The position numbers and the translations under genes are program-made. From Candidatus Acididesulfobacter guangdongensis (GTDB lineage: Bacteria; SZUA-79; Acidulodesulfobacterales; Acidulodesulfobacteraceae): a stretch of 64,000 nt of DNA. The notes under the pieces are model-generated. The model worked only from the letters and a program-made list of their open reading frames with translations. It did no database searches and had not been told where the DNA came from. Below, piece by piece: positions 1-64,000 of this stretch (the first letter of the stretch is position 1; the number at the start of each line of letters is the position of its first letter). The DNA lies in NCBI GenBank assembly GCA_004195045.1, contig SGBC01000003.1, positions 434,001 to 498,000 on the forward strand, written 5' to 3'.

Positions 1-723
1 TCCGACCATTGACCTGTTAATTATCTTTTGAAAAAAAGGTTTTTTGATCTGCATATAGATAACCTTTTCAGGATTTACGTTTATTTCTTTGCATAAATCT
101 TCTATTGCTTTATCTAAATCAGAAATCTCGTCGATAAGTTTATTAGATAATGATTTTTTAGAAGAAAATAATTCTCCGGTAGCAAGTTTTAAAACATCGT
201 CTTTAGGAATTTTTCTTCCTTCCGAAACTATTTCTATAAATCTTAGATAAATATCTTCCTGAAGTTCGTCTATGCTCGCTCTTTCTTCGTCTGTATAATG
301 TCTGGTAAAGGACCACATATCTTTATATTTGCCTTTTTTTAAAATCTCGTAGTCAACGCCGATTTTGCCTAATATTTCCTTCAATACCGGCTTCATGCTT
401 ATTACTCCTATCGAACCTATTATGCCGGACGGCGGAGCATAAAGCTTTTCTAATGATGAAGCGACTAAGTATCCGCCGGATGCTGCAAGTTCAAGATACC
501 CGTACACTCTTTTGCCCTTTTTCTTTAATCTTTCTATTGCAAAGTATAAAAGTTCAGAATGTATAGCGCTGCCGCCTGGGCTGTCAATAGTAAAAAGAAC
601 GCCTTTTATCGAATCGGTCTTCTCAATTTTTTTTATTAAAGAAACATAAGGGGCTATACTTTGCGATGTTATGGCGCCTGAAAAATTAATCACTGCCGCT
701 TTATTTCTTCTAAAAATAGACAT
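1..723 (-). CDS. sppA: Signal peptide peptidase SppA-like serine protease, partial (C-terminus off the left edge)
   Basis: This is the first 241 residues of an SppA/SohB-family protease (S49), which degrades cleaved signal peptides and other membrane-associated peptides. I translated it by hand from the ATG at 723, which has an AAAAGG Shine-Dalgarno-like stretch upstream. The family signatures are visible: TIDSPGGS near residues 45-52, the nucleophile motif AASGGY with Ser82, and GKYKD with Lys134, spaced as in the Ser-Lys dyad of the short SppA form. There is no N-terminal membrane anchor; the protein starts directly at the S49 fold, so it may be cytoplasmic or peripheral. It is upstream-unrelated to flagella by family and simply neighbours flgJ on the same strand. 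The gene runs off the window, so its end and length are unknown. Confidence 0.88.
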   Translation of the reverse strand, partial: MSIFRRNKAAVINFSGAITSQSIAPYVSLIKKIEKTDSIKGVLFTIDSPGGSAIHSELLYFAIERLKKKGKRVYGYLELAASGGYLVASSLEKLYAPPSGIIGSIGVISMKPVLKEILGKIGVDYEILKKGKYKDMWSFTRHYTDEERASIDELQEDIYLRFIEIVSEGRKIPKDDVLKLATGELFSSKKSLSNKLIDEISDLDKAIEDLCKEINVNPEKVIYMQIKKPFFQKIINRSMVG

Positions 724-796
724 TATTAAATTTCCTTTTAAAATTATTTTGCTATATTGCTACATTGCTATATTTTTGTTATCTATTGCCGGCATC

Positions 797-1816
797 TCAT
801 CCGCCGGCGCCTTCATTATATTCATTGTAATAATTTAAAACTTTTTTTACATAATTCTGCGTTTCTGTAAACGGCGGTATCCCGCCGTACTTATCCACAT
901 TACCCTGCCCTGAGTTGTAGGCGGCAAGAGCCAGTTCTATATTTCCGTTATTGCGCTCTATCATTTTTTTTAAGTAAAGGCTTCCGCAAAACACGTTAGC
1001 CGCAGGATTTGATACGTCAGCCACGCCCATTTCTTCGGCGGTTTGAGGCATTACCTGCATTAATCCGACGGCTCCTTTAGGCGAGACCGCGTAAGGATTG
1101 AAACCGGATTCAGTTTTTATAACCGCCTTAATTAAATTATAAGGCAGGTCGTACGTTTTAGAAGCTGCCCTCGCTAAACTGTCTATTGATGTGTATACGC
1201 CGGAAGTATAATCTGAAGCTGTATTGTCGGAAATATTGCCGTTATAGCCGCCGCCGTCTGCCTGATTATTTAAAGCGCTTAACTTTTTATAATTATTTAA
1301 AATATTTGCATTACCCAGATATTTCTCTGAAGCGTTTACGGCTTCCATAAAATCGTTGGAGCCGGACAGTTCAGATGTTTCTGATTTTAGTTTTGAAATA
1401 TTTAAACTGTTTTTTATTAATGAAGGATTTTCTTTAAAATAATTAACTATCATTCTTGCAATTCCTATGCCTCTGCCGTAAGATTCATCATTTGCAATCG
1501 ACTGGTACATCATGGAATTAAAAATCTTATAAGCGCTGCCGTGATTTACAAATGTGCCGCCGCTATTTTCTTTAGACATAGAATCAAACAGTATATTTAA
1601 AAAAATCGATTCAAATTTTGACGCAACAAGCTTTATCTCGCTCATCTCGGCAGACGTTATATCGTTATTGTCTTTTGTATTTATATTGCCAGAGCTATCC
1701 GCCGTTTTAGCGGCGGCGATATTTTTAACACGACCGGCACTTACGCCGCCGTTGTCGGCATTACTTGTTTTGTCTATTTTATCTTTATCTGTTAAGTTAT
1801 TTATTATTTCCGTCAT
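797..1816 (-). CDS. flgJ: FlgJ: rod-binding domain fused to an SLT lytic transglycosylase
   Basis: A 339-residue rod-cap/peptidoglycan-opening protein. Residues about 58-125 match the FlgJ rod-binding domain (VASKFESIFLNILFDSM, then a GIGIARM region). Residues about 207-332 are a soluble lytic transglycosylase domain with the KTESGFNP motif (catalytic Glu236), the GLMQVMP motif and the AAYNSG motif. Known enterobacterial FlgJ carries a glucosaminidase instead, and many lineages have only the rod-binding domain, so this is the SLT type of dual-domain FlgJ. It should cut murein so the rod can pass and help rod assembly in the periplasm. It lies away from the flgF-flgG-flgA-flgH-flgI run, where flgJ would usually follow flgI. 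A decayed copy of its start region lies 84 nt upstream (see 1881-1911). The linker at 126-206 is low complexity. Confidence 0.9.
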   Translation of the reverse strand: MTEIINNLTDKDKIDKTSNADNGGVSAGRVKNIAAAKTADSSGNINTKDNNDITSAEMSEIKLVASKFESIFLNILFDSMSKENSGGTFVNHGSAYKIFNSMMYQSIANDESYGRGIGIARMIVNYFKENPSLIKNSLNISKLKSETSELSGSNDFMEAVNASEKYLGNANILNNYKKLSALNNQADGGGYNGNISDNTASDYTSGVYTSIDSLARAASKTYDLPYNLIKAVIKTESGFNPYAVSPKGAVGLMQVMPQTAEEMGVADVSNPAANVFCGSLYLKKMIERNNGNIELALAAYNSGQGNVDKYGGIPPFTETQNYVKKVLNYYNEYNEGAGG

Positions 1817-1911
1817 AATATTTATATAGTATTAAAAAAAATAGACATTTAATAAGTATTTATTAGAATAATTTCTTAGATTATTTATTATTTCCGTCAT
1901 AATATCTATAG
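1797..1911 (-). repeat. Direct duplication of the flgJ start region
   Basis: The segment around the flgJ start codon (about 1797-1830) is repeated at about 1881-1911. Both copies read ATGACGGAAATAATAAATAA on the minus strand and share similar AT-rich sequence just upstream. The two ATGs are 84 nt apart, which is 28 codons, but a TAA separates them, so the outer copy (ATG at 1900) gives only a 22-codon ORF. It looks like a tandem duplication whose outer copy has decayed. Confidence 0.8.
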
Positions 1912-2352
1912 TATACTAAATATATTATAAAAATTACAGAATATTTTTATAATAACACTGCAAATATAAGCCGGCGTCCTGAGGCGGTTATTGACGACAA
2001 TTGATAAATTTTAAGCTGTTTCCCCTTATCTGAACCGCTCAGATTATTAATAACCGAATGAATATTGAGAAAATTATGCAATTTTTTATTTATAATATCT
2101 TGAGAAAATGAAATAAATTTGATAATATTAATATAATATTTTATATATTTTATTAAAAAAAATTAGGCTGTTAATATTGTATATCAAATTATCTATTGTA
2201 ATATAAATTAAAAAAATAAATTAAAATAACTAAAATAAACAAAACAATATAAAATAAAATAAATAAGAATAACTAAGAATAACTAACAATAAATAATTAA
2301 AATTAAATAGACACTCAACTCAATATAAGCATACATAAAAAAGTATAAAAAT
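1912..2352. other. Intergenic region between divergent flgJ and motA
   Basis: This 441-nt spacer is very AT-rich and holds no credible gene. It contains runs of short A/T-rich near-repeats (for example AATAACTAA-like words at 2225-2290). A widely spaced inverted pair, CGGTTATT near 1985 and AATAACCG near 2049, could form a weak stem. I found no convincing sigma-54 or sigma-28 promoter for motA here. Confidence 0.5.
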
Positions 2353-3132
2353 ATGGATTTAGCATCAATTATAGGTTTTATTATGGCATTGGGCGGTTTA
2401 ATAGCCGCAAATACCATGCAGGGCTCGACTATTATGCAATTAATGGACCCTATAGGTCTTACTATAGTCATAATAGGAACATGCGGCGCTACCATTGCCG
2501 GTAATCCTCTGCCAAATTTAAAAAAAGCGGTTATGTCCATTAAGGATGTATTTATTTCTGAAAAAGTCGATTATGAAAGCACTATAGCAGATATTATAGA
2601 TTTTGCCGGAAAAGCCAGAAAAAACGGCGTTCTTGCTCTGGAAGCAGAGGTTGAAACCTCTGACGACAAGTTTATGAAAAAAGCGTTATCATTAGTAGTT
2701 GACGGCATAGACCCTCAAGTGCTTACGGAGATTATGGAAACAGAATTAGGCAATTTAGAAGATTTCGGAGAAGAAAGCGTAAAAATTTTTGAACAGGCAG
2801 GCGGATACTCTCCTACACTCGGTATTATAGGCGCTGTTTTAGGTCTGATTCACGTCATGCAGCATTTAAATAATCCAAATAAGTTGGGCGCCGGCATTGC
2901 CGTTGCTTTTACCGCTACTCTTTACGGTCTGGCGTTTGCAAATCTTATTTTGTTTCCTATAGCAAGTAAATTAAAAATAAGATTAAAAGAAAAAACGCTG
3001 AAAAATGAATTGGTGCTTAAAGGAGTCCAGTCAATTCAAAATGGTGAAAATCCACGACTTATAGAAGAAAAGCTGAAATCATTTTTGAGCGAAAGCCAAA
3101 AAGCAATATATGAAGCAAAGAACGCAAGATGA
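2353..3132 (+). CDS. motA: MotA, flagellar stator proton channel subunit
   Basis: A 259-residue stator protein of usual MotA/PomA length. Four membrane segments are visible: about 5-22 and 33-50, then a large cytoplasmic loop, then about 150-170 and 180-205. The conserved loop charges that contact the FliG torque helix fit Arg89 and Glu97 in the AGKARKNGVLALE segment. The channel proline fits Pro154 in GGYSPTLG. The protein forms the pentamer around a MotB dimer in the inner membrane and drives rotation by ion flow. motB follows after 96 nt on the same strand. No clear Shine-Dalgarno sequence precedes the ATG. Confidence 0.95.
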   Translation: MDLASIIGFIMALGGLIAANTMQGSTIMQLMDPIGLTIVIIGTCGATIAGNPLPNLKKAVMSIKDVFISEKVDYESTIADIIDFAGKARKNGVLALEAEVETSDDKFMKKALSLVVDGIDPQVLTEIMETELGNLEDFGEESVKIFEQAGGYSPTLGIIGAVLGLIHVMQHLNNPNKLGAGIAVAFTATLYGLAFANLILFPIASKLKIRLKEKTLKNELVLKGVQSIQNGENPRLIEEKLKSFLSESQKAIYEAKNAR

Positions 3133-3228
3133 GTTCTATTTTTTGATAATAATGACAAGCAGCGATAATAAAAATTAACTATCATAATTTAAAAATTAAA
3201 TAAATTAAAAATATGATATAATACAGTT

Positions 3229-4020
3229 ATGAGTTTAAGACGAAGAAAACCCCCGGCGGAATCTAATAAAGAAAGATGGATGATCAGCTATGGCGATTTT
3301 TTGACCACTCTGCTGTCGTTTTTTATAGTTATGTTTGCAATTTCAAAGGTGAACAATGTCCGTTTAAAAGAACTTGCTGTTTCTATTCAGCAGGCTTTCG
3401 GAGCCAACAAATTTATTACCGTATCCAAATCTAAACCAAACCTCGCGTCAACCCCTAAATTAATTGTTCCGAAAGTTGCGCCTTCCACTAAAGTTTCTGC
3501 TCAGAATAAAAAACTTATAAAAGAAGAAAAACACGAAGCGCATGTTTTTAATATGATTTCTGTGGGTATTGAAAAATATATAAAAGGCAACAAAACATAC
3601 AGAACGTCTCTGAGAATTTACAGGTCAACCCGCGGGTTGACTATTTCGCTTAAAGGGTCTGATTTTTTTAATTCGGGAAGCGCTAAAATCTTACGGCAAT
3701 TTCATCCTCTTTTAAAATATATCGCATCTTCGCTTTTAAAAGTTAAAAACAACCTGTCTATTGAGGGTTATACAGATTCTACGCCGATTCATACCTTTAA
3801 ATATCCCAATAACTGGATGCTCTCCACCGCCAGAGCCGTTAATGTTCTTAGATTTTTTATAAAAAAAGTTAAATTTCCGCCGATAAGACTTTCTGCTTCC
3901 GGCTATGGAAAATACAGACCGGTAGCTTCAAATAAAACCGCTCAGGGAAGGGCTTTAAACAGAAGGGTTAATATCGTGGTTCTTTCTACATTTCTTAACA
4001 ATGAACTTCCAAAATCATAA
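3229..4020 (+). CDS. motB: MotB, flagellar stator peptidoglycan-anchoring subunit
   Basis: A 263-residue protein with a short cytoplasmic N-terminus and one membrane helix (about 20-42). The ion-binding aspartate is Asp23 in WMISYGDFLTTLLSFF. A periplasmic linker follows, then an OmpA/MotB peptidoglycan-binding domain (about 135-255) with the SIEGYTDSTP and NWMLSTARAVNV motifs. The periplasmic part is rich in Lys and Arg and poor in acidic residues. Ion specificity cannot be read safely, but the tight match to proton-type MotB near Asp23 fits a proton motor. A TATAAT-like word lies 10-20 nt before the ATG, so it may also be transcribed separately from motA. Confidence 0.94.
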   Translation: MSLRRRKPPAESNKERWMISYGDFLTTLLSFFIVMFAISKVNNVRLKELAVSIQQAFGANKFITVSKSKPNLASTPKLIVPKVAPSTKVSAQNKKLIKEEKHEAHVFNMISVGIEKYIKGNKTYRTSLRIYRSTRGLTISLKGSDFFNSGSAKILRQFHPLLKYIASSLLKVKNNLSIEGYTDSTPIHTFKYPNNWMLSTARAVNVLRFFIKKVKFPPIRLSASGYGKYRPVASNKTAQGRALNRRVNIVVLSTFLNNELPKS

Positions 4021-4057
4021 TGCAAATAAATAAGTTAATTATGGTATGTAAGCTAAT

Positions 4058-5068
4058 CTAAAGTGAAGATTTTTTTATCTGCTGTCTCTGTCTTTCAAGG
4101 GTATATTTAATAATCTCGTCCCTGTCGTATTCGTTAATTGCCGAAAATTTGCATGCGACGGAATAATTATTGTCAGTTTCTATTCTCACAACCTGAGCGA
4201 GCAATTTGATGATAAACTGCGGTATAGCAGGAAATAATATAGTCATTTTCAAATAATCGCCGTGTTTTAATGAGTTTATATTTAAGTTAGAATTTACATT
4301 TAAGTTTGAGTTTAAGTTTGCAAAGTCATTTTGAGCATCTTTATTTTCGCCGTTAACCGGATAATTAAACATAATACCAGAACCGCTGATAGATACCTTC
4401 TGCTCTTCTATATTGGAAAGCAGAGATTTTTCAGGATTTAGCAGGGAAAGTATTATGTCTAATTTGCTGTTTATGGCAATTAATAATTTTTCCAGTCTCG
4501 GATTTATGGGCACTCCCATATCGTCTATTACAGGCGTTGAAGATGACAATCTGGGTATATTAGTTTTATATATACCGTAAACCGAAGTGGTAAAAGAAGG
4601 TTTAGAAATATATTCTTCTTTTAACTTATGAAACTCATCTGCGCTTATCTTATCATAAGAGAATTGCAAAAACGCGTTGACTCTTAAAAATTCCCTTCCT
4701 TCTCTTTTGGACGGTGCATCAGATACCTTAATTTTTAAAACAATATTATCGTTTCCTTTAATAATCTCGTCTATCTTAACTTTTACAACGTAAGCGTCCT
4801 TAATGTCTTCGTAAATCAGAATGTTGTCGTCGATTTTATCATGTATGTCGGATATAATATTGTCTATATTAATATCTGCGGCGCGGTCGGCAAAATTCAC
4901 TTCGCTGCCGGAATCAAATTTTAATATGTCGTCTTCTTTAAATAGCGCATATAGAATAACAAAAATATATTCTCCGTTTAAGTCTGAAATATAACCTTTA
5001 TAATTATTGTTTCCTGACTTAATAATAACTTCCTGGTCTTTGTAAAAATATGCCTCATAGTCTATCAT
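4058..5068 (-). CDS. PilZ-domain protein, likely flagellar cyclic-di-GMP effector with atypical PilZ
   Basis: A 336-residue cytosolic protein. Residues 1-115 form a YcgR-N-like beta domain. A PilZ core follows, with REGREFLRV at 122-130 (an RxxxR-like motif) and VSISGSGIMF at 225-234 in the place of the D/NxSxxG motif. About 90 residues are inserted between the two motifs, including a helix with INSKLDIILSLL. That helix is typical of the atypical tPilZ type, but I cannot confirm the subfamily. A short repeat (LNSNLNVNSNLN) lies at about 250-262. Tail to tail with motB, it would be expected to adjust motor function or expression in response to cyclic-di-GMP. It is preceded on the same strand by the small helical protein at 5111-5503. 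Confidence 0.72.
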   Translation of the reverse strand: MIDYEAYFYKDQEVIIKSGNNNYKGYISDLNGEYIFVILYALFKEDDILKFDSGSEVNFADRAADINIDNIISDIHDKIDDNILIYEDIKDAYVVKVKIDEIIKGNDNIVLKIKVSDAPSKREGREFLRVNAFLQFSYDKISADEFHKLKEEYISKPSFTTSVYGIYKTNIPRLSSSTPVIDDMGVPINPRLEKLLIAINSKLDIILSLLNPEKSLLSNIEEQKVSISGSGIMFNYPVNGENKDAQNDFANLNSNLNVNSNLNINSLKHGDYLKMTILFPAIPQFIIKLLAQVVRIETDNNYSVACKFSAINEYDRDEIIKYTLERQRQQIKKSSL

Positions 5069-5110
5069 AACTAATCTAACCTTATTTAAAAATTATTCTG
5101 CAATTTAGAA

Positions 5111-5503
5111 TTATACGTTATTCGTATTAGATTCATATGCTTTCATAGCATAGCCTATCTTTCTTAATAATTTTATTTTTTCGGCTAAATTTTCCTGTTT
5201 TGCAGAAAATTTATCGACAATGTTTTTTTCAATATTAATATTATCTGAAATAATTTTTCTTAAAATTGTCATTTTGTCCATTTCAGCTTTATTCAATTTT
5301 AATATATTATTATAGTCTATTTTAATTTTGGCAATAATGTCTATAAATAATTTCTTTTTGTTTAATATATCTGCTAAATTTTTAATATTTTCTCTTTCTT
5401 CGAGTATAATAAGCAGTATATATTTGTTCAATACAAGAATCCTTCCTGCAATATCTATTTTTAAATCAATTAATTTTTCACGACAGATTTTAGATAATTT
5501 CAT
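5111..5503 (-). CDS. Small helical protein, possible FlgN/FliT-like export chaperone
   Basis: A 130-residue protein that I do not recognise with certainty. It is predicted to be almost wholly alpha-helical and rich in Lys, Ile, Leu and Glu, with heptad-like spacing over residues 20-115. It has no signal peptide or membrane segment. Size and helical nature resemble flagellar export chaperones of the FlgN/FliT kind. Its neighbour downstream is a PilZ protein, 42 nt away, probably in the same transcript. A separate better candidate for FlgN sits beside flgM at 13277-13873, so this one might be FliT-like or unrelated. Confidence 0.5.
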   Translation of the reverse strand: MKLSKICREKLIDLKIDIAGRILVLNKYILLIILEERENIKNLADILNKKKLFIDIIAKIKIDYNNILKLNKAEMDKMTILRKIISDNINIEKNIVDKFSAKQENLAEKIKLLRKIGYAMKAYESNTNNV

Positions 5504-5887
5504 GATAATATTGTATAATATAGATATGCTTTTTTTGAGATATGTCTTTTTTTAGTTGCAAATATTTTTGCTTAATAATTAACATTGTAATACTATAATT
5601 ATAATATAGATATATCATTTTCACTGCAAATATTTTTGCTTTATTAAAATATTAATATATAATATACTAACTGTATAATATATAAACTATACTATGATAC
5701 TAACTATATAATATACAGACTATATAATATACAGACTATATACGGTATATAATATAAACTAATTGCTTATCTGCTATAGATTATAATAAATATGATATAA
5801 TAAGTATTGAAAAAATTCAACAGCCGTTTAATCTAAGTTCAATATAATCGTAAAAAATAAATTCATCAAATAATATTATTGATATAA
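5504..5887. other. AT-rich intergenic region with short repeats
   Basis: No gene is seen in this 384-nt divergent spacer. The word TGCAAATATTTTTGCTT occurs twice (near 5558 and 5626). The word ACTATATAATATACAG is repeated in tandem near 5711-5742 and followed by decayed copies. A GATATAATAAG word near 5793 resembles a -10 box for the plus-strand genes, without a clear -35 partner. Confidence 0.5.
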
Positions 5888-6220
5888 ATGAAAAGAATAA
5901 AAGTTGAAGAAGTTTCCGAAGGGAATGTTTTAGCTAAAAGCATTGTGTTAGATAACGGGGTTGTATTATTATCTAAGGGGTCAATATTAACCGATTTAAT
6001 AATTAATCAGATAAAAAAACAGCACATATTTTACGTATATATTGCAAATAACGGCAGCTTGACGGATGAAGGCGCCGACGTTTCTTATCTTAACGGCAGG
6101 ACAATGGAAAATGATTTGTCGGATATTGAAGAAAGGTTTATTCTCGTCGGCAATATAAAATTAATGGAAGATATTAAAAATATTATAAAAAAAGTCATAA
6201 TTCAAGAATATCAAGGTTAG
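5888..6220 (+). CDS. Small protein resembling the N-terminal region of HD-GYP proteins
   Basis: A 110-residue protein. Residues 1-55 follow the pattern seen at the N-terminus of HD-GYP phosphodiesterases and related proteins: VEEVSEGNVLAKSIV, then a VLLSKGSILTDLIINQIKK segment, then a YVYIANNG strand. The catalytic HD-GYP domain itself is absent. The gene ends 19 nt before an HDOD gene on the same strand, so the two probably work together in signalling. No signal peptide or membrane segment is seen. The function is inferred from the resemblance only. Confidence 0.55.
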   Translation: MKRIKVEEVSEGNVLAKSIVLDNGVVLLSKGSILTDLIINQIKKQHIFYVYIANNGSLTDEGADVSYLNGRTMENDLSDIEERFILVGNIKLMEDIKNIIKKVIIQEYQG

Positions 6221-6239
6221 GTTAGTTAGATTACTAATT

Positions 6240-7160
6240 ATGAAAAAAGATAAATTTGATGAAATAATGAGCGCTATTAAAATGACGGATAATCTTCCTT
6301 CATTGCCGGAGGTTATTTATAAAATTAATAGCTTAATGGAAGACGACACTATCTCAGTTAATTATATAGGTAATTTAATGACAAAAGATATGAGTTTGTC
6401 GGCAAAAATACTTAAAATAGTCAACTCCCCTTTTTACGGTTTTCCGCAAAGGATTTATAATTTAAATCTTGCTCTTGTTCTGCTCGGTTCTAATACATTA
6501 AAAAGCATTATAATTACATCTTCGGTTTTTGAATTAATGAAAGACACCATGAAAGGTTTATGGGAGCACAGCCTGTTTTGCGGATTAACGGCAAAATATA
6601 TTGCGAAACAGATAAACGGGAAGAAACAGCTAATAGATGAAGATCTGGTTTTTTCTGCCGGTTTGCTGCATGATATAGGCAAACTTATCATCGCAATAAA
6701 ATTCAGAGACGATTTCGACTCTATAATCAAATTAGCTGAAGAAAAGAAACAGGTCTATTCAGAGGCAGAAAAGGAAATTTTAGATATATCTCACGCCGAC
6801 GTTGGATATTATTTAACTAAATCGTGGAATTATCCTGCTTCCATTTATACACCTATAAGATTTCATCACGATTTTATGATGTTATACAAAAATGAAAATA
6901 TAAATAAAAATTATAATGTAAAATCAATAGCCGACAATAAAAACAAGGCATATTCCTCTAATAACTATATAATTGAAACCGCAATAGTTAATTTATCCGA
7001 CATTCTAACTAAATCACTTGGAATAGGTTTTTCAGGCAGCATTTATGTTGATGAAATTAAAAATGAAATAATGGAAATACTGTCTATAGATTTAGATTTC
7101 TTAAAGAAAATTATTGAAGAAATTTACTATTTCAAAGATGAATTAAATGTTTTTAACTAA
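6240..7160 (+). CDS. HDOD-domain signalling protein
   Basis: A 306-residue protein filled by one HDOD domain (about 15-215). Landmarks are LPSLPEVIYKIN, DMSLSAKILKIVNSPFYG and the GLLHDIGK motif at 142-148. HDOD proteins are HD-fold relatives, mostly without shown catalysis, that act in motility, biofilm and c-di-GMP networks. Residues 220-245 are low-complexity and Asn-rich, followed by more helices. It lies between the HD-GYP-N-like gene and a GGDEF gene on the plus strand, next to a PilZ gene, which supports a role in second-messenger control of motility. Catalysis is uncertain. Confidence 0.82.
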   Translation: MKKDKFDEIMSAIKMTDNLPSLPEVIYKINSLMEDDTISVNYIGNLMTKDMSLSAKILKIVNSPFYGFPQRIYNLNLALVLLGSNTLKSIIITSSVFELMKDTMKGLWEHSLFCGLTAKYIAKQINGKKQLIDEDLVFSAGLLHDIGKLIIAIKFRDDFDSIIKLAEEKKQVYSEAEKEILDISHADVGYYLTKSWNYPASIYTPIRFHHDFMMLYKNENINKNYNVKSIADNKNKAYSSNNYIIETAIVNLSDILTKSLGIGFSGSIYVDEIKNEIMEILSIDLDFLKKIIEEIYYFKDELNVFN

Positions 7161-7296
7161 GATTGTTAATAACTGCTTACAATTCTTAACTGCTAAAATT
7201 AGATTTGCCTAAAATAGTTTATAGAAATAGAAAATATATCAATTACTAAAATTAAATCTGTTCCAAGATAACTAAACTTACTATTGCTAAAATAAA

Positions 7297-8499
7297 ATGC
7301 ATGAAAACAAAGAAATTATTTTTATTGTTTCAAAAAAAGAATTTGAACTGACGGAATATTTTACTAAAGAGCTCTATAATTACAACCTGCAATTTTACGA
7401 ATCTATAAATCAGGCATACTATTCTGTTTATGTATCTCCCCCTTCTCTTATTTTAGTAGATTTAAGGTATGAAATATTTGGAGAAACGGATACAGACAAT
7501 AAAATAACAGACTTAAATGCCGTCCGTATCAATAGGATAGAAAACAAAAATACTCAAAATAAAGATAACGGTAAAAATATTAACAATAACAATCAATATA
7601 ATAAATTATCCGATTATTCTATTGCTGCCGAACCGATGGTTTCAGCCTCTGCTTCATCATCATTCTCTGATAAAAACTGCAGCAGCACGGCTTCAAAAAA
7701 AGACTGCTATGCCGTTTATCACGATATTTACAGTATGACTGACAACATCCAGAAAGATAATATAATCAGCAATATACCATTAGTTTTTATCCTGCCGCGC
7801 AATTTTAATTTTAAAAATATTATAGATTTAGACTGCTGTTCTATGAAAGACTACGTGAAAGAACCGCTGTTAAAGAATGAGCTGCTCTATAAAGTAAAAA
7901 TATCTCTGCTGTTTTCAAGAACTCAATTAGATGCCAATCCGCTGACAAAATTACCCGGAAATTCATCAATAATCAACGAAGTAAAAAAAAGGATAACAAA
8001 CAATATAAACTGTTCTTTCGCTTATATCGATATTGATAATTTTAAATCTTATAACGATAAATACGGTTTTTTAAGCGGCGATGAAATAATAATGCTGACT
8101 TCAAGACTCATAGCTTCAACAGCATATGACATATCAAAAAATCGCAAAAGGCACGGCAGGGAAGTTTTTGTCGGACATATAGGCGGGGACGATTTTGTAG
8201 CTATTTCTCATCCTGAAGATATTGTAGAAATTTGCAGTAATATAATTTCAAATTTTGACAAAATAATACCGTCTTTTTACGATGAAACGGATAAATCAAA
8301 CGGCTATATAGAAACCTATGACAGGTCTAACGTTTTAAGACAGATTCCATTAATGTCGCTGTCGGTAGCGATAATTCCGGATATCAACAAAAGAGTATCT
8401 CATTACGGTGAAATAAGTGAAATAACCTCAGCTTTAAAATCGAAAGCAAAAAATTCGCCCGGTTCAAAAATAGTTATAGACAAAAGAGGAAAGAAATAA
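7297..8499 (+). CDS. Diguanylate cyclase-like protein: interrupted receiver-like domain plus GGDDF domain
   Basis: A 400-residue protein. The C-terminal half (about 205-395) is a GGDEF-type domain with signature GGDDF at 296-300, metal-binding YIDIDNFKSYND at 243-254, and PLTKLPGN near 215-222. This is a known GGDDF subfamily; Asp for Glu may still allow GTP cyclisation, but activity is not proven. The N-terminal part looks like a receiver fold. IIFIVSK and LILVDLR (Asp55) are early strands, and PLVFILP and DYVKEPLLKNEL are late ones. About 95 low-complexity residues (62-160) are inserted between strands 3 and 4. It probably raises c-di-GMP or acts as a degenerate sensor for the PilZ proteins nearby. 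Confidence 0.8.
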   Translation: MHENKEIIFIVSKKEFELTEYFTKELYNYNLQFYESINQAYYSVYVSPPSLILVDLRYEIFGETDTDNKITDLNAVRINRIENKNTQNKDNGKNINNNNQYNKLSDYSIAAEPMVSASASSSFSDKNCSSTASKKDCYAVYHDIYSMTDNIQKDNIISNIPLVFILPRNFNFKNIIDLDCCSMKDYVKEPLLKNELLYKVKISLLFSRTQLDANPLTKLPGNSSIINEVKKRITNNINCSFAYIDIDNFKSYNDKYGFLSGDEIIMLTSRLIASTAYDISKNRKRHGREVFVGHIGGDDFVAISHPEDIVEICSNIISNFDKIIPSFYDETDKSNGYIETYDRSNVLRQIPLMSLSVAIIPDINKRVSHYGEISEITSALKSKAKNSPGSKIVIDKRGKK

Positions 8500-8640
8500 A
8501 AAAATAAGACATACGCATACTTAACAAAAGTTTTTAATTTTTAATAATTTGAATAAAAATCTAAACGGTCCTTTTAGATATCAAATATAATATCAAATAT
8601 ATTTTATGACGTATATTTTATATAATTACAATGTTTAATA

Positions 8641-9144
8641 TTACAAATCAGTTTTCTTCTGCTCTTGCTTCATCTTCTGTTCCGTTTCGCTTTTTTTAAT
8701 TATAGGCAGTTTTTGATTTGTTGTATAATTTTCGTTAATAAGAACGCATTGTATAGCCTTATGCGTCAATGTATTAATTACTATCGGACCTTTAAGATTC
8801 ACTGTAGCGTTCGTTATATCCGCCGTCATACTTGCTATAACAAATATTATAGCTTTGCTTTCATCCTGTAATCCTAAAATTTCTTTTTCTTCTTTAGTTA
8901 CAGGCACGCTGTAATCATTAAAAAAAGTATTAGGATCGGTAATTATAAAACATAGCTTTTCGTTGTCAACACTCTGCAGAATAAAAAATGGTATATTTTT
9001 TTCTTTATCAACGTTTAAAATGCAAAATTTTCTGTAATCGTTAAACCCGAGAATAGGTTTTAGAAATTCTATAATTTTAACCTTTTCTACCTCTACTCCA
9101 TCGGGATAATATTTGCTCTTCACTAAAATTGTTTCGCTGTTCAC
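8641..9144 (-). CDS. fliW: FliW, flagellar assembly factor and CsrA antagonist
   Basis: A 167-residue protein; residues 1-145 match FliW, including FLKPILGFNDYRKFCIL, PFFILQSVD, and ATVNLKGPIVINTLTHKAIQCVL. FliW binds CsrA and releases it when flagellin is exported, so it couples flagellin level to translation. The C-terminal tail (about 146-167) is a charged, Gln/Lys-rich extension. It lies directly downstream of csrA on the same strand, 75 nt apart, as in many bacteria, and after flgK and flgL. Confidence 0.93.
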   Translation of the reverse strand: MNSETILVKSKYYPDGVEVEKVKIIEFLKPILGFNDYRKFCILNVDKEKNIPFFILQSVDNEKLCFIITDPNTFFNDYSVPVTKEEKEILGLQDESKAIIFVIASMTADITNATVNLKGPIVINTLTHKAIQCVLINENYTTNQKLPIIKKSETEQKMKQEQKKTDL

Positions 9145-9219
9145 TCTAAAACCTCAATTTTATACTTATTTTGTACTTAATGTTTTTATATGAAATTGTA
9201 TATTATATATTTTTTTATA

Positions 9220-9510
9220 TCATTTTTTATTGTTTATATTTTCTTCGGATTGTTGCAAGGAAAATTTCAGTTCAGACAATTTTTCTAAATCAACCCCTAA
9301 ATCAACCCCTAAATCAACCCCTAAATCAACCATAGATGCGTTTATATTTTCAGAAATTATACTGTCATACAATTCTTTTCTGAGAATAGAAACTTCTTGC
9401 GGGGCGTTTATGCCGATTTTTACGCTGTTTCCGTTGACCGAAACTATCTCTATCTCTATATCGTCGCCTATCTTTATACTTTCGCCTTCCCGTCTGTTTA
9501 ATATGAGCAT
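9220..9510 (-). CDS. csrA: CsrA, RNA-binding translational regulator with a tandem-repeat tail
   Basis: A 96-residue CsrA. The core (1-60) is typical: MLILNRREGESIKIGDDIEI, VKIGINAPQEVSILRKELYD. It binds GGA-containing leaders and in FliW-containing bacteria represses flagellin translation. The family is usually 60-75 residues; this one carries an extra tail with four copies of a VDLG/VDLE unit (about 61-75) encoded by a 12-nt tandem repeat at 9287-9332. The end of the protein is charged and probably unfolded. FliW follows immediately. Confidence 0.93.
   Translation of the reverse strand: MLILNRREGESIKIGDDIEIEIVSVNGNSVKIGINAPQEVSILRKELYDSIISENINASMVDLGVDLGVDLGVDLEKLSELKFSLQQSEENINNKK
9287..9332 (-). 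repeat. 12-nt tandem repeat inside csrA
   Basis: The plus-strand unit AAATCAACCCCT occurs three times exactly, followed by a fourth, slightly changed copy. Because the unit is 12 nt, copy-number change would add or remove VDLG blocks without shifting frame. Confidence 0.92.
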
Positions 9511-9667
9511 AGTCGCTTAGTTATTATTATTTATTTTATACAGCCAGTTAACTTACCTGTTTTTTTTAATTGTTGCAATTTTATTTATTTATTTATTATT
9601 GAGGTATTTTAACACTAACTTCGCAAAAATACAAAACTTATTCTATAGCGAGCTCAAATTTTATTTA

Positions 9668-10663
9668 TTATCCGAGGTATTTTAACAGCATAGGCGTCAG
9701 CTGCGTTATTTCAGAACTCATTGCAAGCGTCGCCTGATATGTCGTCTGCGCCTGCGTGAGATTTGTCGTTGCCTGAGCGATATTAACGTCCTGAGTATCG
9801 CCCAAAAGCTGCTGAATATTGGCGTTAACCGTCTGATAGCTTGTAGTCTGTTCAGTCAGTCTTTCCTGTTTAGTGCCGATAGTGGCTTGGGCTGCAGTCA
9901 GCCGGCTTAATCCCTTGCTTAATCCGTTAATTATAAGACTGGAATTAGCGGCATAAGTATTAGACTTCAGCTCAGACTGAAATAAAGATAAAACCGACAG
10001 TAAAGCGATGGGGATAGTAGATGTAGAGGAAGAATTCGAAGCTGGAGGATTATCGCTGCCGAACATTTCATCAGCCGTCACGCTGGGTGCTAAAGTTTCG
10101 TCTTGGGTTATCTGATATTTCTGTTGAACGTTATTTCCGGCATAAGTGTAGACCTTGTAAGGAATATGCACCGGCGCACCGCTTGTAGATGACGGCGGTG
10201 TATAATACGCCGTTGAAGAAGTATATGCGGAAGGAATAGATGTATCTTCTCCTGTAAATATATTCTCGCCGTTATAATTTGTGCCGGCAATTTGCTGTAT
10301 TTCGTTAATCAGCTGACCTACCTGATTGGCGGCAGCCTGGTTATTTGCAGTACTGTTAGTTCCGTTAGCCATTTGAAGCGCTAAAGTTTTAGCCGTATTT
10401 ACGACGCTTATGGCATTGCTTGCGGTAGAAGACGCAAGAGCGCTTATCTCGCTTGCCTGACTTACGTTAGAAGTATATTGGGTAAGGTTCGATAAAGAAT
10501 TCTGATAGGACAGAACATTCACCTGTCCTGCCGGATTATCCTGAGGCTGATTTATCTGCAGTCCGGTTGAAATCTGGTCTTCAAGATTATAAATAGAAAC
10601 GCTCTCATTGTCTAACTGATTATTGATATTATTATATATCATATTGCTTGTTATCTGAATCAT
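9668..10663 (-). CDS. flgL: FlgL, hook-filament junction protein 2
   Basis: A 331-residue flagellin-fold protein. The N-terminal coiled region (ITSNMIYNNINNQL, DQISTGLQINQPQDNPAGQVNV) and C-terminal helix (about 285-330, DVNIAQATTNLTQAQTTYQATLAMSSEI) are diagnostic for FlgL. It forms the 11-subunit layer between FlgK and the filament outside the cell. The central region is Ser/Thr/Asn-rich with few charged residues. It follows flgK on the same strand and has a GGTGG Shine-Dalgarno-like sequence before the ATG. No signal peptide is present, as expected for a type III-exported protein. Confidence 0.93.
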   Translation of the reverse strand: MIQITSNMIYNNINNQLDNESVSIYNLEDQISTGLQINQPQDNPAGQVNVLSYQNSLSNLTQYTSNVSQASEISALASSTASNAISVVNTAKTLALQMANGTNSTANNQAAANQVGQLINEIQQIAGTNYNGENIFTGEDTSIPSAYTSSTAYYTPPSSTSGAPVHIPYKVYTYAGNNVQQKYQITQDETLAPSVTADEMFGSDNPPASNSSSTSTIPIALLSVLSLFQSELKSNTYAANSSLIINGLSKGLSRLTAAQATIGTKQERLTEQTTSYQTVNANIQQLLGDTQDVNIAQATTNLTQAQTTYQATLAMSSEITQLTPMLLKYLG

Positions 10664-10685
10664 GACTATCCACCTTTTATAACTT

Positions 10686-10782
10686 AATTGCTTTTATTGC
10701 GCTATAAATTAAATATACACCAAACCGACTTTTATATTTTGATTGCTTTTATTACATTATGAATTAAATATAAACCAAATTG
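10686..10782 (-). repeat. Imperfect 41-nt direct repeat between flgK and flgL
   Basis: Positions 10686-10726 and 10741-10782 share the pattern TTGCTTTTATT, then AAATTAAATATA.ACCAAA, with several mismatches, 55 nt apart. It lies in the flgL leader. I see no promoter consensus in it. Confidence 0.6.
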
Positions 10783-10800
10783 ATACGGCATCATGCATCA

Positions 10801-12996
10801 TCACGGCACCATATTTAAAAGAGCCGTCATTATAGTCTGAGCGGACTTTGAAAGAGCTGCCGCCGCTTCATATGAATTTTGATAATTAGTCAGATTTGTC
10901 ATCTGGTCGTTTAAATTTACCCCCACTGCCGAAGAAAGCTGATTATTAAGATTTGTAAGAACGGAAGTCGAATTTGTATAATTTGTGTTGCTGCTCTGCG
11001 CCGCCGTTCCAATGTCTGAAACGATAGAAGCATAATAATTCGATATAGTCTGAGTAGTTCCGTTTATGGGAACGTCGGTATTCTGAATATTAGACATATT
11101 AAGGGCATTGCCGTTATTGCCCTGCAAGCCTGCCGCATTCATCTGAGACAGTGTCATAGGGGTCAAATAGGAACTGTTAAGATTAGAACCGTTGCCTGTA
11201 ACGGACGTAGAACTTGAAGGACTTAAAATATTTGCGGTAAAACTGTCGCCGTTGACGGGAGTTCCGGTAATATTGACATGAAAGTTCTCAGGTTGATTGC
11301 CGTTAGCTACATTACCTGAAGAAGAAGGCGGGTTTCCGAAAAATAGAGAATACACTTGCTGCCCCGATGAATTTACAGTACTTGGAACGCCTGTTATTTC
11401 TTGCGAATCTTTTGTGCTATTGTTCGTAATTGTAAAATCGGCTGTTGAGCTAGAGCTTCCAACTCCATCATAAGTTATTGTATATTGCCCGCCTTGATTG
11501 CTTTTTGAAAATTTCGTTCCTGCCGTTGAAGATGTCGGATTAATAACCGAACCGGCGCTTATCGTCGCGTTGCCGGTATTACTTGGATTAACAGCAGTTG
11601 AAACCGCAGAAGCAGCCGCAATCTGAGAAGTAGATAAATTAGGATCAACCGCCATAGTAAAAGCAGGCGCCGTAGTTAACTGATTTACCGTAAAAGTGTC
11701 TCCTTTTGCAGGAGCCGTACCTGTTGTGGAAGTTCCCGTAATATTAACTGAAACCCCTGCAAAATTTATTGTATATACACTCTGCCCATAATTATTAGTT
11801 GAAGGGGTTACCGTATATTGTGAACTGCTTAACGCTTTGCCGGTAGTATCGTTTGTTATTGAAAATGCTCCTGAAGAGTTACTGGCTGTGATAGTATAAC
11901 TATCCCCCGTCAAATCCTGAGGATTAGTAACCATGCCAGTTGAAATTGTAGCATCGGTTACAGGTTTTGCAGTTGAAGAATTTGTCGTTGCAGCGGTTGT
12001 TAAATCAGGATTAAAAAAATAATTTCCGGTAGAACCGTCAAGACCGAAACCGCTAAATTGCGCCGCATTTACGTTGTCGGTAATAGACGCCGCAACGGAA
12101 TTAAGCTGATTTATGTAAGACGGCGCTGCCGTCTGCTGCAGATAAACGTAAGCACCCAGCGTACCGCCCGTTACGCTTGAAGTAATGTTATTCACCGTAG
12201 AATCCGGACCATCTAACATTATTTCTAAAGAGCTCGGATTTTTGCCGTTAACCTGCGTCGATAAATTATACGATGTGTCGCTTGATACTAAAGCATTTCC
12301 GCCAAGCGATATATTCAGCTTTCCGTTCTGATTCTCATAATATGAAATATTTACAAGTTTAGACAGACTATTTACCGCCGCCGTCCTCTGGTCGCGTAAT
12401 TCGTTGGCGTTGCTGCCCGCATTCTGGGCATATGTAATCTGCTGATTTAAAAAGGCAATCTGCGACGTATAAGAATTAATTTCAGGAATTACTCCTTTAA
12501 TGGAAGTTCCGGTCGATGCGACGGTATTGGCAATCGTCGTATATGCATTATTTATATCTCCCGTCAGCGTTTTTGCGTCGGATAACAAAACTGTTCTCTG
12601 AGCGGTGCTTGAAGGATTATTTGCGACATTCTGTAAATCGTTAAAAAATGTCGTAATGGAAGAATTAAATCCTGAACCTGAAGTATCGTTAAAAACATTC
12701 TGTATCTGCTGCAATCCTTGGTACAATGTGTTATAATAGCTGTTCTGGGTCGTCTCGCTGTTAACCTCGTTCTGCACGAACGAATCCGTCTGTCTGTGTA
12801 TTGCCGTTAAATTAACGCCGGTTCCATAATTATAGGGCGCGCCTATAACCGGTGGAGCCGCTGAAAACACCGGATTTTCATTATTATAAAAAGGCGTGTT
12901 TACATTAGCGACATTTTCGCCTTCTACGTTCATTGCCGTTTCATTGGCATTTAACGCAGAATTCGCAATTTCCATTATGTTATTTATTGACAGCAT
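10801..12996 (-). CDS. flgK: FlgK, hook-filament junction protein 1
   Basis: A 731-residue protein, longer than the usual 450-650 residues. The N-terminus (IANSALNANETAMNVEGENVANVNTP) and C-terminus (LTNYQNSYEAAAALSKSAQTIMTALLNMV) are typical FlgK D0 helices, and ELRDQRTAAVNSLSKLVNI marks the D1 region. The middle (about 330-640) is an expanded, Ser/Thr/Gly/Asn-rich and charge-poor set of beta domains exposed outside the cell. It caps the hook and is exported by the type III system. flgN-like and flgM genes lie upstream on the same strand and flgL downstream. Confidence 0.94.
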   Translation of the reverse strand: MLSINNIMEIANSALNANETAMNVEGENVANVNTPFYNNENPVFSAAPPVIGAPYNYGTGVNLTAIHRQTDSFVQNEVNSETTQNSYYNTLYQGLQQIQNVFNDTSGSGFNSSITTFFNDLQNVANNPSSTAQRTVLLSDAKTLTGDINNAYTTIANTVASTGTSIKGVIPEINSYTSQIAFLNQQITYAQNAGSNANELRDQRTAAVNSLSKLVNISYYENQNGKLNISLGGNALVSSDTSYNLSTQVNGKNPSSLEIMLDGPDSTVNNITSSVTGGTLGAYVYLQQTAAPSYINQLNSVAASITDNVNAAQFSGFGLDGSTGNYFFNPDLTTAATTNSSTAKPVTDATISTGMVTNPQDLTGDSYTITASNSSGAFSITNDTTGKALSSSQYTVTPSTNNYGQSVYTINFAGVSVNITGTSTTGTAPAKGDTFTVNQLTTAPAFTMAVDPNLSTSQIAAASAVSTAVNPSNTGNATISAGSVINPTSSTAGTKFSKSNQGGQYTITYDGVGSSSSTADFTITNNSTKDSQEITGVPSTVNSSGQQVYSLFFGNPPSSSGNVANGNQPENFHVNITGTPVNGDSFTANILSPSSSTSVTGNGSNLNSSYLTPMTLSQMNAAGLQGNNGNALNMSNIQNTDVPINGTTQTISNYYASIVSDIGTAAQSSNTNYTNSTSVLTNLNNQLSSAVGVNLNDQMTNLTNYQNSYEAAAALSKSAQTIMTALLNMVP

Positions 12997-13234
12997 TTTA
13001 CTATAAAATAATTTAAATAAATTAAAAATAAATTAAAGTTATTATTTAGATATATAATGCCAACCAACTGATATTATAAAATTATTACATTTATATACAA
13101 TATGCATAATATAAAATCATTGATATTAGACAGGTATTAAAATATTATAAAAATATTAATTTATTGATTTATGTTAAACCATATTTTTTAAAGCATATAC
13201 ATTAATACAATACAATGGCGCGAAATTTGGTTAA

Positions 13235-13249
13235 ACAACAATAGTGCCA
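13235..13249 (-). promoter_or_regulatory. Weak sigma-54-like site upstream of flgK
   Basis: On the minus strand this reads TGGCACTATTGTTGT. The -24 element is a good match, but the -12 element is TTGT rather than TTGC, so the key GC is lost. It lies about 240 nt before flgK. It may be a weak or dead promoter. Confidence 0.3.
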
Positions 13250-13276
13250 TCATGCAATATTATATACGTTTTTCCG

Positions 13277-13873
13277 CTATACCTGTATGTCTTTAACTAA
13301 ACATATCGACCTTTTTATATTTTTATTATATGAGGCATTTTTATTATAATCACAGGAATAATCTTTATTAAATAAATTGACTATAAAAGAAATCGTCTGT
13401 TGATTATAATTTATGCTTTTATTTAGAAAATTGCTGAGAGTGTCATTTATTTTTATAACTTCATAAATAGAATTTTTTAATTCGTCTTTAAGCAGATACT
13501 CAGAAATGTCATCTTCTTCCCCTATTTTTTCCTCTTCTGCTTTTTCATCAAATACCTCTCTCTCTGTTTCTTCTGTATTGTTTTCTTTCTCTTCTTTCCC
13601 TTCAGTGTTTCTGCTATTCGTCTTAGTTATAATATTATTATCATTATTGCCGTTGTTATCGCTGACAATATTAAACGTTAGAGTTTTTAAGAGATTTACG
13701 TTAGCGTTTATTTCATTTATTTTCCTGTTAAATTCGGTAAAATCGCTGTTATGCGGATTATTTAATTGAACCGCCGCGTAAAAATCTCTAATGCCTGTTT
13801 TAATATTATTGACTAATTGCAAAAGTTTGCTTAATTTTATTTTCCTTATTATATTATTAGTATTATTATTCAT
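13277..13873 (-). CDS. flgN: FlgN-like chaperone for FlgK and FlgL
   Basis: A 198-residue, mainly helical protein. The assignment rests on position (between flgM and flgK) and on the C-terminal helix pattern at about 130-165 (ELKNSIYEVIKINDTLSNFLNKSI), which resembles the FlgN segment that binds FlgK/FlgL tails. FlgN keeps the junction proteins soluble and brings them to the export gate. It is longer than the usual 140-160 residues because of a strongly acidic, Glu-rich insert at about 88-122. Sequence similarity alone is weak, so the name is context-supported. Confidence 0.68.
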   Translation of the reverse strand: MNNNTNNIIRKIKLSKLLQLVNNIKTGIRDFYAAVQLNNPHNSDFTEFNRKINEINANVNLLKTLTFNIVSDNNGNNDNNIITKTNSRNTEGKEEKENNTEETEREVFDEKAEEEKIGEEDDISEYLLKDELKNSIYEVIKINDTLSNFLNKSINYNQQTISFIVNLFNKDYSCDYNKNASYNKNIKRSICLVKDIQV

Positions 13874-13917
13874 TTACTTTTCTCTATTATTATAAGAACC
13901 TTTTATATTTTTATATA

Positions 13918-14208
13918 TTATATAACGGTGTTTATAAAATTTAATATACCGCCCGCTATTTTAGAACTATCGGCATACGCCCCGCCGTTAATGCTGTTCC
14001 GTATATCGCTTATCTTAGAAATGCTGAGCGAATCCGCATTATTAATCTGATTTTTCAAATTTTCTATAAATAAACCGCTGCCTGATATATTGACGGTATC
14101 GGAAGAAGAAGGAGCAGCGCCGTCAATATTCTGAACCTTCTTGTCCTTTGCTTTATAAACATCGGCTGCATTGCCAACCGGTAAAATATTGTTAATTTCG
14201 ATTGCCAT
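13918..14208 (-). CDS. flgM: FlgM, anti-sigma-28 factor
   Basis: A 96-residue protein with the C-terminal sigma-binding helices of FlgM (ENLKNQINNADSLSI, then SKISDIRNSINGGAYADSS, then KIAGGILNFI) and an unstructured N-terminal half used for export. It holds FliA inactive until the hook is finished, then leaves the cell. I prefer the ATG at 14208 because a GAGG sequence lies 8 nt before it; the ATG at 14214, two codons upstream, is only 2 nt from that GAGG. It follows flgI and precedes the flgN-like gene. Confidence 0.88.
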   Translation of the reverse strand: MAIEINNILPVGNAADVYKAKDKKVQNIDGAAPSSSDTVNISGSGLFIENLKNQINNADSLSISKISDIRNSINGGAYADSSKIAGGILNFINTVI

Positions 14209-14336
14209 AACCATTACCTCGCCATATTTGTTTAATTTACTTCTTATATAGCAATCGTCATTTTTATTATAATTCTTTAATCATAAAATCAGCGAAGTTA
14301 TGTTAAATAACTTTATACTTCTATTATCAGATAATA

Positions 14337-15488
14337 TCAGATAACTTTTATCCTTGCCGACAGTGCGCCAGCCGCTTTTATAGTTTCAAGAATTGATATT
14401 ATACTTGAAGTTGAAGCGCCGACGGCATTTAATGCTTTGACAAGTTTTGCGACTGTTAAGCCTCTTTTAAGCAAAAAAGCTTTGGGAAATCTTTTATGTT
14501 TTATTTTAATTGTTATATTTCTGTTTGAAATAGCCACTGAAGAGATTCTTATATTGCCGCCCATTACAACAGTGCCGGAACGTTCGTCTATAACTATAAT
14601 GGCGGGGGTATGCGTTTTAACATTTATTGCGTTTATTAACGATATATATTTTGCTACTTTTCCTAAATAGGCAGGCTTAACGTTGACGGAAACTGCCGTA
14701 GAATTTAAATCTGAAGCCGTGCCTTTGCCGAATTTTGCGTTTATAGCAGATGCAACCCTTTCCGCATTAATAAATCCGGGATTTTTTAATATTAATTTTA
14801 CCGTTTTGTATGAATTTAATCCGATAGAAATACCTTTTTCTATAATGCCCCCGTCATCTATAATGCCGGCAGTTTGGAAATTTTCCGAAACAGGTATATA
14901 ACCGGGAAGCGGCATAACATTGTCGGTAGAAACATTGCCCCCGACAGAAATACTGCCCTGCCCCAACGCATAGACTTTTCCGTTAGGTCCTTTTAAAGGC
15001 GTCATTAAAAGAACGCCGCCCTGCAAACTGGTAGCATTTCCTATAGAAGCGACCGTCACGTTAATTTTTTGACCAGGCACTGCAAAAGGCGGAAGTTCGG
15101 CTGTCACCATAACGGCGGCGGAATCCCGAATTTCATACAATGAAGATTCATCTGTATTAACGCCCAATTTTGAAAGCATTGTCACTATGCTCTGCTGGGT
15201 TACGTTAACCCCCCACTGGTCGCCTGTCCCGTCAAGTCCGACTACTATGCCGTATCCTACCAAAGGATTGCTCATTGCTCCGTAAACAGACGTTATATCG
15301 CCTATAGTCGCCCCTTCACATACGGTAACGCCGCTGTTTAAATTTAAAGTGAATCCGTTGGAAAAAACACCTGCTGTAAATAGAAAACCAACAATCAGCA
15401 CTGCAGCAGCCAATAAATCGTTTCTAAATTTACGTACCGTTTTAATTTTTGTCGTTTCTATATTATTGCCGACGAATATTTTCTTCAC
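14337..15488 (-). CDS. flgI: FlgI, flagellar P-ring protein
   Basis: A periplasmic P-ring protein of 383 residues from the chosen start. FlgI landmarks are present: NPLVGYGIVVGLDGTGDQWG, the VTAELPPFAVPGQKINVTVAS segment, LLMTPLKGPNGKVYALGQG, and ATTAVVVIDERSGTVVMGG-like blocks (here IIVIDERSGTVVMGG). A hydrophobic signal segment (LLAAAVLIVGFLFTAG) follows a basic N-terminus. The longest ORF starts at ATG 15527, but that start has no Shine-Dalgarno sequence and lies in a REP-like repeat. GTG at 15488 has GGAG six bases upstream, so I chose it. The mature part is Lys-rich. flgH lies upstream; no flgJ follows, unlike the usual order. Confidence 0.92.
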   Translation of the reverse strand: MKKIFVGNNIETTKIKTVRKFRNDLLAAAVLIVGFLFTAGVFSNGFTLNLNSGVTVCEGATIGDITSVYGAMSNPLVGYGIVVGLDGTGDQWGVNVTQQSIVTMLSKLGVNTDESSLYEIRDSAAVMVTAELPPFAVPGQKINVTVASIGNATSLQGGVLLMTPLKGPNGKVYALGQGSISVGGNVSTDNVMPLPGYIPVSENFQTAGIIDDGGIIEKGISIGLNSYKTVKLILKNPGFINAERVASAINAKFGKGTASDLNSTAVSVNVKPAYLGKVAKYISLINAINVKTHTPAIIVIDERSGTVVMGGNIRISSVAISNRNITIKIKHKRFPKAFLLKRGLTVAKLVKALNAVGASTSSIISILETIKAAGALSARIKVI

Positions 15489-15515
15489 TTTTTTCTCCGC
15501 TATTCCAATTTGGTT

Positions 15516-15554
15516 AATTATGGACATGTTAATTATGAACAGACGCCTATTTTA
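15516..15554. repeat. REP-like element at the flgH-flgI junction
   Basis: On the minus strand the segment contains AAAATAGGCGTCTGTTCA followed by TAATT, nearly identical to a segment at 25165-25190 (which has GTGTGTCC in place of TCTGTTC). A second TAATTA half-copy gives the apparent ATG of flgI at 15527. The two places are unrelated in coding content, so this is a dispersed repeat. Similar palindromic REP families are moved by RAYT-type transposases elsewhere; none is in this window. Confidence 0.6.
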
Positions 15555-15575
15555 TAAACTGATAATAGAAGATTA

Positions 15576-16343
15576 TCAGAAAGGCCACAAAAAATTCATG
15601 AGACGGTACAGCCACCCCGTGCCTTCCTGCCAGTTGACCGGACCTTGACCGTTAATCCATATTCTTTCATCGGCAAGCTGACTTGAAATAATAGTATTAG
15701 CCGGAGTTATGTCAACAGGTCTTGCAATTCCTTTAATTAAGATATATCTTTTTTCTCTATTCAGAGACACTGTTCGTTCTCCTTTAAGTTCAAGGTTTCC
15801 GTTAGGATATACTTTCACAACCTGAGCTTCTATAGTGGTAGAAATCTGACCTGAATCCGTCACGCCTCCTCCCCCGTCAAAACTTTCTACATTAGAGCCT
15901 GAATATCCGGTAGGTTTTGACGTAGAACTGCCGAATGAAAAACTGCCGTTGCCGGATGAATTTTTTGACAGCGTAGTGCCTGAAGAATCTTGAGCCGAAG
16001 TCTGGTCGTTAACAATTATTGTTACTATGTCATTGAGCGTAAAAGCGGTGTTATCGGTAAACAGATTTGCTCCAGATGCCGACCCAGTCCACAGAGAACC
16101 GGCTATTTTTTTGTGTATTATAGAATTTTTTGACGTAGGCTTAACATAGGTCGGAGGAATCATAGATTTAGGCGGCGTTATATTGCCGGCGCATCCGCTT
16201 AAAGTAAAAGATAATCCTGTAATCATCATTACCGCAAATATAATTTTATTTCTATGTTTCAACCGCTTCATTTTATTTGATATATTAAATAAACCGCTAA
16301 ATAACTTATTGAATAAATTATTGAATAAATTTTTATTTATCAT
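15576..16343 (-). CDS. flgH: FlgH, flagellar L-ring lipoprotein
   Basis: A 255-residue outer-membrane lipoprotein. The lipobox is LSGC with Cys51 after a hydrophobic stretch (IIFAVMMITGLSFTLSG). FlgH motifs follow: GSLWTGSASGANLFTDNTAFTLND region, VTIIVNDQTSAQDSSGT, and GNLELKGERTVSLNREK, with ISSQLADERIWINGQGPV near the end. It forms the L-ring and so proves an outer membrane. The first 24 residues (an NNLFNKLF-like repeat encoded by a short DNA repeat) are unusual, but the ATG at 16343 has a good AGGAAG upstream, so I keep it. Confidence 0.93.
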   Translation of the reverse strand: MINKNLFNNLFNKLFSGLFNISNKMKRLKHRNKIIFAVMMITGLSFTLSGCAGNITPPKSMIPPTYVKPTSKNSIIHKKIAGSLWTGSASGANLFTDNTAFTLNDIVTIIVNDQTSAQDSSGTTLSKNSSGNGSFSFGSSTSKPTGYSGSNVESFDGGGGVTDSGQISTTIEAQVVKVYPNGNLELKGERTVSLNREKRYILIKGIARPVDITPANTIISSQLADERIWINGQGPVNWQEGTGWLYRLMNFLWPF

Positions 16344-16549
16344 AATCTTCCTGCGCCCTCTCTTGTCTCATGATTTTAGCTTATATATATACTTCAGGTT
16401 TAGTCTTTGCTTCAACATCAACTGAATAAAATACATTATTTATTGTATATAGCTTACTGTACGCAGTCTGCTATACCTTAATTTTTCCTATGTTTTAACT
16501 ATTTTATCAATTAAATCTTAATTGTCTTATCTTAATTATAGTATCTTAA

Positions 16550-17542
16550 TTATTTTACAATAACAGATGAATCTGTTTTAACTATCCCTGAAATTATACT
16601 GCCTGATTCAAGGTTTTTGACTCTTATGATCTGACCGTAAGCTCCTGCCTGTAAGGCTATCCCTCTCATCTTAATATTTATTCCGTATTTTTTATAAACT
16701 ATGGATACAATATTTCCAAAATTAATAATTCTTTTCCTTTCTGAATTTATTTTAGTAATGGGCATATTTTCGGATATAAAAACGGCGGCTTCTTTCCCTG
16801 CAGTTTTATTCACGGAAAAATTATATCCTGCATAGATATTTGAAATATTAATCTTTTTAATCATCAAATCGTTTTTGCCTAAAATCTGAAACTTTCCGAC
16901 AGGACGGGAAGCAACTACGACAGGAGCCGTTATTGCCGTATTGAAATCGGCATAAAACATATCAATAAGTTTGCCGTTTTTTTTATTTATTATTTTAATA
17001 ACAGCAGTATGCATACCTGCAAAACCCTGGTCGTAGAAATTATACCTGACTATATAAAAATTATGTTTATTTTTAATTATGCTATTAATTTTATTTAAAT
17101 TATTTATTGACAGCCTGAAATTTGAAATTTGCATATATTTGACATAATTTTTATATCCGGATGGAATGCTCATAAAAAAAGATCTGATTATATTCTTTTT
17201 TAAACTGTTAAACGAAAGATAAGTCGCTGATATAGAACCCTTATGCCCCTCGCTTTTAATTTCAATATGCTTAATATGCTTAATGTTCCTGCTATACTTG
17301 AAGTTATCAATATTATTGCCGGCAATTGTTTTGCCTGATGCATAAGCAGTTGCGGAACAGAGAAAACAAATAATAAATGCGAATGCGTATGATAAAAAAA
17401 TTATGATTAAACCGATATTCGGCATTAATTTAAATATCGGTTTGACCGGTTTAAAAGGGATACTGTTAAAATTTTCAATTTTATCTTCCAAACCGCAATT
17501 ATTCATTTTATTTATTATTCTAATTAATTTTTTAATTATCAT
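16550..17542 (-). CDS. flgA: FlgA, P-ring assembly chaperone
   Basis: A 330-residue periplasmic protein with a long N-terminal leader and a membrane-spanning signal segment at about 44-68. The C-terminal third (about 240-330) matches the SAF/ChapFlgA fold: AAVFISENMPITKINSE, ALQAGAYGQIIRVKNLESG, then SGIVKTDSSVIV. FlgA helps FlgI polymerise around the rod. The periplasmic body is strongly basic. A second possible start is the ATG of the MNNCGL segment (codon 13), whose neighbourhood is duplicated upstream (17569-17591). It lies between flgG and flgH on the same strand. Confidence 0.86.
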   Translation of the reverse strand: MIIKKLIRIINKMNNCGLEDKIENFNSIPFKPVKPIFKLMPNIGLIIIFLSYAFAFIICFLCSATAYASGKTIAGNNIDNFKYSRNIKHIKHIEIKSEGHKGSISATYLSFNSLKKNIIRSFFMSIPSGYKNYVKYMQISNFRLSINNLNKINSIIKNKHNFYIVRYNFYDQGFAGMHTAVIKIINKKNGKLIDMFYADFNTAITAPVVVASRPVGKFQILGKNDLMIKKINISNIYAGYNFSVNKTAGKEAAVFISENMPITKINSERKRIINFGNIVSIVYKKYGINIKMRGIALQAGAYGQIIRVKNLESGSIISGIVKTDSSVIVK

Positions 17543-17591
17543 AATGAACTATCATCAAGATGCTTTCTAACCGCAATTATTCATTTTATTT
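17491..17591 (-). repeat. 23-nt exact direct repeat at the flgA start
   Basis: The plus-strand sequence from 17491 to 17513 (beginning AACCGCAATTATTC) occurs again at 17569-17591, 78 nt away. The inner copy encodes MNNCG inside flgA; the outer copy encodes ATG-AAT-AAT-TGC-GGT-TAG, a five-codon ORF just before flgA. It looks like a local tandem duplication that has mostly decayed. Confidence 0.85.
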
Positions 17592-17628
17592 TAATGTCAT
17601 TATTTGCAGTTATTATAAATAATTACTA

Positions 17629-18414
17629 TTACGGCACTAAAGATGCGGCAGTCTGAAGCATCTGATTAGCAATGGTAATAGCTTTTGAATCTATCGTATA
17701 GGCATTTTGCGCCGTAATCATAGATACCATCTGTCCGACCAGATTGACATTAGACATTTCCAAAAATCCCTGCTGTATAGTTCCTAAACCATTCTGACCG
17801 GGCGTTCCAACCTGGGGCGCGCCTGAAGCAGATGTCTGAAGATACAAATTGTTCCCTATACTGTTTAAACCGGCAGGATTAATAAAATTAGTCAATGTGA
17901 TAGTTCCAATCTGAACAGGATTAGTTTGACCAGATACGGCAGCGGAAACTGTACCATCATTAGATATACTTATAGACGTAGCATCGGGCGGAATTGTAAT
18001 AGGAGGAACTAATGCGTCTCCGTTGGCGTTTACTAATTGACCCTGCGAATTAGTCTGTAAAGTTCCGTCTCTCGTGTAGGCGGTTTCACCGTTTGCCATC
18101 TGTATCTGAAAAAACCCCTGTCCTTCAATAGCTAAATCAAGAGGATTTGAAGTCTGCTGCATATCTCCCTGGGTAAATTCTTTTTCTATGGAAGAAACTT
18201 TAGAACCCAGACCTATCTGAATTCCTGTCGGAACCTGGGTATATTCTGATGAATAAGCCCCAGGCGATTGCACCGTCTGATAAAAAAGGTCTTCAAAATT
18301 AACTCTGGATTCTTTGTATCCGGTAGTATTTGTATTTGCAAGATTATTCGCTATATTATCTATTTCAATCTGCTGTCCTTCCATGCCGGTCGAAGCCGTC
18401 CATAACGCTCTCAA
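17629..18414 (-). CDS. flgG: FlgG, distal rod protein
   Basis: A 261-residue rod protein, exactly the usual FlgG length. It begins MRALWTASTGMEGQQIEIDNIANNLANTNTTGYKESR and ends with QMVSMITAQNAYTIDSKAI then ITIANQMLQTAASL-like helix, the D0 hallmarks of FlgG. The internal segment PLDLAIEGQGFFQIQ is conserved in rod and hook proteins. It forms the distal rod crossing the murein to the outer membrane. An AGGAGG Shine-Dalgarno-like sequence precedes the ATG. flgF is upstream and flgA downstream. Confidence 0.95.
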   Translation of the reverse strand: MRALWTASTGMEGQQIEIDNIANNLANTNTTGYKESRVNFEDLFYQTVQSPGAYSSEYTQVPTGIQIGLGSKVSSIEKEFTQGDMQQTSNPLDLAIEGQGFFQIQMANGETAYTRDGTLQTNSQGQLVNANGDALVPPITIPPDATSISISNDGTVSAAVSGQTNPVQIGTITLTNFINPAGLNSIGNNLYLQTSASGAPQVGTPGQNGLGTIQQGFLEMSNVNLVGQMVSMITAQNAYTIDSKAITIANQMLQTAASLVP

Positions 18415-18739
18415 TTTAAATCCTCCTCTTTTTGTTTCTTCAGAATAAATATTTACTTACTTCTGTTATTTATATTTATTTTATTTTTATGTAATATGTA
18501 ATATTTATTTGTATTTATATATATTTATTAATATTGTTTTATTTATATTTCATCATTAACTTCATTAATTTATATTGCAGTTTATATTGCTTTATTAATA
18601 TTTCTTCATTAATTTATATTGCAATTTATATTGCTTTATTAATATTTCTTCATTAATTTATATTGCAATTTATATTGCTTTATTTATATTTTTTACATAT
18701 TTGACATATTTATTTTTTTATATCTCTTATATTTTGCAG
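18415..18739. other. AT-rich spacer between flgF and flgG with a tandem repeat
   Basis: A 325-nt spacer, unusually long inside a rod operon. It contains no gene. A three-copy 44-nt tandem repeat lies at 18561-18690 and the rest is poly-TTTA-like sequence. Confidence 0.6.
18561..18690. repeat. Three-copy 44-nt tandem repeat
   Basis: Units begin TTCATTAATTTATATTGCA at 18561, 18605 and 18649, each 44 nt apart and almost identical over the whole unit. Each contains two TTTATATTGC words. It lies between flgF and flgG. Confidence 0.93.
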
Positions 18740-19516
18740 TTATACAGGCGCTCCTACAGTGTTTATTGCCGTGCTGTCAACTTGCGAATACGATTTTAAA
18801 ACATTCATCATAGTGGACTTTGTCTGACTTATATCTATAAGTTCCACCATATTTTTTATTTCATTTACGTTTGATTCTTCTAAATACCCTTGTGTAATAT
18901 CGGCATTGTCGTTAAGCACAGGTTTTCCGGATTTTTTAGTCTCTGAAAATAGATTGCCGCCGTTTCTGGATAATAATTCGGGATTTTTAAAATCAACAAT
19001 ACCTATTTGACCTGCATATTCATTTTCATCTGTCTGCGGATTTAAAATATTGATAATGCCGTTTTTTGAAATTGTAATATCAGAACCCCTTTCCGTAAGG
19101 CTTATCGGTTTTCCATTGACACCGAGCACAGGGTATCCTTCCTGCGTCACAATCTGATTTTCGCCGTTAAGCGAAAAAGCTCCGTTCCTTGTATATTTCA
19201 CCCCGTTCGATGTCTTAACGGCAAAAAAACCGTCTCCCTGAATAGCCAAATCCAATCTGTTGCCAGTATGTTTCAGCGAACCCTGTGAAAAATTGTTATA
19301 ACTGTAAAGCATTATCGGGTACTGGTTATCCGCAAGAGGTGTTTTGTCGCCGGCATTTTCAGCACTTATAGCTTTTTGAGATAAAAAATCACCAAATACC
19401 GAACCTTCGCTTTTATATCCTACCGTGTTAATATTAGCAAGATTGTTAGTTACAATAGCCATTTTTTTACCTTCGGATATTATGCCGCTCAAATTAATAT
19501 ACAGTCCGCCGTTCAA
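18740..19516 (-). CDS. flgF: FlgF, proximal rod protein
   Basis: A 258-residue rod protein. The N-terminus (MNGGLYINLSGIISEGKKM, then NNLANINTVGYKSEG) and the segment RLDLAIQGDGFFAVKTSNG mark the FlgF/FlgG family; the less typical N-terminus and first place in the operon support FlgF. The C-terminal helix is QTKSTMMNVLKSYSQVDSTA. It has a GGAGG sequence close to the ATG. A strong sigma-54 promoter lies about 80 nt upstream, so flgF heads the flgF-flgG-flgA-flgH-flgI transcript. Confidence 0.92.
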   Translation of the reverse strand: MNGGLYINLSGIISEGKKMAIVTNNLANINTVGYKSEGSVFGDFLSQKAISAENAGDKTPLADNQYPIMLYSYNNFSQGSLKHTGNRLDLAIQGDGFFAVKTSNGVKYTRNGAFSLNGENQIVTQEGYPVLGVNGKPISLTERGSDITISKNGIINILNPQTDENEYAGQIGIVDFKNPELLSRNGGNLFSETKKSGKPVLNDNADITQGYLEESNVNEIKNMVELIDISQTKSTMMNVLKSYSQVDSTAINTVGAPV

Positions 19517-19594
19517 TTTTACGCCTCCTTGCTAAAATCTGTTAAATTCTTAACATCCAGTTAAATAGAGCTAAAATTTTACACAATTATAATT

Positions 19595-19611
19595 ATGCAA
19601 TAACTATGCCA
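19595..19611 (-). promoter_or_regulatory. Sigma-54 (-24/-12) promoter for the flgF operon
   Basis: The minus strand reads TGGCATAGTTATTGCAT. GG and GC are in the strict -24/-12 spacing and TTGCA is consensus. The start of transcription would be near 19585, giving a leader of about 70 nt before flgF. Confidence 0.85.
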
Positions 19612-20034
19612 TTAATTTCAGGAAATTATTTCTTATATTTTCCGTTTAATTTTTGTTTAAGTTATGTTTAAGAAGATATAATAGAAAAAATTTCCATATT
19701 TACATCTATAAATATATAGCGGTTAAAGGACAATTTTAAACTGCAACTTTTTTTATTAAATTTATATTTACTGCAAAATAAATAAGTCTTAAATGTTTGC
19801 GCAAAATTTAAACTGTAATTTTATTTTTTAAATTGATATTATATATGAAGATAATTTATAATATGTGTACTATTTTCTATTTTCATAATATTTAAAATTT
19901 ATACATAGGTAAGTATGCCCTTAATTACAGACTTAATAAATAGACAAACAAATAAATAAATAAATAAATAATTTATAAAATTAGTGTCCGTTCCTAATTA
20001 TCAAAAAAAATAAATAAATAGAAATATAATATAT
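19612..20034. other. AT-rich intergenic region with a 72-nt-spaced duplication and a REP-like word
   Basis: No gene is seen. A segment at 19731-19768 is repeated imperfectly at 19803-19840, 72 nt apart (TTTAAACTG.AA.TTT core). A (AAAT)n run lies near 19945-19970. At 19981-20000 the sequence ATTAGTGTCCGTTCCTAAT has inverted ends and resembles the other REP-like GTCC-containing repeats in the window. Confidence 0.55.
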
Positions 20035-20766
20035 ATGTTTGACCTTAAAAAAATTAAAGAAAATCCCAATGTCAGTATTTTTTCCAGAAAAAAAGAAATA
20101 TTAACAATTTTAAGGAATTTTGCCAAAACAAAAAAGAATTTTATAATCTATCCGTATTCCCCTGATTTAACAGGCTCGCAGGCTAACAATGATTACTCTT
20201 CGGAAATTATAAACGTTGACGAGGATATTATCACTATCGATTCGCTGATGCCGAAGAACGGGAATTTGAAGATGCTGTCTTCAGCATATCTGAAAGTCAG
20301 TTTTCATTTTAATGACAAGGAACATTATTTTTTATCCAAACTCTACAATTTTGCGGAAGAAAATAATTATTTTAATTTTAATATATACACGCCGTTAGAA
20401 ATTTATTCAATAGAAAAGAGAAAATTTTTTAGAATAGAACCTGCTATATCCGAACCTATAAAGATAACATTTTTTTGGATAAATAAAGTGCTGAGTTTTA
20501 ATGTTTTTGACATTTCAGGAGAAGGTTTTTCATTTTTATCTGATTTCAGTTTTGAGAAATATACAGTGATAGAAAACATGAAATTAGAATTCCCAAAACT
20601 TCCTTCTATTACTGTAAGAGCGGAGATTAAAGTTTCCATACCTATGAATTCTAAATATAAAATAGGCGTGCAAATAATAAATATAAAACCTGCGCAGCAG
20701 GACATAATGTTTAAGTATATCTTTAAAAGACAGAGGGAACTCGTTGCAAAAGACAGAGGTCTATAA
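20035..20766 (+). CDS. YcgR-like PilZ protein (cyclic-di-GMP receptor)
   Basis: A 243-residue cytosolic protein with a YcgR-N-like beta domain (about 1-115) and a PilZ domain (about 118-235). Both c-di-GMP motifs are intact: RKFFR at about 125-129 (RxxxR) and DISGEGF at about 161-167 (DxSxxG). The C-terminal helix (DIMFKYIFKRQRELV) resembles the end of the other PilZ protein at 4058-5068. YcgR-type proteins bind the motor when c-di-GMP is high and slow rotation. It stands alone on the plus strand between flgF and flhX, both on the minus strand. Confidence 0.85.
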   Translation: MFDLKKIKENPNVSIFSRKKEILTILRNFAKTKKNFIIYPYSPDLTGSQANNDYSSEIINVDEDIITIDSLMPKNGNLKMLSSAYLKVSFHFNDKEHYFLSKLYNFAEENNYFNFNIYTPLEIYSIEKRKFFRIEPAISEPIKITFFWINKVLSFNVFDISGEGFSFLSDFSFEKYTVIENMKLEFPKLPSITVRAEIKVSIPMNSKYKIGVQIINIKPAQQDIMFKYIFKRQRELVAKDRGL

Positions 20767-20810
20767 ACATTAAATCAGTATATCCTGATTATAATTTATT
20801 TTTAACTTGC

Positions 20811-21080
20811 CTATAATTTATTATTCAGTTTATAGATAAATGCAAAAATATGAGCTACAACTTTATAAAGTTCTGGAGGTATTTCTTCGTAAATTTCAAG
20901 CTTATCCAAAACCTCGGTTAAGCCTTTGTTTTCTATTATAGGGATGTTGTTTTCTTTTGCTATCGCTTTAATTTTTTCGGCTAATTTACCTTTTCCTTTT
21001 GCGACAATTACCGGAGCTTTATTTTTGTCTTTATCATATTTTAAAGCTGTGGCAAAAGGTTCTTCTTTACGCCTGTTCAT
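20811..21080 (-). CDS. flhX: FlhX: FlhB C-terminal-domain-like export protein
   Basis: An 89-residue protein that matches only the cytoplasmic tail of FlhB. It begins at the point equivalent to the FlhB fragment released after NPTH cleavage: FATALKYDKDKNKAPVIVAKG here against FAVALKYENKKHKAPVVVAKG in the local FlhB. The NPTH site and the membrane part are absent. Such stand-alone proteins (Bacillus YlqH, FlhX) can substitute for the cleaved FlhB tail in export substrate switching. It overlaps the upstream fliK-like gene by 14 nt, so translation is likely coupled. Confidence 0.87.
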   Translation of the reverse strand: MNRRKEEPFATALKYDKDKNKAPVIVAKGKGKLAEKIKAIAKENNIPIIENKGLTEVLDKLEIYEEIPPELYKVVAHIFAFIYKLNNKL

Positions 21081-21954
21081 TGATTATACCGCCAAATTCA
21101 TTGTCAAATTCTTTTTTAGACATATTTTTATTAAATTCAATATCTTTTAATATAATATTGTCCTTGAGAAGTTCTTCTTTTAACATATTTATATTTTGTT
21201 TTATGAGTATTTCAGCAGTTTTTGAAAATGTTTTAAAATTTAAAACTAAATTGCGATTAAAATAGTAAGACGACAATTTTAAAAGACCTAACGGTTCGAT
21301 TTGAAATTCGACCAAAAAGAAATAACCGTAAGAATTTAATTTATTTTTCTTAGCTGAATCTTTTCCTATGTCTTTTTCTTCTTTTCGCGGCGCTATTAAT
21401 ACCGAAATAAAATCAGCGGGATTAGACATAGCAAAATTTAAAATTAATGTATTATTTTTAATATCTGTTGTTAAGTTGTTAATATTTAAATTTAAGTTTA
21501 AATTTAAATTATTATCAATTAACGATGTAAGATTTTCTTTTATGGAATTTGATATATTTTCTGCAGTTGCGCTAAAAAGTTTTAAATTATTTTCATCTAG
21601 TGATTCGTTAATTATTTTGAAAATCACGTCGCTTCCGTTGACGGACTCGGCGCTTAACCGCAGATTAAAATTTTCGTTAGTACTGGAACCCTCGCCTGCA
21701 GCTGCGGACATTTTAAACTCGTCATAGACGGACTCAGGTATTTCAGCTTTGAATAATTTTCCGTTAAAGGATAAAATGCCTGTGAATGATGCATCGGATA
21801 TCTCTGCGTCTATTAATTTAACATCTAAAATATCATTTGGCTTTATTGAATCTAATAGATTAGTTAAACTTTTATTAATTAATATTTTTGAAATATTAAT
21901 ATTCGCATCAGAATTTATTCTTCCGATAGCATTATTATTTTCGGGTAAATTCAT
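21067..21954 (-). CDS. FliK-like hook-length-control domain protein paired with FlhX
   Basis: A 295-residue protein. Residues about 205-285 resemble the FliK C-terminal domain (FFLVEFQIEPLGLLKLSSYY, then an LNFKTFSKTAEILIKQNINMLKEELL helix, then ILKDIEF), which contacts the FlhB tail. The N-terminal part is a beta-rich domain with no clear match plus an Asn/Leu repeat (about 145-155). The direct pairing with flhX by overlap supports a FliK-type partner for FlhX. A full-length fliK is at 46913-49216, so this is a second, divergent member. Function is inferred from fold and context. Confidence 0.66.
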   Translation of the reverse strand: MNLPENNNAIGRINSDANINISKILINKSLTNLLDSIKPNDILDVKLIDAEISDASFTGILSFNGKLFKAEIPESVYDEFKMSAAAGEGSSTNENFNLRLSAESVNGSDVIFKIINESLDENNLKLFSATAENISNSIKENLTSLIDNNLNLNLNLNINNLTTDIKNNTLILNFAMSNPADFISVLIAPRKEEKDIGKDSAKKNKLNSYGYFFLVEFQIEPLGLLKLSSYYFNRNLVLNFKTFSKTAEILIKQNINMLKEELLKDNIILKDIEFNKNMSKKEFDNEFGGIINEQA

Positions 21955-22091
21955 TTAAGTAAGGATGCTATATTTTTATGCGCTGATATGATGAATATAC
22001 TGCAGCTATTAGTTTTTATATTACCAATTATTAGTTTATGTGAGTAGCTTTGCTTTATGGAATATACTGACTGCAAATTTTAGTTTTTATA

Positions 22092-22478
22092 TTATGCCAT
22101 AATATTAATATGCTGCCGCTTATTATCATCTTTTTTATTTAAGTTTTCTTGATTCTTATCGGTATTAGTCATTGCGCCTTCGCTATCATAGGCTTCACCT
22201 TCTAATTCGGATGCTTCATCGTCATAAGCCCGTCCTTCTCCATTATCTTTTTCTGTATCTTCTTCGCTGTCTTCGCTGTTTTTTTTATCGCTGTCGTCGA
22301 TAGGTTCTAAAACCTCGTCGGCTTCGTTTACTGATTCGGTTTTTTTAATTCCGGCGCTATTATTATTTTCATTTGAAATAGTATTGGCGTTTATTGCAAA
22401 AGTCTGAGGAGTAGCGGCAACTTTTTCTACTAAAGAGGCATTGGTTATAATCTGCTGAATTTCTACTATGCCTTCCAT
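22092..22478 (-). CDS. Small acidic low-complexity protein of unknown function
   Basis: A 128-residue ORF on the same strand as parP-like, fliK-like and flhX genes. Residues 1-40 look like an amphipathic start (IVEIQQIITNASLVEKVAAT); residues 45-128 are very acidic and Asn-rich and probably unfolded. I see no known domain. In gammaproteobacteria a small poorly conserved gene often sits between cheW/parP and the fliK-like/flhB-like pair, so the position is familiar even though the protein is not. It could be a real but fast-changing protein. Confidence 0.5.
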   Translation of the reverse strand: MEGIVEIQQIITNASLVEKVAATPQTFAINANTISNENNNSAGIKKTESVNEADEVLEPIDDSDKKNSEDSEEDTEKDNGEGRAYDDEASELEGEAYDSEGAMTNTDKNQENLNKKDDNKRQHINIMA

Positions 22479-22560
22479 AATTTATATAATATATTATTAT
22501 ATATAACATATCATTACATATAATATAATAAATACTTATTATTATACTATATAAAAGAAC

Positions 22561-22670
22561 GAAAAAGGTGTCAGACACCTTTTTTTTCCTAATTCTTGCA
22601 AATATTTTCTTTGTTAATTGCTACACGAAAAAGGTGTCAGACACCTTTTTCGGTCAGACACCTTTTTCGA
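22561..22670. mobile_element. Degenerate MITE-like/palindromic element related to the 179-nt elements
   Basis: Two 19-nt palindromes AAAGGTGTCAGACACCTTT (22564-22582 and 22630-22648) flank a 24-nt core (22597-22620) that is exact in the 179-nt element at 51410-51588. A third half-palindrome follows (22652-22669). It lies between the small acidic ORF and the parP-like gene, in the leader of the former. Confidence 0.75.
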
Positions 22671-22715
22671 AAATGTTAAATAGCCGTATTATTAAAATGC
22701 AGGTTTAATTCCTAT

Positions 22716-23609
22716 TTAAGATTTTAAATAATTATACAAGTTCTGCATTTCAATTATTGAGGAAAATTTACCGTCCTCATTTTCAAACAGTTTATAGGTC
22801 AGATTTTTTGAATTTTTATATTTAATAATATTAGGCGTCATAAGTTCCTTGTTTTTTATCTTTTTTATCGTACCTGCATTGTCAATGCATAGACCGAAAT
22901 TTTCTTTATTAAATGAACATATAGCTATATATTTAAATCTGCCATTTTTACCTTTACCGAATAAAGCCTCACTGCCGTCATTGCATCCATATACATAGCT
23001 GCTGCTGGAATAATAAGAATTAACCGCAAAAAAATCGTATATCGGAATAGCGCTGCCCCTATAATTAATTAGACCTAAGAGTTCTATTTTTTTTGTATAT
23101 AATTTAAAAGGTTCTGTATATCTGATAATTTCAATAATATTATCAACGGAAAAAGAAAGATAAGAATTATTAACATTAAAACTTAGATATGTAATTTCTT
23201 TTTCAAGTTCATTATCGACAGAAAGTTTCCTGAACGTATTTTTGTTTATACCGCTGCCGATATCGGCATCGGTATAAATATCACTGCAGGGTGTTAATAT
23301 TTTTTTAACCGGATAAGTGTAAATGCGCGCGCCGCCTTCCTCAGCTTCCGCACCTTCGTCCGAATATTCGCCCTCATCATCGTTCTCGATGTTTTCGTAT
23401 GACAGGGCCTGACTTAATTTTGAATTATTTAGCGATATGACGTTAGAATTGGGTTTTATTGCAGAAACTTCACCATTTTCCTTCGCACCGATTTTTTTAA
23501 TTATACCGCTCTTGCCGATATTGCTAACGGGAGTCAGCAACTTATCAATCCATGGGCTTATAATATCTGGCTCTTTTGTAAAATTCTCAGTTAAAAAACT
23601 ATTCTGCAT
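22716..23609 (-). CDS. parP: ParP-like CheW-domain protein (chemotaxis array localisation)
   Basis: A 297-residue protein with a low-complexity N-terminal half and a CheW-like domain at about 137-295 (EKEITYLSFNVNNSYLSFSVDNIIEII, then GLINYRGSAIPIYDFFAV). The domain is diverged and has an insert at about 203-225. The gene starts 5 nt after a ParA-type ATPase gene and belongs to a cheA-cheB-cheW run. This is the arrangement of Vibrio parC-parP, in which ParP joins CheA arrays through its C-terminal CheW-like domain and is held at the pole by ParC. The name rests on this context plus architecture. Confidence 0.75.
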   Translation of the reverse strand: MQNSFLTENFTKEPDIISPWIDKLLTPVSNIGKSGIIKKIGAKENGEVSAIKPNSNVISLNNSKLSQALSYENIENDDEGEYSDEGAEAEEGGARIYTYPVKKILTPCSDIYTDADIGSGINKNTFRKLSVDNELEKEITYLSFNVNNSYLSFSVDNIIEIIRYTEPFKLYTKKIELLGLINYRGSAIPIYDFFAVNSYYSSSSYVYGCNDGSEALFGKGKNGRFKYIAICSFNKENFGLCIDNAGTIKKIKNKELMTPNIIKYKNSKNLTYKLFENEDGKFSSIIEMQNLYNYLKS

Positions 23610-23614
23610 CTTAT

Positions 23615-24427
23615 TTATTCCTCCTCTTGCGCAGTTTCTGCAGAGACACTTAAAATTTCACGTGCTATATGCAGATAATCCATAGAACCGCGCGATTTTG
23701 CTTCATAGTAAGTTAAAGGCTTTTTGACAAAACTCGCGTCTTTAAATTTTGTATCAACATTTATGTAGCTGTCGAAACTATTTTCTTTATAATTGCTTTT
23801 AAAGTAATTTAATGACTTGGCTGACGAATTTGTTCTTTTGTCAAACATAGTTATTAAAAGTTTATAATAGCACTTGACATTAAGCGCCTGCTCCACCTTT
23901 TGTATAGTTTTTATAAGCAGCTCAACCCCTCTTACAGACAGATAGTCAGCTTCAACCGGTATTATTATGCCGTCGCACGCTGCTATAGCGCTTATTAAAA
24001 GTACGCTTAGCGCCGGTGACGAATCTATTATAACATAATCGTAATAATCCGGCAAATACTTTAATTTTTCTTTTAACTGCAGTCCTCCGCCGTTAGAAGC
24101 GGAAAGATTAGATTCTATTTTTGCAAGATTAATATTAGAAGGTATAATATCAATACATCCGCCATCCTTAATCTTATATTTTTTTATAATAAACCGTTCA
24201 ATATCGGAAGAGTCTGAAACCAGCAAACTGCCTATAGAATTTTCAACCATTTCCGGTTCAATTGCCAGGTGTGCCGTCAAACTTGCCTGAGGGTCAAGGT
24301 CTATGAGTAAAACATTTTGTCCTAAAACAGATAAGGAACTGGCAAGAGTTAAAGCCGTGGTAGTTTTACCTACCCCTCCTTTCTGATTTGCAACTGCGTA
24401 AATAAACGGTCTTTTTTGACAAATCAT
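23615..24427 (-). CDS. parC: ParC-like ParA/MinD-family ATPase in the chemotaxis operon
   Basis: A 270-residue ParA-family ATPase. The deviant Walker A KGGVGKTTT spans residues 16-24 with signature Lys16 and Lys21; Walker A' is LLIDLDPQAS with Asp45; Walker B is DYVIIDSSPALS near 130. There is no N-terminal DNA-binding extension, unlike plasmid ParA. It sits between cheW and the CheW-domain gene inside the che cluster, with no parB nearby, which matches ParC rather than chromosomal partition. It should recruit chemotaxis arrays to the cell pole together with the downstream protein. Confidence 0.82.
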   Translation of the reverse strand: MICQKRPFIYAVANQKGGVGKTTTALTLASSLSVLGQNVLLIDLDPQASLTAHLAIEPEMVENSIGSLLVSDSSDIERFIIKKYKIKDGGCIDIIPSNINLAKIESNLSASNGGGLQLKEKLKYLPDYYDYVIIDSSPALSVLLISAIAACDGIIIPVEADYLSVRGVELLIKTIQKVEQALNVKCYYKLLITMFDKRTNSSAKSLNYFKSNYKENSFDSYINVDTKFKDASFVKKPLTYYEAKSRGSMDYLHIAREILSVSAETAQEEE

Positions 24428-24463
24428 ATCATTATAATATATATGAAATTATCTATTCAATGC

Positions 24464-24534
24464 ATTTAACATCTTACATCACCAATAATCCGCTTTTTTA
24501 AGAATTTAACATCTTTAATCACCAGTCGCCGGTC
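24464..24534. repeat. Imperfect 30-nt direct repeat between cheW and parC-like
   Basis: ATTTAACATCTTACATCACC at 24464 and ATTTAACATCTTTAATCACC at 24504 start two imperfect copies, 40 nt apart, in the 167-nt spacer. Confidence 0.6.
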
Positions 24535-24594
24535 TGTCGCATAATAAATTAATATTTTATTTAATATCTATGCGCCGCTCTACAGCAAAGCAAT

Positions 24595-25110
24595 TTATTT
24601 AACAGCCGACTCGATTAAATTGTGTTCACCGGCGGTAAAAATTTTATCTATATCAAGAAGTATAATTAATCTGTCGTCAAGTTTGCCTACGCCTTTTATA
24701 TAATCGGAATCCAGACTCGCAACAAGCGGAGGAGGCGGCTGGATAGTATTTGAATTTATACGCAAAACCTCGGACACGCTGTCAACTATCAGACCTATTG
24801 TTTTACCCAATATATTTACGACGATAATCCTTGTGTCTTTTGTTGATTCTTTTAAATTTAAGTGAAATTTTTTCCTTATATCTACTATCGGAATAACTTT
24901 ACCTCTAAGATTTATAACTCCTTCAACAAAATTTGGCGCTTTAGGAACTTTGGTAATTTCCACCATCCTGTTAATTTCCTGAACCTTTAATATATCAAGC
25001 GCAAATTCCTCACTGCCCAAAGTAAATGTGACCAATTGCATTATCGCATCCACGCCCGTATTTTCATCGGCTTTCTTACTGTCGGGCATCTTAACCGTTT
25101 CTTGCTCCAT
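24595..25110 (-). CDS. cheW: CheW, chemotaxis coupling protein
   Basis: A 171-residue protein with one CheW domain (about 25-160): LVTFTLGSEEFALDILKVQEI, FVEGVINLRGKVIPIVDIRKKF, and DRLIILLDIDKIF. It links chemoreceptors to CheA. An AGGAGG-like sequence lies before the ATG. It follows cheB and precedes the parC-like gene. A REP-like pair lies just upstream, between cheB and cheW. Confidence 0.95.
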   Translation of the reverse strand: MEQETVKMPDSKKADENTGVDAIMQLVTFTLGSEEFALDILKVQEINRMVEITKVPKAPNFVEGVINLRGKVIPIVDIRKKFHLNLKESTKDTRIIVVNILGKTIGLIVDSVSEVLRINSNTIQPPPPLVASLDSDYIKGVGKLDDRLIILLDIDKIFTAGEHNLIESAVK

Positions 25111-25140
25111 AAAAACCTACCTCCTATTTTTTTAATGTTT

Positions 25141-25190
25141 AATGGGGACAGCTGCCATTTTTTTAATTATGGACACACGCCTATTTTTTA
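25141..25190. repeat. REP-like element between cheB and cheW
   Basis: Two adjacent palindrome-like words are seen on the minus strand: AAAATAGGCGTGTGTCCA with TAATT (25165-25190) and ATGGCAGCTGTCCCCAT (25141-25158). The first is nearly the same as the one at 15516-15554. Such GTCC-containing words are typical of REP families. Confidence 0.6.
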
Positions 25191-25229
25191 ACACTTACTG
25201 TTTTTTATTTTTTTATGCGCTACATTTTT

Positions 25230-26393
25230 CTATTTACTTTCTCTTATAATCTCTTCGGCTATTTTATATATCGGAAGGACTTTATCTACAACACCGGCAT
25301 CCACTACCGCTTTAGGCATACCGTAAACTACGCACGTCGCTTCATCCTGAGCGATTGTGCTTCCTCCGTATTTTTTTATAGCCGACATCCCGTCTAATCC
25401 GTCGGACCCCATACCGGTAAGCATTACCGCAATAGATTTTTCGTGATATTCCTCAGCGACAGATTTCATCATTACGGTAACGGAAGGTCTATTGATAAGG
25501 TCTTTAGGTTCTTCGGAAATAAATATCCTGACACCGTCTTTCCCGTCTCTTCTGATACTCATATGCTTATCGCCCGGCGCAAGATATGCCACACCCGGCT
25601 TAATAATTTCGCCTCCCTCGGCTTCTACTACTTTTATATGAGAAATACCGGAGAGTCTCTGAGCAAACGGACCGGTAAACGCCTTAGGCATATGCTGAAC
25701 CAGCAGCAGCGGAAACGGAAAATCCGCTGGAAGCAGCGGTATAACCTCCTGTAAAGCCTTAGGTCCGCCTGTGGAAGAACCGATGGCTACTATTTCTTTT
25801 TTGGCATACAATCCGATATTCGGTTTAATATTACTATTACTATTACTATTGCTATTGCCATTATTATTGCTGCCGTTATATAGTGTTTTGGCTGTAATAT
25901 CTTCGCCGTACTTTGTTTTATTATTATCCGATTTAAATAAAATATTATCGTGATTTTCAAATGACGGCTTTACCTTATAGATAACCTTATTAGCCGTAAC
26001 AGCTCTGATTTTTGAAATCAAATCATCCTTGACCTTTAAAATATTTAATGAAACATTTGAAAGATTTTTAGGTATATAATCGACCGCTCCGTAATCTAAT
26101 GCGTCAAGAGTTGCTTTAGCCCCTTCTTCGGTAAGTGAACTAAGCATGATAACCGGCAGCGGATTTTTTTTCATTATTATTTTAAGAGCCGTCAAACCGT
26201 CCATTTTAGGCATTTCAATATCCATAGTCACAACATCCGGCTTTAGATCTTCCACCTGCTTAACGGCATCTTCTCCGTCTTTCGCCTGACCGATTACTTT
26301 TATATCATTTTCATCTTCAAGCAAAGAAGATATCGCCCTTCGCATAAATGCGGAATCGTCAACGATAAGAACCCTAATAATTTTTTCAGGCAT
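25230..26393 (-). CDS. cheB: CheB, chemoreceptor glutamate methylesterase
   Basis: A 387-residue response regulator. The receiver (1-120) has Asp58 in DVVTMDIEMPKMDG. The methylesterase (about 198-380) has GSSTGG with Ser207, VQHMP with His234 and GMGSDG near the end for the catalytic Asp. It demethylates receptors for adaptation opposite CheR. The linker (about 145-195) is Asn/Ser-rich with an NSNSNSN tract encoded by a hexanucleotide-like repeat at about 25827-25875. It follows cheA by 43 nt. Confidence 0.95.
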   Translation of the reverse strand: MPEKIIRVLIVDDSAFMRRAISSLLEDENDIKVIGQAKDGEDAVKQVEDLKPDVVTMDIEMPKMDGLTALKIIMKKNPLPVIMLSSLTEEGAKATLDALDYGAVDYIPKNLSNVSLNILKVKDDLISKIRAVTANKVIYKVKPSFENHDNILFKSDNNKTKYGEDITAKTLYNGSNNNGNSNSNSNSNIKPNIGLYAKKEIVAIGSSTGGPKALQEVIPLLPADFPFPLLLVQHMPKAFTGPFAQRLSGISHIKVVEAEGGEIIKPGVAYLAPGDKHMSIRRDGKDGVRIFISEEPKDLINRPSVTVMMKSVAEEYHEKSIAVMLTGMGSDGLDGMSAIKKYGGSTIAQDEATCVVYGMPKAVVDAGVVDKVLPIYKIAEEIIRESK

Positions 26394-26436
26394 TTAAATC
26401 CTCCATGCGTAATAAACTAAATATTAAATACTTAAA

Positions 26437-28836
26437 TTATCTTTTTTGTAAAACATCTATCATTGAAGCAATGTCCATAATAAGAACGACTTTTCCGTCA
26501 CCGGTAATAGTCGCTCCCGATATACCTTTATATCCGAATTGATAGTCGCCTAATGATTTTATAACAACCTCTTCCTGTCCGTAAAGCGTATCAACCACTA
26601 TACCTATTCTTTTTTCTGCAAGGGCTACGACAACCACATAAACTTCTTTGCCTGACAGAGCTTTTTTATCCGCTGCCGGAGAATTCCCTGCTGATTGCAA
26701 AGGTTTATTCTGAGAAGCTCCGACACTGAATTCTTCGCTTAAACGCAATAAAGATAAAACAGATTTTCTTAAATTAATCACTTCATGATTGTCGATAGTT
26801 TGTATTGAAGACTCGGGTATTCTTAACGTTTCTACAACAGAATTTAAAGGAATCGCAAATACTTCATCTTCTACTCCGATTATCAGCGTTTGAATTATCG
26901 CAACGGTTAAAGGAAGTTTCAGAATTATATCGGAGCCCTTGCCTTTTTCTGATTCTATGTCTATTATGCCGTTTAGTTTTTGAATATTAGTTTTGACGAC
27001 ATCCATGCCGACTCCTCTGCCTGAGATTTCAGTTACTTTGTCTTTCGTGCTGAAACCGGGGGCAAAAATAAGACTCAACGCATCTTTATCTGAAATAGAC
27101 GCGGCTGTTTTATCGTCAATCAGTCCCTTTTCGACTGCTTTTTTTCTTAAAATATCCGGGTCCATTCCCTTGCCGTCGTCCGATACTTCTATAATAATAT
27201 AATTTCCTTCATGTTCGGCAGACAGATTGATAGTTCCGGCTTTAGATTTCCCTGCTTTTATTCTATCTTCAGGCATCTCTATGCCATGGTCTATGCTGTT
27301 TCTTATAAGATGCACAAGCGGGTCTCCAATTTCTTCAATCACAGATTTGTCTAATTCCGTCTCTTCTCCTGCAATGTTTAATTCTATCTCTTTGCCAAGT
27401 TCTTTAGATAAATCTCTTACCATTCTAGGAAATTTACTGAATACTTTTTTAACCGGCTGCATTCTTGTTTTCATAACGGCGAGCTGCAGGTCCGTAGTTA
27501 TGAGATTTAAATTTGAAACAACCTCTATAAGAGTATCGGTAAATTCATCCTCAGGATATTTAAGTTCCAATTTAGAAGCAATATTAAATATTCTATTTCT
27601 GGATAGGACTAATTCGCCGACCAAGTTCATTACATTATCCAACCTTTCGACATCAACCCTTATCGTAGTTTCAACAGGCGCCGTAACGGCTGGATGTATC
27701 TGCTGCATCTGGGGCTGCGGTTGAACTGACGCCAATACCGGTTTTTTAATTTCAGATGAAACAGGTGTCTGCGGCGGTTCTTTCTTTAAAGTTTGCTTCT
27801 CTGCTTCGGCAATCTTTACCGTTTTATTTAAATTTTCCGTCTTATTATTATTAATAATTTTATTTGCATCATTGGAATTATTAATAATGTTTAAGCGGTC
27901 TGCCCCGTCAATTTCGTCCTTCTTGTTTACCGCGTCTGATTTGTCTGTTTCTTTAATATTTATATTTTTATCGGTTATATCGGCAGAAACATCGGCATTA
28001 TTTGATTTTACGCCATCATGTTCCTGCTCTTCGTCTTTTTCTTGTTCTTGTTCTTTTTTTTCTTCTTCTTCTTTTTCTTTTAATATTTGAGATAATTCAT
28101 CCGGAGACATCAGATTATCTTCTAATAAAATATCCCCTAAATTTCTGACTTTCCGTTTTGGATGATGTTTTTCGCTGCCGGTATTGCTGCCGCCTGCAGG
28201 AATAGATGATTCTTCTATATTTTTTTTATTGTTATTCTTGCTATTATCATTATCACTAATCTTGCTATTATTATCATTAACATTAACATTAGCTTCAGTA
28301 TTGGCAATGTTGTTATCTATATTCTTATTATTTTCGGAAGATTCAGCTTCCTGCGGACTTATATTATTATTCGCCGTTCCAAAATTACCTTCTGGGGGTT
28401 TTATCTCTTCAGTCCTCTGTTCAGCCGCCGTTTCTTCAGTTCGTTCGTCCGCCGCAAGCTGATTGAGTTTATGAATAATCTCTTCATTGTCAAAATTCCC
28501 TTCTTCGCCGGAGTCATTAATGTTTCTGATCATAGCCGTCAAAATATCCATAGTTTTAAGCAGATAATCCATCATATCCGACGTCAGTTTAATTTCGCCC
28601 TGTCTTAATCTGTTTAAAATATTTTCGGCGCTGTGCGCGAGTTCAACGAGATTCTGAAAGCCTAAGAATCCGGCTGAGCCTTTAATTGTGTGAGCAGCTC
28701 TGAAAATAGTATTTAAAAGCTCTTTATCATCTGGATTTTTTTCCAGTTCAATAAAATTTTCGCTTAAAGAATCAAGTAATTCTAACGCTTCTTGAACGAA
28801 ATCGTTAATAATTTCTTTCATTGAATCGTCAATCAT
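26437..28836 (-). CDS. cheA: CheA, chemotaxis histidine kinase
   Basis: A 799-residue kinase from the chosen start. Domains are: Hpt (1-110) with His49 in FRAAHTIKG; a long low-complexity acidic linker (about 125-390); dimerisation helices; an HATPase with the N-box HLIRNSIDHGIE and G-boxes; and a C-terminal CheW-like domain. A recognisable P2 CheY-binding domain is not seen. The linker holds one short motif (LGDILLEDNLMSPDELSQIL) resembling repeats in other deltaproteobacterial CheA linkers. The ORF can be extended four codons to a TTG at 28848, but the ATG at 28836 has GAGG at good spacing and is preferred. Confidence 0.94.
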   Translation of the reverse strand: MIDDSMKEIINDFVQEALELLDSLSENFIELEKNPDDKELLNTIFRAAHTIKGSAGFLGFQNLVELAHSAENILNRLRQGEIKLTSDMMDYLLKTMDILTAMIRNINDSGEEGNFDNEEIIHKLNQLAADERTEETAAEQRTEEIKPPEGNFGTANNNISPQEAESSENNKNIDNNIANTEANVNVNDNNSKISDNDNSKNNNKKNIEESSIPAGGSNTGSEKHHPKRKVRNLGDILLEDNLMSPDELSQILKEKEEEEKKEQEQEKDEEQEHDGVKSNNADVSADITDKNINIKETDKSDAVNKKDEIDGADRLNIINNSNDANKIINNNKTENLNKTVKIAEAEKQTLKKEPPQTPVSSEIKKPVLASVQPQPQMQQIHPAVTAPVETTIRVDVERLDNVMNLVGELVLSRNRIFNIASKLELKYPEDEFTDTLIEVVSNLNLITTDLQLAVMKTRMQPVKKVFSKFPRMVRDLSKELGKEIELNIAGEETELDKSVIEEIGDPLVHLIRNSIDHGIEMPEDRIKAGKSKAGTINLSAEHEGNYIIIEVSDDGKGMDPDILRKKAVEKGLIDDKTAASISDKDALSLIFAPGFSTKDKVTEISGRGVGMDVVKTNIQKLNGIIDIESEKGKGSDIILKLPLTVAIIQTLIIGVEDEVFAIPLNSVVETLRIPESSIQTIDNHEVINLRKSVLSLLRLSEEFSVGASQNKPLQSAGNSPAADKKALSGKEVYVVVVALAEKRIGIVVDTLYGQEEVVIKSLGDYQFGYKGISGATITGDGKVVLIMDIASMIDVLQKR

Positions 28837-28914
28837 AAATAACCTCAAAAAATTATTGCATTAATTTTATAAATTATAACTATATACTATTATCATTTTA
28901 TGCAATCATAAACC

Positions 28915-28965
28915 GAGTGAATCGCCTTACCTCGCTCACGGCGGTTTCTTGTTTAAAAATATTAA
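28915..28965. repeat. Imperfect inverted repeat between cheY and cheA
   Basis: AAACCGAGTGA near 28911-28921 and CTCACGGCGGTTT near 28935-28949 form an imperfect stem with a loop of about 14 nt. It may limit read-through from cheY into cheA or be a REP remnant; no U-tract follows cleanly. Confidence 0.4.
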
Positions 28966-28968
28966 ATT

Positions 28969-29352
28969 TTAATCCGGAAATATTTTTTCTATTTTTTCCT
29001 GAAGCACTTCGGCTGTAAACGGCTTGACAATATAATTATTAACGCCTGCTTTAACAGCCTCTACGACATTTTCCTTTTTTGCTTCGGCTGTGACCATTAA
29101 AAACGGAATATCTTTTATGCCATCGGTAGCTCTGACGGCTTTCAGGAGCTCTATGCCGGTCATTTCAGGCATATTCCAATCGGACACGACTAAATCATAG
29201 CTGTTGTCGTTTAATTTTGAAAGCGCCACTTGTCCGTTTTCAGCTTCGTCTATGTCGCTGAATCCTATCTGTTTTAATATATTTTTTATTATCCTTCTCA
29301 TCGTAGAAAAATCATCAACAACAAGAATCTTCATTGATAAATCTAATGCCAT
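28969..29352 (-). CDS. cheY: CheY, chemotaxis response regulator
   Basis: A 127-residue single receiver domain: LVVDDFSTMRRIIKNIL, phosphoacceptor Asp in LVVSDWNMPEMTG, and the VTAEAK and NNYIVKPF motifs. This DWNMP signature is that of motor-binding CheY. CheY-P should bind FliM (see its SQEEVNALL peptide) and switch rotation. The ORF could begin 13 codons upstream, but the ATG at 29352 has AAGGAG nine bases before it and fits the family length. Confidence 0.95.
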   Translation of the reverse strand: MALDLSMKILVVDDFSTMRRIIKNILKQIGFSDIDEAENGQVALSKLNDNSYDLVVSDWNMPEMTGIELLKAVRATDGIKDIPFLMVTAEAKKENVVEAVKAGVNNYIVKPFTAEVLQEKIEKIFPD

Positions 29353-29391
29353 AAGTTTTAGCTCCTTAAAATTTTTTACAATTTTAAACAA

Positions 29392-29554
29392 TAAAACATT
29401 TTGTAATAATATAATATTTTAAAAATTACAGCGCGATTTATTATACTGCATGGTAAACCATAAATCGGCATAATTTAAAAATTAAAATATATATCAAAAA
29501 AAAGATAATAAATAAATATATATTTTAAAATATTATAACAAAATATTAATATAA
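29392..29554. other. Spacer between the two receiver genes, with a weak sigma-28-like -10 box
   Basis: The minus strand contains GCCGATTT at 29462-29469, a partial match to the sigma-28 -10 box GCCGATAA, but the -35 region (expected TAAA) is not matched at the right spacing. It would lie about 110 nt before cheY. Not enough for a promoter call. Confidence 0.3.
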
Positions 29555-29953
29555 TCAATCAATATTTAATGCTTTTTTAGAAATTTTTAATAATTCCGAT
29601 TCCTTAAACGGTTTTTGCAGAAACGCAAAACAGTTTTTAATCTCGTCTTCTCCGGGTTTCATTGAAGACATAAGTATTACCGGAATATTTTTAGTATCTT
29701 CATTTTCTTTTAAATTTTTTAAAAGCGTAATGCCGTCCATCTGAGGCATATTGAGGTCGGTAATAATAAGGTCTATATCATTTTGAATAGCTATTTCTAA
29801 AGCTTCAAATCCGTCTCCTGCCGTCAGCACCTTAAAACCTTTTCCGACAAAAGACAGAGACAGCAGCTTAACGACAACGATTGAATCTTCAACTATCAGA
29901 ATAGTCTTAGTATTTGCGCTTTTATCAACATTTCTGCCGCTCTTATTTTCCAT
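29555..29953 (-). CDS. CheY-like single-domain response regulator
   Basis: A 132-residue receiver: ILIVEDSIVVVKLLSLSF, Asp in LIITDLNMPQMDG, LMSSMK and FLQKPF. All key receiver residues are present. It differs from the CheY at 28969-29352 and lacks its motor-type DWNMP signature, so it may be a phosphate sink or a partner for another target. It lies between cheR and cheY in the che operon. Confidence 0.85.
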   Translation of the reverse strand: MENKSGRNVDKSANTKTILIVEDSIVVVKLLSLSFVGKGFKVLTAGDGFEALEIAIQNDIDLIITDLNMPQMDGITLLKNLKENEDTKNIPVILMSSMKPGEDEIKNCFAFLQKPFKESELLKISKKALNID

Positions 29954-30007
29954 ATTTTTAATTAACCGAATATTTATGCATAATAATTAAATTGAGCATT
30001 AAATAAA

Positions 30008-30871
30008 TTATTCTTTTACGTAAAGAGGCGTTTTTCCGAAACCTACCAATTTAAATGAACTTGAAATAAAATGCAAAGATTCAGAGTGCCCTAAAAATAA
30101 ATAGCCGTTCTTTTTTAAAGAATCGTACAAGTTTGATATAACAACTTTTTTTGAATCATTATTAAAATATATTATTACATTTCTGCAGAATATTATATCA
30201 AAATTCCCTATCTTTTTAATAGAATCAAAATTTATCAGATTAATATTATAAAAACTTACCATATTTTTAATATTATTTCTAACCTGAAATTGTTCATTGT
30301 CTACTTTGTCAAAATATTTTTCTATCAGTCTCGGTTCGGTATTTCTCAGCGTGTAGCTGCCGTATATTCCTTTTCTTGCGGAAGATAACGCATTTTCGCT
30401 GATATCGGAACCTATAATTTCAAAACTGAATCCTGCAGGAATTTCATTTAAATGCTCCATAATTATAATTGCAAGAGTAAAAGGTTCTTCTCCTGTTGAA
30501 CATCCGGCGCTCCATATTCTTATTTTTTTTGAATAATTTACAGGCGATTCTTTAATTTGTTTAAGTATTTCTTTTAAAACATCGTCTTCAAAGACTTTTA
30601 ACTGAGGAACGTCCCTGAAAAAACTTGTTTCATTTGTCGTAATACTATTAAACAATTCCTTTATTTCATCGGATTGTTTAGCGGAATATTTAAGAAGATA
30701 AAAATAATCCTCATAATTTGCCAAATTGAGGTCTGATAATCTTTTAGACAGTCTTGTCTCTATCAGGTATTTTTTCTGCTCACTGTAAAATATTCCGGTG
30801 AGCTGATATATAAGGTCTCTGATTTTACAAAATGTTTCATCGTTTAAATTTATATTTGAAGTATTCTGCAT
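30008..30871 (-). CDS. cheR: CheR, chemoreceptor glutamate methyltransferase
   Basis: A 287-residue methyltransferase. Motifs are the helical N-domain (1-75), TTNETSFFRDVPQ near 78, the SAM-binding IRIWSAGCSTGEEPFTLAI near 122, IIGSDISENALSSARKGIY and FDIIFCRNVIIYF. It methylates receptors for adaptation, using S-adenosylmethionine. It sits just downstream of the HEAT-repeat gene (24 nt gap) and upstream of the receiver gene. Confidence 0.95.
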   Translation of the reverse strand: MQNTSNINLNDETFCKIRDLIYQLTGIFYSEQKKYLIETRLSKRLSDLNLANYEDYFYLLKYSAKQSDEIKELFNSITTNETSFFRDVPQLKVFEDDVLKEILKQIKESPVNYSKKIRIWSAGCSTGEEPFTLAIIIMEHLNEIPAGFSFEIIGSDISENALSSARKGIYGSYTLRNTEPRLIEKYFDKVDNEQFQVRNNIKNMVSFYNINLINFDSIKKIGNFDIIFCRNVIIYFNNDSKKVVISNLYDSLKKNGYLFLGHSESLHFISSSFKLVGFGKTPLYVKE

Positions 30872-30895
30872 CAGTTATAACGTCATTTAAATAAT

Positions 30896-33115
30896 TTACT
30901 TTTTAATTTTAAGCAGCTCTTCCGCTATATTTCTTAAATCTTCGTTGGTGTCGCTCAAATAGTTTTTTATAACCGCTCTTGCCCTTGTTTCATCAATGGA
31001 ATATAAAGACCTTAGAATGCTTATTTTTATCAATATCTCATCAGAACTCCGCAAAATTTCAAGTAATTTATTAAAATTATTATGAATCCCGCCGGCATTA
31101 TCAGCGTCTTTATTATAAGTATTTTTATTATAGATAGTTGTATTATGGTTATCTAGATTGTCAGCGTTTGTATTGTCAGAATCATGATTATCAGAATCAC
31201 GTAATTTGCCGATAAGCTCAATAACTTTAAATCTGAACATGACTGAGCGGTTTTTAGTTAATATAGTTTCAAAAAATACGGCTGAATCCTTAAATCCTAA
31301 TTTTATGAGCGATTCTAAAGAATTATATAATACTTCTTCGTTATCGCTTTCTTTGAGCAGTTCAAATAAAATTTCTAAAAACTCTTCCTTCAAATATTTA
31401 TATTCCGCGCGATTTATATTTGAAAAATTGCTTATAACGGATGCAAGCAGCGCTTTAACATTTTCCGATTCTGATTTGGAATCTGCCAGTATTTTAAATA
31501 TGTTATACACATCTATAATATCTTTTTTATTTAGATGTTTATTAAGCGATATTTTAAATTCTTTAATGATGCGCAGCGATATTTCTTTAATCCTGGTATC
31601 ATTTGAATGAAGACTGTTTATAAAAAACTTAAAATAAATTTTGTTATTATTTGTTAAAATAATAATATTTTTGATATAATTATCTAAGACATCGGGATAA
31701 TTTTCGCTTATTGTTTTGTTATAAATATATTTGGCAAAATTAATTTTTTTTGACTTTCCTATTAAATCGGCTGCTGCTTTTCTTATATCTCCATTGCTGT
31801 CGTTCAGTAAAAATAAAGCATTTTTTAATACAGATTTTGAAAGTTTTGGGGCGCCGTAATTAATTATAGACGCTGATGCGGCAAGCAGAGCAATATTTAA
31901 TTCAACAAAAACTTTTCTGTCTTTAAAATAATTTAAAAGTACGGCAATTTCATTAAAATACCTATTTTCAGACAATATTTCAATTAAAATAGAATAAGAA
32001 TTAAAGAAACTTCCCGAGTATGCCATTTTTGTTTCAAATGATGCGCTCATATATTCTAAATATTTTTTTATATAAAATGGATAAGCGACTTTTACAAGAG
32101 AATCCTTTATATATTTATATTCAGCATTATCGGGAGTTATTAAATTTTTATTCAGATAAATCATAAGAAAATTAAAAATTTTAATAGATTTCTTTACATT
32201 TGATAAAGAAAAATAGAATAAAATTGCCTCTCTTATTAATTTATCCTCATAAAATTCTAATTTTAAAATATTTATTTTTATATTAATATTCTGTATTTTT
32301 TTTATTACGGCATTTTTATATTTCGTATTTTTATAATTTTCAATGTATATCCTGTAAATATTTTTAATCAGATAAATTTTATCAATTCTTTTGCATTTAT
32401 TATCCAAACCCGCAATATCAGTCAAAAAATTGAGCCCTGCCCTGCCGTCTATTTTAGCTATAGCATCGATTATTAATTTTCTTACGACATCATCTCTGTT
32501 TTTCCAGAATTCATATTTAAGGTCGGCTATAGTAGATTCTATTTTTAATTCACCAAGGGAAAATATCGCCGATGCTTTAACTAAAAATGAATCGTTTAAT
32601 AACATTTTTTTTAGCGTTTGAACGAGTTTCAGTTTTAAAAAACCGATAGATTCGGCGGCATTTGCCCTGACAATTTCATCTTCGTCTGCGCAAAATTTTC
32701 TCAAACAGGCGGAAGGGGCGCCATGCGGGGTAAAACTGCCGAATCTTAACAATTCCGACACAAATCTCCTATACTGCAGATCTGTATCGGCGCAATAATT
32801 TATTAAAAAATTCCCGTTTCTCTTTGCTTTATTTTTAAGAATATCAAAGGCAGCGGAACGCATTTTTACGTTATAATTTCCCGTAACAATTTTAAATAAA
32901 ATGTTATTCAGTAAATGATTAGAACTTTCGGACAGGGCATTCGACAGCATCTCTGCGGCGGCATTATTGCCGGTGTCTAATAATCCGATCAATCGGTTTA
33001 ATTCTTCCTCGTTATCGCTCTGAAGTATGCCGTTAATTTCTGAAATCAGCCTAAGCTTATTTCCAGAGGATATTTTATTAAATTCTTCTTCGATGTTATA
33101 ATTATTGGTTTGCAT
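30896..33115 (-). CDS. Large HEAT-repeat protein in the fliA-che operon
   Basis: A 739-residue helical-repeat protein. Repeats of HEAT/PBS-lyase style are clear at about 85-230 (for example DEIVRANAAESIGFLKLK, DSFLVKASAIFSLGELKIE, RDDVVRKLIIDAIAKIDG) and again near 410-440 and 560-735. No signal peptide or membrane segment is seen. It overlaps the end of fliA by 14 nt and precedes cheR, so its expression is tied to both. HEAT proteins are protein-binding scaffolds; the partner here is unknown but is likely a chemotaxis or motor component. Confidence 0.8.
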   Translation of the reverse strand: MQTNNYNIEEEFNKISSGNKLRLISEINGILQSDNEEELNRLIGLLDTGNNAAAEMLSNALSESSNHLLNNILFKIVTGNYNVKMRSAAFDILKNKAKRNGNFLINYCADTDLQYRRFVSELLRFGSFTPHGAPSACLRKFCADEDEIVRANAAESIGFLKLKLVQTLKKMLLNDSFLVKASAIFSLGELKIESTIADLKYEFWKNRDDVVRKLIIDAIAKIDGRAGLNFLTDIAGLDNKCKRIDKIYLIKNIYRIYIENYKNTKYKNAVIKKIQNINIKINILKLEFYEDKLIREAILFYFSLSNVKKSIKIFNFLMIYLNKNLITPDNAEYKYIKDSLVKVAYPFYIKKYLEYMSASFETKMAYSGSFFNSYSILIEILSENRYFNEIAVLLNYFKDRKVFVELNIALLAASASIINYGAPKLSKSVLKNALFLLNDSNGDIRKAAADLIGKSKKINFAKYIYNKTISENYPDVLDNYIKNIIILTNNNKIYFKFFINSLHSNDTRIKEISLRIIKEFKISLNKHLNKKDIIDVYNIFKILADSKSESENVKALLASVISNFSNINRAEYKYLKEEFLEILFELLKESDNEEVLYNSLESLIKLGFKDSAVFFETILTKNRSVMFRFKVIELIGKLRDSDNHDSDNTNADNLDNHNTTIYNKNTYNKDADNAGGIHNNFNKLLEILRSSDEILIKISILRSLYSIDETRARAVIKNYLSDTNEDLRNIAEELLKIKK

Positions 33116-33818
33116 ATGAATTTAATCGCGCTTTTAATTTTAATATTGCCTTTGAATGAATCTGACAGATTCTCGATTCCGTTAAATTTAGAATCTTGCC
33201 GATATTTTTTAAAGTAAGCTCTTCATAATAATACATCATTAATACATTCTTTTCAATATCATCTAGCGTGTCAATGCATTTCTTTAATATTTCACCTTTT
33301 TCGCTGTCGATTAAACCATCTACCGCCGAAGGTTCTGCGCTTTCTACCGTTTCCAAAGTTTCAACGGACGTTTTTGGCATTCCTGCAAAATCCATATCTG
33401 AAATAAAAGACGCTCCTCTTATTTTATAAAGCATGTCATTCAATTCATCCGAACTTATGCCTAATTCTTCTGCCGTTTCGGCGTCATCCGGCATTCTGCC
33501 TAATTTTTGTTCCAGATGCATATAGGTTTTTTCAAGTTTATTTGACGCTTCCCGCGCGTTCCTTGTCAGGTAGTCCAATTTTCTTATTTCATCAAGGATT
33601 GAACCTTTAATCCTTGTTATGGCATATTTTTTAAAATTATCATTTTTAGACGGGTCGTATTTCACGGCTGCGTCAATAAGCCCTGCAATGCCGAATTCGA
33701 CAAGGTCATCTCTGTCAACAATCCCGTGGTATTTAAGCGTCATAAAATTGACAACGCTATTAATTAATTTAAAATTATCTTCTATTAGCTTTTTTGACTT
33801 TGCGTCTAATTGATTCAT
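33102..33818 (-). CDS. fliA: FliA, sigma-28 factor for late flagellar genes
   Basis: A 238-residue sigma factor with regions 2 (DDLVEFGIAGLIDAAVKYDPSKN, then KYAITRIKGSILDEIRKLDY), 3 (EQKLGRMPDDAETAEELGIS) and 4 (EELTLKNIGKILNLTESRICQIHSKAILKL). This is the FliA/WhiG type. Its activity is controlled by FlgM (13918-14208). It lies between flhG and the HEAT-repeat gene, the usual place of fliA after flhG in polar flagellates. Confidence 0.95.
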   Translation of the reverse strand: MNQLDAKSKKLIEDNFKLINSVVNFMTLKYHGIVDRDDLVEFGIAGLIDAAVKYDPSKNDNFKKYAITRIKGSILDEIRKLDYLTRNAREASNKLEKTYMHLEQKLGRMPDDAETAEELGISSDELNDMLYKIRGASFISDMDFAGMPKTSVETLETVESAEPSAVDGLIDSEKGEILKKCIDTLDDIEKNVLMMYYYEELTLKNIGKILNLTESRICQIHSKAILKLKARLNSYANQ

Positions 33819-33873
33819 AATTATTTGATATTCAGCAAATTAAACTGTACAGTTTCGGAAAAGAAGTCCTGGA

Positions 33874-33892
33874 AAAGGTGTCAGACACCTTT
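33874..33892. repeat. GGTGTCAGACACC palindrome between flhG and fliA
   Basis: A perfect 19-nt palindrome, AAAGGTGTCAGACACCTTT, with a one-base centre. It is the same as those at 22564-22582 and 22630-22648 and could form a hairpin in the flhG-fliA transcript. Confidence 0.85.
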
Positions 33893-33920
33893 ATATATTT
33901 CCTTTTTATATTTTACATAT

Positions 33921-34745
33921 CTAATTCTTTCTAAAAAGATTATTGAAAAAGAATTGTAAATTTCCGCTTGAATATTCGTTCTCATCCTGCGATATTATAT
34001 CATAAGCCAATTTTTTAAAACACGCTGCAGATTTTGATTCAGGATAAAGCTCCATTGCCGTTTTTTGCATAATAACGGATTTGGAAACATTCTCGTCATA
34101 CAATATAAATCCTCCATAACTCAGGGAAACTTTGAGAAATTTATCGGCAACGATACCAAGATGCTTATATATGCCTTTTGCTTCCTTTTCGTTTTTTGCC
34201 ATATTTAAAATAATAGAGAAATTTTTCTGTCCGTGCTTTGTGCTCATTACTTTTATAAGCGCATATGCATCGGTTATAGATGTCGGTTCAGGGGTTACTA
34301 TAACCATTATCTCGCCTGCTGCAAGGTTAAAATAAATTACATTCGACGATATACCCGCTCCCGTATCTATGAGCAGAATGTCTATGTCGGAGAGAAAATC
34401 GCCGAATCTGGACATTAAAGTCATTTTTTGTGTTTCCGTAAGATTTGACAACTCCGGTATACCGGAAGAAGCCGGCAGAACTAAAATGCCGTTTTTATCT
34501 GAAATGATAATATCCTTCAGCTGCTTATCTCCGTACAGTACGTTGGATATATTATACTTTGGAGCCAGTCCTAAAACAACGGAGACGTTTCCGAGGCTTA
34601 AATCGGCATCCATTATCATTACTTTTTTACCCATAGAAGCAAAACAATAGGCAAGATTGCATACGATATTAGTTTTGCCGACACCGCCTTTTCCGCTTGT
34701 TATTGATATAATTTTAGTTTGATTTGGCTGTTTTCTTTTTCTCAT
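33921..34745 (-). CDS. flhG: FlhG (FleN/YlxH), MinD-like ATPase setting flagellar number
   Basis: A 274-residue MinD-family ATPase with Walker A SGKGGVGKTN (about 17-26), Walker A' MIMDADLSLGNVSVVLGL and a DILLIDTGAGIS motif. The sequence GNVSVVLGL is typical of FlhG. It counters FlhF and, in several species, binds the FleQ-type activator to keep flagellar number low. It lies directly after flhF and before fliA, the canonical order flhA-flhF-flhG-fliA. Confidence 0.92.
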   Translation of the reverse strand: MRKRKQPNQTKIISITSGKGGVGKTNIVCNLAYCFASMGKKVMIMDADLSLGNVSVVLGLAPKYNISNVLYGDKQLKDIIISDKNGILVLPASSGIPELSNLTETQKMTLMSRFGDFLSDIDILLIDTGAGISSNVIYFNLAAGEIMVIVTPEPTSITDAYALIKVMSTKHGQKNFSIILNMAKNEKEAKGIYKHLGIVADKFLKVSLSYGGFILYDENVSKSVIMQKTAMELYPESKSAACFKKLAYDIISQDENEYSSGNLQFFFNNLFRKN

Positions 34746-34782
34746 AATATTTTTATTGATTTTAATCGAAGTTTAATTAAAT

Positions 34783-34818
34783 TTTATTAAGTTTATTAAG
34801 TTTATTAAGTTTATTAAA
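34783..34818. repeat. 9-nt tandem repeat between flhG and flhF
   Basis: Four copies of a TTTATTAAG unit, the last one slightly changed, in the spacer. Confidence 0.85.
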
Positions 34819-34848
34819 TGTGTTAAATGTATTAGTTATATCAAGTGT

Positions 34849-34960
34849 ATTAATTAAATATAATATTTCGTTATCATATTTCGGGCTTGTTAAAGCTAAT
34901 TTAGCATTATCATAGTTAATGGCATTAATTAAATATATTTTGTTATCATATTTCCGGCTT
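34849..34960 (-). repeat. Direct duplication of the flhF 3' end
   Basis: Positions 34924-34960, which include the last codons and stop of flhF, are repeated imperfectly at 34849-34888, about 75 nt away. Both carry TTATCATATTTC.GGCTT. The outer copy has no role in coding and is decaying. Confidence 0.8.
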
Positions 34961-36148
34961 CGGAAAAAATAATCCGTATAGATTATCTAATTTTGCCTCC
35001 TCAATATTTTCAGGAACATTTTCTCCGTTTGTCAAATAATCTATGGTCAGTTCGGACTGAAGAAAAATACCCGCAAGATTGCCTATGCTGTACGATTCGT
35101 CAACTTTTGTTATAATTAAAGAGCTAAGCCCTATCTTATTATTAAAAGATTCATAAATTCTCATCGCATCATGAGATTTAGTCTGGGCAGACAGAAGAAG
35201 CGAATTTTTCATTTTTCCTTTATAAATATCAAAAAATTTAGCTAAATTGTTAAGCTGATAAAGATTATTATGGTTTACGCCGAATGAATCTACAATTATG
35301 ACATCTGAATCTGAATTTGACACGAAAGTTTTAAATTCATCCGTATTTTTTATAGATGCAAATTCTATTTTCAGTTTTTTAGCATAGTTTTTTAGCGCTT
35401 CGTTTCCGTTTATTTTTAAAATATCTAATGAGCAGAGGGAAACGTGTTTATTTTTTTCAAATATATATTTTGCGCATAATTTCGCGGCGGACGATGTCTT
35501 TCCTACACCGTTATTTCCGATTAGCGATACTAAAATTTTGCCGTCCACGGTGGACTGAAGCGCAGTTTTCTTTTCTAATCTGCGCTCAATCAATTTTTTA
35601 AAAAATTTTAAAAAATATTCTATTTTCTCGTTCGGCGTAAAGTTTTTAAGCACGAGTCCCTTGAAAAAAATATCATTTAATTTAACCGATATTCTTCTGT
35701 CAAAACCTAATCTGTCTAAATATGAAAACAGCTCTTCATCTATAATTTTAGAACCTGATTTTTCTTTTTTTAAAAAGTCTATAGAAAATCTGAGTTCGTC
35801 AAGCATAGATTTTACTTCTTCAAATTTTGAATTTAGAACAAAAATAACCTTATCTTCTACGATACTCTCAAAATTATCCTTTAAAAATTTAATATCGTCA
35901 TAAAGCGGAGTTATTAAATCATAATTTATTTTTTTATTGTCTTCTTCTCTATCCCTGCCGTTTACGGAAATTTCTTCATTATAATCGACCGCCGCCACAA
36001 CTTCTAAAAACGGTTTGCCGAAAAAACCGAACTCTTCAGATTTATTTACCTGCCTTGTAGAGATAATAACGGCGTCTTCCCCCAGGTCCCTTTTTATAAG
36101 TTTAATAGCTTCTTTTATATCCAGAACCTCATATCTTTTAATTTGCAT
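34946..36148 (-). CDS. flhF: FlhF, SRP-type GTPase for polar flagellar placement
   Basis: A 400-residue protein with the conserved N-terminus MQIKRYEVLDIKEAIKLIKRDLGEDAVII-like region and a C-terminal SRP-GTPase domain (about 205-395). The P-loop is GNNGVGKTSSAAKL. Other G motifs are diverged: VIIVDSFG in the place of the usual DTAG motif and ITKVDE as the TKxD motif. It marks the pole for the first flagellar components. flhA lies upstream with an 11-nt overlap and flhG downstream. Confidence 0.9.
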   Translation of the reverse strand: MQIKRYEVLDIKEAIKLIKRDLGEDAVIISTRQVNKSEEFGFFGKPFLEVVAAVDYNEEISVNGRDREEDNKKINYDLITPLYDDIKFLKDNFESIVEDKVIFVLNSKFEEVKSMLDELRFSIDFLKKEKSGSKIIDEELFSYLDRLGFDRRISVKLNDIFFKGLVLKNFTPNEKIEYFLKFFKKLIERRLEKKTALQSTVDGKILVSLIGNNGVGKTSSAAKLCAKYIFEKNKHVSLCSLDILKINGNEALKNYAKKLKIEFASIKNTDEFKTFVSNSDSDVIIVDSFGVNHNNLYQLNNLAKFFDIYKGKMKNSLLLSAQTKSHDAMRIYESFNNKIGLSSLIITKVDESYSIGNLAGIFLQSELTIDYLTNGENVPENIEEAKLDNLYGLFFPKPEI

Positions 36149-38237
36149 AATCTATCTCCATATTGCCTATAGACTGCAATTTTATGTTAGGAGCAATTTC
36201 CGCCGATGAAACAACGACTATACCCGGAATAATATCCTTCAGAATATTTTTCACAAACAGCCGTATAGCCGGAGATGTCAGAATGACAGGCGTGTGTCCC
36301 CCGTCTAACGCTTTTTTAACCTGCTCTTTAACGGCTCCTATAATTTTTTGATATACAGGCTGTTCAATTGCGGAATAAACGCCGAGTTCTTTAGCCTTTT
36401 TATATTCATTAAGCATAGCAGATTCGAAATTTTTGCCGAGGGTTATAACCTTTATCGAACCGTCGGCATCTAAAATTGTTTTCGTAATTGTCCTTTTTAG
36501 AGCGCTTCTTACGTATTCCGTCAGCATGAGCGGATCTTTTATGGTTGTTCCGTAGTCAAGCAGCGTCTCAATTATAGTAAGCATATCTTTTATAGGGATG
36601 CCTTCATTAAGCAGATTTTCTAAAATTTTCTGCACCGTGCTTAAGGATAAAACATTCGGGATTAAATCATCAACTATTTTAGGATATTTCGCAGACAGAA
36701 TATTAAGAAGTTTTTGAGTATCCTGTCTTGTCAGCAGTTCTGCGGCATTCTGTTTAATAATTTCAACGATATGGGTTGCTATTACGGCAGGAATTTCAAC
36801 GACAGTCCATCCTGCAAGCTGCGCTTTCTGTTTTTCGCTTTCGTCAATCCATAATGCCGGAAGATTAAACGCAGGCTCTTTAGTTACCGTGCCGGCAATA
36901 TTGGCCGTTGCATTGCCCGGATTCATTGCCAAATACTTGCCCGGCATTATTTCAAATCTGGATACCTCTACGCCTTTTATAAGAATAACATACTCATTAG
37001 GTTTTAAAGCCAAATTATCTTTAATATGGATAGGCGGCACAATCATTCCGAGGTCTGCCGCAATCTGTTTTCTGAGACCTTTTATTCTTTCAAGGAGTTC
37101 TCCGCTTCTTGAAGAATCAACATAGGATATCAGACCGTATCCGACCTCCAGTTCAATTATATCAACCTGCATAACGCTTTCAAGAATCTGCGATTCCGGC
37201 ACAATCTTTTTTTCTTCGACACTCTTCTGTTCAATCTCTGTTTTTTTTCGTAAGGTATCCCTTGAAATTAAAAAAGCTGAAATTGCAAGAATAAGAGCCA
37301 ATAAAATAAACGGCCAGTGAGGCAGCCCCGGTATAATACCGAAAAAAAATAAAATACCCGCACCGGTATATAAAGCACGTGGGTAAGTGGCAAACTGTTT
37401 TGAAAATTCTTTTGACAGATTGGTTTCTCTGCTTGCTCTTGTTATAATAACGCCGCTTGCGGTTGAAACGATAAGAGCCGGTATCTGAGCCACAAGCCCT
37501 TCTCCTATACTCAGGAGAGTGTAATCGGAAGCGGCCTGAGCCAAGGACATATGATGCTGAAAAATACCTATTAAAAGTCCGCCTATAATATTAACGACTA
37601 TAATAACTATAGCCGCTACTACGTCGCCTCTGACAAATTTGCTGGCGCCGTCCATAGAACCGTAAAAGTCCGCTTCTTTAATAATGTCAGACCTTTTTTT
37701 TCTTGCTTCCTGGTCGTTTATAAGACCGGAATTTAATTCTGCATCAACCGACATCTGCTTTCCGGGCATCGCGTCTAATGTAAATCTTGCGGCAACCTCG
37801 GCTACCCTGCCGGCGCCTTTAGTAACTACTAAAAAGTTAATTACTATAAAAATTATAAATATAACTATACCTACAGCATAATTTCCGCCTATTATAAATT
37901 TTCCGAATGATTGTATTACAACGCCTGCCGCATCCGTTCCCTTATATCCGTACAGCAAAATTAATCTGGTAGCGGCTATTTCTAAAGAAAGTCTAAAAAC
38001 CGTGGAAAATAAAAGTATTGTAGGAAAAGTAGAAAATTCCAGCGGTCTCATGACGTAAATGGAAATAAGAAGAACAATGATAGAAAAAGATATAGACAGG
38101 GTAAGGAAAATATCAAGCATCCATGTGGTTATAGGAAGAACCATAAGGATAATTACCATGAAAAACATCAGGGCAAGAACAATATCCGAATTCTTTAGTA
38201 TAAAATTATCTTTTATAGCAGAGCCGTTATTAGCCAT
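36138..38237 (-). CDS. flhA: FlhA, export gate protein
   Basis: A 699-residue inner-membrane protein of standard length. The N-terminal half has eight membrane segments and the FHIPEP-type loop: GAGRVAEVAARFTLDAMPGKQ, MSVDAELNSGLI, then DFYGSMDGASKFVRGD. The C-terminal cytoplasmic domain (about 360-690) contains EVGYGL and the HTPVILTSPAIRLFVKNI motif. It forms the nonameric gate for substrates and chaperones. Overlaps of 8 nt with flhB and 11 nt with flhF show a tight operon. Confidence 0.96.
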   Translation of the reverse strand: MANNGSAIKDNFILKNSDIVLALMFFMVIILMVLPITTWMLDIFLTLSISFSIIVLLISIYVMRPLEFSTFPTILLFSTVFRLSLEIAATRLILLYGYKGTDAAGVVIQSFGKFIIGGNYAVGIVIFIIFIVINFLVVTKGAGRVAEVAARFTLDAMPGKQMSVDAELNSGLINDQEARKKRSDIIKEADFYGSMDGASKFVRGDVVAAIVIIVVNIIGGLLIGIFQHHMSLAQAASDYTLLSIGEGLVAQIPALIVSTASGVIITRASRETNLSKEFSKQFATYPRALYTGAGILFFFGIIPGLPHWPFILLALILAISAFLISRDTLRKKTEIEQKSVEEKKIVPESQILESVMQVDIIELEVGYGLISYVDSSRSGELLERIKGLRKQIAADLGMIVPPIHIKDNLALKPNEYVILIKGVEVSRFEIMPGKYLAMNPGNATANIAGTVTKEPAFNLPALWIDESEKQKAQLAGWTVVEIPAVIATHIVEIIKQNAAELLTRQDTQKLLNILSAKYPKIVDDLIPNVLSLSTVQKILENLLNEGIPIKDMLTIIETLLDYGTTIKDPLMLTEYVRSALKRTITKTILDADGSIKVITLGKNFESAMLNEYKKAKELGVYSAIEQPVYQKIIGAVKEQVKKALDGGHTPVILTSPAIRLFVKNILKDIIPGIVVVSSAEIAPNIKLQSIGNMEIDYAN

Positions 38238-39318
38238 TTGTATTCATACTCCAAATTTTTTTAAATTTCAGGTTTGTCGAATACAGATGCGCAAGTATTT
38301 CAGCAACCGCTTTATATAAAGTATCGGGAATAAAATCTCCAGGTTCGCATATTTCATAAAGAGACCTTGCGATATATTTATTTTCAATAATAGGAATTTC
38401 ATGTGCCGCTGCAATTTTCTTAATCAGAAACGCCATCTCGTCCGCTCCTTTTGCTACGACGACAGGCGCTTTATGTTTCTTATTTTCATATTTAAGCGCT
38501 ACCGCAAAATGCGTCGGATTTGTTATGACCACATGCGCATTCTTGACCTCTTTTAAGATTTTTCTGCGCGATATTTCTCTCTGCATTTTTCTTAATTTGC
38601 CTTTTACCTGAGGGTTACCTTCGTACTGTCTCATTTCATCTTTTACTTCCTGCTTGCTCATCATAAGACTTTTAGTATGCTGCCATTTTTGAATAAAATA
38701 GTCTATTACGCTCAAAACGACCATAACGGCGATGATATTAAAAAAAACTTTAGATATAAGCTGCATGATAAAAACAATATTTGCTTCCGCTGTTGCATAT
38801 TCTAAAGTAAATAATTTATGCAAATAGCCTATAGCGGAAAAATACGCCACTAAAACTACAACGAAGAATTTTACTAAGGACTTCAGCAGTTCATTTACAG
38901 ACTGAAATGAAAAAAATCTTTGAATGCCCGACACAGGATTTATCTTGCCAAAATCAGGAATGAGCGGCTCAAAAGTCAATAAAAATCCTACCTGCGCTAT
39001 ATTTGAAACTACCGAAGCTAAAAAAATAATTAATATTACCGGAAGTATGGCATAAAAAACCGAATAAAGCAGACCGTATAAAACATTGATGGCACCTGCT
39101 TTCGTAAGCTGTATAGAAGAAGCGTTCGATAAAAAATATACCATATTGCCTTCAACGGTATTTCCGATTTTTTCTATATTAAACGAAAGGTATATAAAAA
39201 TGGCTATCAAACCGAAAGTGGTGTTGACCTCTCTCGATTTCATAACATTGCCTTTGTTTCTTGCGTCCTCTAACCGTTTAGGAGTAGGCTGCTCAGTCTG
39301 TTCAGATTTATCCGCCAT
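38230..39318 (-). CDS. flhB: FlhB, export substrate-specificity switch protein
   Basis: A 362-residue membrane protein with four membrane segments in 30-210 and a cytoplasmic domain with the self-cleavage site NPTH at 267-270, followed by FAVALKYENKKHKAPVVVAKG. After cleavage the protein switches export from rod/hook to filament substrates through FliK. A separate FlhX gene (20811-21080) duplicates the cleaved tail. It overlaps flhA by 8 nt and starts 3 nt after fliR. Confidence 0.96.
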   Translation of the reverse strand: MADKSEQTEQPTPKRLEDARNKGNVMKSREVNTTFGLIAIFIYLSFNIEKIGNTVEGNMVYFLSNASSIQLTKAGAINVLYGLLYSVFYAILPVILIIFLASVVSNIAQVGFLLTFEPLIPDFGKINPVSGIQRFFSFQSVNELLKSLVKFFVVVLVAYFSAIGYLHKLFTLEYATAEANIVFIMQLISKVFFNIIAVMVVLSVIDYFIQKWQHTKSLMMSKQEVKDEMRQYEGNPQVKGKLRKMQREISRRKILKEVKNAHVVITNPTHFAVALKYENKKHKAPVVVAKGADEMAFLIKKIAAAHEIPIIENKYIARSLYEICEPGDFIPDTLYKAVAEILAHLYSTNLKFKKIWSMNTNG

Positions 39319-39321
39319 AAT

Positions 39322-40104
39322 TTATTTTCCGGGTATTAAATTTAATACTGAAATATATTCTCTGTTAAGCCCGCTGAACATAAAGAGGATATAATTACTA
39401 AAATAGGGCATAAATAAAAACATAAAAAACAGCCCTGCTACGATAATCATAGGAAAACCTACCGCAAAAATATTAAATTGCGGCGCAAGGCGCCCCATTA
39501 TCGCAATAACGATATTTGTAAATAAAGCTACAACTACAATAGGTATGCTCAGCTCAAAACCTATCAAAAAAATATTTCCAGCCTTATCAACGATATATTT
39601 AAAAACATAAGGCGAAAATTTAAAAAAAGTAAGCGGTATAACCTGAAAACTTTTATATAGACCTTCAAAAAGAAAAAAAAATGCGTCAGAAATTAAAAAA
39701 AGCATCAGAGCTATAAAATTCCACATATTTGCAAGCAGCGAGACCTCCGCATTATTTATCAGCGGATTTATAAGACTTATCATTCCGTAACCAATCTGAA
39801 AACCGGCAAATTGTCCGGCAAGTTCAACGCCGCTGAATATTATTAAAACAAGAAATCCGAGTATAAGACCTATTAAAATCTGAGAAAAAATAAGAAGTAT
39901 AACGGCAGCAAGAGAAATGTGAGGAATGATCTGTATTTTTACTACCATCGGATACATAATTACAGCTATAAAAAAAGCTGTTCCCACCTTAATTTTATTC
40001 GGCACTGCCGTGCTACCGATAAAGGGCAGTATCATAATCATCGCAAGAATTCTAAAGAATATTAGCATAAATTCTATTAATAAGTATCTGTGAATATCGA
40101 GCAT
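39322..40104 (-). CDS. fliR: FliR, export gate membrane protein
   Basis: A 260-residue polytopic protein of usual length with about six membrane segments. FliR landmarks are ILAMIMILPFIGSTAVPNKIKVG near 20-42 and the segment GVELAGQFAGFQIGYGM near 90-106. It is part of the FliPQR export core. It follows fliQ by 3 nt and precedes flhB by 3 nt. Confidence 0.94.
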   Translation of the reverse strand: MLDIHRYLLIEFMLIFFRILAMIMILPFIGSTAVPNKIKVGTAFFIAVIMYPMVVKIQIIPHISLAAVILLIFSQILIGLILGFLVLIIFSGVELAGQFAGFQIGYGMISLINPLINNAEVSLLANMWNFIALMLFLISDAFFFLFEGLYKSFQVIPLTFFKFSPYVFKYIVDKAGNIFLIGFELSIPIVVVALFTNIVIAIMGRLAPQFNIFAVGFPMIIVAGLFFMFLFMPYFSNYILFMFSGLNREYISVLNLIPGK

Positions 40105-40107
40105 AAA

Positions 40108-40386
40108 TTAACTTCCTCCTCTTACATAAGCAGGAAAATGGGTAAAAATCGCCGTAGCAAAATCTACTAAAATATTAAGCATCCACGGACCGAAAATAAG
40201 CAGAACTACTATGACTACTATAATTTTTGGAACAAAAGTAATGGTCTGGTCCTGCAATTGCGTAACAGCCTGAAAAACGCTTATCATAAGTCCGATTGCA
40301 AGACTGGCAATAAGCGGAGGGGCGCTGAGATATAAAACTGTCAAAATCATTTTCTGTATAATAAAGTTTACGAATTCTATAGACAT
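40108..40386 (-). CDS. fliQ: FliQ, export gate membrane protein
   Basis: A 92-residue protein with two membrane helices and the typical motif LAIGLMISVFQAVTQLQDQTI, then FVPKIIVV. It assembles around FliP and FliR in the export core. fliP lies upstream after a repetitive 160-nt spacer, and fliR follows closely. Confidence 0.94.
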   Translation of the reverse strand: MSIEFVNFIIQKMILTVLYLSAPPLIASLAIGLMISVFQAVTQLQDQTITFVPKIIVVIVVLLIFGPWMLNILVDFATAIFTHFPAYVRGGS

Positions 40387-40546
40387 TGATATTTAGGCAT
40401 TTACATTGGTATTTATCGGTTTATTTTAATTAGTTTATTTCAATTTATTTATTTAGCTTTTTATTAGGCTATTTATTTAGCTATTTATTTAGCTTGTTTA
40501 TTTAAATTAATTATTTAATAATTTACTTTAATAACATACATATAAC
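40387..40546. other. Low-complexity spacer between fliP and fliQ
   Basis: A 160-nt spacer made mainly of TATTTATTTAGC-like words repeated irregularly. These two genes are normally nearly touching, so the spacer seems to have grown by short-repeat expansion. Confidence 0.55.
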
Positions 40547-41260
40547 CTATTTAAAACTTTGAACTAAAGAGCCGACAACTAAATACCAGCCGTTGACTAA
40601 TACAAAAAGCATCAATTTGAACGGCAGAGAAATCATTGTAGGCGGAAGCATCATCATACCCATAGACATAAGCAAACTTGAAACAACTAAGTCAATTACT
40701 AAAAACGGCAGATAAATCAGAAAACTTATTTCAAAAGCCGTGGTCAGCTCGCTTATAACAAAAGCTGGCACAAGTACATACATAGGAACATCCTGAGGGG
40801 ATTTTATTTTTTTAAGTTTAGCCATCCGCACAAACAGTCCAAGGTCTTTTGTCCTTGTCTGTCTGAGCATAAATTTTTTCAGCGGTTTTACTCCGCGCGT
40901 ATATGCCTGTTTTATGCCTATTTTTTTATTTGTGTACGGAATATACGCATTATGATATATCTTTCCTATTACCGGAGCCATAACAAAAAAAGTAAGAAAA
41001 AGACTTAAGCCGATTATCACCTGATTAGGCGGCATATTCTGAGTACCCATAGATGTGCTGAGAAACGAAAGAACTACGACTATTCTCACAAACGAGGTCA
41101 TCATAATTAAAATAGACGGAGCGATAGAAACTACCGTAAATATCAGCAGTATCTGAATAAGGGCGGAAACTTCGGAATGATGCGGGTGTTTTGTTATCGC
41201 TATAACAGGCAGAGCGATAAGATTTGCCCCGTTTGATCTAATTTTTCTTAAAATTTCCAT
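40547..41260 (-). CDS. fliP: FliP, export gate membrane protein
   Basis: A 237-residue polytopic protein. Key FliP segments are [22 protein letters not shown] near 48-69, [19 protein letters not shown] and [18 protein letters not shown]. It forms the start of the FliP5-FliQ4-FliR1 core. A GGAG sequence before the ATG supports the start, which lies 23 nt inside the end of fliO. The periplasmic loop (about 105-155) is Lys/Arg-rich. Confidence 0.95.
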
Positions 41261-42872
41261 TATTACTCTCCATTAGTCCCTTTATTTTATTTTCTATATC
41301 AAAAAAAACATTATCGGCTTTATTTTTAATTCTTGCTTCAGAAATATTTCTTATTTTATATTCTGAAGATTCTTCGCCTTTATCATTATCGTTATCATTG
41401 TAATTATCATTTTCATTTTCGTTATTATTGGCATTATTGTTGCTGCCTCTTACATTATTATTGCTATTATTGGAATAAGAATAAGAAGATGGCGCTCCGC
41501 TTTTTTTGTCGGGCGTTCTATTTTCAAATGTCGCCTGACGGTCAAGTTTAGGCTCAAATTGAGATACGTTTAAGTCTTTATTTTGGCTTTTATCTTTTGA
41601 CAATGCGCTTATATGCTGTTTTAAAAAACTGCTGAAACTGTTTCTTGAAGCAGGGGCAGCTTTTTTATTTAAAAATTTACCGGCATTATCTTTACTAACA
41701 TTGACGGCAATATCTCTATTATCCTCATCGCCGCCATTATTGTCATTATCATTATCGCTATCATTATTGCTTAAATCAGATGATTGGCTGCCGGCATTTT
41801 TAGAATAATTGACGCTCTTACGATTTATTATGCCTTTCATCATATCTATATTATTATTCGGCGCAGCAGGGGCATTTTCTCCGGCGTCATTTTCGCTGCT
41901 GCCGATATTATTTTCATCGTCACTTATATGTCCTATTACCTGCATATTTGTAGGCGACACGCCTATTAAAAAAAGCTGATTATTAACCGAAGCCAGTATG
42001 AGCGATTTTTTAAATCCGATATTAACCGAAGAAATAATTCGTATATTATTTTTATTTTTTTTAATATTAGACATTTTGCCTTTAAATTTTGTAAGCAGAT
42101 AATAAATAGCATAAATAAAACCTAATACGAGAAGTAAAGAAAATATAGTTTTAATAATTTCAAACCCAAAATTAAAATTCATTGCAGCCGGCTGTTTATT
42201 TAACATTGTTTTATCAATTTTGTCTGTTTTATTAGTTTTTTCGGCTTGACCGACTTTAGCATACCGTTCAGCTTTTTTATTGAACGGCGCTGTTTTATTC
42301 AGAGCTGGTTTATCTTCTAAAGGTTTTTTTATATTTTTAAAACTGTTTTTCAGCAATGCGAGTTTACTGAGCTGTGGCGTTTTTTTGCCTACATTTTGAA
42401 ATATATTACCGGCAAAACTGCGGTTTATCTTAATAATATAATAATTTCCGTAAAAAGAACTCTCTAATCGTTTCTTGTTTATTTTTATTCCTTTTTTGAA
42501 ATAAACCATAACATCTGCAGAGTGCTTTGCGCCGCGTATTAATTCTATCCCTGAAATCAACGGATTATCAGAATATTTTAAAAATTTAGATTTAAAATGA
42601 AAACCGGAATCCGGAAATTTTAATTTGAAACCGTAATCATATAATTTATAATTAGGATTCAGCTGTTTAGCGGCATTATTAAATTTTAGCCATATAAGAT
42701 ACTTGCCGTTATTATTTTTAGTTACCAAAATTTTCTGCAGCAATGAATTCGGCGGAAATTTTCCCGACGCATAGCATGTTCCAGCAAATATACCCGTAAT
42801 AAAAAATAGCAGCAATAATGCAAATAATATAAATAATGCAGCGGCTGCAGATGAACCAAGAAATTTCCTCAT
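41238..42872 (-). CDS. fliO: FliO with an AMIN-like N-terminal domain and a long disordered tail
   Basis: A 544-residue protein where FliO is usually about 100-250 residues. Parts in order are a signal segment (10-36); a basic beta-rich domain (about 45-155) with the look of an AMIN-type domain; a Lys-rich linker; a membrane helix (about 240-262, [18 protein letters not shown]); the FliO cytoplasmic domain (about 265-315, [20 protein letters not shown] then [17 protein letters not shown]); and a long Asn/Asp/Ser-rich tail. FliO helps FliP assemble in the inner membrane. Position between fliN and fliP fixes the identity. The AMIN-like call is by eye only. Confidence 0.82.
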
Positions 42873-43753
42873 AATTTCTGAACCCTTTCTACAGGACTGA
42901 TTATATCAGTCAATCTGACGCCGAATTTATCATTGACAAGAACAACTTCGCCCTTTGCCATCAGTTTATTGTTAACATATACTTCTAAAGGTTCTCCAGC
43001 CAGTTTGTCAAGCTCTAGCACGGAGCCCTGTCCAAGCTGAAGCATATCGTTTATAACCATTTTTGTCCTGCCTAATTCAACTGATATACTGAGCGGTATA
43101 TCAAGAATAAATTCAAGATTTTTAGGCGGCTCTGCCGTTTTATCGTTTACGTCAAAAGACGCAAACTCGACTTTTTTTACGTTAAATTTATTTTTATTGG
43201 ACTCTGATTTTGATACCGGCTTTCCGTTTTTATTAACACTTTCGGCTACCGCATTGCTTCCGATATCATGTTTGAATGTTTCTCCGGCGCCGCTGCCTGC
43301 CGCGCCTTTGCTTTGGGTATTCGTCTCGGTTTCGCCCGTACCGGCTGCTGCATCCGCTTCCGTTCCATACTCCGCCTTCGCTTCTTCTTGAAACGCATCG
43401 TCCCATGAAATATTATCATCATCATCGTCTGCAGACTTAGCTTCTTTTTTATTGTTTTTTTCTGCAGCAGATGCTTCGCCTGCACCTTCGGCGGCAGCAT
43501 CCGCTCCTTTGCCTGCGCCGCTGTCTGCCTTTCCGTTTGCATTAACACCGTTATTCACGCCATTACCCGCAACACTGCCTGCCTTCGCTTCTTCTTGAAA
43601 CGCATCGTCCCATGAAATATTATCATCTTCATTTTCTTTTTCTTCTTTATTATTTTTATTGTTTGAAGACGGTTTGGTCTGTCCCGACGGCAGATCCGAC
43701 GCTTCGCCTGTTTTTTTATTTTTTTCTTCTGTTTGCTGCTCAGTCTGACTCAT
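42869..43753 (-). CDS. fliN: FliN, C-ring switch protein with a long repeat-bearing N-terminus
   Basis: A 294-residue protein. The last 80 residues are a complete FliN SpoA domain (LDIPLSISVELGRTKMVIND, then LQLGQGSVLELDKLAGEPLEVYVN, then VVLVNDKFGVRLTDII). FliN is usually 80-140 residues; here about 195 residues of Glu/Lys/Ala/Gly-rich sequence precede the domain. They contain the motif NISWDDAFQEEAKA twice (about 44 and 113), encoded by a 47-nt exact DNA repeat. The motif resembles the short conserved segment near the start of other FliN proteins. fliM overlaps upstream by 14 nt and fliO by 4 nt downstream. Confidence 0.93.
   Translation of the reverse strand: MSQTEQQTEEKNKKTGEASDLPSGQTKPSSNNKNNKEEKENEDDNISWDDAFQEEAKAGSVAGNGVNNGVNANGKADSGAGKGADAAAEGAGEASAAEKNNKKEAKSADDDDDNISWDDAFQEEAKAEYGTEADAAAGTGETETNTQSKGAAGSGAGETFKHDIGSNAVAESVNKNGKPVSKSESNKNKFNVKKVEFASFDVNDKTAEPPKNLEFILDIPLSISVELGRTKMVINDMLQLGQGSVLELDKLAGEPLEVYVNNKLMAKGEVVLVNDKFGVRLTDIISPVERVQKL
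43374..43627 (-). repeat. 47-nt exact direct repeat inside fliN
   Basis: The sequence at 43374-43420 is repeated exactly at 43581-43627, 207 nt apart (in frame). Each encodes the NISWDDAFQEEAKA block. Confidence 0.95.
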
Positions 43754-44741
43754 CGTAATACCCCTCTTTTTCTAATGGAATAGATGAAATTAATTTTACC
43801 GCGAGCTGATTTTGCATTTTGCCCGGATAAGCTAAATATTTTGGAATATTTTCTACCCTCACAACCAAAGGTTCAACAATCTGCTTGTCCAAAATAAGAA
43901 CGTCGCCTTCTTTTATATTTAAAAAATCTCTTGTTTTTATTTCTGTTCTGCCCAGTTCAACCCTTAAATTAAGTTCAGATTCTTTTAATCTTGCTTTAAA
44001 TCTTTCTATCCATCTGGAATCAACCTCAAGCTGTTCGCTCTGAAAACCGCTGTACAATTTTTCTTTAACAGGTTCAATCATCGAATAGGGCAGACATATC
44101 ATAAATCTTGAAACGGCGCCTTCAATATCTACTTCAAATCTGTTTACTATAACTACTTCGGTAGGTGTTACGATGGTTGCAAACTGAGGATTAATTTCGC
44201 TTCTCTGAAATTCCAGCTCAACAGGGCTCACAGGTTTCCATGCCTCTGTAATATCGGCAAAAGCCATATCTATAACTTTTTTTATAAGTCTGTTTTCTAT
44301 AGGGGAAAAATCTCTGCCTTCTACTTTAACATGAAGGTCTGTATTACCGCCGAAAAAAATATCTATAAGATTATAAACAAGCCTGGCATCAAGAACAAAT
44401 ATGCCGAATCCGCGAAGCGGCGGCATTTTAAAGATAGTAAGACTCGTCGGAAGCGGTATATTTTTTAAAAATTCTCCGAACTTTTGCATATCAACCGAAG
44501 TCCAAGTTACTTCGGCAACCTTCCTTAATGTTGAAGTCAAGTCATTCCTGAGAAGCCTTGCAAATCTTTCATTGATAATTTCAAGGGTAGGCATTCTGCC
44601 GCGGACTATTCTGTCCTGCGAAGTCAAGTCGTAGTTTCTGACGCCGCCGACCTGTTCAGGTTTTTTTTCTGCCTCTATAGTCCCCGAGGATATACCTCTT
44701 AACAGCGCATTAACCTCTTCCTGTGATAAGACGTCAGCCAT
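43740..44741 (-). CDS. fliM: FliM, C-ring switch protein
   Basis: A 333-residue protein of normal length. The N-terminus has the CheY-P-binding peptide LSQEEVNALLRGI. The middle domain (about 40-240) has typical FliM segments (DRIVRGRMPTLEIINERFAR and GYGIFVLDARL-like FGIFVLDARLVYNLID). The C-terminal SpoA domain (about 245-330) has LRVELGRTEIKTRDFLNIKEG. It sets rotation direction with FliG and FliN. It starts 194 nt after fliL and overlaps fliN. Confidence 0.96.
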   Translation of the reverse strand: MADVLSQEEVNALLRGISSGTIEAEKKPEQVGGVRNYDLTSQDRIVRGRMPTLEIINERFARLLRNDLTSTLRKVAEVTWTSVDMQKFGEFLKNIPLPTSLTIFKMPPLRGFGIFVLDARLVYNLIDIFFGGNTDLHVKVEGRDFSPIENRLIKKVIDMAFADITEAWKPVSPVELEFQRSEINPQFATIVTPTEVVIVNRFEVDIEGAVSRFMICLPYSMIEPVKEKLYSGFQSEQLEVDSRWIERFKARLKESELNLRVELGRTEIKTRDFLNIKEGDVLILDKQIVEPLVVRVENIPKYLAYPGKMQNQLAVKLISSIPLEKEGYYDESD

Positions 44742-44935
44742 AAAATAATTATATAATTATATTAATATTAAAGATAGATAGCTATTTAGTCGATTGTTCA
44801 GTTAATTATTTATATTATAAGTTATTCAGTTAGTTATTTATATAAAAGCTATTCGGTCAGTTGTTTATATTATAAGCTATTCAGTTAGTTGTTCAGTTAG
44901 TTATTTATAAGTTATTTATTTAGTTATTTAATTAA
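44742..44935. repeat. Degenerate tandem repeat between fliL and fliM
   Basis: A 194-nt spacer filled by irregular copies of GCTATTCAGTTAGTTATTTA-like units, about 28-40 nt each, at 44781-44938. No gene or promoter is seen. Confidence 0.65.
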
Positions 44936-45487
44936 TTACTGCACTAAATAATTATTAAAATAAACACTTACCACCTGTCCTTGTCCTAAAATCCTGTTAA
45001 GACTTCTTGCTATCTGATGTCTTAAGGCAGTTATTCCTGCAGGCGTATTAATTTCGTGCGACGTTTTTGAACTTAGTATCATAATTATGCTATTTCTGAT
45101 TTGAGGAGTAAGCTGCTTAAAAAGCACCTGATTTCCGCCTGGTTTCAGTTCCACGGTTATAGAAGCTTTAACATAGCTTGAAGAATTTTTATTTGCAAGA
45201 TTTGTCAGAAAAGATTTAAGTTCTATCATTGGTCCGGGCGTAATATTTTTTCTGACGTTAATAGCGTTGTTTAAAGGTTTGCCGGAAGGTTTGGCTAAAA
45301 TAAAATGGTAAGCGGCAAACCCGCCGCCAAGTAAAAAAAGCAAAGGCACTATTATAAATATAATTTTTTTTAATCCGGATTTTTTCTTAATTTTTTTAGA
45401 ATCTAAACCGGCGATAGACGATAGTTCTGCATCTTCTCCGCCAAGCTCTTTATTAGCCGTTTGCTTTTCCCCTGCCATTATTTGCAA
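44936..45487 (-). CDS. fliL: FliL, stator-associated basal body protein
   Basis: A 183-residue single-pass membrane protein. A charged cytoplasmic start is followed by a membrane helix (about 40-63) and a periplasmic FliL domain with PGPMIELKSFLTNLANKNSSSYVKASITVELK. The C-terminus (QVVSVYFNNYLVQ) is typical. FliL rings support stator units in the periplasm. GGGAGG precedes the ATG. A sigma-54 promoter lies about 145 nt upstream, so fliL heads the fliL-fliM-fliN-fliO-fliP-fliQ-fliR-flhB-flhA transcript. Confidence 0.92.
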   Translation of the reverse strand: MQIMAGEKQTANKELGGEDAELSSIAGLDSKKIKKKSGLKKIIFIIVPLLFLLGGGFAAYHFILAKPSGKPLNNAINVRKNITPGPMIELKSFLTNLANKNSSSYVKASITVELKPGGNQVLFKQLTPQIRNSIIMILSSKTSHEINTPAGITALRHQIARSLNRILGQGQVVSVYFNNYLVQ

Positions 45488-45506
45488 TTCCTCCCTATAA
45501 AATATA

Positions 45507-45540
45507 TTTTATAATGTTCTTGATTTTATAATGTTCTTGC
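45507..45540. repeat. 17-nt tandem duplication in the fliL leader
   Basis: TTTTATAATGTTCTTGA at 45507 is followed at once by TTTTATAATGTTCTTGC at 45524. Confidence 0.9.
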
Positions 45541-45629
45541 GTAACCTATTATATAATTTGTATTATTATTTAGTATTATTATTTAATTAGATAATCTGCA
45601 ACGTATAATCTGCAATCCTCTATGATATT

Positions 45630-45645
45630 AGCAATAATCATGCCA
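45630..45645 (-). promoter_or_regulatory. Sigma-54 (-24/-12) promoter for the fliL operon
   Basis: The minus strand reads TGGCATGATTATTGCT, with GG and GC at exact spacing and ATTGC in common with the other three strong sites. Transcription would begin near 45619, with a leader of about 130 nt including the 17-nt duplication. Confidence 0.85.
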
Positions 45646-45696
45646 TCAATCAAATGAAATAAATGTCATAATTTTGACAGCACTTATTTTGCTTTC

Positions 45697-46164
45697 TTAT
45701 TTACCTGCTATACTGTTAGTAAAAAAAACTGCTGATTTTGTATTCATGCGGGAGATTATAGACGAAGCGGTTTTAGGATTCATGCTTGACAGAATATAAA
45801 TGGCTATCTGCTTATTTATATGCGGAAGAATTGCGGCGGCTTTTCTTGGGCTCATAGAGGAATAAATTGCAATAAGACTTTTAATCTTAGATTTTTTAAG
45901 AGCTTTAGCGGCACTTATTTTAGTTTCGATGCTCTTTAATTCATTTAATTCTGTTTTAATCTGTTCTTTTAGAATCTGAATTTTAGACTGCTCTGCCGTC
46001 AATTTAGATGCATAAACGTTGCCTGCGTTAAAATAGAGCTGAAATAAAAAAATAAAAAAAAGAGCGAATAAAAAAAAAGAAAAAGCAAGAGCACGCCTTA
46101 TTAAAGTTTGTTTAATTAAAAAATAAATATTTAAGATAAATCCGGTCAGCCTAATATTTTCCAT
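45697..46164 (-). CDS. motE: MotE-like stator-associated protein (MgtE-N-like)
   Basis: A 155-residue protein with an N-terminal membrane or signal segment (about 23-46), a coiled coil (about 57-90) and a C-terminal helical domain resembling the MgtE N-terminal domain (IYSSMSPRKAAAILPHINKQIAIYILSSM, then ISRMNTKSAV). This is the architecture of MotE, a periplasmic partner of stators, usually encoded next to fliJ. It sits between fliJ and fliL on the same strand. The name is based on domain order and position. Confidence 0.75.
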   Translation of the reverse strand: MENIRLTGFILNIYFLIKQTLIRRALAFSFFLFALFFIFLFQLYFNAGNVYASKLTAEQSKIQILKEQIKTELNELKSIETKISAAKALKKSKIKSLIAIYSSMSPRKAAAILPHINKQIAIYILSSMNPKTASSIISRMNTKSAVFFTNSIAGK

Positions 46165-46319
46165 AACAAAATTAATAATATAAAATAGTAAGATACATAT
46201 TAAGACATAATGTTAATAAATTAAATTTCGATAAATAATCAACTCAGCAGATGAATTATATTTAGCTTTAAATAATAATTCAGCTCCGCAGAGGAATTAT
46301 ATAAACTATCAATAGTTAT

Positions 46320-46757
46320 TCAGTTTCGCCGTGAATTATATTGATTTGACGTTAAATCATCCAAAAGCATTTCTTCTTTTTTAATTGAATTTAATTTATC
46401 TATAGCGAGATACTTTTCTTTTAATTTATTAATTTTTTCAAATTCTATTTTAGAGTTCAAAAGCGCAAGCCTTCTTTTTTCTAATTCCTTTTCTATAGTA
46501 TCTTTTTCTTTCAACGTCTGATTTAAAGCGCTTAACAATCCGTTGTATCCGCTTTCCAGTACCATAAAGTCAGTTATGGATGAAACAGCAGCTGCGGTGT
46601 CTGGATAATTAGATTTATAACTTTCTATTTTATTTTTAATGTTATTTATGGTGAGATTAACCCTCAGATATTCTTTCTGAACCTTTGAAAACTCCACATA
46701 AAGTTTATCTTCTATTAATTTTCTGTAGTCTAAAATATTTTCAAATTTGAAAGGCAT
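46320..46757 (-). CDS. fliJ: FliJ, export ATPase stalk/coiled-coil protein
   Basis: A 145-residue coiled-coil protein of standard FliJ length. It begins MPFKFENILDYRKLIEDKLYVEF, the usual FliJ start pattern (F.fe..L.yR...e......f). It links FliI to FlhA and cycles chaperones. It lies between fliK and motE. FliI itself is not in the window. Confidence 0.86.
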   Translation of the reverse strand: MPFKFENILDYRKLIEDKLYVEFSKVQKEYLRVNLTINNIKNKIESYKSNYPDTAAAVSSITDFMVLESGYNGLLSALNQTLKEKDTIEKELEKRRLALLNSKIEFEKINKLKEKYLAIDKLNSIKKEEMLLDDLTSNQYNSRRN

Positions 46758-46912
46758 AATAAATTAGTATGTTTATGTTTATATTTGTGTTTATATTTAA
46801 TTAGCATATTTATATTATTATAATATGCAACTTTGGATTATTTTTCGGATTTATACAGTTATTATTAAACCCTGATATATTTAATTTTTGTCATATTTTA
46901 TGTCAGCTATAT

Positions 46913-49216
46913 TTAAACAAAATAATCAATAACCGAATTGCCTCGCATGAGCGGCAGTGCTCCGCCGCTATTAATTGCGCCGCCGGATATGCTGCCGCCG
47001 TCAGCGTTTTTATATCCACTGTTTAGAGAGGAAGCATAATTTTTGCCGTCATTAGCGGAATAATTATCCGCAAAAGACTGAGAGCCGTCTCCGCCGCTAT
47101 TATTAAACCCTGAACTTATATTTAAATTTATAGATGTAAATCCTTGATTTTTAAGAGCATCTGTAAGATTTGACGATGAAGACTGCAGCATATTTTTCGC
47201 TTCATTAGTCTGCGTTAAAATATTAACGGCTATTAATTTATTTAAACCGTTTACGCTGCTGCCGTCTGCGCCGGTGATAGAAAGATTAATTTTAATGCTG
47301 CCGAGCGAAGCCGGTTTTAATGTTATTACCGCCGACTGCATATTTTTTTTGAGCATAACGGACAGAGTGCTTGCGGTGAGTGACGCCGGACCTGTATTGT
47401 CGCCCGCTGCGCTATTTATATCATTATTCAGACTTGCAGCCAATTCATTTGAAAAATTAGAACCTGAACCATCTGCACCGCTTCCGTTTCCTGCCGCTCT
47501 GCCGCCGTTTAAAGAACCTAAAGAAACTGATGTTTGAGATAATCCACCGTTCAGTAAATCATTAAACTCTGCATTTTTACCGTCAAGCATGGTTAATTTA
47601 GTGTTTTCGCCGCTGTCTGAACTTAATTTGCCTGAATCTGTTCCGCCATTTAAAAAATAGGCAGATAAAACAGACATTTTTGCATTATTATTCTGTCCAG
47701 AATCTGACGATGATGAATTATCACCGTAGATGCCGTCATTAGTGCTATTTTTACCATTATTATAATATTTGCCGTATTCTTTTTCAGTATTATTCTTGCT
47801 AAGATTCATATTATTTGATTTTTCATAGCCGTTTTTGCTGTTTTTATTTAAAGAAGCAATATTTGATGAACCGCCGCTATTATTATCTCCGCTATAGTTG
47901 TTATCGGCATTTACATTATCTGCTATGCCGGCTGTGTTTGTAATACCGTTTTTAATACCTTTGCCGCTGCCTACGCCGCCGGCAGAGTCAGCTTTTCCGG
48001 CAGAATGGGAATCAGAACCGACCGTAATATCATTACCGGCGTTAACATCCATATTGCCGGCGCTTTTTACGTTTTTTAAACCGGCAGCGGCTGACGGGTT
48101 ATTTGCTGCCGATAAATTATCCGATATAGAAACAGAAGCGTCTGATGATTTACCGTCTGTTTTTTCATTTCCTGAACCAATGTTATTATTAACATCGGTA
48201 TTTTTGCTGCTTAATGAAGCTCTGGCGTCGGACATATTGCGGAAATCTGCTGCGCTGCCACTCTTTATAGCGGCAATACCAGTTTTGCTATTGCCGTTTA
48301 TATCTGGACTGCTTCCGGCTTTATCTTTATTACCGGTTGAACCTGCATTATTTTCGGCATTTGAAGCCGCAGTTTTACTATCTGCTGCCGAGCCGTCGCC
48401 GTTTATGTCGGCTGCATTATTATAAGCAATATTCTTTGTATCTTTTTTGCCAATTGCGGACGTACCGCCGGCATTATTTGTGTTATAGCCGTTATTGTCT
48501 GTTTGTCCGCTGCTGTTGCTGCCGCTATTTGCAGTATCGGCCCCACCAGATGCAGTGCCGTTCCGGTTAAACGAATTATTATTACTTATAACCGCCGGAG
48601 CAGATGCACCAAGCGGTGCATAACCGTTCTGCATAGCGGTTAAAACTGTCGAAACGCTGCTGCTCGGCGAAATTTCATTTTTATTGTATGCGGCGCTGAC
48701 GCCAGGAACAGCGCCATTAGAATCTAACTGGTCAGATAAACCGCTTTCTCCTGCGCCGTTTTGTACAGATGCCGCAGCACTTTGATTCTGCTGATTTAGC
48801 GACTCGGAAGGAGAAAGAGCTGAATAAGCGATGCCTGAAATTCCTTCGGCATACGGCGGTAATGCGCCGTATGAGCCGCCGTAAACTGCGGAAGCGCCGG
48901 TTCCTGAACCGCCGCCGGCAGTACCTGAGAATTCATTATTTAATATACTGCTCGCACCCACGCTTTCAGACGGATAATTAACGCCGGTCGATAAACTTGC
49001 CCCAGGTGCAGAATTTGCGGAAACAGAAACGTTATCTGAAAGCGTCGTATCAGTGTTAAAACTGTTAAGGATATTGCCGAATTCTGAAACAGCAGGCGAA
49101 CCGGCATACGATAACGCCGTCAAGGACAAATCCAGCGCAGGCGAACCGGCAAAAATATTCGGCAGAACCGAACCTGCGACACCTGCTGCTGCCTGTAGTA
49201 TATTAAAATTATTCAT
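46913..49216 (-). CDS. fliK: FliK, hook-length control protein
   Basis: A 767-residue protein. Residues 1-600 are low complexity, rich in Ser, Gly, Asn and Ala, as expected of the molecular-ruler part, but unusually long. The C-terminal Flg_hook domain (about 625-705) shows MQSAVITLKPASLGSIKINLSI and LQSSSSNLTDALKNQGFTSINLNI. FliK measures the hook and acts on FlhB to switch export. The great length suits a long hook, since ruler length tracks hook length. It follows flgE and precedes fliJ. No Shine-Dalgarno sequence is seen before the ATG. Confidence 0.92.
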   Translation of the reverse strand: MNNFNILQAAAGVAGSVLPNIFAGSPALDLSLTALSYAGSPAVSEFGNILNSFNTDTTLSDNVSVSANSAPGASLSTGVNYPSESVGASSILNNEFSGTAGGGSGTGASAVYGGSYGALPPYAEGISGIAYSALSPSESLNQQNQSAAASVQNGAGESGLSDQLDSNGAVPGVSAAYNKNEISPSSSVSTVLTAMQNGYAPLGASAPAVISNNNSFNRNGTASGGADTANSGSNSSGQTDNNGYNTNNAGGTSAIGKKDTKNIAYNNAADINGDGSAADSKTAASNAENNAGSTGNKDKAGSSPDINGNSKTGIAAIKSGSAADFRNMSDARASLSSKNTDVNNNIGSGNEKTDGKSSDASVSISDNLSAANNPSAAAGLKNVKSAGNMDVNAGNDITVGSDSHSAGKADSAGGVGSGKGIKNGITNTAGIADNVNADNNYSGDNNSGGSSNIASLNKNSKNGYEKSNNMNLSKNNTEKEYGKYYNNGKNSTNDGIYGDNSSSSDSGQNNNAKMSVLSAYFLNGGTDSGKLSSDSGENTKLTMLDGKNAEFNDLLNGGLSQTSVSLGSLNGGRAAGNGSGADGSGSNFSNELAASLNNDINSAAGDNTGPASLTASTLSVMLKKNMQSAVITLKPASLGSIKINLSITGADGSSVNGLNKLIAVNILTQTNEAKNMLQSSSSNLTDALKNQGFTSINLNISSGFNNSGGDGSQSFADNYSANDGKNYASSLNSGYKNADGGSISGGAINSGGALPLMRGNSVIDYFV

Positions 49217-49247
49217 AATTTTTTATTTTTATTAAAAATTATTCAAT

Positions 49248-49263
49248 AGCAATTTATCTGCCT
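49248..49263 (-). promoter_or_regulatory. Possible sigma-54 promoter for fliK
   Basis: The minus strand reads AGGCAGATAAATTGCT. GG and GC spacing and TTGC are right; the first T is replaced by A. Transcription would begin near 49237, about 20 nt before fliK. Confidence 0.45.
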
Positions 49264-49471
49264 ATTTATTTATTATTTATTTATTTATTTTTTTATTCAA
49301 TTAATTTTACATTTCTTTATTTATCCATTGATTTATTGCTTATTTAGCTACTTCTTCCCCCATTTATTTACCTGATTTACTTGCTTATTTTCTTTCTTAC
49401 CTGCTACTCTATTTATTTTATTTATATTACATTATATATTACATTATATTATTACTTATTAATTTTCATAA
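49264..49471. other. (TTTA)n-rich spacer between flgE and fliK
   Basis: This spacer of about 208 nt is made of TTTATTTA runs and C-poor words, with no gene or other signal seen. Confidence 0.5.
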
Positions 49472-51289
49472 TTATGCAACAGCCTGTTCAAGAGATGTAA
49501 GCATTGCGTTTTCTGTGGTCAACACTTTTGAGTTTGCGACATAAGCGTTCTGGGCTATTATCATGTCGGTAAACTGGCTTGATATATTAACGTTAGACTG
49601 TTCCAAAGCCGAATCTGTTATATAGCCGAAATTTCCGGTTTGAGCCGTACCTATTGCCGGCTGTCCCGAAGCATAGCTCTGCGAATAAAGACTGTTGCCC
49701 TCAGATACTAAACCTGTAGGAGCTATAAAATTGGCAAGAGCGACCTGATATAAATATTTCGTCTGTCCGTTTGAAAATAAGCCCGTTATCCTTCCCGATT
49801 TATCAACAGTAAAACTCGTGAGTGTTCCGGTCGAATAGCCGTTCTGAATAAAAGAAGTGGTAGCGGACGGCGCTGCGTACTGTGTAAGATTATCCAGATT
49901 AAGAGCCACTGTTAAAGGCGAAGTAGCGCCGTCGGGGAGTTTTGTAGCGGTAGTCCCTCCGGCGTAAGCAGGAACATCCGTTATCGGCAATGATTGGCCG
50001 CTTGTGATAGTACCGTCTGTGCTAAATGTGATGTCAGGACTTGTTGAAGAAGAAGAAGTTATTGTGTTATAAGAAACCCTCTGGGCAGCCGTGCCGTTAA
50101 TAGAATAATAGGCATTCCAACTTCCGGCGGTTGATGAAACAGGAGCAAATGTGACGGTTAGGGGTAAAGCATTCCCCAGCGAATCATATGTATTTATAGT
50201 AGTAGAATAATAATCGCTTGCCGGTCCTGCAATAACGTTCCCGCCTGCTTTAAAAGGTTCACTGGTATCGCCGGACGGCATAGCATTTTCTAAAGCTACC
50301 GTGCCCGGCGTTACAACACTTGAAACAGTATTTAAAAACTGGTACGAATCGCTTCCTGAACCACCGTTGCCGTCAGTATTTATCTGTATAGAGTCTCCAG
50401 AGGTTATGCCTGACGTAGAAGCTAGACCGAGAGTACCCTGCGAAATTGCGGTATTTTGCAAAAAAGAACTTGTAAGCGGCTGTGAAAAAGTGACTGAAGT
50501 GACGGATGATGAACTAGGTAACGGAGTTCCAGCATCTTCATATAAACCGCTATTAGTAAGAGTATAAGTAGCGCCGCTGCTAGTTGTATAGGATTTTACA
50601 TCAAAGCTATTTGACGTGCCGTCTCCGTTTCCTATAAGTAATGATGTCGGAGCCTCACCTGCCGTACCTTTAAATGTCAAACCGCTTACGGCAACTGAGG
50701 ATGCGCCTGCAGTGACAGATTTTGTCAAATATCCGCCCATAAAATCCCCAGCAGTTGTAGTCGGAGTATCCTGCGGACTTATATTAGAATCAAGATTTGC
50801 CGTTAATGTAGCCGTAGTCGTTGCTTTTGGCGATATCGCTCCGGTATTAAGGCTTATAGGCTGCGGAGAACCTGAAGAAGCTACCCCTGAAGAACTCAAA
50901 GGATAACCCTGAACTATATTCCCCGTCGGGTCAACAATATTTCCGCTGGCGTTCTCTGAAAATTGTCCGTTTCTCGTATAAAATGTGCTTCCGTTAGGCG
51001 CCTGCACGATAAAAAAACCGTTGCCGTCAATAGCCATATCAAGCGGATTTGACGTGGTCTGCAGAGCGCCCTGTCCGAACTCCTGCTGAATAGAATAAAC
51101 GTCGGTGCCGAGTCCTTCCTGTGAACTTGATGTGCCGCTCATAGTCTGACTCACAAGATTTTCGAAAATAGGGTCGGAAGATTTAAACCCGTCCGTATTT
51201 GAATTGGCGATATTGTTACCTACGACTCCAAGATATGTCTGATTGGCATTTAATCCCGAAACTGCCGTAAAAAGAGCGTTGACTGACAT
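49472..51289 (-). CDS. flgE: FlgE, flagellar hook protein
   Basis: A 605-residue hook protein, longer than the usual 400-450. D0/D1 landmarks are ALFTAVSGLNANQTYLGVVG, NNIANSNTDGFKSS, PLDMAIDGNGFFIVQ, and the C-terminal QFTDMIIAQNAYVANSKVLT. The middle (about 160-440) is an expanded set of outer domains rich in Thr, Ser, Gly, with few charges. AGGAAGGAG precedes the ATG. A 179-nt MITE-like element separates it from flgD. Confidence 0.95.
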   Translation of the reverse strand: MSVNALFTAVSGLNANQTYLGVVGNNIANSNTDGFKSSDPIFENLVSQTMSGTSSSQEGLGTDVYSIQQEFGQGALQTTSNPLDMAIDGNGFFIVQAPNGSTFYTRNGQFSENASGNIVDPTGNIVQGYPLSSSGVASSGSPQPISLNTGAISPKATTTATLTANLDSNISPQDTPTTTAGDFMGGYLTKSVTAGASSVAVSGLTFKGTAGEAPTSLLIGNGDGTSNSFDVKSYTTSSGATYTLTNSGLYEDAGTPLPSSSSVTSVTFSQPLTSSFLQNTAISQGTLGLASTSGITSGDSIQINTDGNGGSGSDSYQFLNTVSSVVTPGTVALENAMPSGDTSEPFKAGGNVIAGPASDYYSTTINTYDSLGNALPLTVTFAPVSSTAGSWNAYYSINGTAAQRVSYNTITSSSSTSPDITFSTDGTITSGQSLPITDVPAYAGGTTATKLPDGATSPLTVALNLDNLTQYAAPSATTSFIQNGYSTGTLTSFTVDKSGRITGLFSNGQTKYLYQVALANFIAPTGLVSEGNSLYSQSYASGQPAIGTAQTGNFGYITDSALEQSNVNISSQFTDMIIAQNAYVANSKVLTTENAMLTSLEQAVA

Positions 51290-51700
51290 ACTGATATCTC
51301 CTTCCTAAAATATTTTTTAATTTATATTTTTTATATTTATACAACACGCTATAACTCTATACCTATATTATATTATATTATATTATAAAATTATGTGTAT
51401 TTATATTACCTTAGTCCTGCAATAGAAAGTTATCTGCTCGGAAAAGGTGTCAGATTAATTTTTTTGCAAATATTTTCTTTGTTAATTGAACTACTCCATA
51501 TGCAAAAAAATAAAATCTGACACCTTTTCCTTATGTTTTGCTTAACCGAGCAAAGAAATGCATAAATATTTTCTATTACAGTATTAAGATATTATAATTA
51601 TAATGACATTTATATTATATAATTATAATAATTTTATCTCAATTATAATTACCCCATACTATAACCAATCGTAATATATCATCTTAATTTTTACAATATC
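51290..51700. other. flgD-flgE spacer carrying a MITE-like insertion
   Basis: A 411-nt spacer. The element at 51410-51588 fills nearly half of it; the rest is AT-rich with TATTA repeats and the flgE Shine-Dalgarno sequence near 51297. No gene is present. Confidence 0.6.
51410..51588 (+). mobile_element. 179-nt MITE-like element, copy 1
   Basis: It begins CTTAGTCCTGCAATAGAAA and ends in its imperfect inverted complement (TTTCTATTACAGTATTAAG), giving terminal inverted repeats of about 19 nt. Inside are an inverted pair, GGTGTCAGATT and AATCTGACACC. It has no ORF. Copy 2 at 56718-56896 is the reverse complement with about 92% identity and no gaps. The flanks could be read as an ATATTA duplication (one extra C included), but the context is too AT-rich to be sure. 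Confidence 0.88.
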
Positions 51701-52450
51701 TTAGCTTATGCCCTGCACGCTTGAAAGCGGCACAGTGCTTCCGTTGTTGAGTTCCAGTTCGACGGCTCCGCTTTTAGAGCTCGTAATCCCTGTAACTGTC
51801 CCGCCTGTCATAGTCTGTGCCGTAATGGACGTTCCAGACGAGTTTGCGGCATTTATAGAGAATGAATAATCGCCTTCCGGTGCCTGTGTGCCGGCATTTG
51901 TCATGCCGTTCCAATTATAGCTCTGATTTCCCGCCGTTTCAGCGCCGAGATTCGTGTTATATACAAGATTTCCCGATGAATTATATACATCTAAAGACGT
52001 ACTCGACGAACTTTGAGGAAGCGAATAATCTAATGCTGCCGTTCCGCTGCCGCCGTATTGCAGAGAATTTCCGTTAGCCTGCACGGTATGCCCAACCAGA
52101 TTGACGGCACTTCCCATTGCTGCCTGATTTTCCGACGAAACTAAACCTTTAATCGACGTGTTCATCGTACTCAATTCATTCATTGAATTAAACTGAGCCA
52201 ATTCTGAAATAAAACTTGTATTAGACATCGGCTCCAGAGGATTCTGATTCTGAAGTTCTTTAACCATGAGCGTCATAAAAGAACTTTCGCTGACAAGGCT
52301 ATTACTGCTGTTTGACGAAGAAGCGCTCCCGTACATATTAGTCGGAACAGACGGATTTGCCGTCTGAGAAGACGAGGAAGCCGGAATGATCGGTGACGAA
52401 GCAGCGCTTGAAGCCGCAGCTCCAGACCCAAATATATTATTTACAGCCAT
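51701..52450 (-). CDS. flgD: FlgD, hook cap/scaffold protein
   Basis: A 249-residue protein. The signature FMTLMVKELQNQNPLEPMSN, then FISELAQFNSMNEL, is at about 57-95, followed by FlgD tudor- and FnIII-like domains (YSFSINAANSSGTSI, then VTGITSSKSGAVELELNNG). FlgD caps the growing hook. AGGAGG precedes the ATG. A sigma-54 promoter lies about 160 nt upstream. Confidence 0.93.
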   Translation of the reverse strand: MAVNNIFGSGAAASSAASSPIIPASSSSQTANPSVPTNMYGSASSSNSSNSLVSESSFMTLMVKELQNQNPLEPMSNTSFISELAQFNSMNELSTMNTSIKGLVSSENQAAMGSAVNLVGHTVQANGNSLQYGGSGTAALDYSLPQSSSSTSLDVYNSSGNLVYNTNLGAETAGNQSYNWNGMTNAGTQAPEGDYSFSINAANSSGTSITAQTMTGGTVTGITSSKSGAVELELNNGSTVPLSSVQGIS

Positions 52451-52605
52451 TTTATATTTCCTCCTTTAACTTTAACAATAAAGAGACATGCACTCTTTTA
52501 TATTTATATTATTTATACCTTTTATTTTTCTATTTCCATTAACAGCGGAAAATTTTTCCTTATTTTATGCTTTTTTACGCTATTTTCATATCTTAGTGTT
52601 GTTTG

Positions 52606-52621
52606 AGCAATATTCGTGCCA
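52606..52621 (-). promoter_or_regulatory. Sigma-54 (-24/-12) promoter for flgD-flgE
   Basis: The minus strand reads TGGCACGAATATTGCT, a full match to the consensus TGGCACG-N4-TTGCW. Transcription would begin near 52595, leaving a leader of about 145 nt before flgD. Confidence 0.88.
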
Positions 52622-52747
52622 TATATTATTTTAACTATTTATTATTATTTATTGCTTAACATATATTAACGCGGTACTAATAATGCTAACTAATTGATAT
52701 TATTCGCCAAACAATTAAATTTAAATAATTGCAGATTTAAAAAGTGT

Positions 52748-54568
52748 TTAATCTTTTGTATCAGTGCCTGACTCCGCTTCAAATTCTTTTAATTTATTCC
52801 TTAATGTTCTTGACGTGATACCGAGCAGTTCAGACGCTTTATTTTTATTTCCGCCGGTTTTTTTAAGCGCTTCGCCTATTAATTTTTTCTCCATTTCTCT
52901 GATGGTCGGAATATCGATGCAGCCTTCGGCGCCTTTACCGTATTTGGCAATATCATTATTAACACTGTCCGGATGATTGCTGTTCATAATATCGCAGGAA
53001 GAAACTACGTTATCATTGATATTGTCATTAATATTAGTATTTATATTGGTATAATTTCTATCGTCATCAATGTTTACATAATTTCTATTACCGCAGCTTT
53101 CATTTACGCAGTTTTCTGCGGCATAATCATTCTGAACGCTATTTGTATTGGTGTTGTTATCTCTGCTATTTTCACGGCTATTAAAATCGTCTGCTGAAAC
53201 CGGCTTGTCGTGACTATGATATGTACCGCCGTTTACGTTTATATGATTTAAACCGCTTAAATGGGATATATTAAGCGTATCGCTGTTCTGAGCAAGTATA
53301 ACGCCCCTTTCTATTATGTTCTCCAATTCTCTGACATTTCCTTTGTAATCGAGCGAAAGCAGGTAGGTTAGCGCCTCTTCCGATATTCTGCCGATTTTTC
53401 TAAAATATTTCATAGTATATTTGCGTATAAAAAATATGCTGAGCGGTTTTATATCTATTTTTCTCTCTCTTAACGGAGGCAGCTCAATAGGCAGAACATT
53501 TAGCCTATAATATAAATCTTCTCTGAACATTCCTTCTTCAACCATTTTTTTTAAATCTTTGTTGGTTGCGGCTATAACCCTCGAATTGATCCGGACAGGA
53601 CTGTCTCCCCCTACCCTGTCTATATAATTTTCCTGAAGGGTCCTTAAAATTTTAGCCTGAAGATTTTTATCCATATCTCCGATTTCGTCAAGTAATATCG
53701 TACCGCCGTCTGCCAGTTCAAATTTTCCTATTTTTCTGGATGAAGCACCCGTAAACGCACCCTTCTCATGACCGAAAAGTTCGCTTTCAAGAAGCGTAGA
53801 AACAATTGCAGAACAGTTTACGGCAATAAAATCGCCCTTTCTTCCGGATTTATTATGAATATATTTTGCCGCAACTTCCTTTCCGGTGCCTGATTCTCCG
53901 GTTATTAAAACCGTAGCGTCTGTTGGAGCTATAACGTTTATAAAAGATTCTATTTCTTTCATTTTTTCCGATAAAAAAATGAAATCGTTTTTATTGCCGT
54001 TTAGTTGCGCATTGTCTAAAATATTTATATTTATGATAGACTTGCCGGAACTATTATCGGCATTATTTATAATTTGAGCGCTGTTAATATTATTTTTATC
54101 TGCATCAAAAGTATTATTAATATAATGAATAATACGTTCCTTGCTGTTTTTTATTATATTTTCCAAATCTGCTATGCCAAAAGGTTTTAGAAGATAATCG
54201 GCAGCTCCGTTCTTTATAGCCGATATTGCGCTTTCAATAGTGCCGTACGCGGTAATGATGACAAACGGTATATTATTAAATTCATCTATTGTCTTTAAAC
54301 TATTTAAAAAGCTGACGCCGTCCATACCAGAAAGATTCAAATCTGAAATTATAAGGAAAAAATCATTGAAATGTTTTCCGTTTATGTTTTTATTTATATA
54401 TTCCAGCGCATCTTCTGCAGAGGAAAAAATTTCCCCTTTCATATTTAACTTGGAAAGACCGAGACTTAATGCAGAACGCATATGAGGGTCGTCATCGACT
54501 ATCATAATTTTATCGCCTATTTTGGCTGTTTCACCTACAGTTCCGGATATAATTCTATTTTCAGTCAT
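52748..54568 (-). CDS. flrC: FlrC/FlgR-like sigma-54 response regulator
   Basis: A 606-residue NtrC-family activator. Parts are: receiver (18-135) with Asp76 in LIISDLNLSGMDG; AAA+ domain (about 200-435) with Walker A GESGTGKE (224-231), the sigma-54-contact motif GAFTGA (270-275) and Walker B ILLDEIGD; then an unusual Asn/Asp-rich linker (about 450-545); and a C-terminal Fis-type helix-turn-helix (KNKASELLGITSRTLRNKL). It should activate the -24/-12 promoters of flgB, flgF, fliL and flgD. It is divergent from the matching kinase gene and upstream of flgD. Confidence 0.9.
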   Translation of the reverse strand: MTENRIISGTVGETAKIGDKIMIVDDDPHMRSALSLGLSKLNMKGEIFSSAEDALEYINKNINGKHFNDFFLIISDLNLSGMDGVSFLNSLKTIDEFNNIPFVIITAYGTIESAISAIKNGAADYLLKPFGIADLENIIKNSKERIIHYINNTFDADKNNINSAQIINNADNSSGKSIININILDNAQLNGNKNDFIFLSEKMKEIESFINVIAPTDATVLITGESGTGKEVAAKYIHNKSGRKGDFIAVNCSAIVSTLLESELFGHEKGAFTGASSRKIGKFELADGGTILLDEIGDMDKNLQAKILRTLQENYIDRVGGDSPVRINSRVIAATNKDLKKMVEEGMFREDLYYRLNVLPIELPPLRERKIDIKPLSIFFIRKYTMKYFRKIGRISEEALTYLLSLDYKGNVRELENIIERGVILAQNSDTLNISHLSGLNHINVNGGTYHSHDKPVSADDFNSRENSRDNNTNTNSVQNDYAAENCVNESCGNRNYVNIDDDRNYTNINTNINDNINDNVVSSCDIMNSNHPDSVNNDIAKYGKGAEGCIDIPTIREMEKKLIGEALKKTGGNKNKASELLGITSRTLRNKLKEFEAESGTDTKD

Positions 54569-54646
54569 TATAATAAAACCTCTGAATACTTTCTGAATAT
54601 TTATTTTATTGCTTTATGCTTTCTTTATTATGATAAAATATACAAT

Positions 54647-55837
54647 ATGGAAAAAAAAGAAAAAAAGGCTAAGCCAGCCGATACAGACATTATATCAGAA
54701 ACTTTCAGTATTAATCCAGACAGAGAATCATTAGAAAAAGCTTTTAAATCGTTTGAACTTGCTTCTGTAAAGCTGTCTGCGTATTATAACAGTTTGGAAG
54801 AAAAAATAGTAGATTTAAAGGAAAACCTAAACGCCGTCCTTGAAAGTATGCCGCTCGGCGTTGTAGTCACGGACGAACTGAACAGGATAACATTTATAAA
54901 TAAATATCTGGACGCCCTGATTCCGGGCGGTAATTTAATTAAATATTTAAACAGCGATATAAATAATTTTTTTGAAAATTTCTTTGAAAAAGAATCAATT
55001 GAAGATTTCATAAAACCCATTTTCAACCCGTTTGAAAAAGCAATGCGTATCTCAGATAATAAATCCATCCCTATTTTTGCTTATGTAAAAATTTTGTACG
55101 GCAAAGATAAAAAATTTTCCGGCAGAATTTTTATTTTTCAAAATATTGAGGAAATTAAAAAAACAAAGAGGCTTGCAGAAATTGGCGAAATGTCGGCGAA
55201 AGTCGCCCATGAAATAAGAAATCCTTTAGGTTCCGTCGAACTTTTCGCGTCAATTTTATACACTGAACTTACAGACGAAAGGCACAGGGAAATAATTTCC
55301 AATATAATTTCAGCCGTCAAAAATATGAACACTACTATAACTAATCTCCTTGAATTTTCAAAAAATATAAAGCCGGATATTTCAAAACAGAATTTATACG
55401 ACATATGTAAAAATTCAATACTTTTTGCTTCGCATATTATAAAACAGAAAGATATTGCTATAATGGAAAATATTGACAGGAATATTTTCATAAATGCAGA
55501 TAAAAATCTTATAACCCAGTGTTTTTTAAATATTATAATAAACGCCTGCCAGTCTGTTCCTGACGGCTGCGGTACTATTAAAATAAACTGCGCCGTAATA
55601 AAAAACGATTCGAACGATACCGACTATATATGTATAACATTTGAAGATAACGGTAAAGGATTTGAAAAAGAAAGCATAGGGAAAATATTTACCCCTTTTT
55701 TTTCAACTAAAAAAAGCGGAGGCACAGGGTTAGGTCTTTCTATCGCCTTAAATAATGCTATATTGCACGGCGGTTATATTACAGCCGAAAATTCGTCCGG
55801 AGGCGGCGCAAAAATACAGGTATATCTGCCAAATTAA
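54647..55837 (+). CDS. flrB: FlrB/FlgS-like sensor histidine kinase
   Basis: A 396-residue kinase, cytosolic by sequence (no membrane segment). A coiled coil (about 25-62) precedes a PAS-like domain (about 63-170, ESMPLGVVVTDELNRITFINK), then a HisKA with AHEIRNPLGS (His188) and an HATPase with NACQSVPDG, FEDNGKGFEKE and GGTGLGLSIA. It is the natural partner of the divergent activator. The ORF is open upstream to 54482, but that overlaps the other gene; the ATG at 54647 gives the normal family start. It lies 78 nt from the activator. Confidence 0.9.
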   Translation: MEKKEKKAKPADTDIISETFSINPDRESLEKAFKSFELASVKLSAYYNSLEEKIVDLKENLNAVLESMPLGVVVTDELNRITFINKYLDALIPGGNLIKYLNSDINNFFENFFEKESIEDFIKPIFNPFEKAMRISDNKSIPIFAYVKILYGKDKKFSGRIFIFQNIEEIKKTKRLAEIGEMSAKVAHEIRNPLGSVELFASILYTELTDERHREIISNIISAVKNMNTTITNLLEFSKNIKPDISKQNLYDICKNSILFASHIIKQKDIAIMENIDRNIFINADKNLITQCFLNIIINACQSVPDGCGTIKINCAVIKNDSNDTDYICITFEDNGKGFEKESIGKIFTPFFSTKKSGGTGLGLSIALNNAILHGGYITAENSSGGGAKIQVYLPN

Positions 55838-56058
55838 CTGCAGCTGCTCAATTAATTGATTGGCTGTCGATAAGTTAGATTATTTTGTTAATTAAAAGAT
55901 TAGTTAATACATTGGTTAATAGATTGATTAAATAATTAATAGATAGAAGAGTTAATAATGTATCGATAAATCAATTAGGTTAATGAACATTATTATTAAT
56001 AAATAGATTTATCGTTATAAAGAACAATTAAATAATAAAAAAATAAAATAATAGATTA
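55838..56058. other. Spacer upstream of flgB
   Basis: About 220 nt of AT-rich sequence with repeated ATTAATAGATTGATTAA-like words. GTCGATAA near 55868 resembles the sigma-28 -10 box, but no TAAA lies at the right -35 spacing, so I do not call it. Confidence 0.4.
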
Positions 56059-56075
56059 TGGCATAAATATTGCAT
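56059..56075 (+). promoter_or_regulatory. Sigma-54 (-24/-12) promoter for flgB
   Basis: TGGCATAAATATTGCAT, with exact GG and GC spacing. The GC of the -12 element is at 56072-56073, so transcription would begin near 56084-56087, at or next to the flgB ATG (56087). No Shine-Dalgarno sequence is present, so the mRNA may be leaderless. Confidence 0.85.
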
Positions 56076-56086
56076 TTAATTAACAC

Positions 56087-56515
56087 ATGGAACTTTTTGG
56101 AAAAATATACGGCGTATTAGATGAAAGTTTAAATGTCCTGAGCGCCAGACAGAATGTTATAGCTTCAAATATCGCCAATGCCAATACACCGGGCTACAAG
56201 GAGAAGACTGTTAATTTTGAAAAAATTATGCAGGATGCCGTCGGCTCTGAAAATTCTCTCAACTTGAAAACAAACAGTCCTAAAGACTTTATAAATCTTG
56301 GTGTCAATAATATTAACAATTCTGAAAGTTTCAGCAGCGCAAATATAGAAGCTCAAAAAGTTCAGTCCGTACCGGCGCTTGACGGTAATACGGTGAATAT
56401 GGGTACCGAAATGGCGGAAATGTCTGCTAACGCGATAAGGTTTGAGGCAGTCTCTACACTTCTTTCTAAGAAGTTTACGATGCTTAATTATGCTATTACG
56501 CAAACTACGCCGTAA
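56087..56515 (+). CDS. flgB: FlgB, proximal rod protein
   Basis: A 142-residue rod protein of usual length. It begins MELFGKIYGVLDESLNVLSA and continues RQNVIASNIANANTPGYKEK, the standard FlgB start, so the ATG at 56087 is well supported. The C-terminal helix (EMSANAIRFEAVSTLLSKKF) is also typical. It joins the MS-ring/export core to the rod. It heads flgB-flgC-fliE-fliF-fliG-fliH. It is separated from flgC by a MITE insertion. Confidence 0.95.
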   Translation: MELFGKIYGVLDESLNVLSARQNVIASNIANANTPGYKEKTVNFEKIMQDAVGSENSLNLKTNSPKDFINLGVNNINNSESFSSANIEAQKVQSVPALDGNTVNMGTEMAEMSANAIRFEAVSTLLSKKFTMLNYAITQTTP

Positions 56516-56923
56516 TTTGCATATAAAATATAATTCTGCTGCTTTTTTTATTTTGAGGTTGCTGTTTTGATAAATTTCTTACATTAATTAATAATAAAAT
56601 AAAAATTAATAAATCAATAAATTAATAATAATATCATTAGGTAAATAATTGGATAATTTGATAAATTTCTTACATTAATAATAAAATAAAAAATTAATAG
56701 AATATAAGAATAATAACCTTAATCCCACAATAGAAAATATTTATGCATTGCTTTGCTCTGTCAAGCAAAATATAAGAAAAAGGTGTCAGATTTTATTTTT
56801 TTGCATATGAAATAGTTTAATTAACAAAGAAAATATTTGAAAAAAAATTAATCTGACACCTTTTCCGAGTAGATAACTTTCTATTGCAGGATTAAGAAAT
56901 AAATAAAACAAGAGGTAGACAAA
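56516..56923. other. flgB-flgC spacer carrying a MITE-like insertion
   Basis: A 408-nt spacer where only a few bases are normal. It contains a short direct repeat (GATAAATTTCTTACATTAAT near 56565 and 56657), AT-rich filler and the MITE at 56718-56896. AAGAGGT before flgC is the Shine-Dalgarno sequence. Confidence 0.65.
56718..56896 (-). mobile_element. 179-nt MITE-like element, copy 2
   Basis: The reverse complement of copy 1 at 51410-51588: same length, no gaps, about 15 mismatches. On this strand the terminal repeats are CTTAATCCTGCAATAGAAA and, inverted, CTTAATCCCACAATAGAAA (two mismatches). It holds the GGTGTCAGATT and AATCTGACACC internal arms. No ORF is inside. Confidence 0.9.
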
Positions 56924-57316
56924 ATGAGTTTCAATGTTTCGCTGCAGATTGCGGCAGAAGGGTTAAACGCAGAAAGAATAAGAATGAATGTTATATCCTC
57001 TAATCTTGCCAATATAAATACCGATAACGCCGGCAACGGTCTGCCGTACGTAAAAAAAGAACCTGTATTTAAAACTACCGATTTCGGAAATTATTTCGGC
57101 GTAGAGGTCGATAAAATTGAAAACTCAAACGACCCTTTTTCTTTAAAGTACGATCCGTCAAATCCTTTAGCTAACAAAGCCGGCTATGTTAAGATACCTA
57201 ATATTTCTTCTATACGTGAATTAGTCGATATGATTTCCGCTACACGGGCGTATCAGGCTGATTCTCAGGTTATAGCCGAATCTAAAGCGATGTCTCAGGC
57301 ATCTTTAAAGATTTAA
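56924..57316 (+). CDS. flgC: FlgC, proximal rod protein
   Basis: A 130-residue rod protein. Typical segments are LQIAAEGLNAERIRMNVISSNLANINT, YVKKEPVF and ISSIRELVDMISATRAYQADSQVI. AAGAGGT precedes the ATG. It follows flgB after the MITE-bearing spacer and precedes fliE. Confidence 0.94.
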   Translation: MSFNVSLQIAAEGLNAERIRMNVISSNLANINTDNAGNGLPYVKKEPVFKTTDFGNYFGVEVDKIENSNDPFSLKYDPSNPLANKAGYVKIPNISSIRELVDMISATRAYQADSQVIAESKAMSQASLKI

Positions 57317-57739
57317 AAAAAGATTTAAAAAATATTTAACTTTAAAATTTTAACAAATACTTAATATTTCGAAACAGATAAAAGCAACAGATAAAAGCAC
57401 AGGTTGCAATTTTTGATATAATATTTAAATACAAAAGATAAAAAAGCACAGATTGGGATTTATCAATTAAAGCTCAATTTAAAGATTAATTTTTGACGTT
57501 AAAAATTTGACACTTGATAAAATAATTTATAAAATATTAGAATGTGGATGTAATATTAAGTATTAATATATCATCTTAAAAATCTTAAATATAAATAAAC
57601 GGTAAACAAATAAATAAATAAATAAGCAAATAAACAGGCAAATAAATCCATAAACAAATAAACAAATAAATAAGTAAGTAAGTAAACAGGCGAATAAGTA
57701 AATAAATAAATAACTAAAATTTAAATTAGGGGTATTTGT
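57317..57739. other. Low-complexity spacer between flgC and fliE
   Basis: A 423-nt spacer with no gene. It has a repeat of ACAGATAAAAGCA-like words (57372-57400 and near 57440) and a long run of AAATAAATAAACA-like tetranucleotide words at 57590-57715. AGGGG near 57729 is the fliE Shine-Dalgarno sequence. Confidence 0.55.
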
Positions 57740-58069
57740 ATGACAATTCCTATAAATAGCATAAATATTAATTCCATAAAAGAATTAAATCCTGATAATA
57801 TAACAAATCCTGCTTCGCCGTCATCTTCATCCTCTGACGGCAGCGGCTCCGGAAGTTTCGCAGATACTCTTTCCGGATATATAAATAAGGTCAACGATTC
57901 TCAAATAGAGGCTAATAAACAGGCGGAAATGATTGCTACCGGAAAATCTTCAAACATACATCAAGCTATGATCGATATGGAGAAGGCAAATGATTCTTTC
58001 GAACTTATGATGCAGATGAGAAATAAAATAATTACGGCTTATAATACCGTTATGGATATGCAGGTTTAG
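57740..58069 (+). CDS. fliE: FliE, MS-ring/rod adaptor protein
   Basis: A 109-residue protein of normal length with the FliE pattern FADTLSGYINKVNDSQIEANKQAEM, then HQAMIDMEKANDSFELMMQMRNKI. It joins the FliF/FliPQR core to FlgB. An AGGGG sequence precedes the ATG. fliF follows after 62 nt. Confidence 0.94.
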   Translation: MTIPINSININSIKELNPDNITNPASPSSSSSDGSGSGSFADTLSGYINKVNDSQIEANKQAEMIATGKSSNIHQAMIDMEKANDSFELMMQMRNKIITAYNTVMDMQV

Positions 58070-58131
58070 TTAGATAATATCACTAATTACTTTAATCATT
58101 GATTATCTTATTAATATGACAGATGCGATAA

Positions 58132-59733
58132 ATGGCAGCTACAGCTAAAGATTTCGGAGCACAATTTAAAAAATTTTATACAGACTTGTCAATAGAGCGC
58201 AAAATAATATTTGCAGTTCTTATAGCCGGAGTTTTAGCCGCTATTTATTTTATGGCTATGTACGCTTCTGCGCCTAAATACCGTGTTTTATTTTCTAATC
58301 TAAATCCGTCCAGCGCATCGGCTATAATAAATAAATTGCACACCTATGCAATACCTTATAAACTCGCAGACCAGGGCAAAACTATTTTAGTTCCTAAAAG
58401 CAAGGTTTATCTTACAAGACTGAAACTAGCTTCGGCGGGGCTACCCAGACAGGAAGGCGTCGGATTTTCTATATTTGACAAATATCAGATAGGCATGACG
58501 GATTTTATTCAGCATGTCGAATACCAGCGGGCATTGCAGGGAGAACTTGAACGAACTATAAACGAACTTAATCAGGTAAAATATTCAAAGGTTATCATTG
58601 TCCTGCCGCGCCATTCCGTTTTTGTTACAAGGAGAATCCCCGCAAAAGCCTCCGTCATCATCAAACTGCGTCCGGGAACAAGCCTGAGCAGACAGGAAAT
58701 TCAAGGTATTTTACATCTTGTCGCCAGCTCCGTTCAGGGATTGAAATCAAAAAATATTACGATAGTAGATACTAAAGGCAAGATACTTTCTCTGCCGCAC
58801 AGAAAAAATTTTGTCTATTCTACTTATCAGCTTAGCTATGTAAAAAAAGTAGAACTCAGCCTTGAAAACAAAATTGACAACATGCTAGTGCCGGTTGTCG
58901 GAAGCGGCAACGTTGTATCTAAAGTATTTGTCAAAGTTAATTTTTCAAAAAAAGTAGAATCCAAAGAAACATATAATCCCAACACGACCGCCATCGCGTC
59001 TCAGGAAACTTATAAATCGTCTTCCGTAGGCGCTGTTAAACCTAAAGGCGTACCAGGCGCAAAATCAAACCTGCCGCCCGGGAAAGTGCCGATTCCCGTT
59101 ATGACGCCTAAAAAAGATAATGTAAAAAAAGTAATTACAAATTATGATGTCTCAAAGAAAATAGAAAAAATTTCTTATCCTGTTGGAACTATTCAGAAAA
59201 TTGACGCCTCTGTCTTAGTCAACGGAACATATATAAAAATAAAAAATAAAGCTGGAAAAATCACGGCAAAATATACGCCTAGACCTGCAAGCCAGATTGC
59301 ATTATTTAAAAATATAGTAAAAACCGCAATCGGTTACTCAAAGTTGGCTAAAGACAAAGTTATAGTTGCAAATATGCCTTTTAAAAAGGTCTCGCGATAC
59401 ATCCCTGCTCCGCCTAAAAAAACATTTGTAACAATAATCAAATCACATTTAATGGAGATAATAAAATATTTTGTAATACTTATAGCAGTACTTCTTTTAA
59501 TATTATTGGTTTTAAAACCGATAATGAGCTATATTACGGCGTATAAGCACAAAGAAGAGGAAGAAAATTTGGAAGACCGCAGGGGTGAAGCGATAGCTCA
59601 GCTTAAAGAGCAGGAACCGCCTAAACCTGAACCTACTCTAAAAGAAGTGGCGATGAATATTGTTCACACAGACCCGGAATCGGCTACTAATTATGTTAAA
59701 ACCCTTTTAAGAGAAAATGGAAGGGACGTATAA
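58132..59733 (+). CDS. fliF: FliF, MS-ring protein
   Basis: A 533-residue ring protein of standard length. It has two membrane helices (about 26-46 and 440-462), ring-building motifs (YRVLFSNLNPSSASAIINKL, and QVKYSKVIIVLPRHSVF), the QRALQGELERTINEL segment, and a C-terminal cytoplasmic tail (PEPTLKEVAMNIVHTDPESATN) for FliG binding. The periplasmic part is Lys-rich and has few acids. fliG follows after 2 nt. Confidence 0.95.
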   Translation: MAATAKDFGAQFKKFYTDLSIERKIIFAVLIAGVLAAIYFMAMYASAPKYRVLFSNLNPSSASAIINKLHTYAIPYKLADQGKTILVPKSKVYLTRLKLASAGLPRQEGVGFSIFDKYQIGMTDFIQHVEYQRALQGELERTINELNQVKYSKVIIVLPRHSVFVTRRIPAKASVIIKLRPGTSLSRQEIQGILHLVASSVQGLKSKNITIVDTKGKILSLPHRKNFVYSTYQLSYVKKVELSLENKIDNMLVPVVGSGNVVSKVFVKVNFSKKVESKETYNPNTTAIASQETYKSSSVGAVKPKGVPGAKSNLPPGKVPIPVMTPKKDNVKKVITNYDVSKKIEKISYPVGTIQKIDASVLVNGTYIKIKNKAGKITAKYTPRPASQIALFKNIVKTAIGYSKLAKDKVIVANMPFKKVSRYIPAPPKKTFVTIIKSHLMEIIKYFVILIAVLLLILLVLKPIMSYITAYKHKEEEENLEDRRGEAIAQLKEQEPPKPEPTLKEVAMNIVHTDPESATNYVKTLLRENGRDV

Positions 59734-59735
59734 AT

Positions 59736-60737
59736 ATGGCAAAAAAATTTATAGGACCTGAAAAAGCCGCAGCATTTCTTGTTTCAATAGGCGAAGATGC
59801 CGCTTCAGAGATATTTAAGAAATTAGACCTTGTTGAAATTCAAAAAATAACAAAATATATGAATCAGCTTCCGCCTATTTCCAAAGAGGATTCTGATGCT
59901 ATACTTAAAGATTTCAATTCAAATTTCGGCAATGTGGATTTAGTTATTAAAGCCGACGATTACGTGAAAAATTTAATTGCAAGGTCGCTTGATCCTGAGA
60001 AAGCTAAAAAAGTTTTGGATAATTTACACGGTCCTATAGAAGAAGAAGGTTTAGAGACATTAAAATGGCTCGACCCCCACGTTATAGCCGATTTTGTCAG
60101 AAATGAACATCCTCAAACCGTCGCTCTTATACTGGGACATCTTGAACCGATGCAGGCTGCGGCAGTTTTAAGCCTCCTGCCTGCATCAGTAAGGTCTCAA
60201 GTGGTTTTCAGACTGTCTAAACTGGAAAGAATCCCGCCCGGCGTTATAAAAGACCTTGACGAAGTGCTTCAGGAACAGCTGAAATCTGCCGGTTCTACCC
60301 AGAGCAAATTAGTCGGGGGCGTTAAAATAGTCGCCGAGATACTTAACAATATGGATAAATCTATTGAAGAGCCTATTATGAACGATATCGAAAAACTTGA
60401 CAAAGAAGAGGCTGAAAAAATAAGAGAACTGATGTTTACCTTTGACGACCTTGCCGAAGTTGACGATAAATCTATGCAGGTTATTCTGCGTGAAATTTCT
60501 CACGATCAGATAGTTATGGCTCTCAAAGCAGCGGGCGACGAAGTGAAAGATAAAATTCTTGCAAACGTTTCAAAAAGAGCGCAGGAAATGATAGTTGACG
60601 ACCTTGAAGCTATGGGACCAAAAAAACTTTCCGAAGTTGAAAAAGTTCAGCATGAAATATTAAAAATTGCTAGAAGATTAGAAGATGAAGGCAAAATAAG
60701 CATTGCGGTAAAATCGGAAAGCGAAAAACTTGTATAA
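59736..60737 (+). CDS. fliG: FliG, rotor torque and switch protein
   Basis: A 333-residue switch protein. The middle domain has RNEHPQTVALILGHLEP (EHPQ motif) and the C-terminal domain has the torque helix region MFTFDDLAEVDDKSMQVILREI with the charged residues that meet MotA. It couples FliF to FliM and to stators. It lies between fliF and fliH with tight spacing. Confidence 0.96.
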   Translation: MAKKFIGPEKAAAFLVSIGEDAASEIFKKLDLVEIQKITKYMNQLPPISKEDSDAILKDFNSNFGNVDLVIKADDYVKNLIARSLDPEKAKKVLDNLHGPIEEEGLETLKWLDPHVIADFVRNEHPQTVALILGHLEPMQAAAVLSLLPASVRSQVVFRLSKLERIPPGVIKDLDEVLQEQLKSAGSTQSKLVGGVKIVAEILNNMDKSIEEPIMNDIEKLDKEEAEKIRELMFTFDDLAEVDDKSMQVILREISHDQIVMALKAAGDEVKDKILANVSKRAQEMIVDDLEAMGPKKLSEVEKVQHEILKIARRLEDEGKISIAVKSESEKLV

Positions 60738-60753
60738 AGTAAAATAAAAAATT

Positions 60754-61485
60754 ATGTCAAATGTTATTAGAAATTTTGAGGTTAATTTAGAAAGCGATAC
60801 GATATACGACGGTTCTAAAATTATTTTAGCAAATGTTATTAAAAGCGGAAATATTGAAGAAGACGAAGAATTGCTTAATGCCCTTGAAGCTGTTTCTCCG
60901 GTAATTCAGAAATTTATTTTAAATCATATAGAAAGCTATAAAAGAAAATTAAATAAAACAATTGAAGATAAGGGTGAAATAATATTTAAAGAAAATAAAG
61001 CCAATGGATATACTGAAGGTTTTAAGACAGGTAAAATAGAAGCCATTCAATCTTTAGCAAAAGAAGTCAAAAATATGACGCAAGTTGCATCAGACATCGG
61101 TCAATTTAAAAATGTTTTATACAATGATGTCAAAAAAGAAACTATTGAACTATCGTTAAAAATTGCCGAAAAAATAGTAAACTCCGCAGTTCTGTCCGAC
61201 AATGATTTTTTAAAAAGTACAATATCTGCCGTCTTGGATAGAGCTGCAGATTCTACAAATATTATTATATATTTGAATCCTTCCGATTATAATTCATTCA
61301 GCAAAAATTCTGAAACGGCAGAAACTCTGTCAAAAAATAAACAATCTAAAATTTCGTTTATGTCAGACCCTAATCTGCTGCCTGGGAATACCTTTATTAA
61401 GACAGATTTTGGGGAAATAGACGCTAGAATAGAAACTCAGCTAAAGCAGATAGAAAAAGCTTTTAATAAAATTATTCCAGACTGA
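60754..61485 (+). CDS. fliH: FliH, export ATPase regulator
   Basis: A 243-residue protein. The N-terminal part is helical with a GYTEGFKTGKIEA segment (about 88-100) and the C-terminal domain (about 115-240) has the FliH/V-ATPase E-subunit pattern (ELSLKIAEKIVNSAVLSDNDF, then IIIYLNPSDY, then GNTFIKTDFGEIDARIETQLKQI). It holds FliI and brings it to the C-ring. fliI does not follow; a gene on the opposite strand lies there instead. Confidence 0.88.
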   Translation: MSNVIRNFEVNLESDTIYDGSKIILANVIKSGNIEEDEELLNALEAVSPVIQKFILNHIESYKRKLNKTIEDKGEIIFKENKANGYTEGFKTGKIEAIQSLAKEVKNMTQVASDIGQFKNVLYNDVKKETIELSLKIAEKIVNSAVLSDNDFLKSTISAVLDRAADSTNIIIYLNPSDYNSFSKNSETAETLSKNKQSKISFMSDPNLLPGNTFIKTDFGEIDARIETQLKQIEKAFNKIIPD

Positions 61486-61526
61486 TAACAATAACAATAC
61501 GTGACAACAATATATTGGAGAGAATT

Positions 61527-62090
61527 TTAAAGTTTTTTAATTTTTCGCATTTTCAGCCTTTCTTTTTTAGAGAGTCTATGCGGATTACCTTTTTTCTTGG
61601 TATTCTTTGAATGTTCATGCCCGCCGCAAAATTCATCGTCTCCGTCGCAAGCCGTAAAATCATAATCGTTGGAATAATTACCTTCGTCTTCCTCTTCACT
61701 GATAATATTGTTAATTATAACTTTAAATTCTTCCGGACTTATACTTGAAACGTTATCTAATCTTTCAACATATCTTTTAATTTCATTATCATTGGTGACT
61801 ACTAACGAATTCCTGATATTTTCCGCTATTCGCATTATAACGGCATCAGCTTTTTCACCTCTTTTTGAATAGATTACTTCAATATTTCCCATGTTATATT
61901 TTGACTCAAAAGGTTCCTGCGTCAAATAACCGTCAAAAACAACTATCACTTTATTTTTTTTTACATTATAATATCTTGATAGTAAAATAATAGTGTTATT
62001 CCGTAATTCCTGTAATTTTTCAGATTTTACGTTTATTTTGAAATAAGAATTAAATATAAAATTATATCCGTCAATTATTACTGTAATCAT
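61527..62090 (-). CDS. YacP-like NYN-domain protein (putative RNase)
   Basis: A 187-residue protein. Residues 1-130 match the YacP/NYN fold with IDGYNFIFNSYF at the start, VVFDGYL near 50, ADAVIMRIAENI and LVVTNDNEIKRYVERL, with several conserved Asp residues for metal binding. The tail (about 150-187) is a Lys-rich, acidic-then-basic segment that suggests RNA binding. It lies on the opposite strand between fliH and a sigma-54 activator, so it is probably transcribed alone. It is related to RNA processing rather than to flagella by family. Confidence 0.8.
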   Translation of the reverse strand: MITVIIDGYNFIFNSYFKINVKSEKLQELRNNTIILLSRYYNVKKNKVIVVFDGYLTQEPFESKYNMGNIEVIYSKRGEKADAVIMRIAENIRNSLVVTNDNEIKRYVERLDNVSSISPEEFKVIINNIISEEEDEGNYSNDYDFTACDGDDEFCGGHEHSKNTKKKGNPHRLSKKERLKMRKIKKL

Positions 62091-62154
62091 AATACATAAT
62101 ACCTTTAGCTTTAATTATAAATTAAAAAATTATTTAAAAAATTATAAATTAAAA

Positions 62155-63873
62155 ATGACACGCGGCAGTCAGACAGAGAATGTTTTTCCATACCTTGCGT
62201 ATATAGTTGCGCAAAAAGAAGAAACCGAAAATTTTATAAAAAAAGCTCTTTTAAAAACATTATCTGCAGATAAAATAAAACTGCTTAAAAATTGCGGCGA
62301 ACTTCCAAAACATTTCGAAAATCCGACTTATATTATTTTTCAGTATAATCCGCTCAATATTTCTCATATTGCAAAAATAGGTCCTAAAAGAAATATAAAT
62401 CTTTTTGCATATATCGAACATATCCATGACTTATCTGAAAAAAATATTTTAGAGCTCATAAAACATAAAATAGACCATGCTCTGTATCCTGAAAATATCA
62501 GCCAAATTAAATTTGAAAACTTTGTAGATTCCAAAATTTTTAAAAAGAAAAATAGCAATGCATTTGTAGATATAGAATCTTCCCTTTTAGAAGATATTAA
62601 CACAGAATTAGAAGAAAATATATACGGTATTTCTTCTAAACTAAAAAAAATTATAGACGGCATAGAGAAAATCGCTCTTTCAGACAGCAATGTGCTAATA
62701 ACGGGAGAATCAGGAACAGGCAAAGAACTTATAGCAAAATTAATTCACCAAAAATCTAAAAGAAATAAAAAAAATATTGTTCCTGTTAACTGCGGCGCAG
62801 TGCCCGGAGAATTGTTAGAAAGCGAATTATTCGGTTACAAAAAAGGCGCTTTTACAGGCGCTTATGCCGATAAACCCGGAAGATTTGAATTGGCTAACCA
62901 ATCTACAATTTTTCTTGACGAAATAGGCGATATGAATTTTAGTCTTCAGGTAAAGTTGTTAAGAGTGATACAGGAACATGAAATTGAGCCGGTCGGTTCG
63001 ATAAAACCGGTTAAAGTAGATTGCCGAATTATCACCGCTACAAACAAAAATTTAGAAGAACTTATAGCAAAAAATCTGTTCAGGGAAGACTTATTTTATA
63101 GAATTAATGTAATACCTATACATATTTTACCTTTAAGAGAAAGAAAACCTGATATAATTTTATTAATATACCATTTTCTGAAAAAGTTTGCCATTGCAAA
63201 AAACAATAAAGTTTTCGGAATGTCCGAAAACGCCGTTAAAATTCTTCTGAGCTATGACTGGTTCGGCAATATCAGAGAATTAGAAAATATCATGGAAATG
63301 CTTGTAGTTTTAAACGAAAGCGGCGTAATTTCAGAAGATGAAATACCGGATAAATATTTTAAAAACTCAGATATAAATAAAATATATAAAGACAATACAG
63401 CTGCAGATCCCGATACAGCCGCTAATGACAAAAATTTGAATGATTCTAACGAACCTAACGAAATATATGATTTTAATTTAAATAAAAATATTATAAACAC
63501 AGATAAAAATTCTAATAAAACTAATGAAATATATAATGATACCAATTCAAATAAAAATACGATAAACAGTTATGAGTTAAATAAGTTAAATAAATCAGAC
63601 TTAGATTTAAATAAAAAAAATTCAGATACGATAAATAATTCAGATTTAAATAAATCTGATTTAAATAAAAATTTAATCAATTCAGACACGATAAACAGTT
63701 ATGATTTAAATAAAAATACAATAAATTTAAAAAATGAGGTCGAACGTTTCGAATTACAGCTTATAAAACAGGCTCTGGAAATTTCAAACGGCGTAAAAGA
63801 CAAAGCGGCAAAACTCTTGGGTATAAACAGAACCACGCTTATAGAAAAAATAAAAAGGTACGGCGGCAAATAA
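62155..63873 (+). CDS. Receiver-less sigma-54 activator (FlrA/FleQ-like)
   Basis: A 572-residue enhancer-binding protein. The N-terminal 150 residues are not a receiver with the usual phospho-site and are unrecognised. The AAA+ domain (about 155-400) has GESGTGKE (184-191), GAFTGA (231-236) and FLDEIGD. A low-complexity linker (about 415-525) has repeated DLNKN/INS blocks encoded by a DNA repeat. A Fis-type helix-turn-helix (AAKLLGINRTTLIEKIKRYG) ends the protein. Lack of a receiver and location by flagellar genes suggest FlrA/FleQ, a master activator upstream of the FlrB/FlrC pair. The next ORF overlaps it by one base. Confidence 0.8.
   Translation: MTRGSQTENVFPYLAYIVAQKEETENFIKKALLKTLSADKIKLLKNCGELPKHFENPTYIIFQYNPLNISHIAKIGPKRNINLFAYIEHIHDLSEKNILELIKHKIDHALYPENISQIKFENFVDSKIFKKKNSNAFVDIESSLLEDINTELEENIYGISSKLKKIIDGIEKIALSDSNVLITGESGTGKELIAKLIHQKSKRNKKNIVPVNCGAVPGELLESELFGYKKGAFTGAYADKPGRFELANQSTIFLDEIGDMNFSLQVKLLRVIQEHEIEPVGSIKPVKVDCRIITATNKNLEELIAKNLFREDLFYRINVIPIHILPLRERKPDIILLIYHFLKKFAIAKNNKVFGMSENAVKILLSYDWFGNIRELENIMEMLVVLNESGVISEDEIPDKYFKNSDINKIYKDNTAADPDTAANDKNLNDSNEPNEIYDFNLNKNIINTDKNSNKTNEIYNDTNSNKNTINSYELNKLNKSDLDLNKKNSDTINNSDLNKSDLNKNLINSDTINSYDLNKNTINLKNEVERFELQLIKQALEISNGVKDKAAKLLGINRTTLIEKIKRYGGK
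63540..63735 (+). repeat. AT-rich repeat region in the linker of the receiver-less activator
   Basis: Irregular copies of AATTCAGATACGATAAA and GATTTAAATAAA words encode the Asn/Lys/Asp linker. Confidence 0.7.
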
Positions 63874-64000
63874 TGAACAGAAAATCGGTTTTTATTTTAA
63901 TAATCTTCATTGTATTCATTGTATTTTTATATATGCTGACTTTTACGTCAGTGCATCAGGCATTCAGCGCAAACAGCGGCAGCATTGCGTCAAACAGCAG
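63873..64000 (+). CDS. Start of an exported protein, partial
   Basis: An open frame of 42 codons from ATG 63873, whose first base is the last base of the TAA stop before it (TAATG). Residues 1-33 form a clear signal peptide (MNRKSVFILIIFIVFIVFLY core, then FTSVHQAFSAN). The mature part begins Ser/Asn/Gly-rich and runs off the window, so identity is unknown. Its coupling to the activator suggests co-expression. Confidence 0.65.
   Translation, partial: MNRKSVFILIIFIVFIVFLYMLTFTSVHQAFSANSGSIASNS

Follow-up and report, generated by a model that had tools for sequence, protein, structure and literature searches.

A HEAT-repeat protein encoded upstream of cheR forms, with one CheR subfamily, a widespread two-gene module and is a candidate CheR partner

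What does a large HEAT-repeat protein do between the gene of a sigma factor and that of a receptor methyltransferase? The question is raised by a locus of Candidatus Acididesulfobacter guangdongensis, which we analyzed in a window of 64,000 nucleotides (the whole stretch of DNA under study; contig SGBC01000003.1, positions 434,001 to 498,000 of the forward strand). The HEAT gene, at 30896-33115 on the minus strand, is one open reading frame with an ATG start and encodes 739 amino acids. Its start overlaps the stop of fliA by 14 nt (33102-33115, minus strand), an arrangement that may couple the translation of the two genes, and cheR (30008-30871, minus strand) starts 24 nt past the HEAT stop. 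The 739-residue frame, the 14-nt overlap and the adjacent cheR had been given in a preliminary description of the locus and were confirmed, the coding strand being the minus strand.

Pfam analysis of the HEAT protein detected HEAT_2 (1.5e-21, 76.9 bits vs. a cut-off of 27.7) and HEAT (6.6e-11, 41.9 bits vs. 23.5); beyond these two, no Pfam model scored above its cut-off, and no CheR domain was found. AlphaFold2 prediction with 23 family sequences as input gave an all-helical solenoid of ∼40 helices with no strands listed (mean pLDDT 82.9, pTM 0.63). In a Foldseek search, the PDB matches were SF3B1, CAND1, karyopherins and the PP2A scaffold subunit (9-14% identity), which any long solenoid of HEAT repeats would be expected to give. 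With HEAT models above cut-off and tandem helix pairs predicted, the protein is best described as a predicted HEAT-repeat alpha-solenoid. A phycobilin lyase/NblB enzyme was ruled out (50.1 bits vs. the NCBIfam NblB cut-off of 300). Residues 81-160 (32636-32875, minus strand) form the best conserved block in a 29-row alignment of CheR-linked HEAT proteins, at a mean of 2.1-2.3 bits and with R86 making up 96% of the letters in its column; a dense run of invariant residues is present here in the family alignment too. Residues 641-677 (31085-31195, minus strand) are a predicted disordered Asn/Asp-rich insert with pLDDT <50, which corresponds to a gap in most relatives' rows.

Along the minus strand the genes run flhB, flhA, flhF, flhG, fliA, HEAT, cheR, a response regulator gene (RR), cheY, cheA, cheB, cheW and a parA-like gene, and several of the neighbors' names rest on models that score below curated cut-offs. 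On the flagellar side, the sigma-28 gene fliA (33102-33818) matched NCBIfam FliA_WhiG at 206.5 bits (cut-off 189.6), the MinD-like flhG (33921-34745) was named by position since MinD-type models stayed below their cut-offs, and flhF (34946-36148) scored 144.4 bits on the FlhF model TIGR03499, below its cut-off of 174.15. On the chemotaxis side, CheR was recognized by Pfam CheR (5.7e-56, 189.5 bits vs. 27) and assigned to a HEAT-linked CheR subfamily from the CheR tree described below; it has no TPR domain by Pfam and is thus not a CheR-TPR protein. The single-domain response regulator (29555-29953) was identified from Response_reg (8e-22) and gene order, cheY (28969-29391) from the NCBIfam CheY model PRK10610 (169.5 bits, below the cut-off of 189), and cheA (26437-28848) from a model match and from Pfam H-kinase_dim at this place in the genome. 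The cheB gene (25230-26393) scored 453.2 bits on PRK00742 (cut-off 293), cheW (24595-25110) 136.7 bits on PRK10612 (below the cut-off of 260), and the parA-like gene after cheW (23615-24427) was recognized from its P-loop ATPase sequence and its place in the gene order. All of these genes lie on the minus strand, and the parA-like gene is kept in those family loci whose contig extends to it.

We examined the conservation of this arrangement in the same GTDB family, where the HEAT protein was found in 23 of 30 genomes (the window's own and 29 relatives). The fliA-HEAT overlap was present in all 23 loci from 22 other family genomes and measured 8 nt in 19 loci, 14 nt in 3 and 17 nt in 1, counting the first ATG as the HEAT start. 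HEAT was followed by cheR in 22/22 loci whose contig extends to cheR, and cheR by the response regulator gene in 21/21 with a contig extending that far; as far as the contigs reach, the order fliA-HEAT-cheR-RR-cheY-cheA-cheB-cheW-parA is family-wide. The fliA-HEAT-cheR order, which the preliminary description had wished to see checked in relatives, is therefore conserved beyond what chance would give. The HEAT protein is 36-38% identical in other genera, vs. 47-86% for flanking genes in the same loci, and it diverges faster than its neighbors.

Twenty-seven of the family genomes were searched for both HEAT and CheR. Both were present in 21, one (G005) had HEAT on a contig that ends before cheR, and five had neither. 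The finding named beforehand as counting against a motility scaffold, a motile relative in which HEAT is missing or not linked, was not seen: none of the 27 genomes has CheR above cut-off without HEAT. Two genomes with neither gene, G008 and G010 (99 and 100% complete), retain FliA above cut-off, whereas neither HEAT, CheA nor an MCP was found in them and no CheR scored above cut-off; the surroundings of their fliA are devoid of che genes and HEAT. In a third genome (G019) the locus has decayed, with flhG, fliA and cheY fragments side by side, cheA and cheB remaining, HEAT, cheR and the regulator missing from the locus, and no MCP in the genome search. We concluded from presence and absence in the family, and from these three genomes, that HEAT goes with CheR and that fliA can persist without HEAT.

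A HEAT profile built from the family matched 28 out-of-family genomes among 386; the single HEAT protein used as a contig query matched only four close relatives. Twenty out-of-family match regions were fetched (18 from the profile search, plus G051 and G035 from an earlier search only), and eight of them lie within a che cluster. HEAT directly precedes cheR in six of the eight (G072, G055, G287, G152, G161 and G051), and one gene, for an HDOD protein of about 300 aa, stands between the two in G300 and G165. No cheR match was found in the other 12 regions. The same long order as in the window, flhB-flhA-flhF-flhG-fliA-HEAT-cheR-RR/cheY-cheA-cheW, recurs in the unrelated genome G287, and plasmid 2 of Gemmatirosa kalamazoonensis carries cheY-cheA-cheW-HEAT-cheR-cheB.

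To approach the pair from the CheR side, we searched the 386 genomes for CheR (224 with a match) and, by a rule fixed in advance, took from each genome outside the family the CheR listed first. The resulting hand-compiled set of 94, one CheR each, represents the best-scoring among the roughly 202 genomes outside the family that matched CheR. Loci in which the neighboring ORF was absent, on the opposite strand or shorter than 80 aa were dropped before the Pfam counts, leaving 80/94 upstream and 72/94 downstream neighbors. HEAT_2 was the commonest Pfam family directly upstream of cheR on the same strand (26 of 80), ahead of Response_reg (15), MCPsignal (13), CheW (10) and CheB (6). Directly downstream, HEAT_2 was found in 2/72 (Fisher p 1.2e-6 for upstream vs. 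downstream, with kinship of the genomes not corrected for). Pfam supplied the count of 26 only; the individual loci were named by in-house HMMs, which also gave 26, the HEAT HMM having been trained partly on loci that it later scored. The 26 loci belong to 21 GTDB families, and a HEAT gene anywhere in the fetched stretch was present in 25 of the 77 GTDB families sampled. The preliminary description remarked that none of the usual chemotaxis or flagellar genes stands here, which is right for textbook che operons, but HEAT just upstream of cheR is common across bacteria.

The flagellar connection did not travel with the pair. Among the 26 survey cheR genes immediately preceded by HEAT, fliA comes before HEAT in only one (G287), and most out-of-family HEAT-cheR loci are che clusters without flagellar query-gene matches within ±4 kb. 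The constant neighbor of HEAT is cheR, not fliA. The earlier suggestion of a motility-specific scaffold is well supported as to a scaffold linked to chemotaxis, not supported as to FliA, and too narrow in the words "motility-specific". We also asked how well the HEAT protein itself tells linked from unlinked genes. On a profile trained on half of the linked set, held-out linked proteins scored 146-737 bits and unlinked ones 70-442 bits (the highest being G268, at 442 bits), so that the ranges overlap. A two-motif signature caught 11/34 linked and 0/12 unlinked proteins and is therefore specific but insensitive.

The linkage follows the phylogeny of CheR. A quick maximum-likelihood tree of 96 rows (the 94 survey CheRs, the window's and that of G009) required 8 changes of the HEAT label, vs. 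24.3 when labels were shuffled, and none of 500 shuffles gave so low a number. All 28 HEAT-labeled rows fall in one group of 39 CheRs, the branches of which are mostly below the star threshold. The window CheR is inside this clade and E. coli CheR is outside. Five loci without a HEAT label for the adjacent gene also fall inside, and HEAT was found downstream of cheR in two of them (G249 and G108), two genes upstream in two (G165 and G300) and fused to CheR in one (G213). HEAT in the fetched stretch was seen for 31 of 37 survey CheRs inside the clade vs. 1 of 57 outside, a comparison with some circularity, since the clade was delimited so as to include every HEAT-labeled row; the label shuffle and the second sample below are the independent tests. 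For five clade CheRs the ±4 kb fetched contains no HEAT gene, and a sixth is at a contig edge. Extra CheR copies with HEAT in G051 and G161 fall inside the clade as well, and each of these genomes also encodes an out-of-clade CheR that is not directly preceded by HEAT, although one HEAT ORF lies farther off in the fetched stretch of G161's out-of-clade CheR. The nearest rows shown for the partial CheR of G072 are clade members, but its placement is unstarred.

For the second sample, CheR was searched in 61 genomes of the class of G287 and the best matches, 30 loci, were taken; 29 were scored, G152 being left out as already part of the first sample. The clade was drawn from first-sample rows only (FastTree), and HEAT was counted by profile instead of Pfam. 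All 15 CheRs inside the clade had HEAT upstream, and none of the 14 outside had HEAT. The CheR clade thus predicted the HEAT neighbor in 29/29 loci, which all come from one class and do not represent 29 independent events.

The fusion is known from one genome, G213, as one open frame of 680 codons (L240:2591-4630). Pfam finds three HEAT_2 stretches followed by CheR_N (403-453) and CheR (471-661). AlphaFold2 prediction from residue 24 onward gave a helical half and a CheR half (pLDDT 88.8, pTM 0.66) separated by a low-confidence stretch at 365-371; both halves fold confidently, with no reliable mutual placement.

We examined whether CheRs of this clade could use the enterobacterial route to the receptor. 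Six residues of Salmonella CheR (Q182, R187, G188, G190, G194 and R197) are reported to bind the receptor pentapeptide (PMC2577667). The window CheR has none of the six, and at least four were found in 0 of 30 HEAT-linked CheRs vs. 5 of 57 others. The beta-subdomain stretch is short (22-23 residues, vs. 26 in E. coli) in 29 of 30 HEAT-linked CheRs, and a short beta-loop occurs also in 26 of the 58 out-of-clade CheRs, a set that includes E. coli. Pentapeptide independence is common and by itself no pointer to HEAT. On the receptor side, seven MCP regions were fetched from the window genome and four from G009. The MCP frames that could be read to the C-terminus in these two genomes end at or near the signaling helix with no added tail; two frames, L265 and L266, end in other sequence, and the third of the G009 regions is without a readable frame. 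The receptors of this organism are thus apparently without the enterobacterial tether. Tailless receptors are found in most bacteria and would only be consistent with a HEAT tether: fewer than 10% of the MCPs listed at the time of the Geobacter survey had a recognizable CheR-tethering segment, and other bacteria are described there as using a pentapeptide-independent mechanism (PMC2577667).

The HEAT protein is, then, a member of a widespread two-gene module with one CheR subfamily. Genetic pairing, limitation to one CheR clade, loss together with che genes, one fusion and the missing pocket residues are results of computation, and since the gene pair is widespread, HEAT probably holds or aims CheR rather than serving the sigma factor. 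We consider the chances slightly better than even that it acts as a partner of CheR, its solenoid binding the methyltransferase and aiming it at receptors without a tail to tether CheR. What we infer from the genomic pattern is a physical contact, a docking on receptors and an effect on methylation. The HEAT solenoid would bind CheR, CheR would be docked on, or limited to, the receptor array, and HEAT would thereby set where and how strongly the receptors are methylated in adaptation. Acting in trans, it would take the part that the C-terminal pentapeptide of the receptor plays for enterobacterial CheR and that the TPR domain plays, in cis, for FrzF. More tentatively, and with somewhat less than even confidence, we suggest that HEAT-CheR could be a general means of recruiting an entire branch of pentapeptide-independent CheRs across many bacterial families, in which a solenoid cradle carries CheR to the array and sets site or receptor specificity, mostly in trans and fused at least once.

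The strongest rival to a CheR partner is a partner of the response regulator. HEAT would then be the target of RR or CheY, encoded after cheR, and carry output or feedback in the manner of Cpc7 and CheY7, and the adjacency of cheR would reflect operon history or a feedback from regulator to adaptation. Such a role has precedents, as Cpc7, a HEAT protein belonging to Che7 of M. xanthus, is reported to bind CheY7 (PMC11514114) and OE2401F to be needed for motor switching in Halobacterium (PMC2666748); that these two experimentally studied HEAT chemotaxis proteins act elsewhere than on CheR counts against our preferred reading. Further points against it are the five clade CheRs with no HEAT gene nearby, the single sighting of the fusion, in which the two halves are not reliably placed, and the overlapping profile scores of linked and unlinked HEAT proteins. 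A regulator gene also follows cheR in every family locus reached and lies close to HEAT in many loci of the survey. However, it is cheR and not a regulator that is the constant neighbor of HEAT: among the eight che-linked loci found by HEAT similarity, cheR is next in six, the ∼300-aa gene and then cheR in two, and a regulator in none. The sole fusion seen is likewise to CheR. We regard such a regulator partner as possible but unlikely. It could be compatible with a CheR partner if HEAT relays the regulator's signal to CheR.

An adaptor on the receptor or array side, organizing the array or co-recruiting CheR and CheB without strong CheR contact, would suit the presence of HEAT with cheW, cheB and cheA in many clusters and the Foldseek matches, which include the large solenoids of the PP2A scaffold and CAND1. 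We find it rather doubtful, as HEAT follows the CheR clade and not the whole genome, the second CheRs of G051 and G161 lacking a HEAT directly upstream. A flagellar scaffold tying FliA to chemotaxis, the joining role raised by the preliminary description, draws on the fliA overlap in 23/23 family loci and on the fliA-HEAT-cheR order in the unrelated G287. It is very improbable: fliA survives without HEAT in G008 and G010, no fliA match lies beside HEAT-cheR in 25 of the 26 survey loci, and a FliA partner was rejected on the former ground. Least credible of all is coincidence, in which some unspecific HEAT gene would have ended up in a conserved operon by accident. In its favor, proteins with HEAT repeats are common and the one in the window diverges quickly relative to its flanking genes, but the linkage is repeated in 25 of 77 sampled families and the second sample agreed throughout, so a chance neighbor was rejected on the upstream counts, the family spread and the second sample.

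Searches of open-access literature on HEAT repeats with CheR or chemotaxis, judged mostly by title and abstract, turned up no account of such a pair in bacteria; they did bring up studies of OE2401F from archaea and mentions of Cpc7. The word HEAT is absent from the available text of a cross-species survey of che operons (PMC2829493) and from that of the Geobacter survey (PMC2577667). CheR is the enzyme that resets bacterial chemical sensors. A dedicated CheR partner in 25 of 77 sampled GTDB families would, if true, offer an explanation, open to experiment, of the way in which CheR reaches its receptors in these bacteria, and pathway models would gain an auxiliary component that they now lack. 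The CheR sequence alone already serves as a predictor, the clade having told the HEAT neighbor in every new locus of the one class sampled.

Several known systems resemble parts of this arrangement. The NWETF tail of Tar and Tsr brings CheR to receptors, as proposed for HEAT, but that tether belongs to the receptor and attaches to the beta-subdomain of CheR (PMC2577667); unlike in the pentapeptide system, the HEAT-linked CheRs are without the pocket residues and the readable MCPs of the window genome without the tail. OE2401F of Halobacterium salinarum, a HEAT_PBS protein, is encoded, like the window protein, in a chemotaxis region (in its case che-archaellum) and is reported to be essential for chemotaxis and phototaxis (PMC2666748). 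It differs in being archaeal, in interacting with CheD and OE2402F (of the CheF type) (PMC2666748), in adjoining a DUF439/CheF gene, and in its presumed action at a step from CheY to the motor (PMC2666748; PMC3579733). Cpc7 of the Myxococcus xanthus Che7 system is, like the window protein, a bacterial HEAT protein of a chemosensory system. The primary paper on Cpc7 is said to be that of Darnell in 2014. Cpc7 differs in its reported partner, the response regulator CheY7, and in serving development rather than taxis (PMC11514114).

The CheR-TPR fusions FrzF and WspC share with HEAT-CheR a helical-repeat module attached to CheR (PMC2535941; PMC3447774). They differ in that the repeats are TPRs, few in number (1-4), in cis and mostly C-terminal, and the fusions are tied to pathways with alternative cellular functions (PMC3447774). 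HEAT-CheR instead has a large separate HEAT protein, which was fused once, N-terminally, among the surveyed CheRs. FrzF is reported to methylate a single site of FrzCD when it has its TPRs and three sites when it lacks them (PMC2535941), and this limitation of FrzCD methylation by the TPRs is the nearest experimental parallel to the mechanism that we propose.

The gene immediately preceding cheR encoded an HDOD-domain protein of approximately 300 aa in four genomes: G165 (L194:2865-3773), G300 (L215:4804-5712), G124 (L241:2894-3772) and G250 (L219:4817-5698; L-numbers denote fetched DNA stretches). All four CheRs fall within the HEAT-linked clade, the branch of the CheR tree whose members mostly have a HEAT-repeat gene nearby, and the gene order in G165 and G300 is HEAT-HDOD-cheR. 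By Pfam count, HDOD was detected in 5 of the 80 upstream neighbours of cheR (same-strand ORFs of at least 80 aa directly upstream, from the survey of 94 out-of-family genomes). HDOD proteins may be a second partner of the HEAT-linked CheR branch, besides the proposed HEAT partner.

The fliA-HEAT-cheR region is present in two copies (L052 and L053) in G018, a genome of the family Acidulodesulfobacteraceae. G024 carries a second CheR (G024:C22:3691-4263) apart from its HEAT-linked CheR. The che-flagellar locus of family genome G019 (L085, 8000-12100) has decayed: fragments of flhG, fliA and cheY abut, cheA and cheB are still present, and HEAT-cheR-RR has been lost. A search of the G019 genome for MCPs found none. 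In two other family genomes, G008 (L083) and G010 (L084), fliA is retained without surrounding che genes; it adjoins flhG and a shortened flhF frame (129 aa) in G008, and no flagellar query gene was found in the 20 kb fetched for G010.

In the window, CheA (26437-28848) and the ORF at 41238-42872 contain long Asn/Asp/Lys-rich low-complexity stretches resembling the HEAT insert. Such stretches are seemingly a habit of this genome.

A parA-like gene (23615-24427) lies 3' of cheW in the window and in every family locus whose contig reaches that far, and possibly acts in polar placement of arrays or the flagellum. The single-domain regulator after cheR (29555-29953) holds this position constantly across the family; its closest model, the DVU0259 family single-domain regulator, scored 82.8 bits, below the cut-off of 160.
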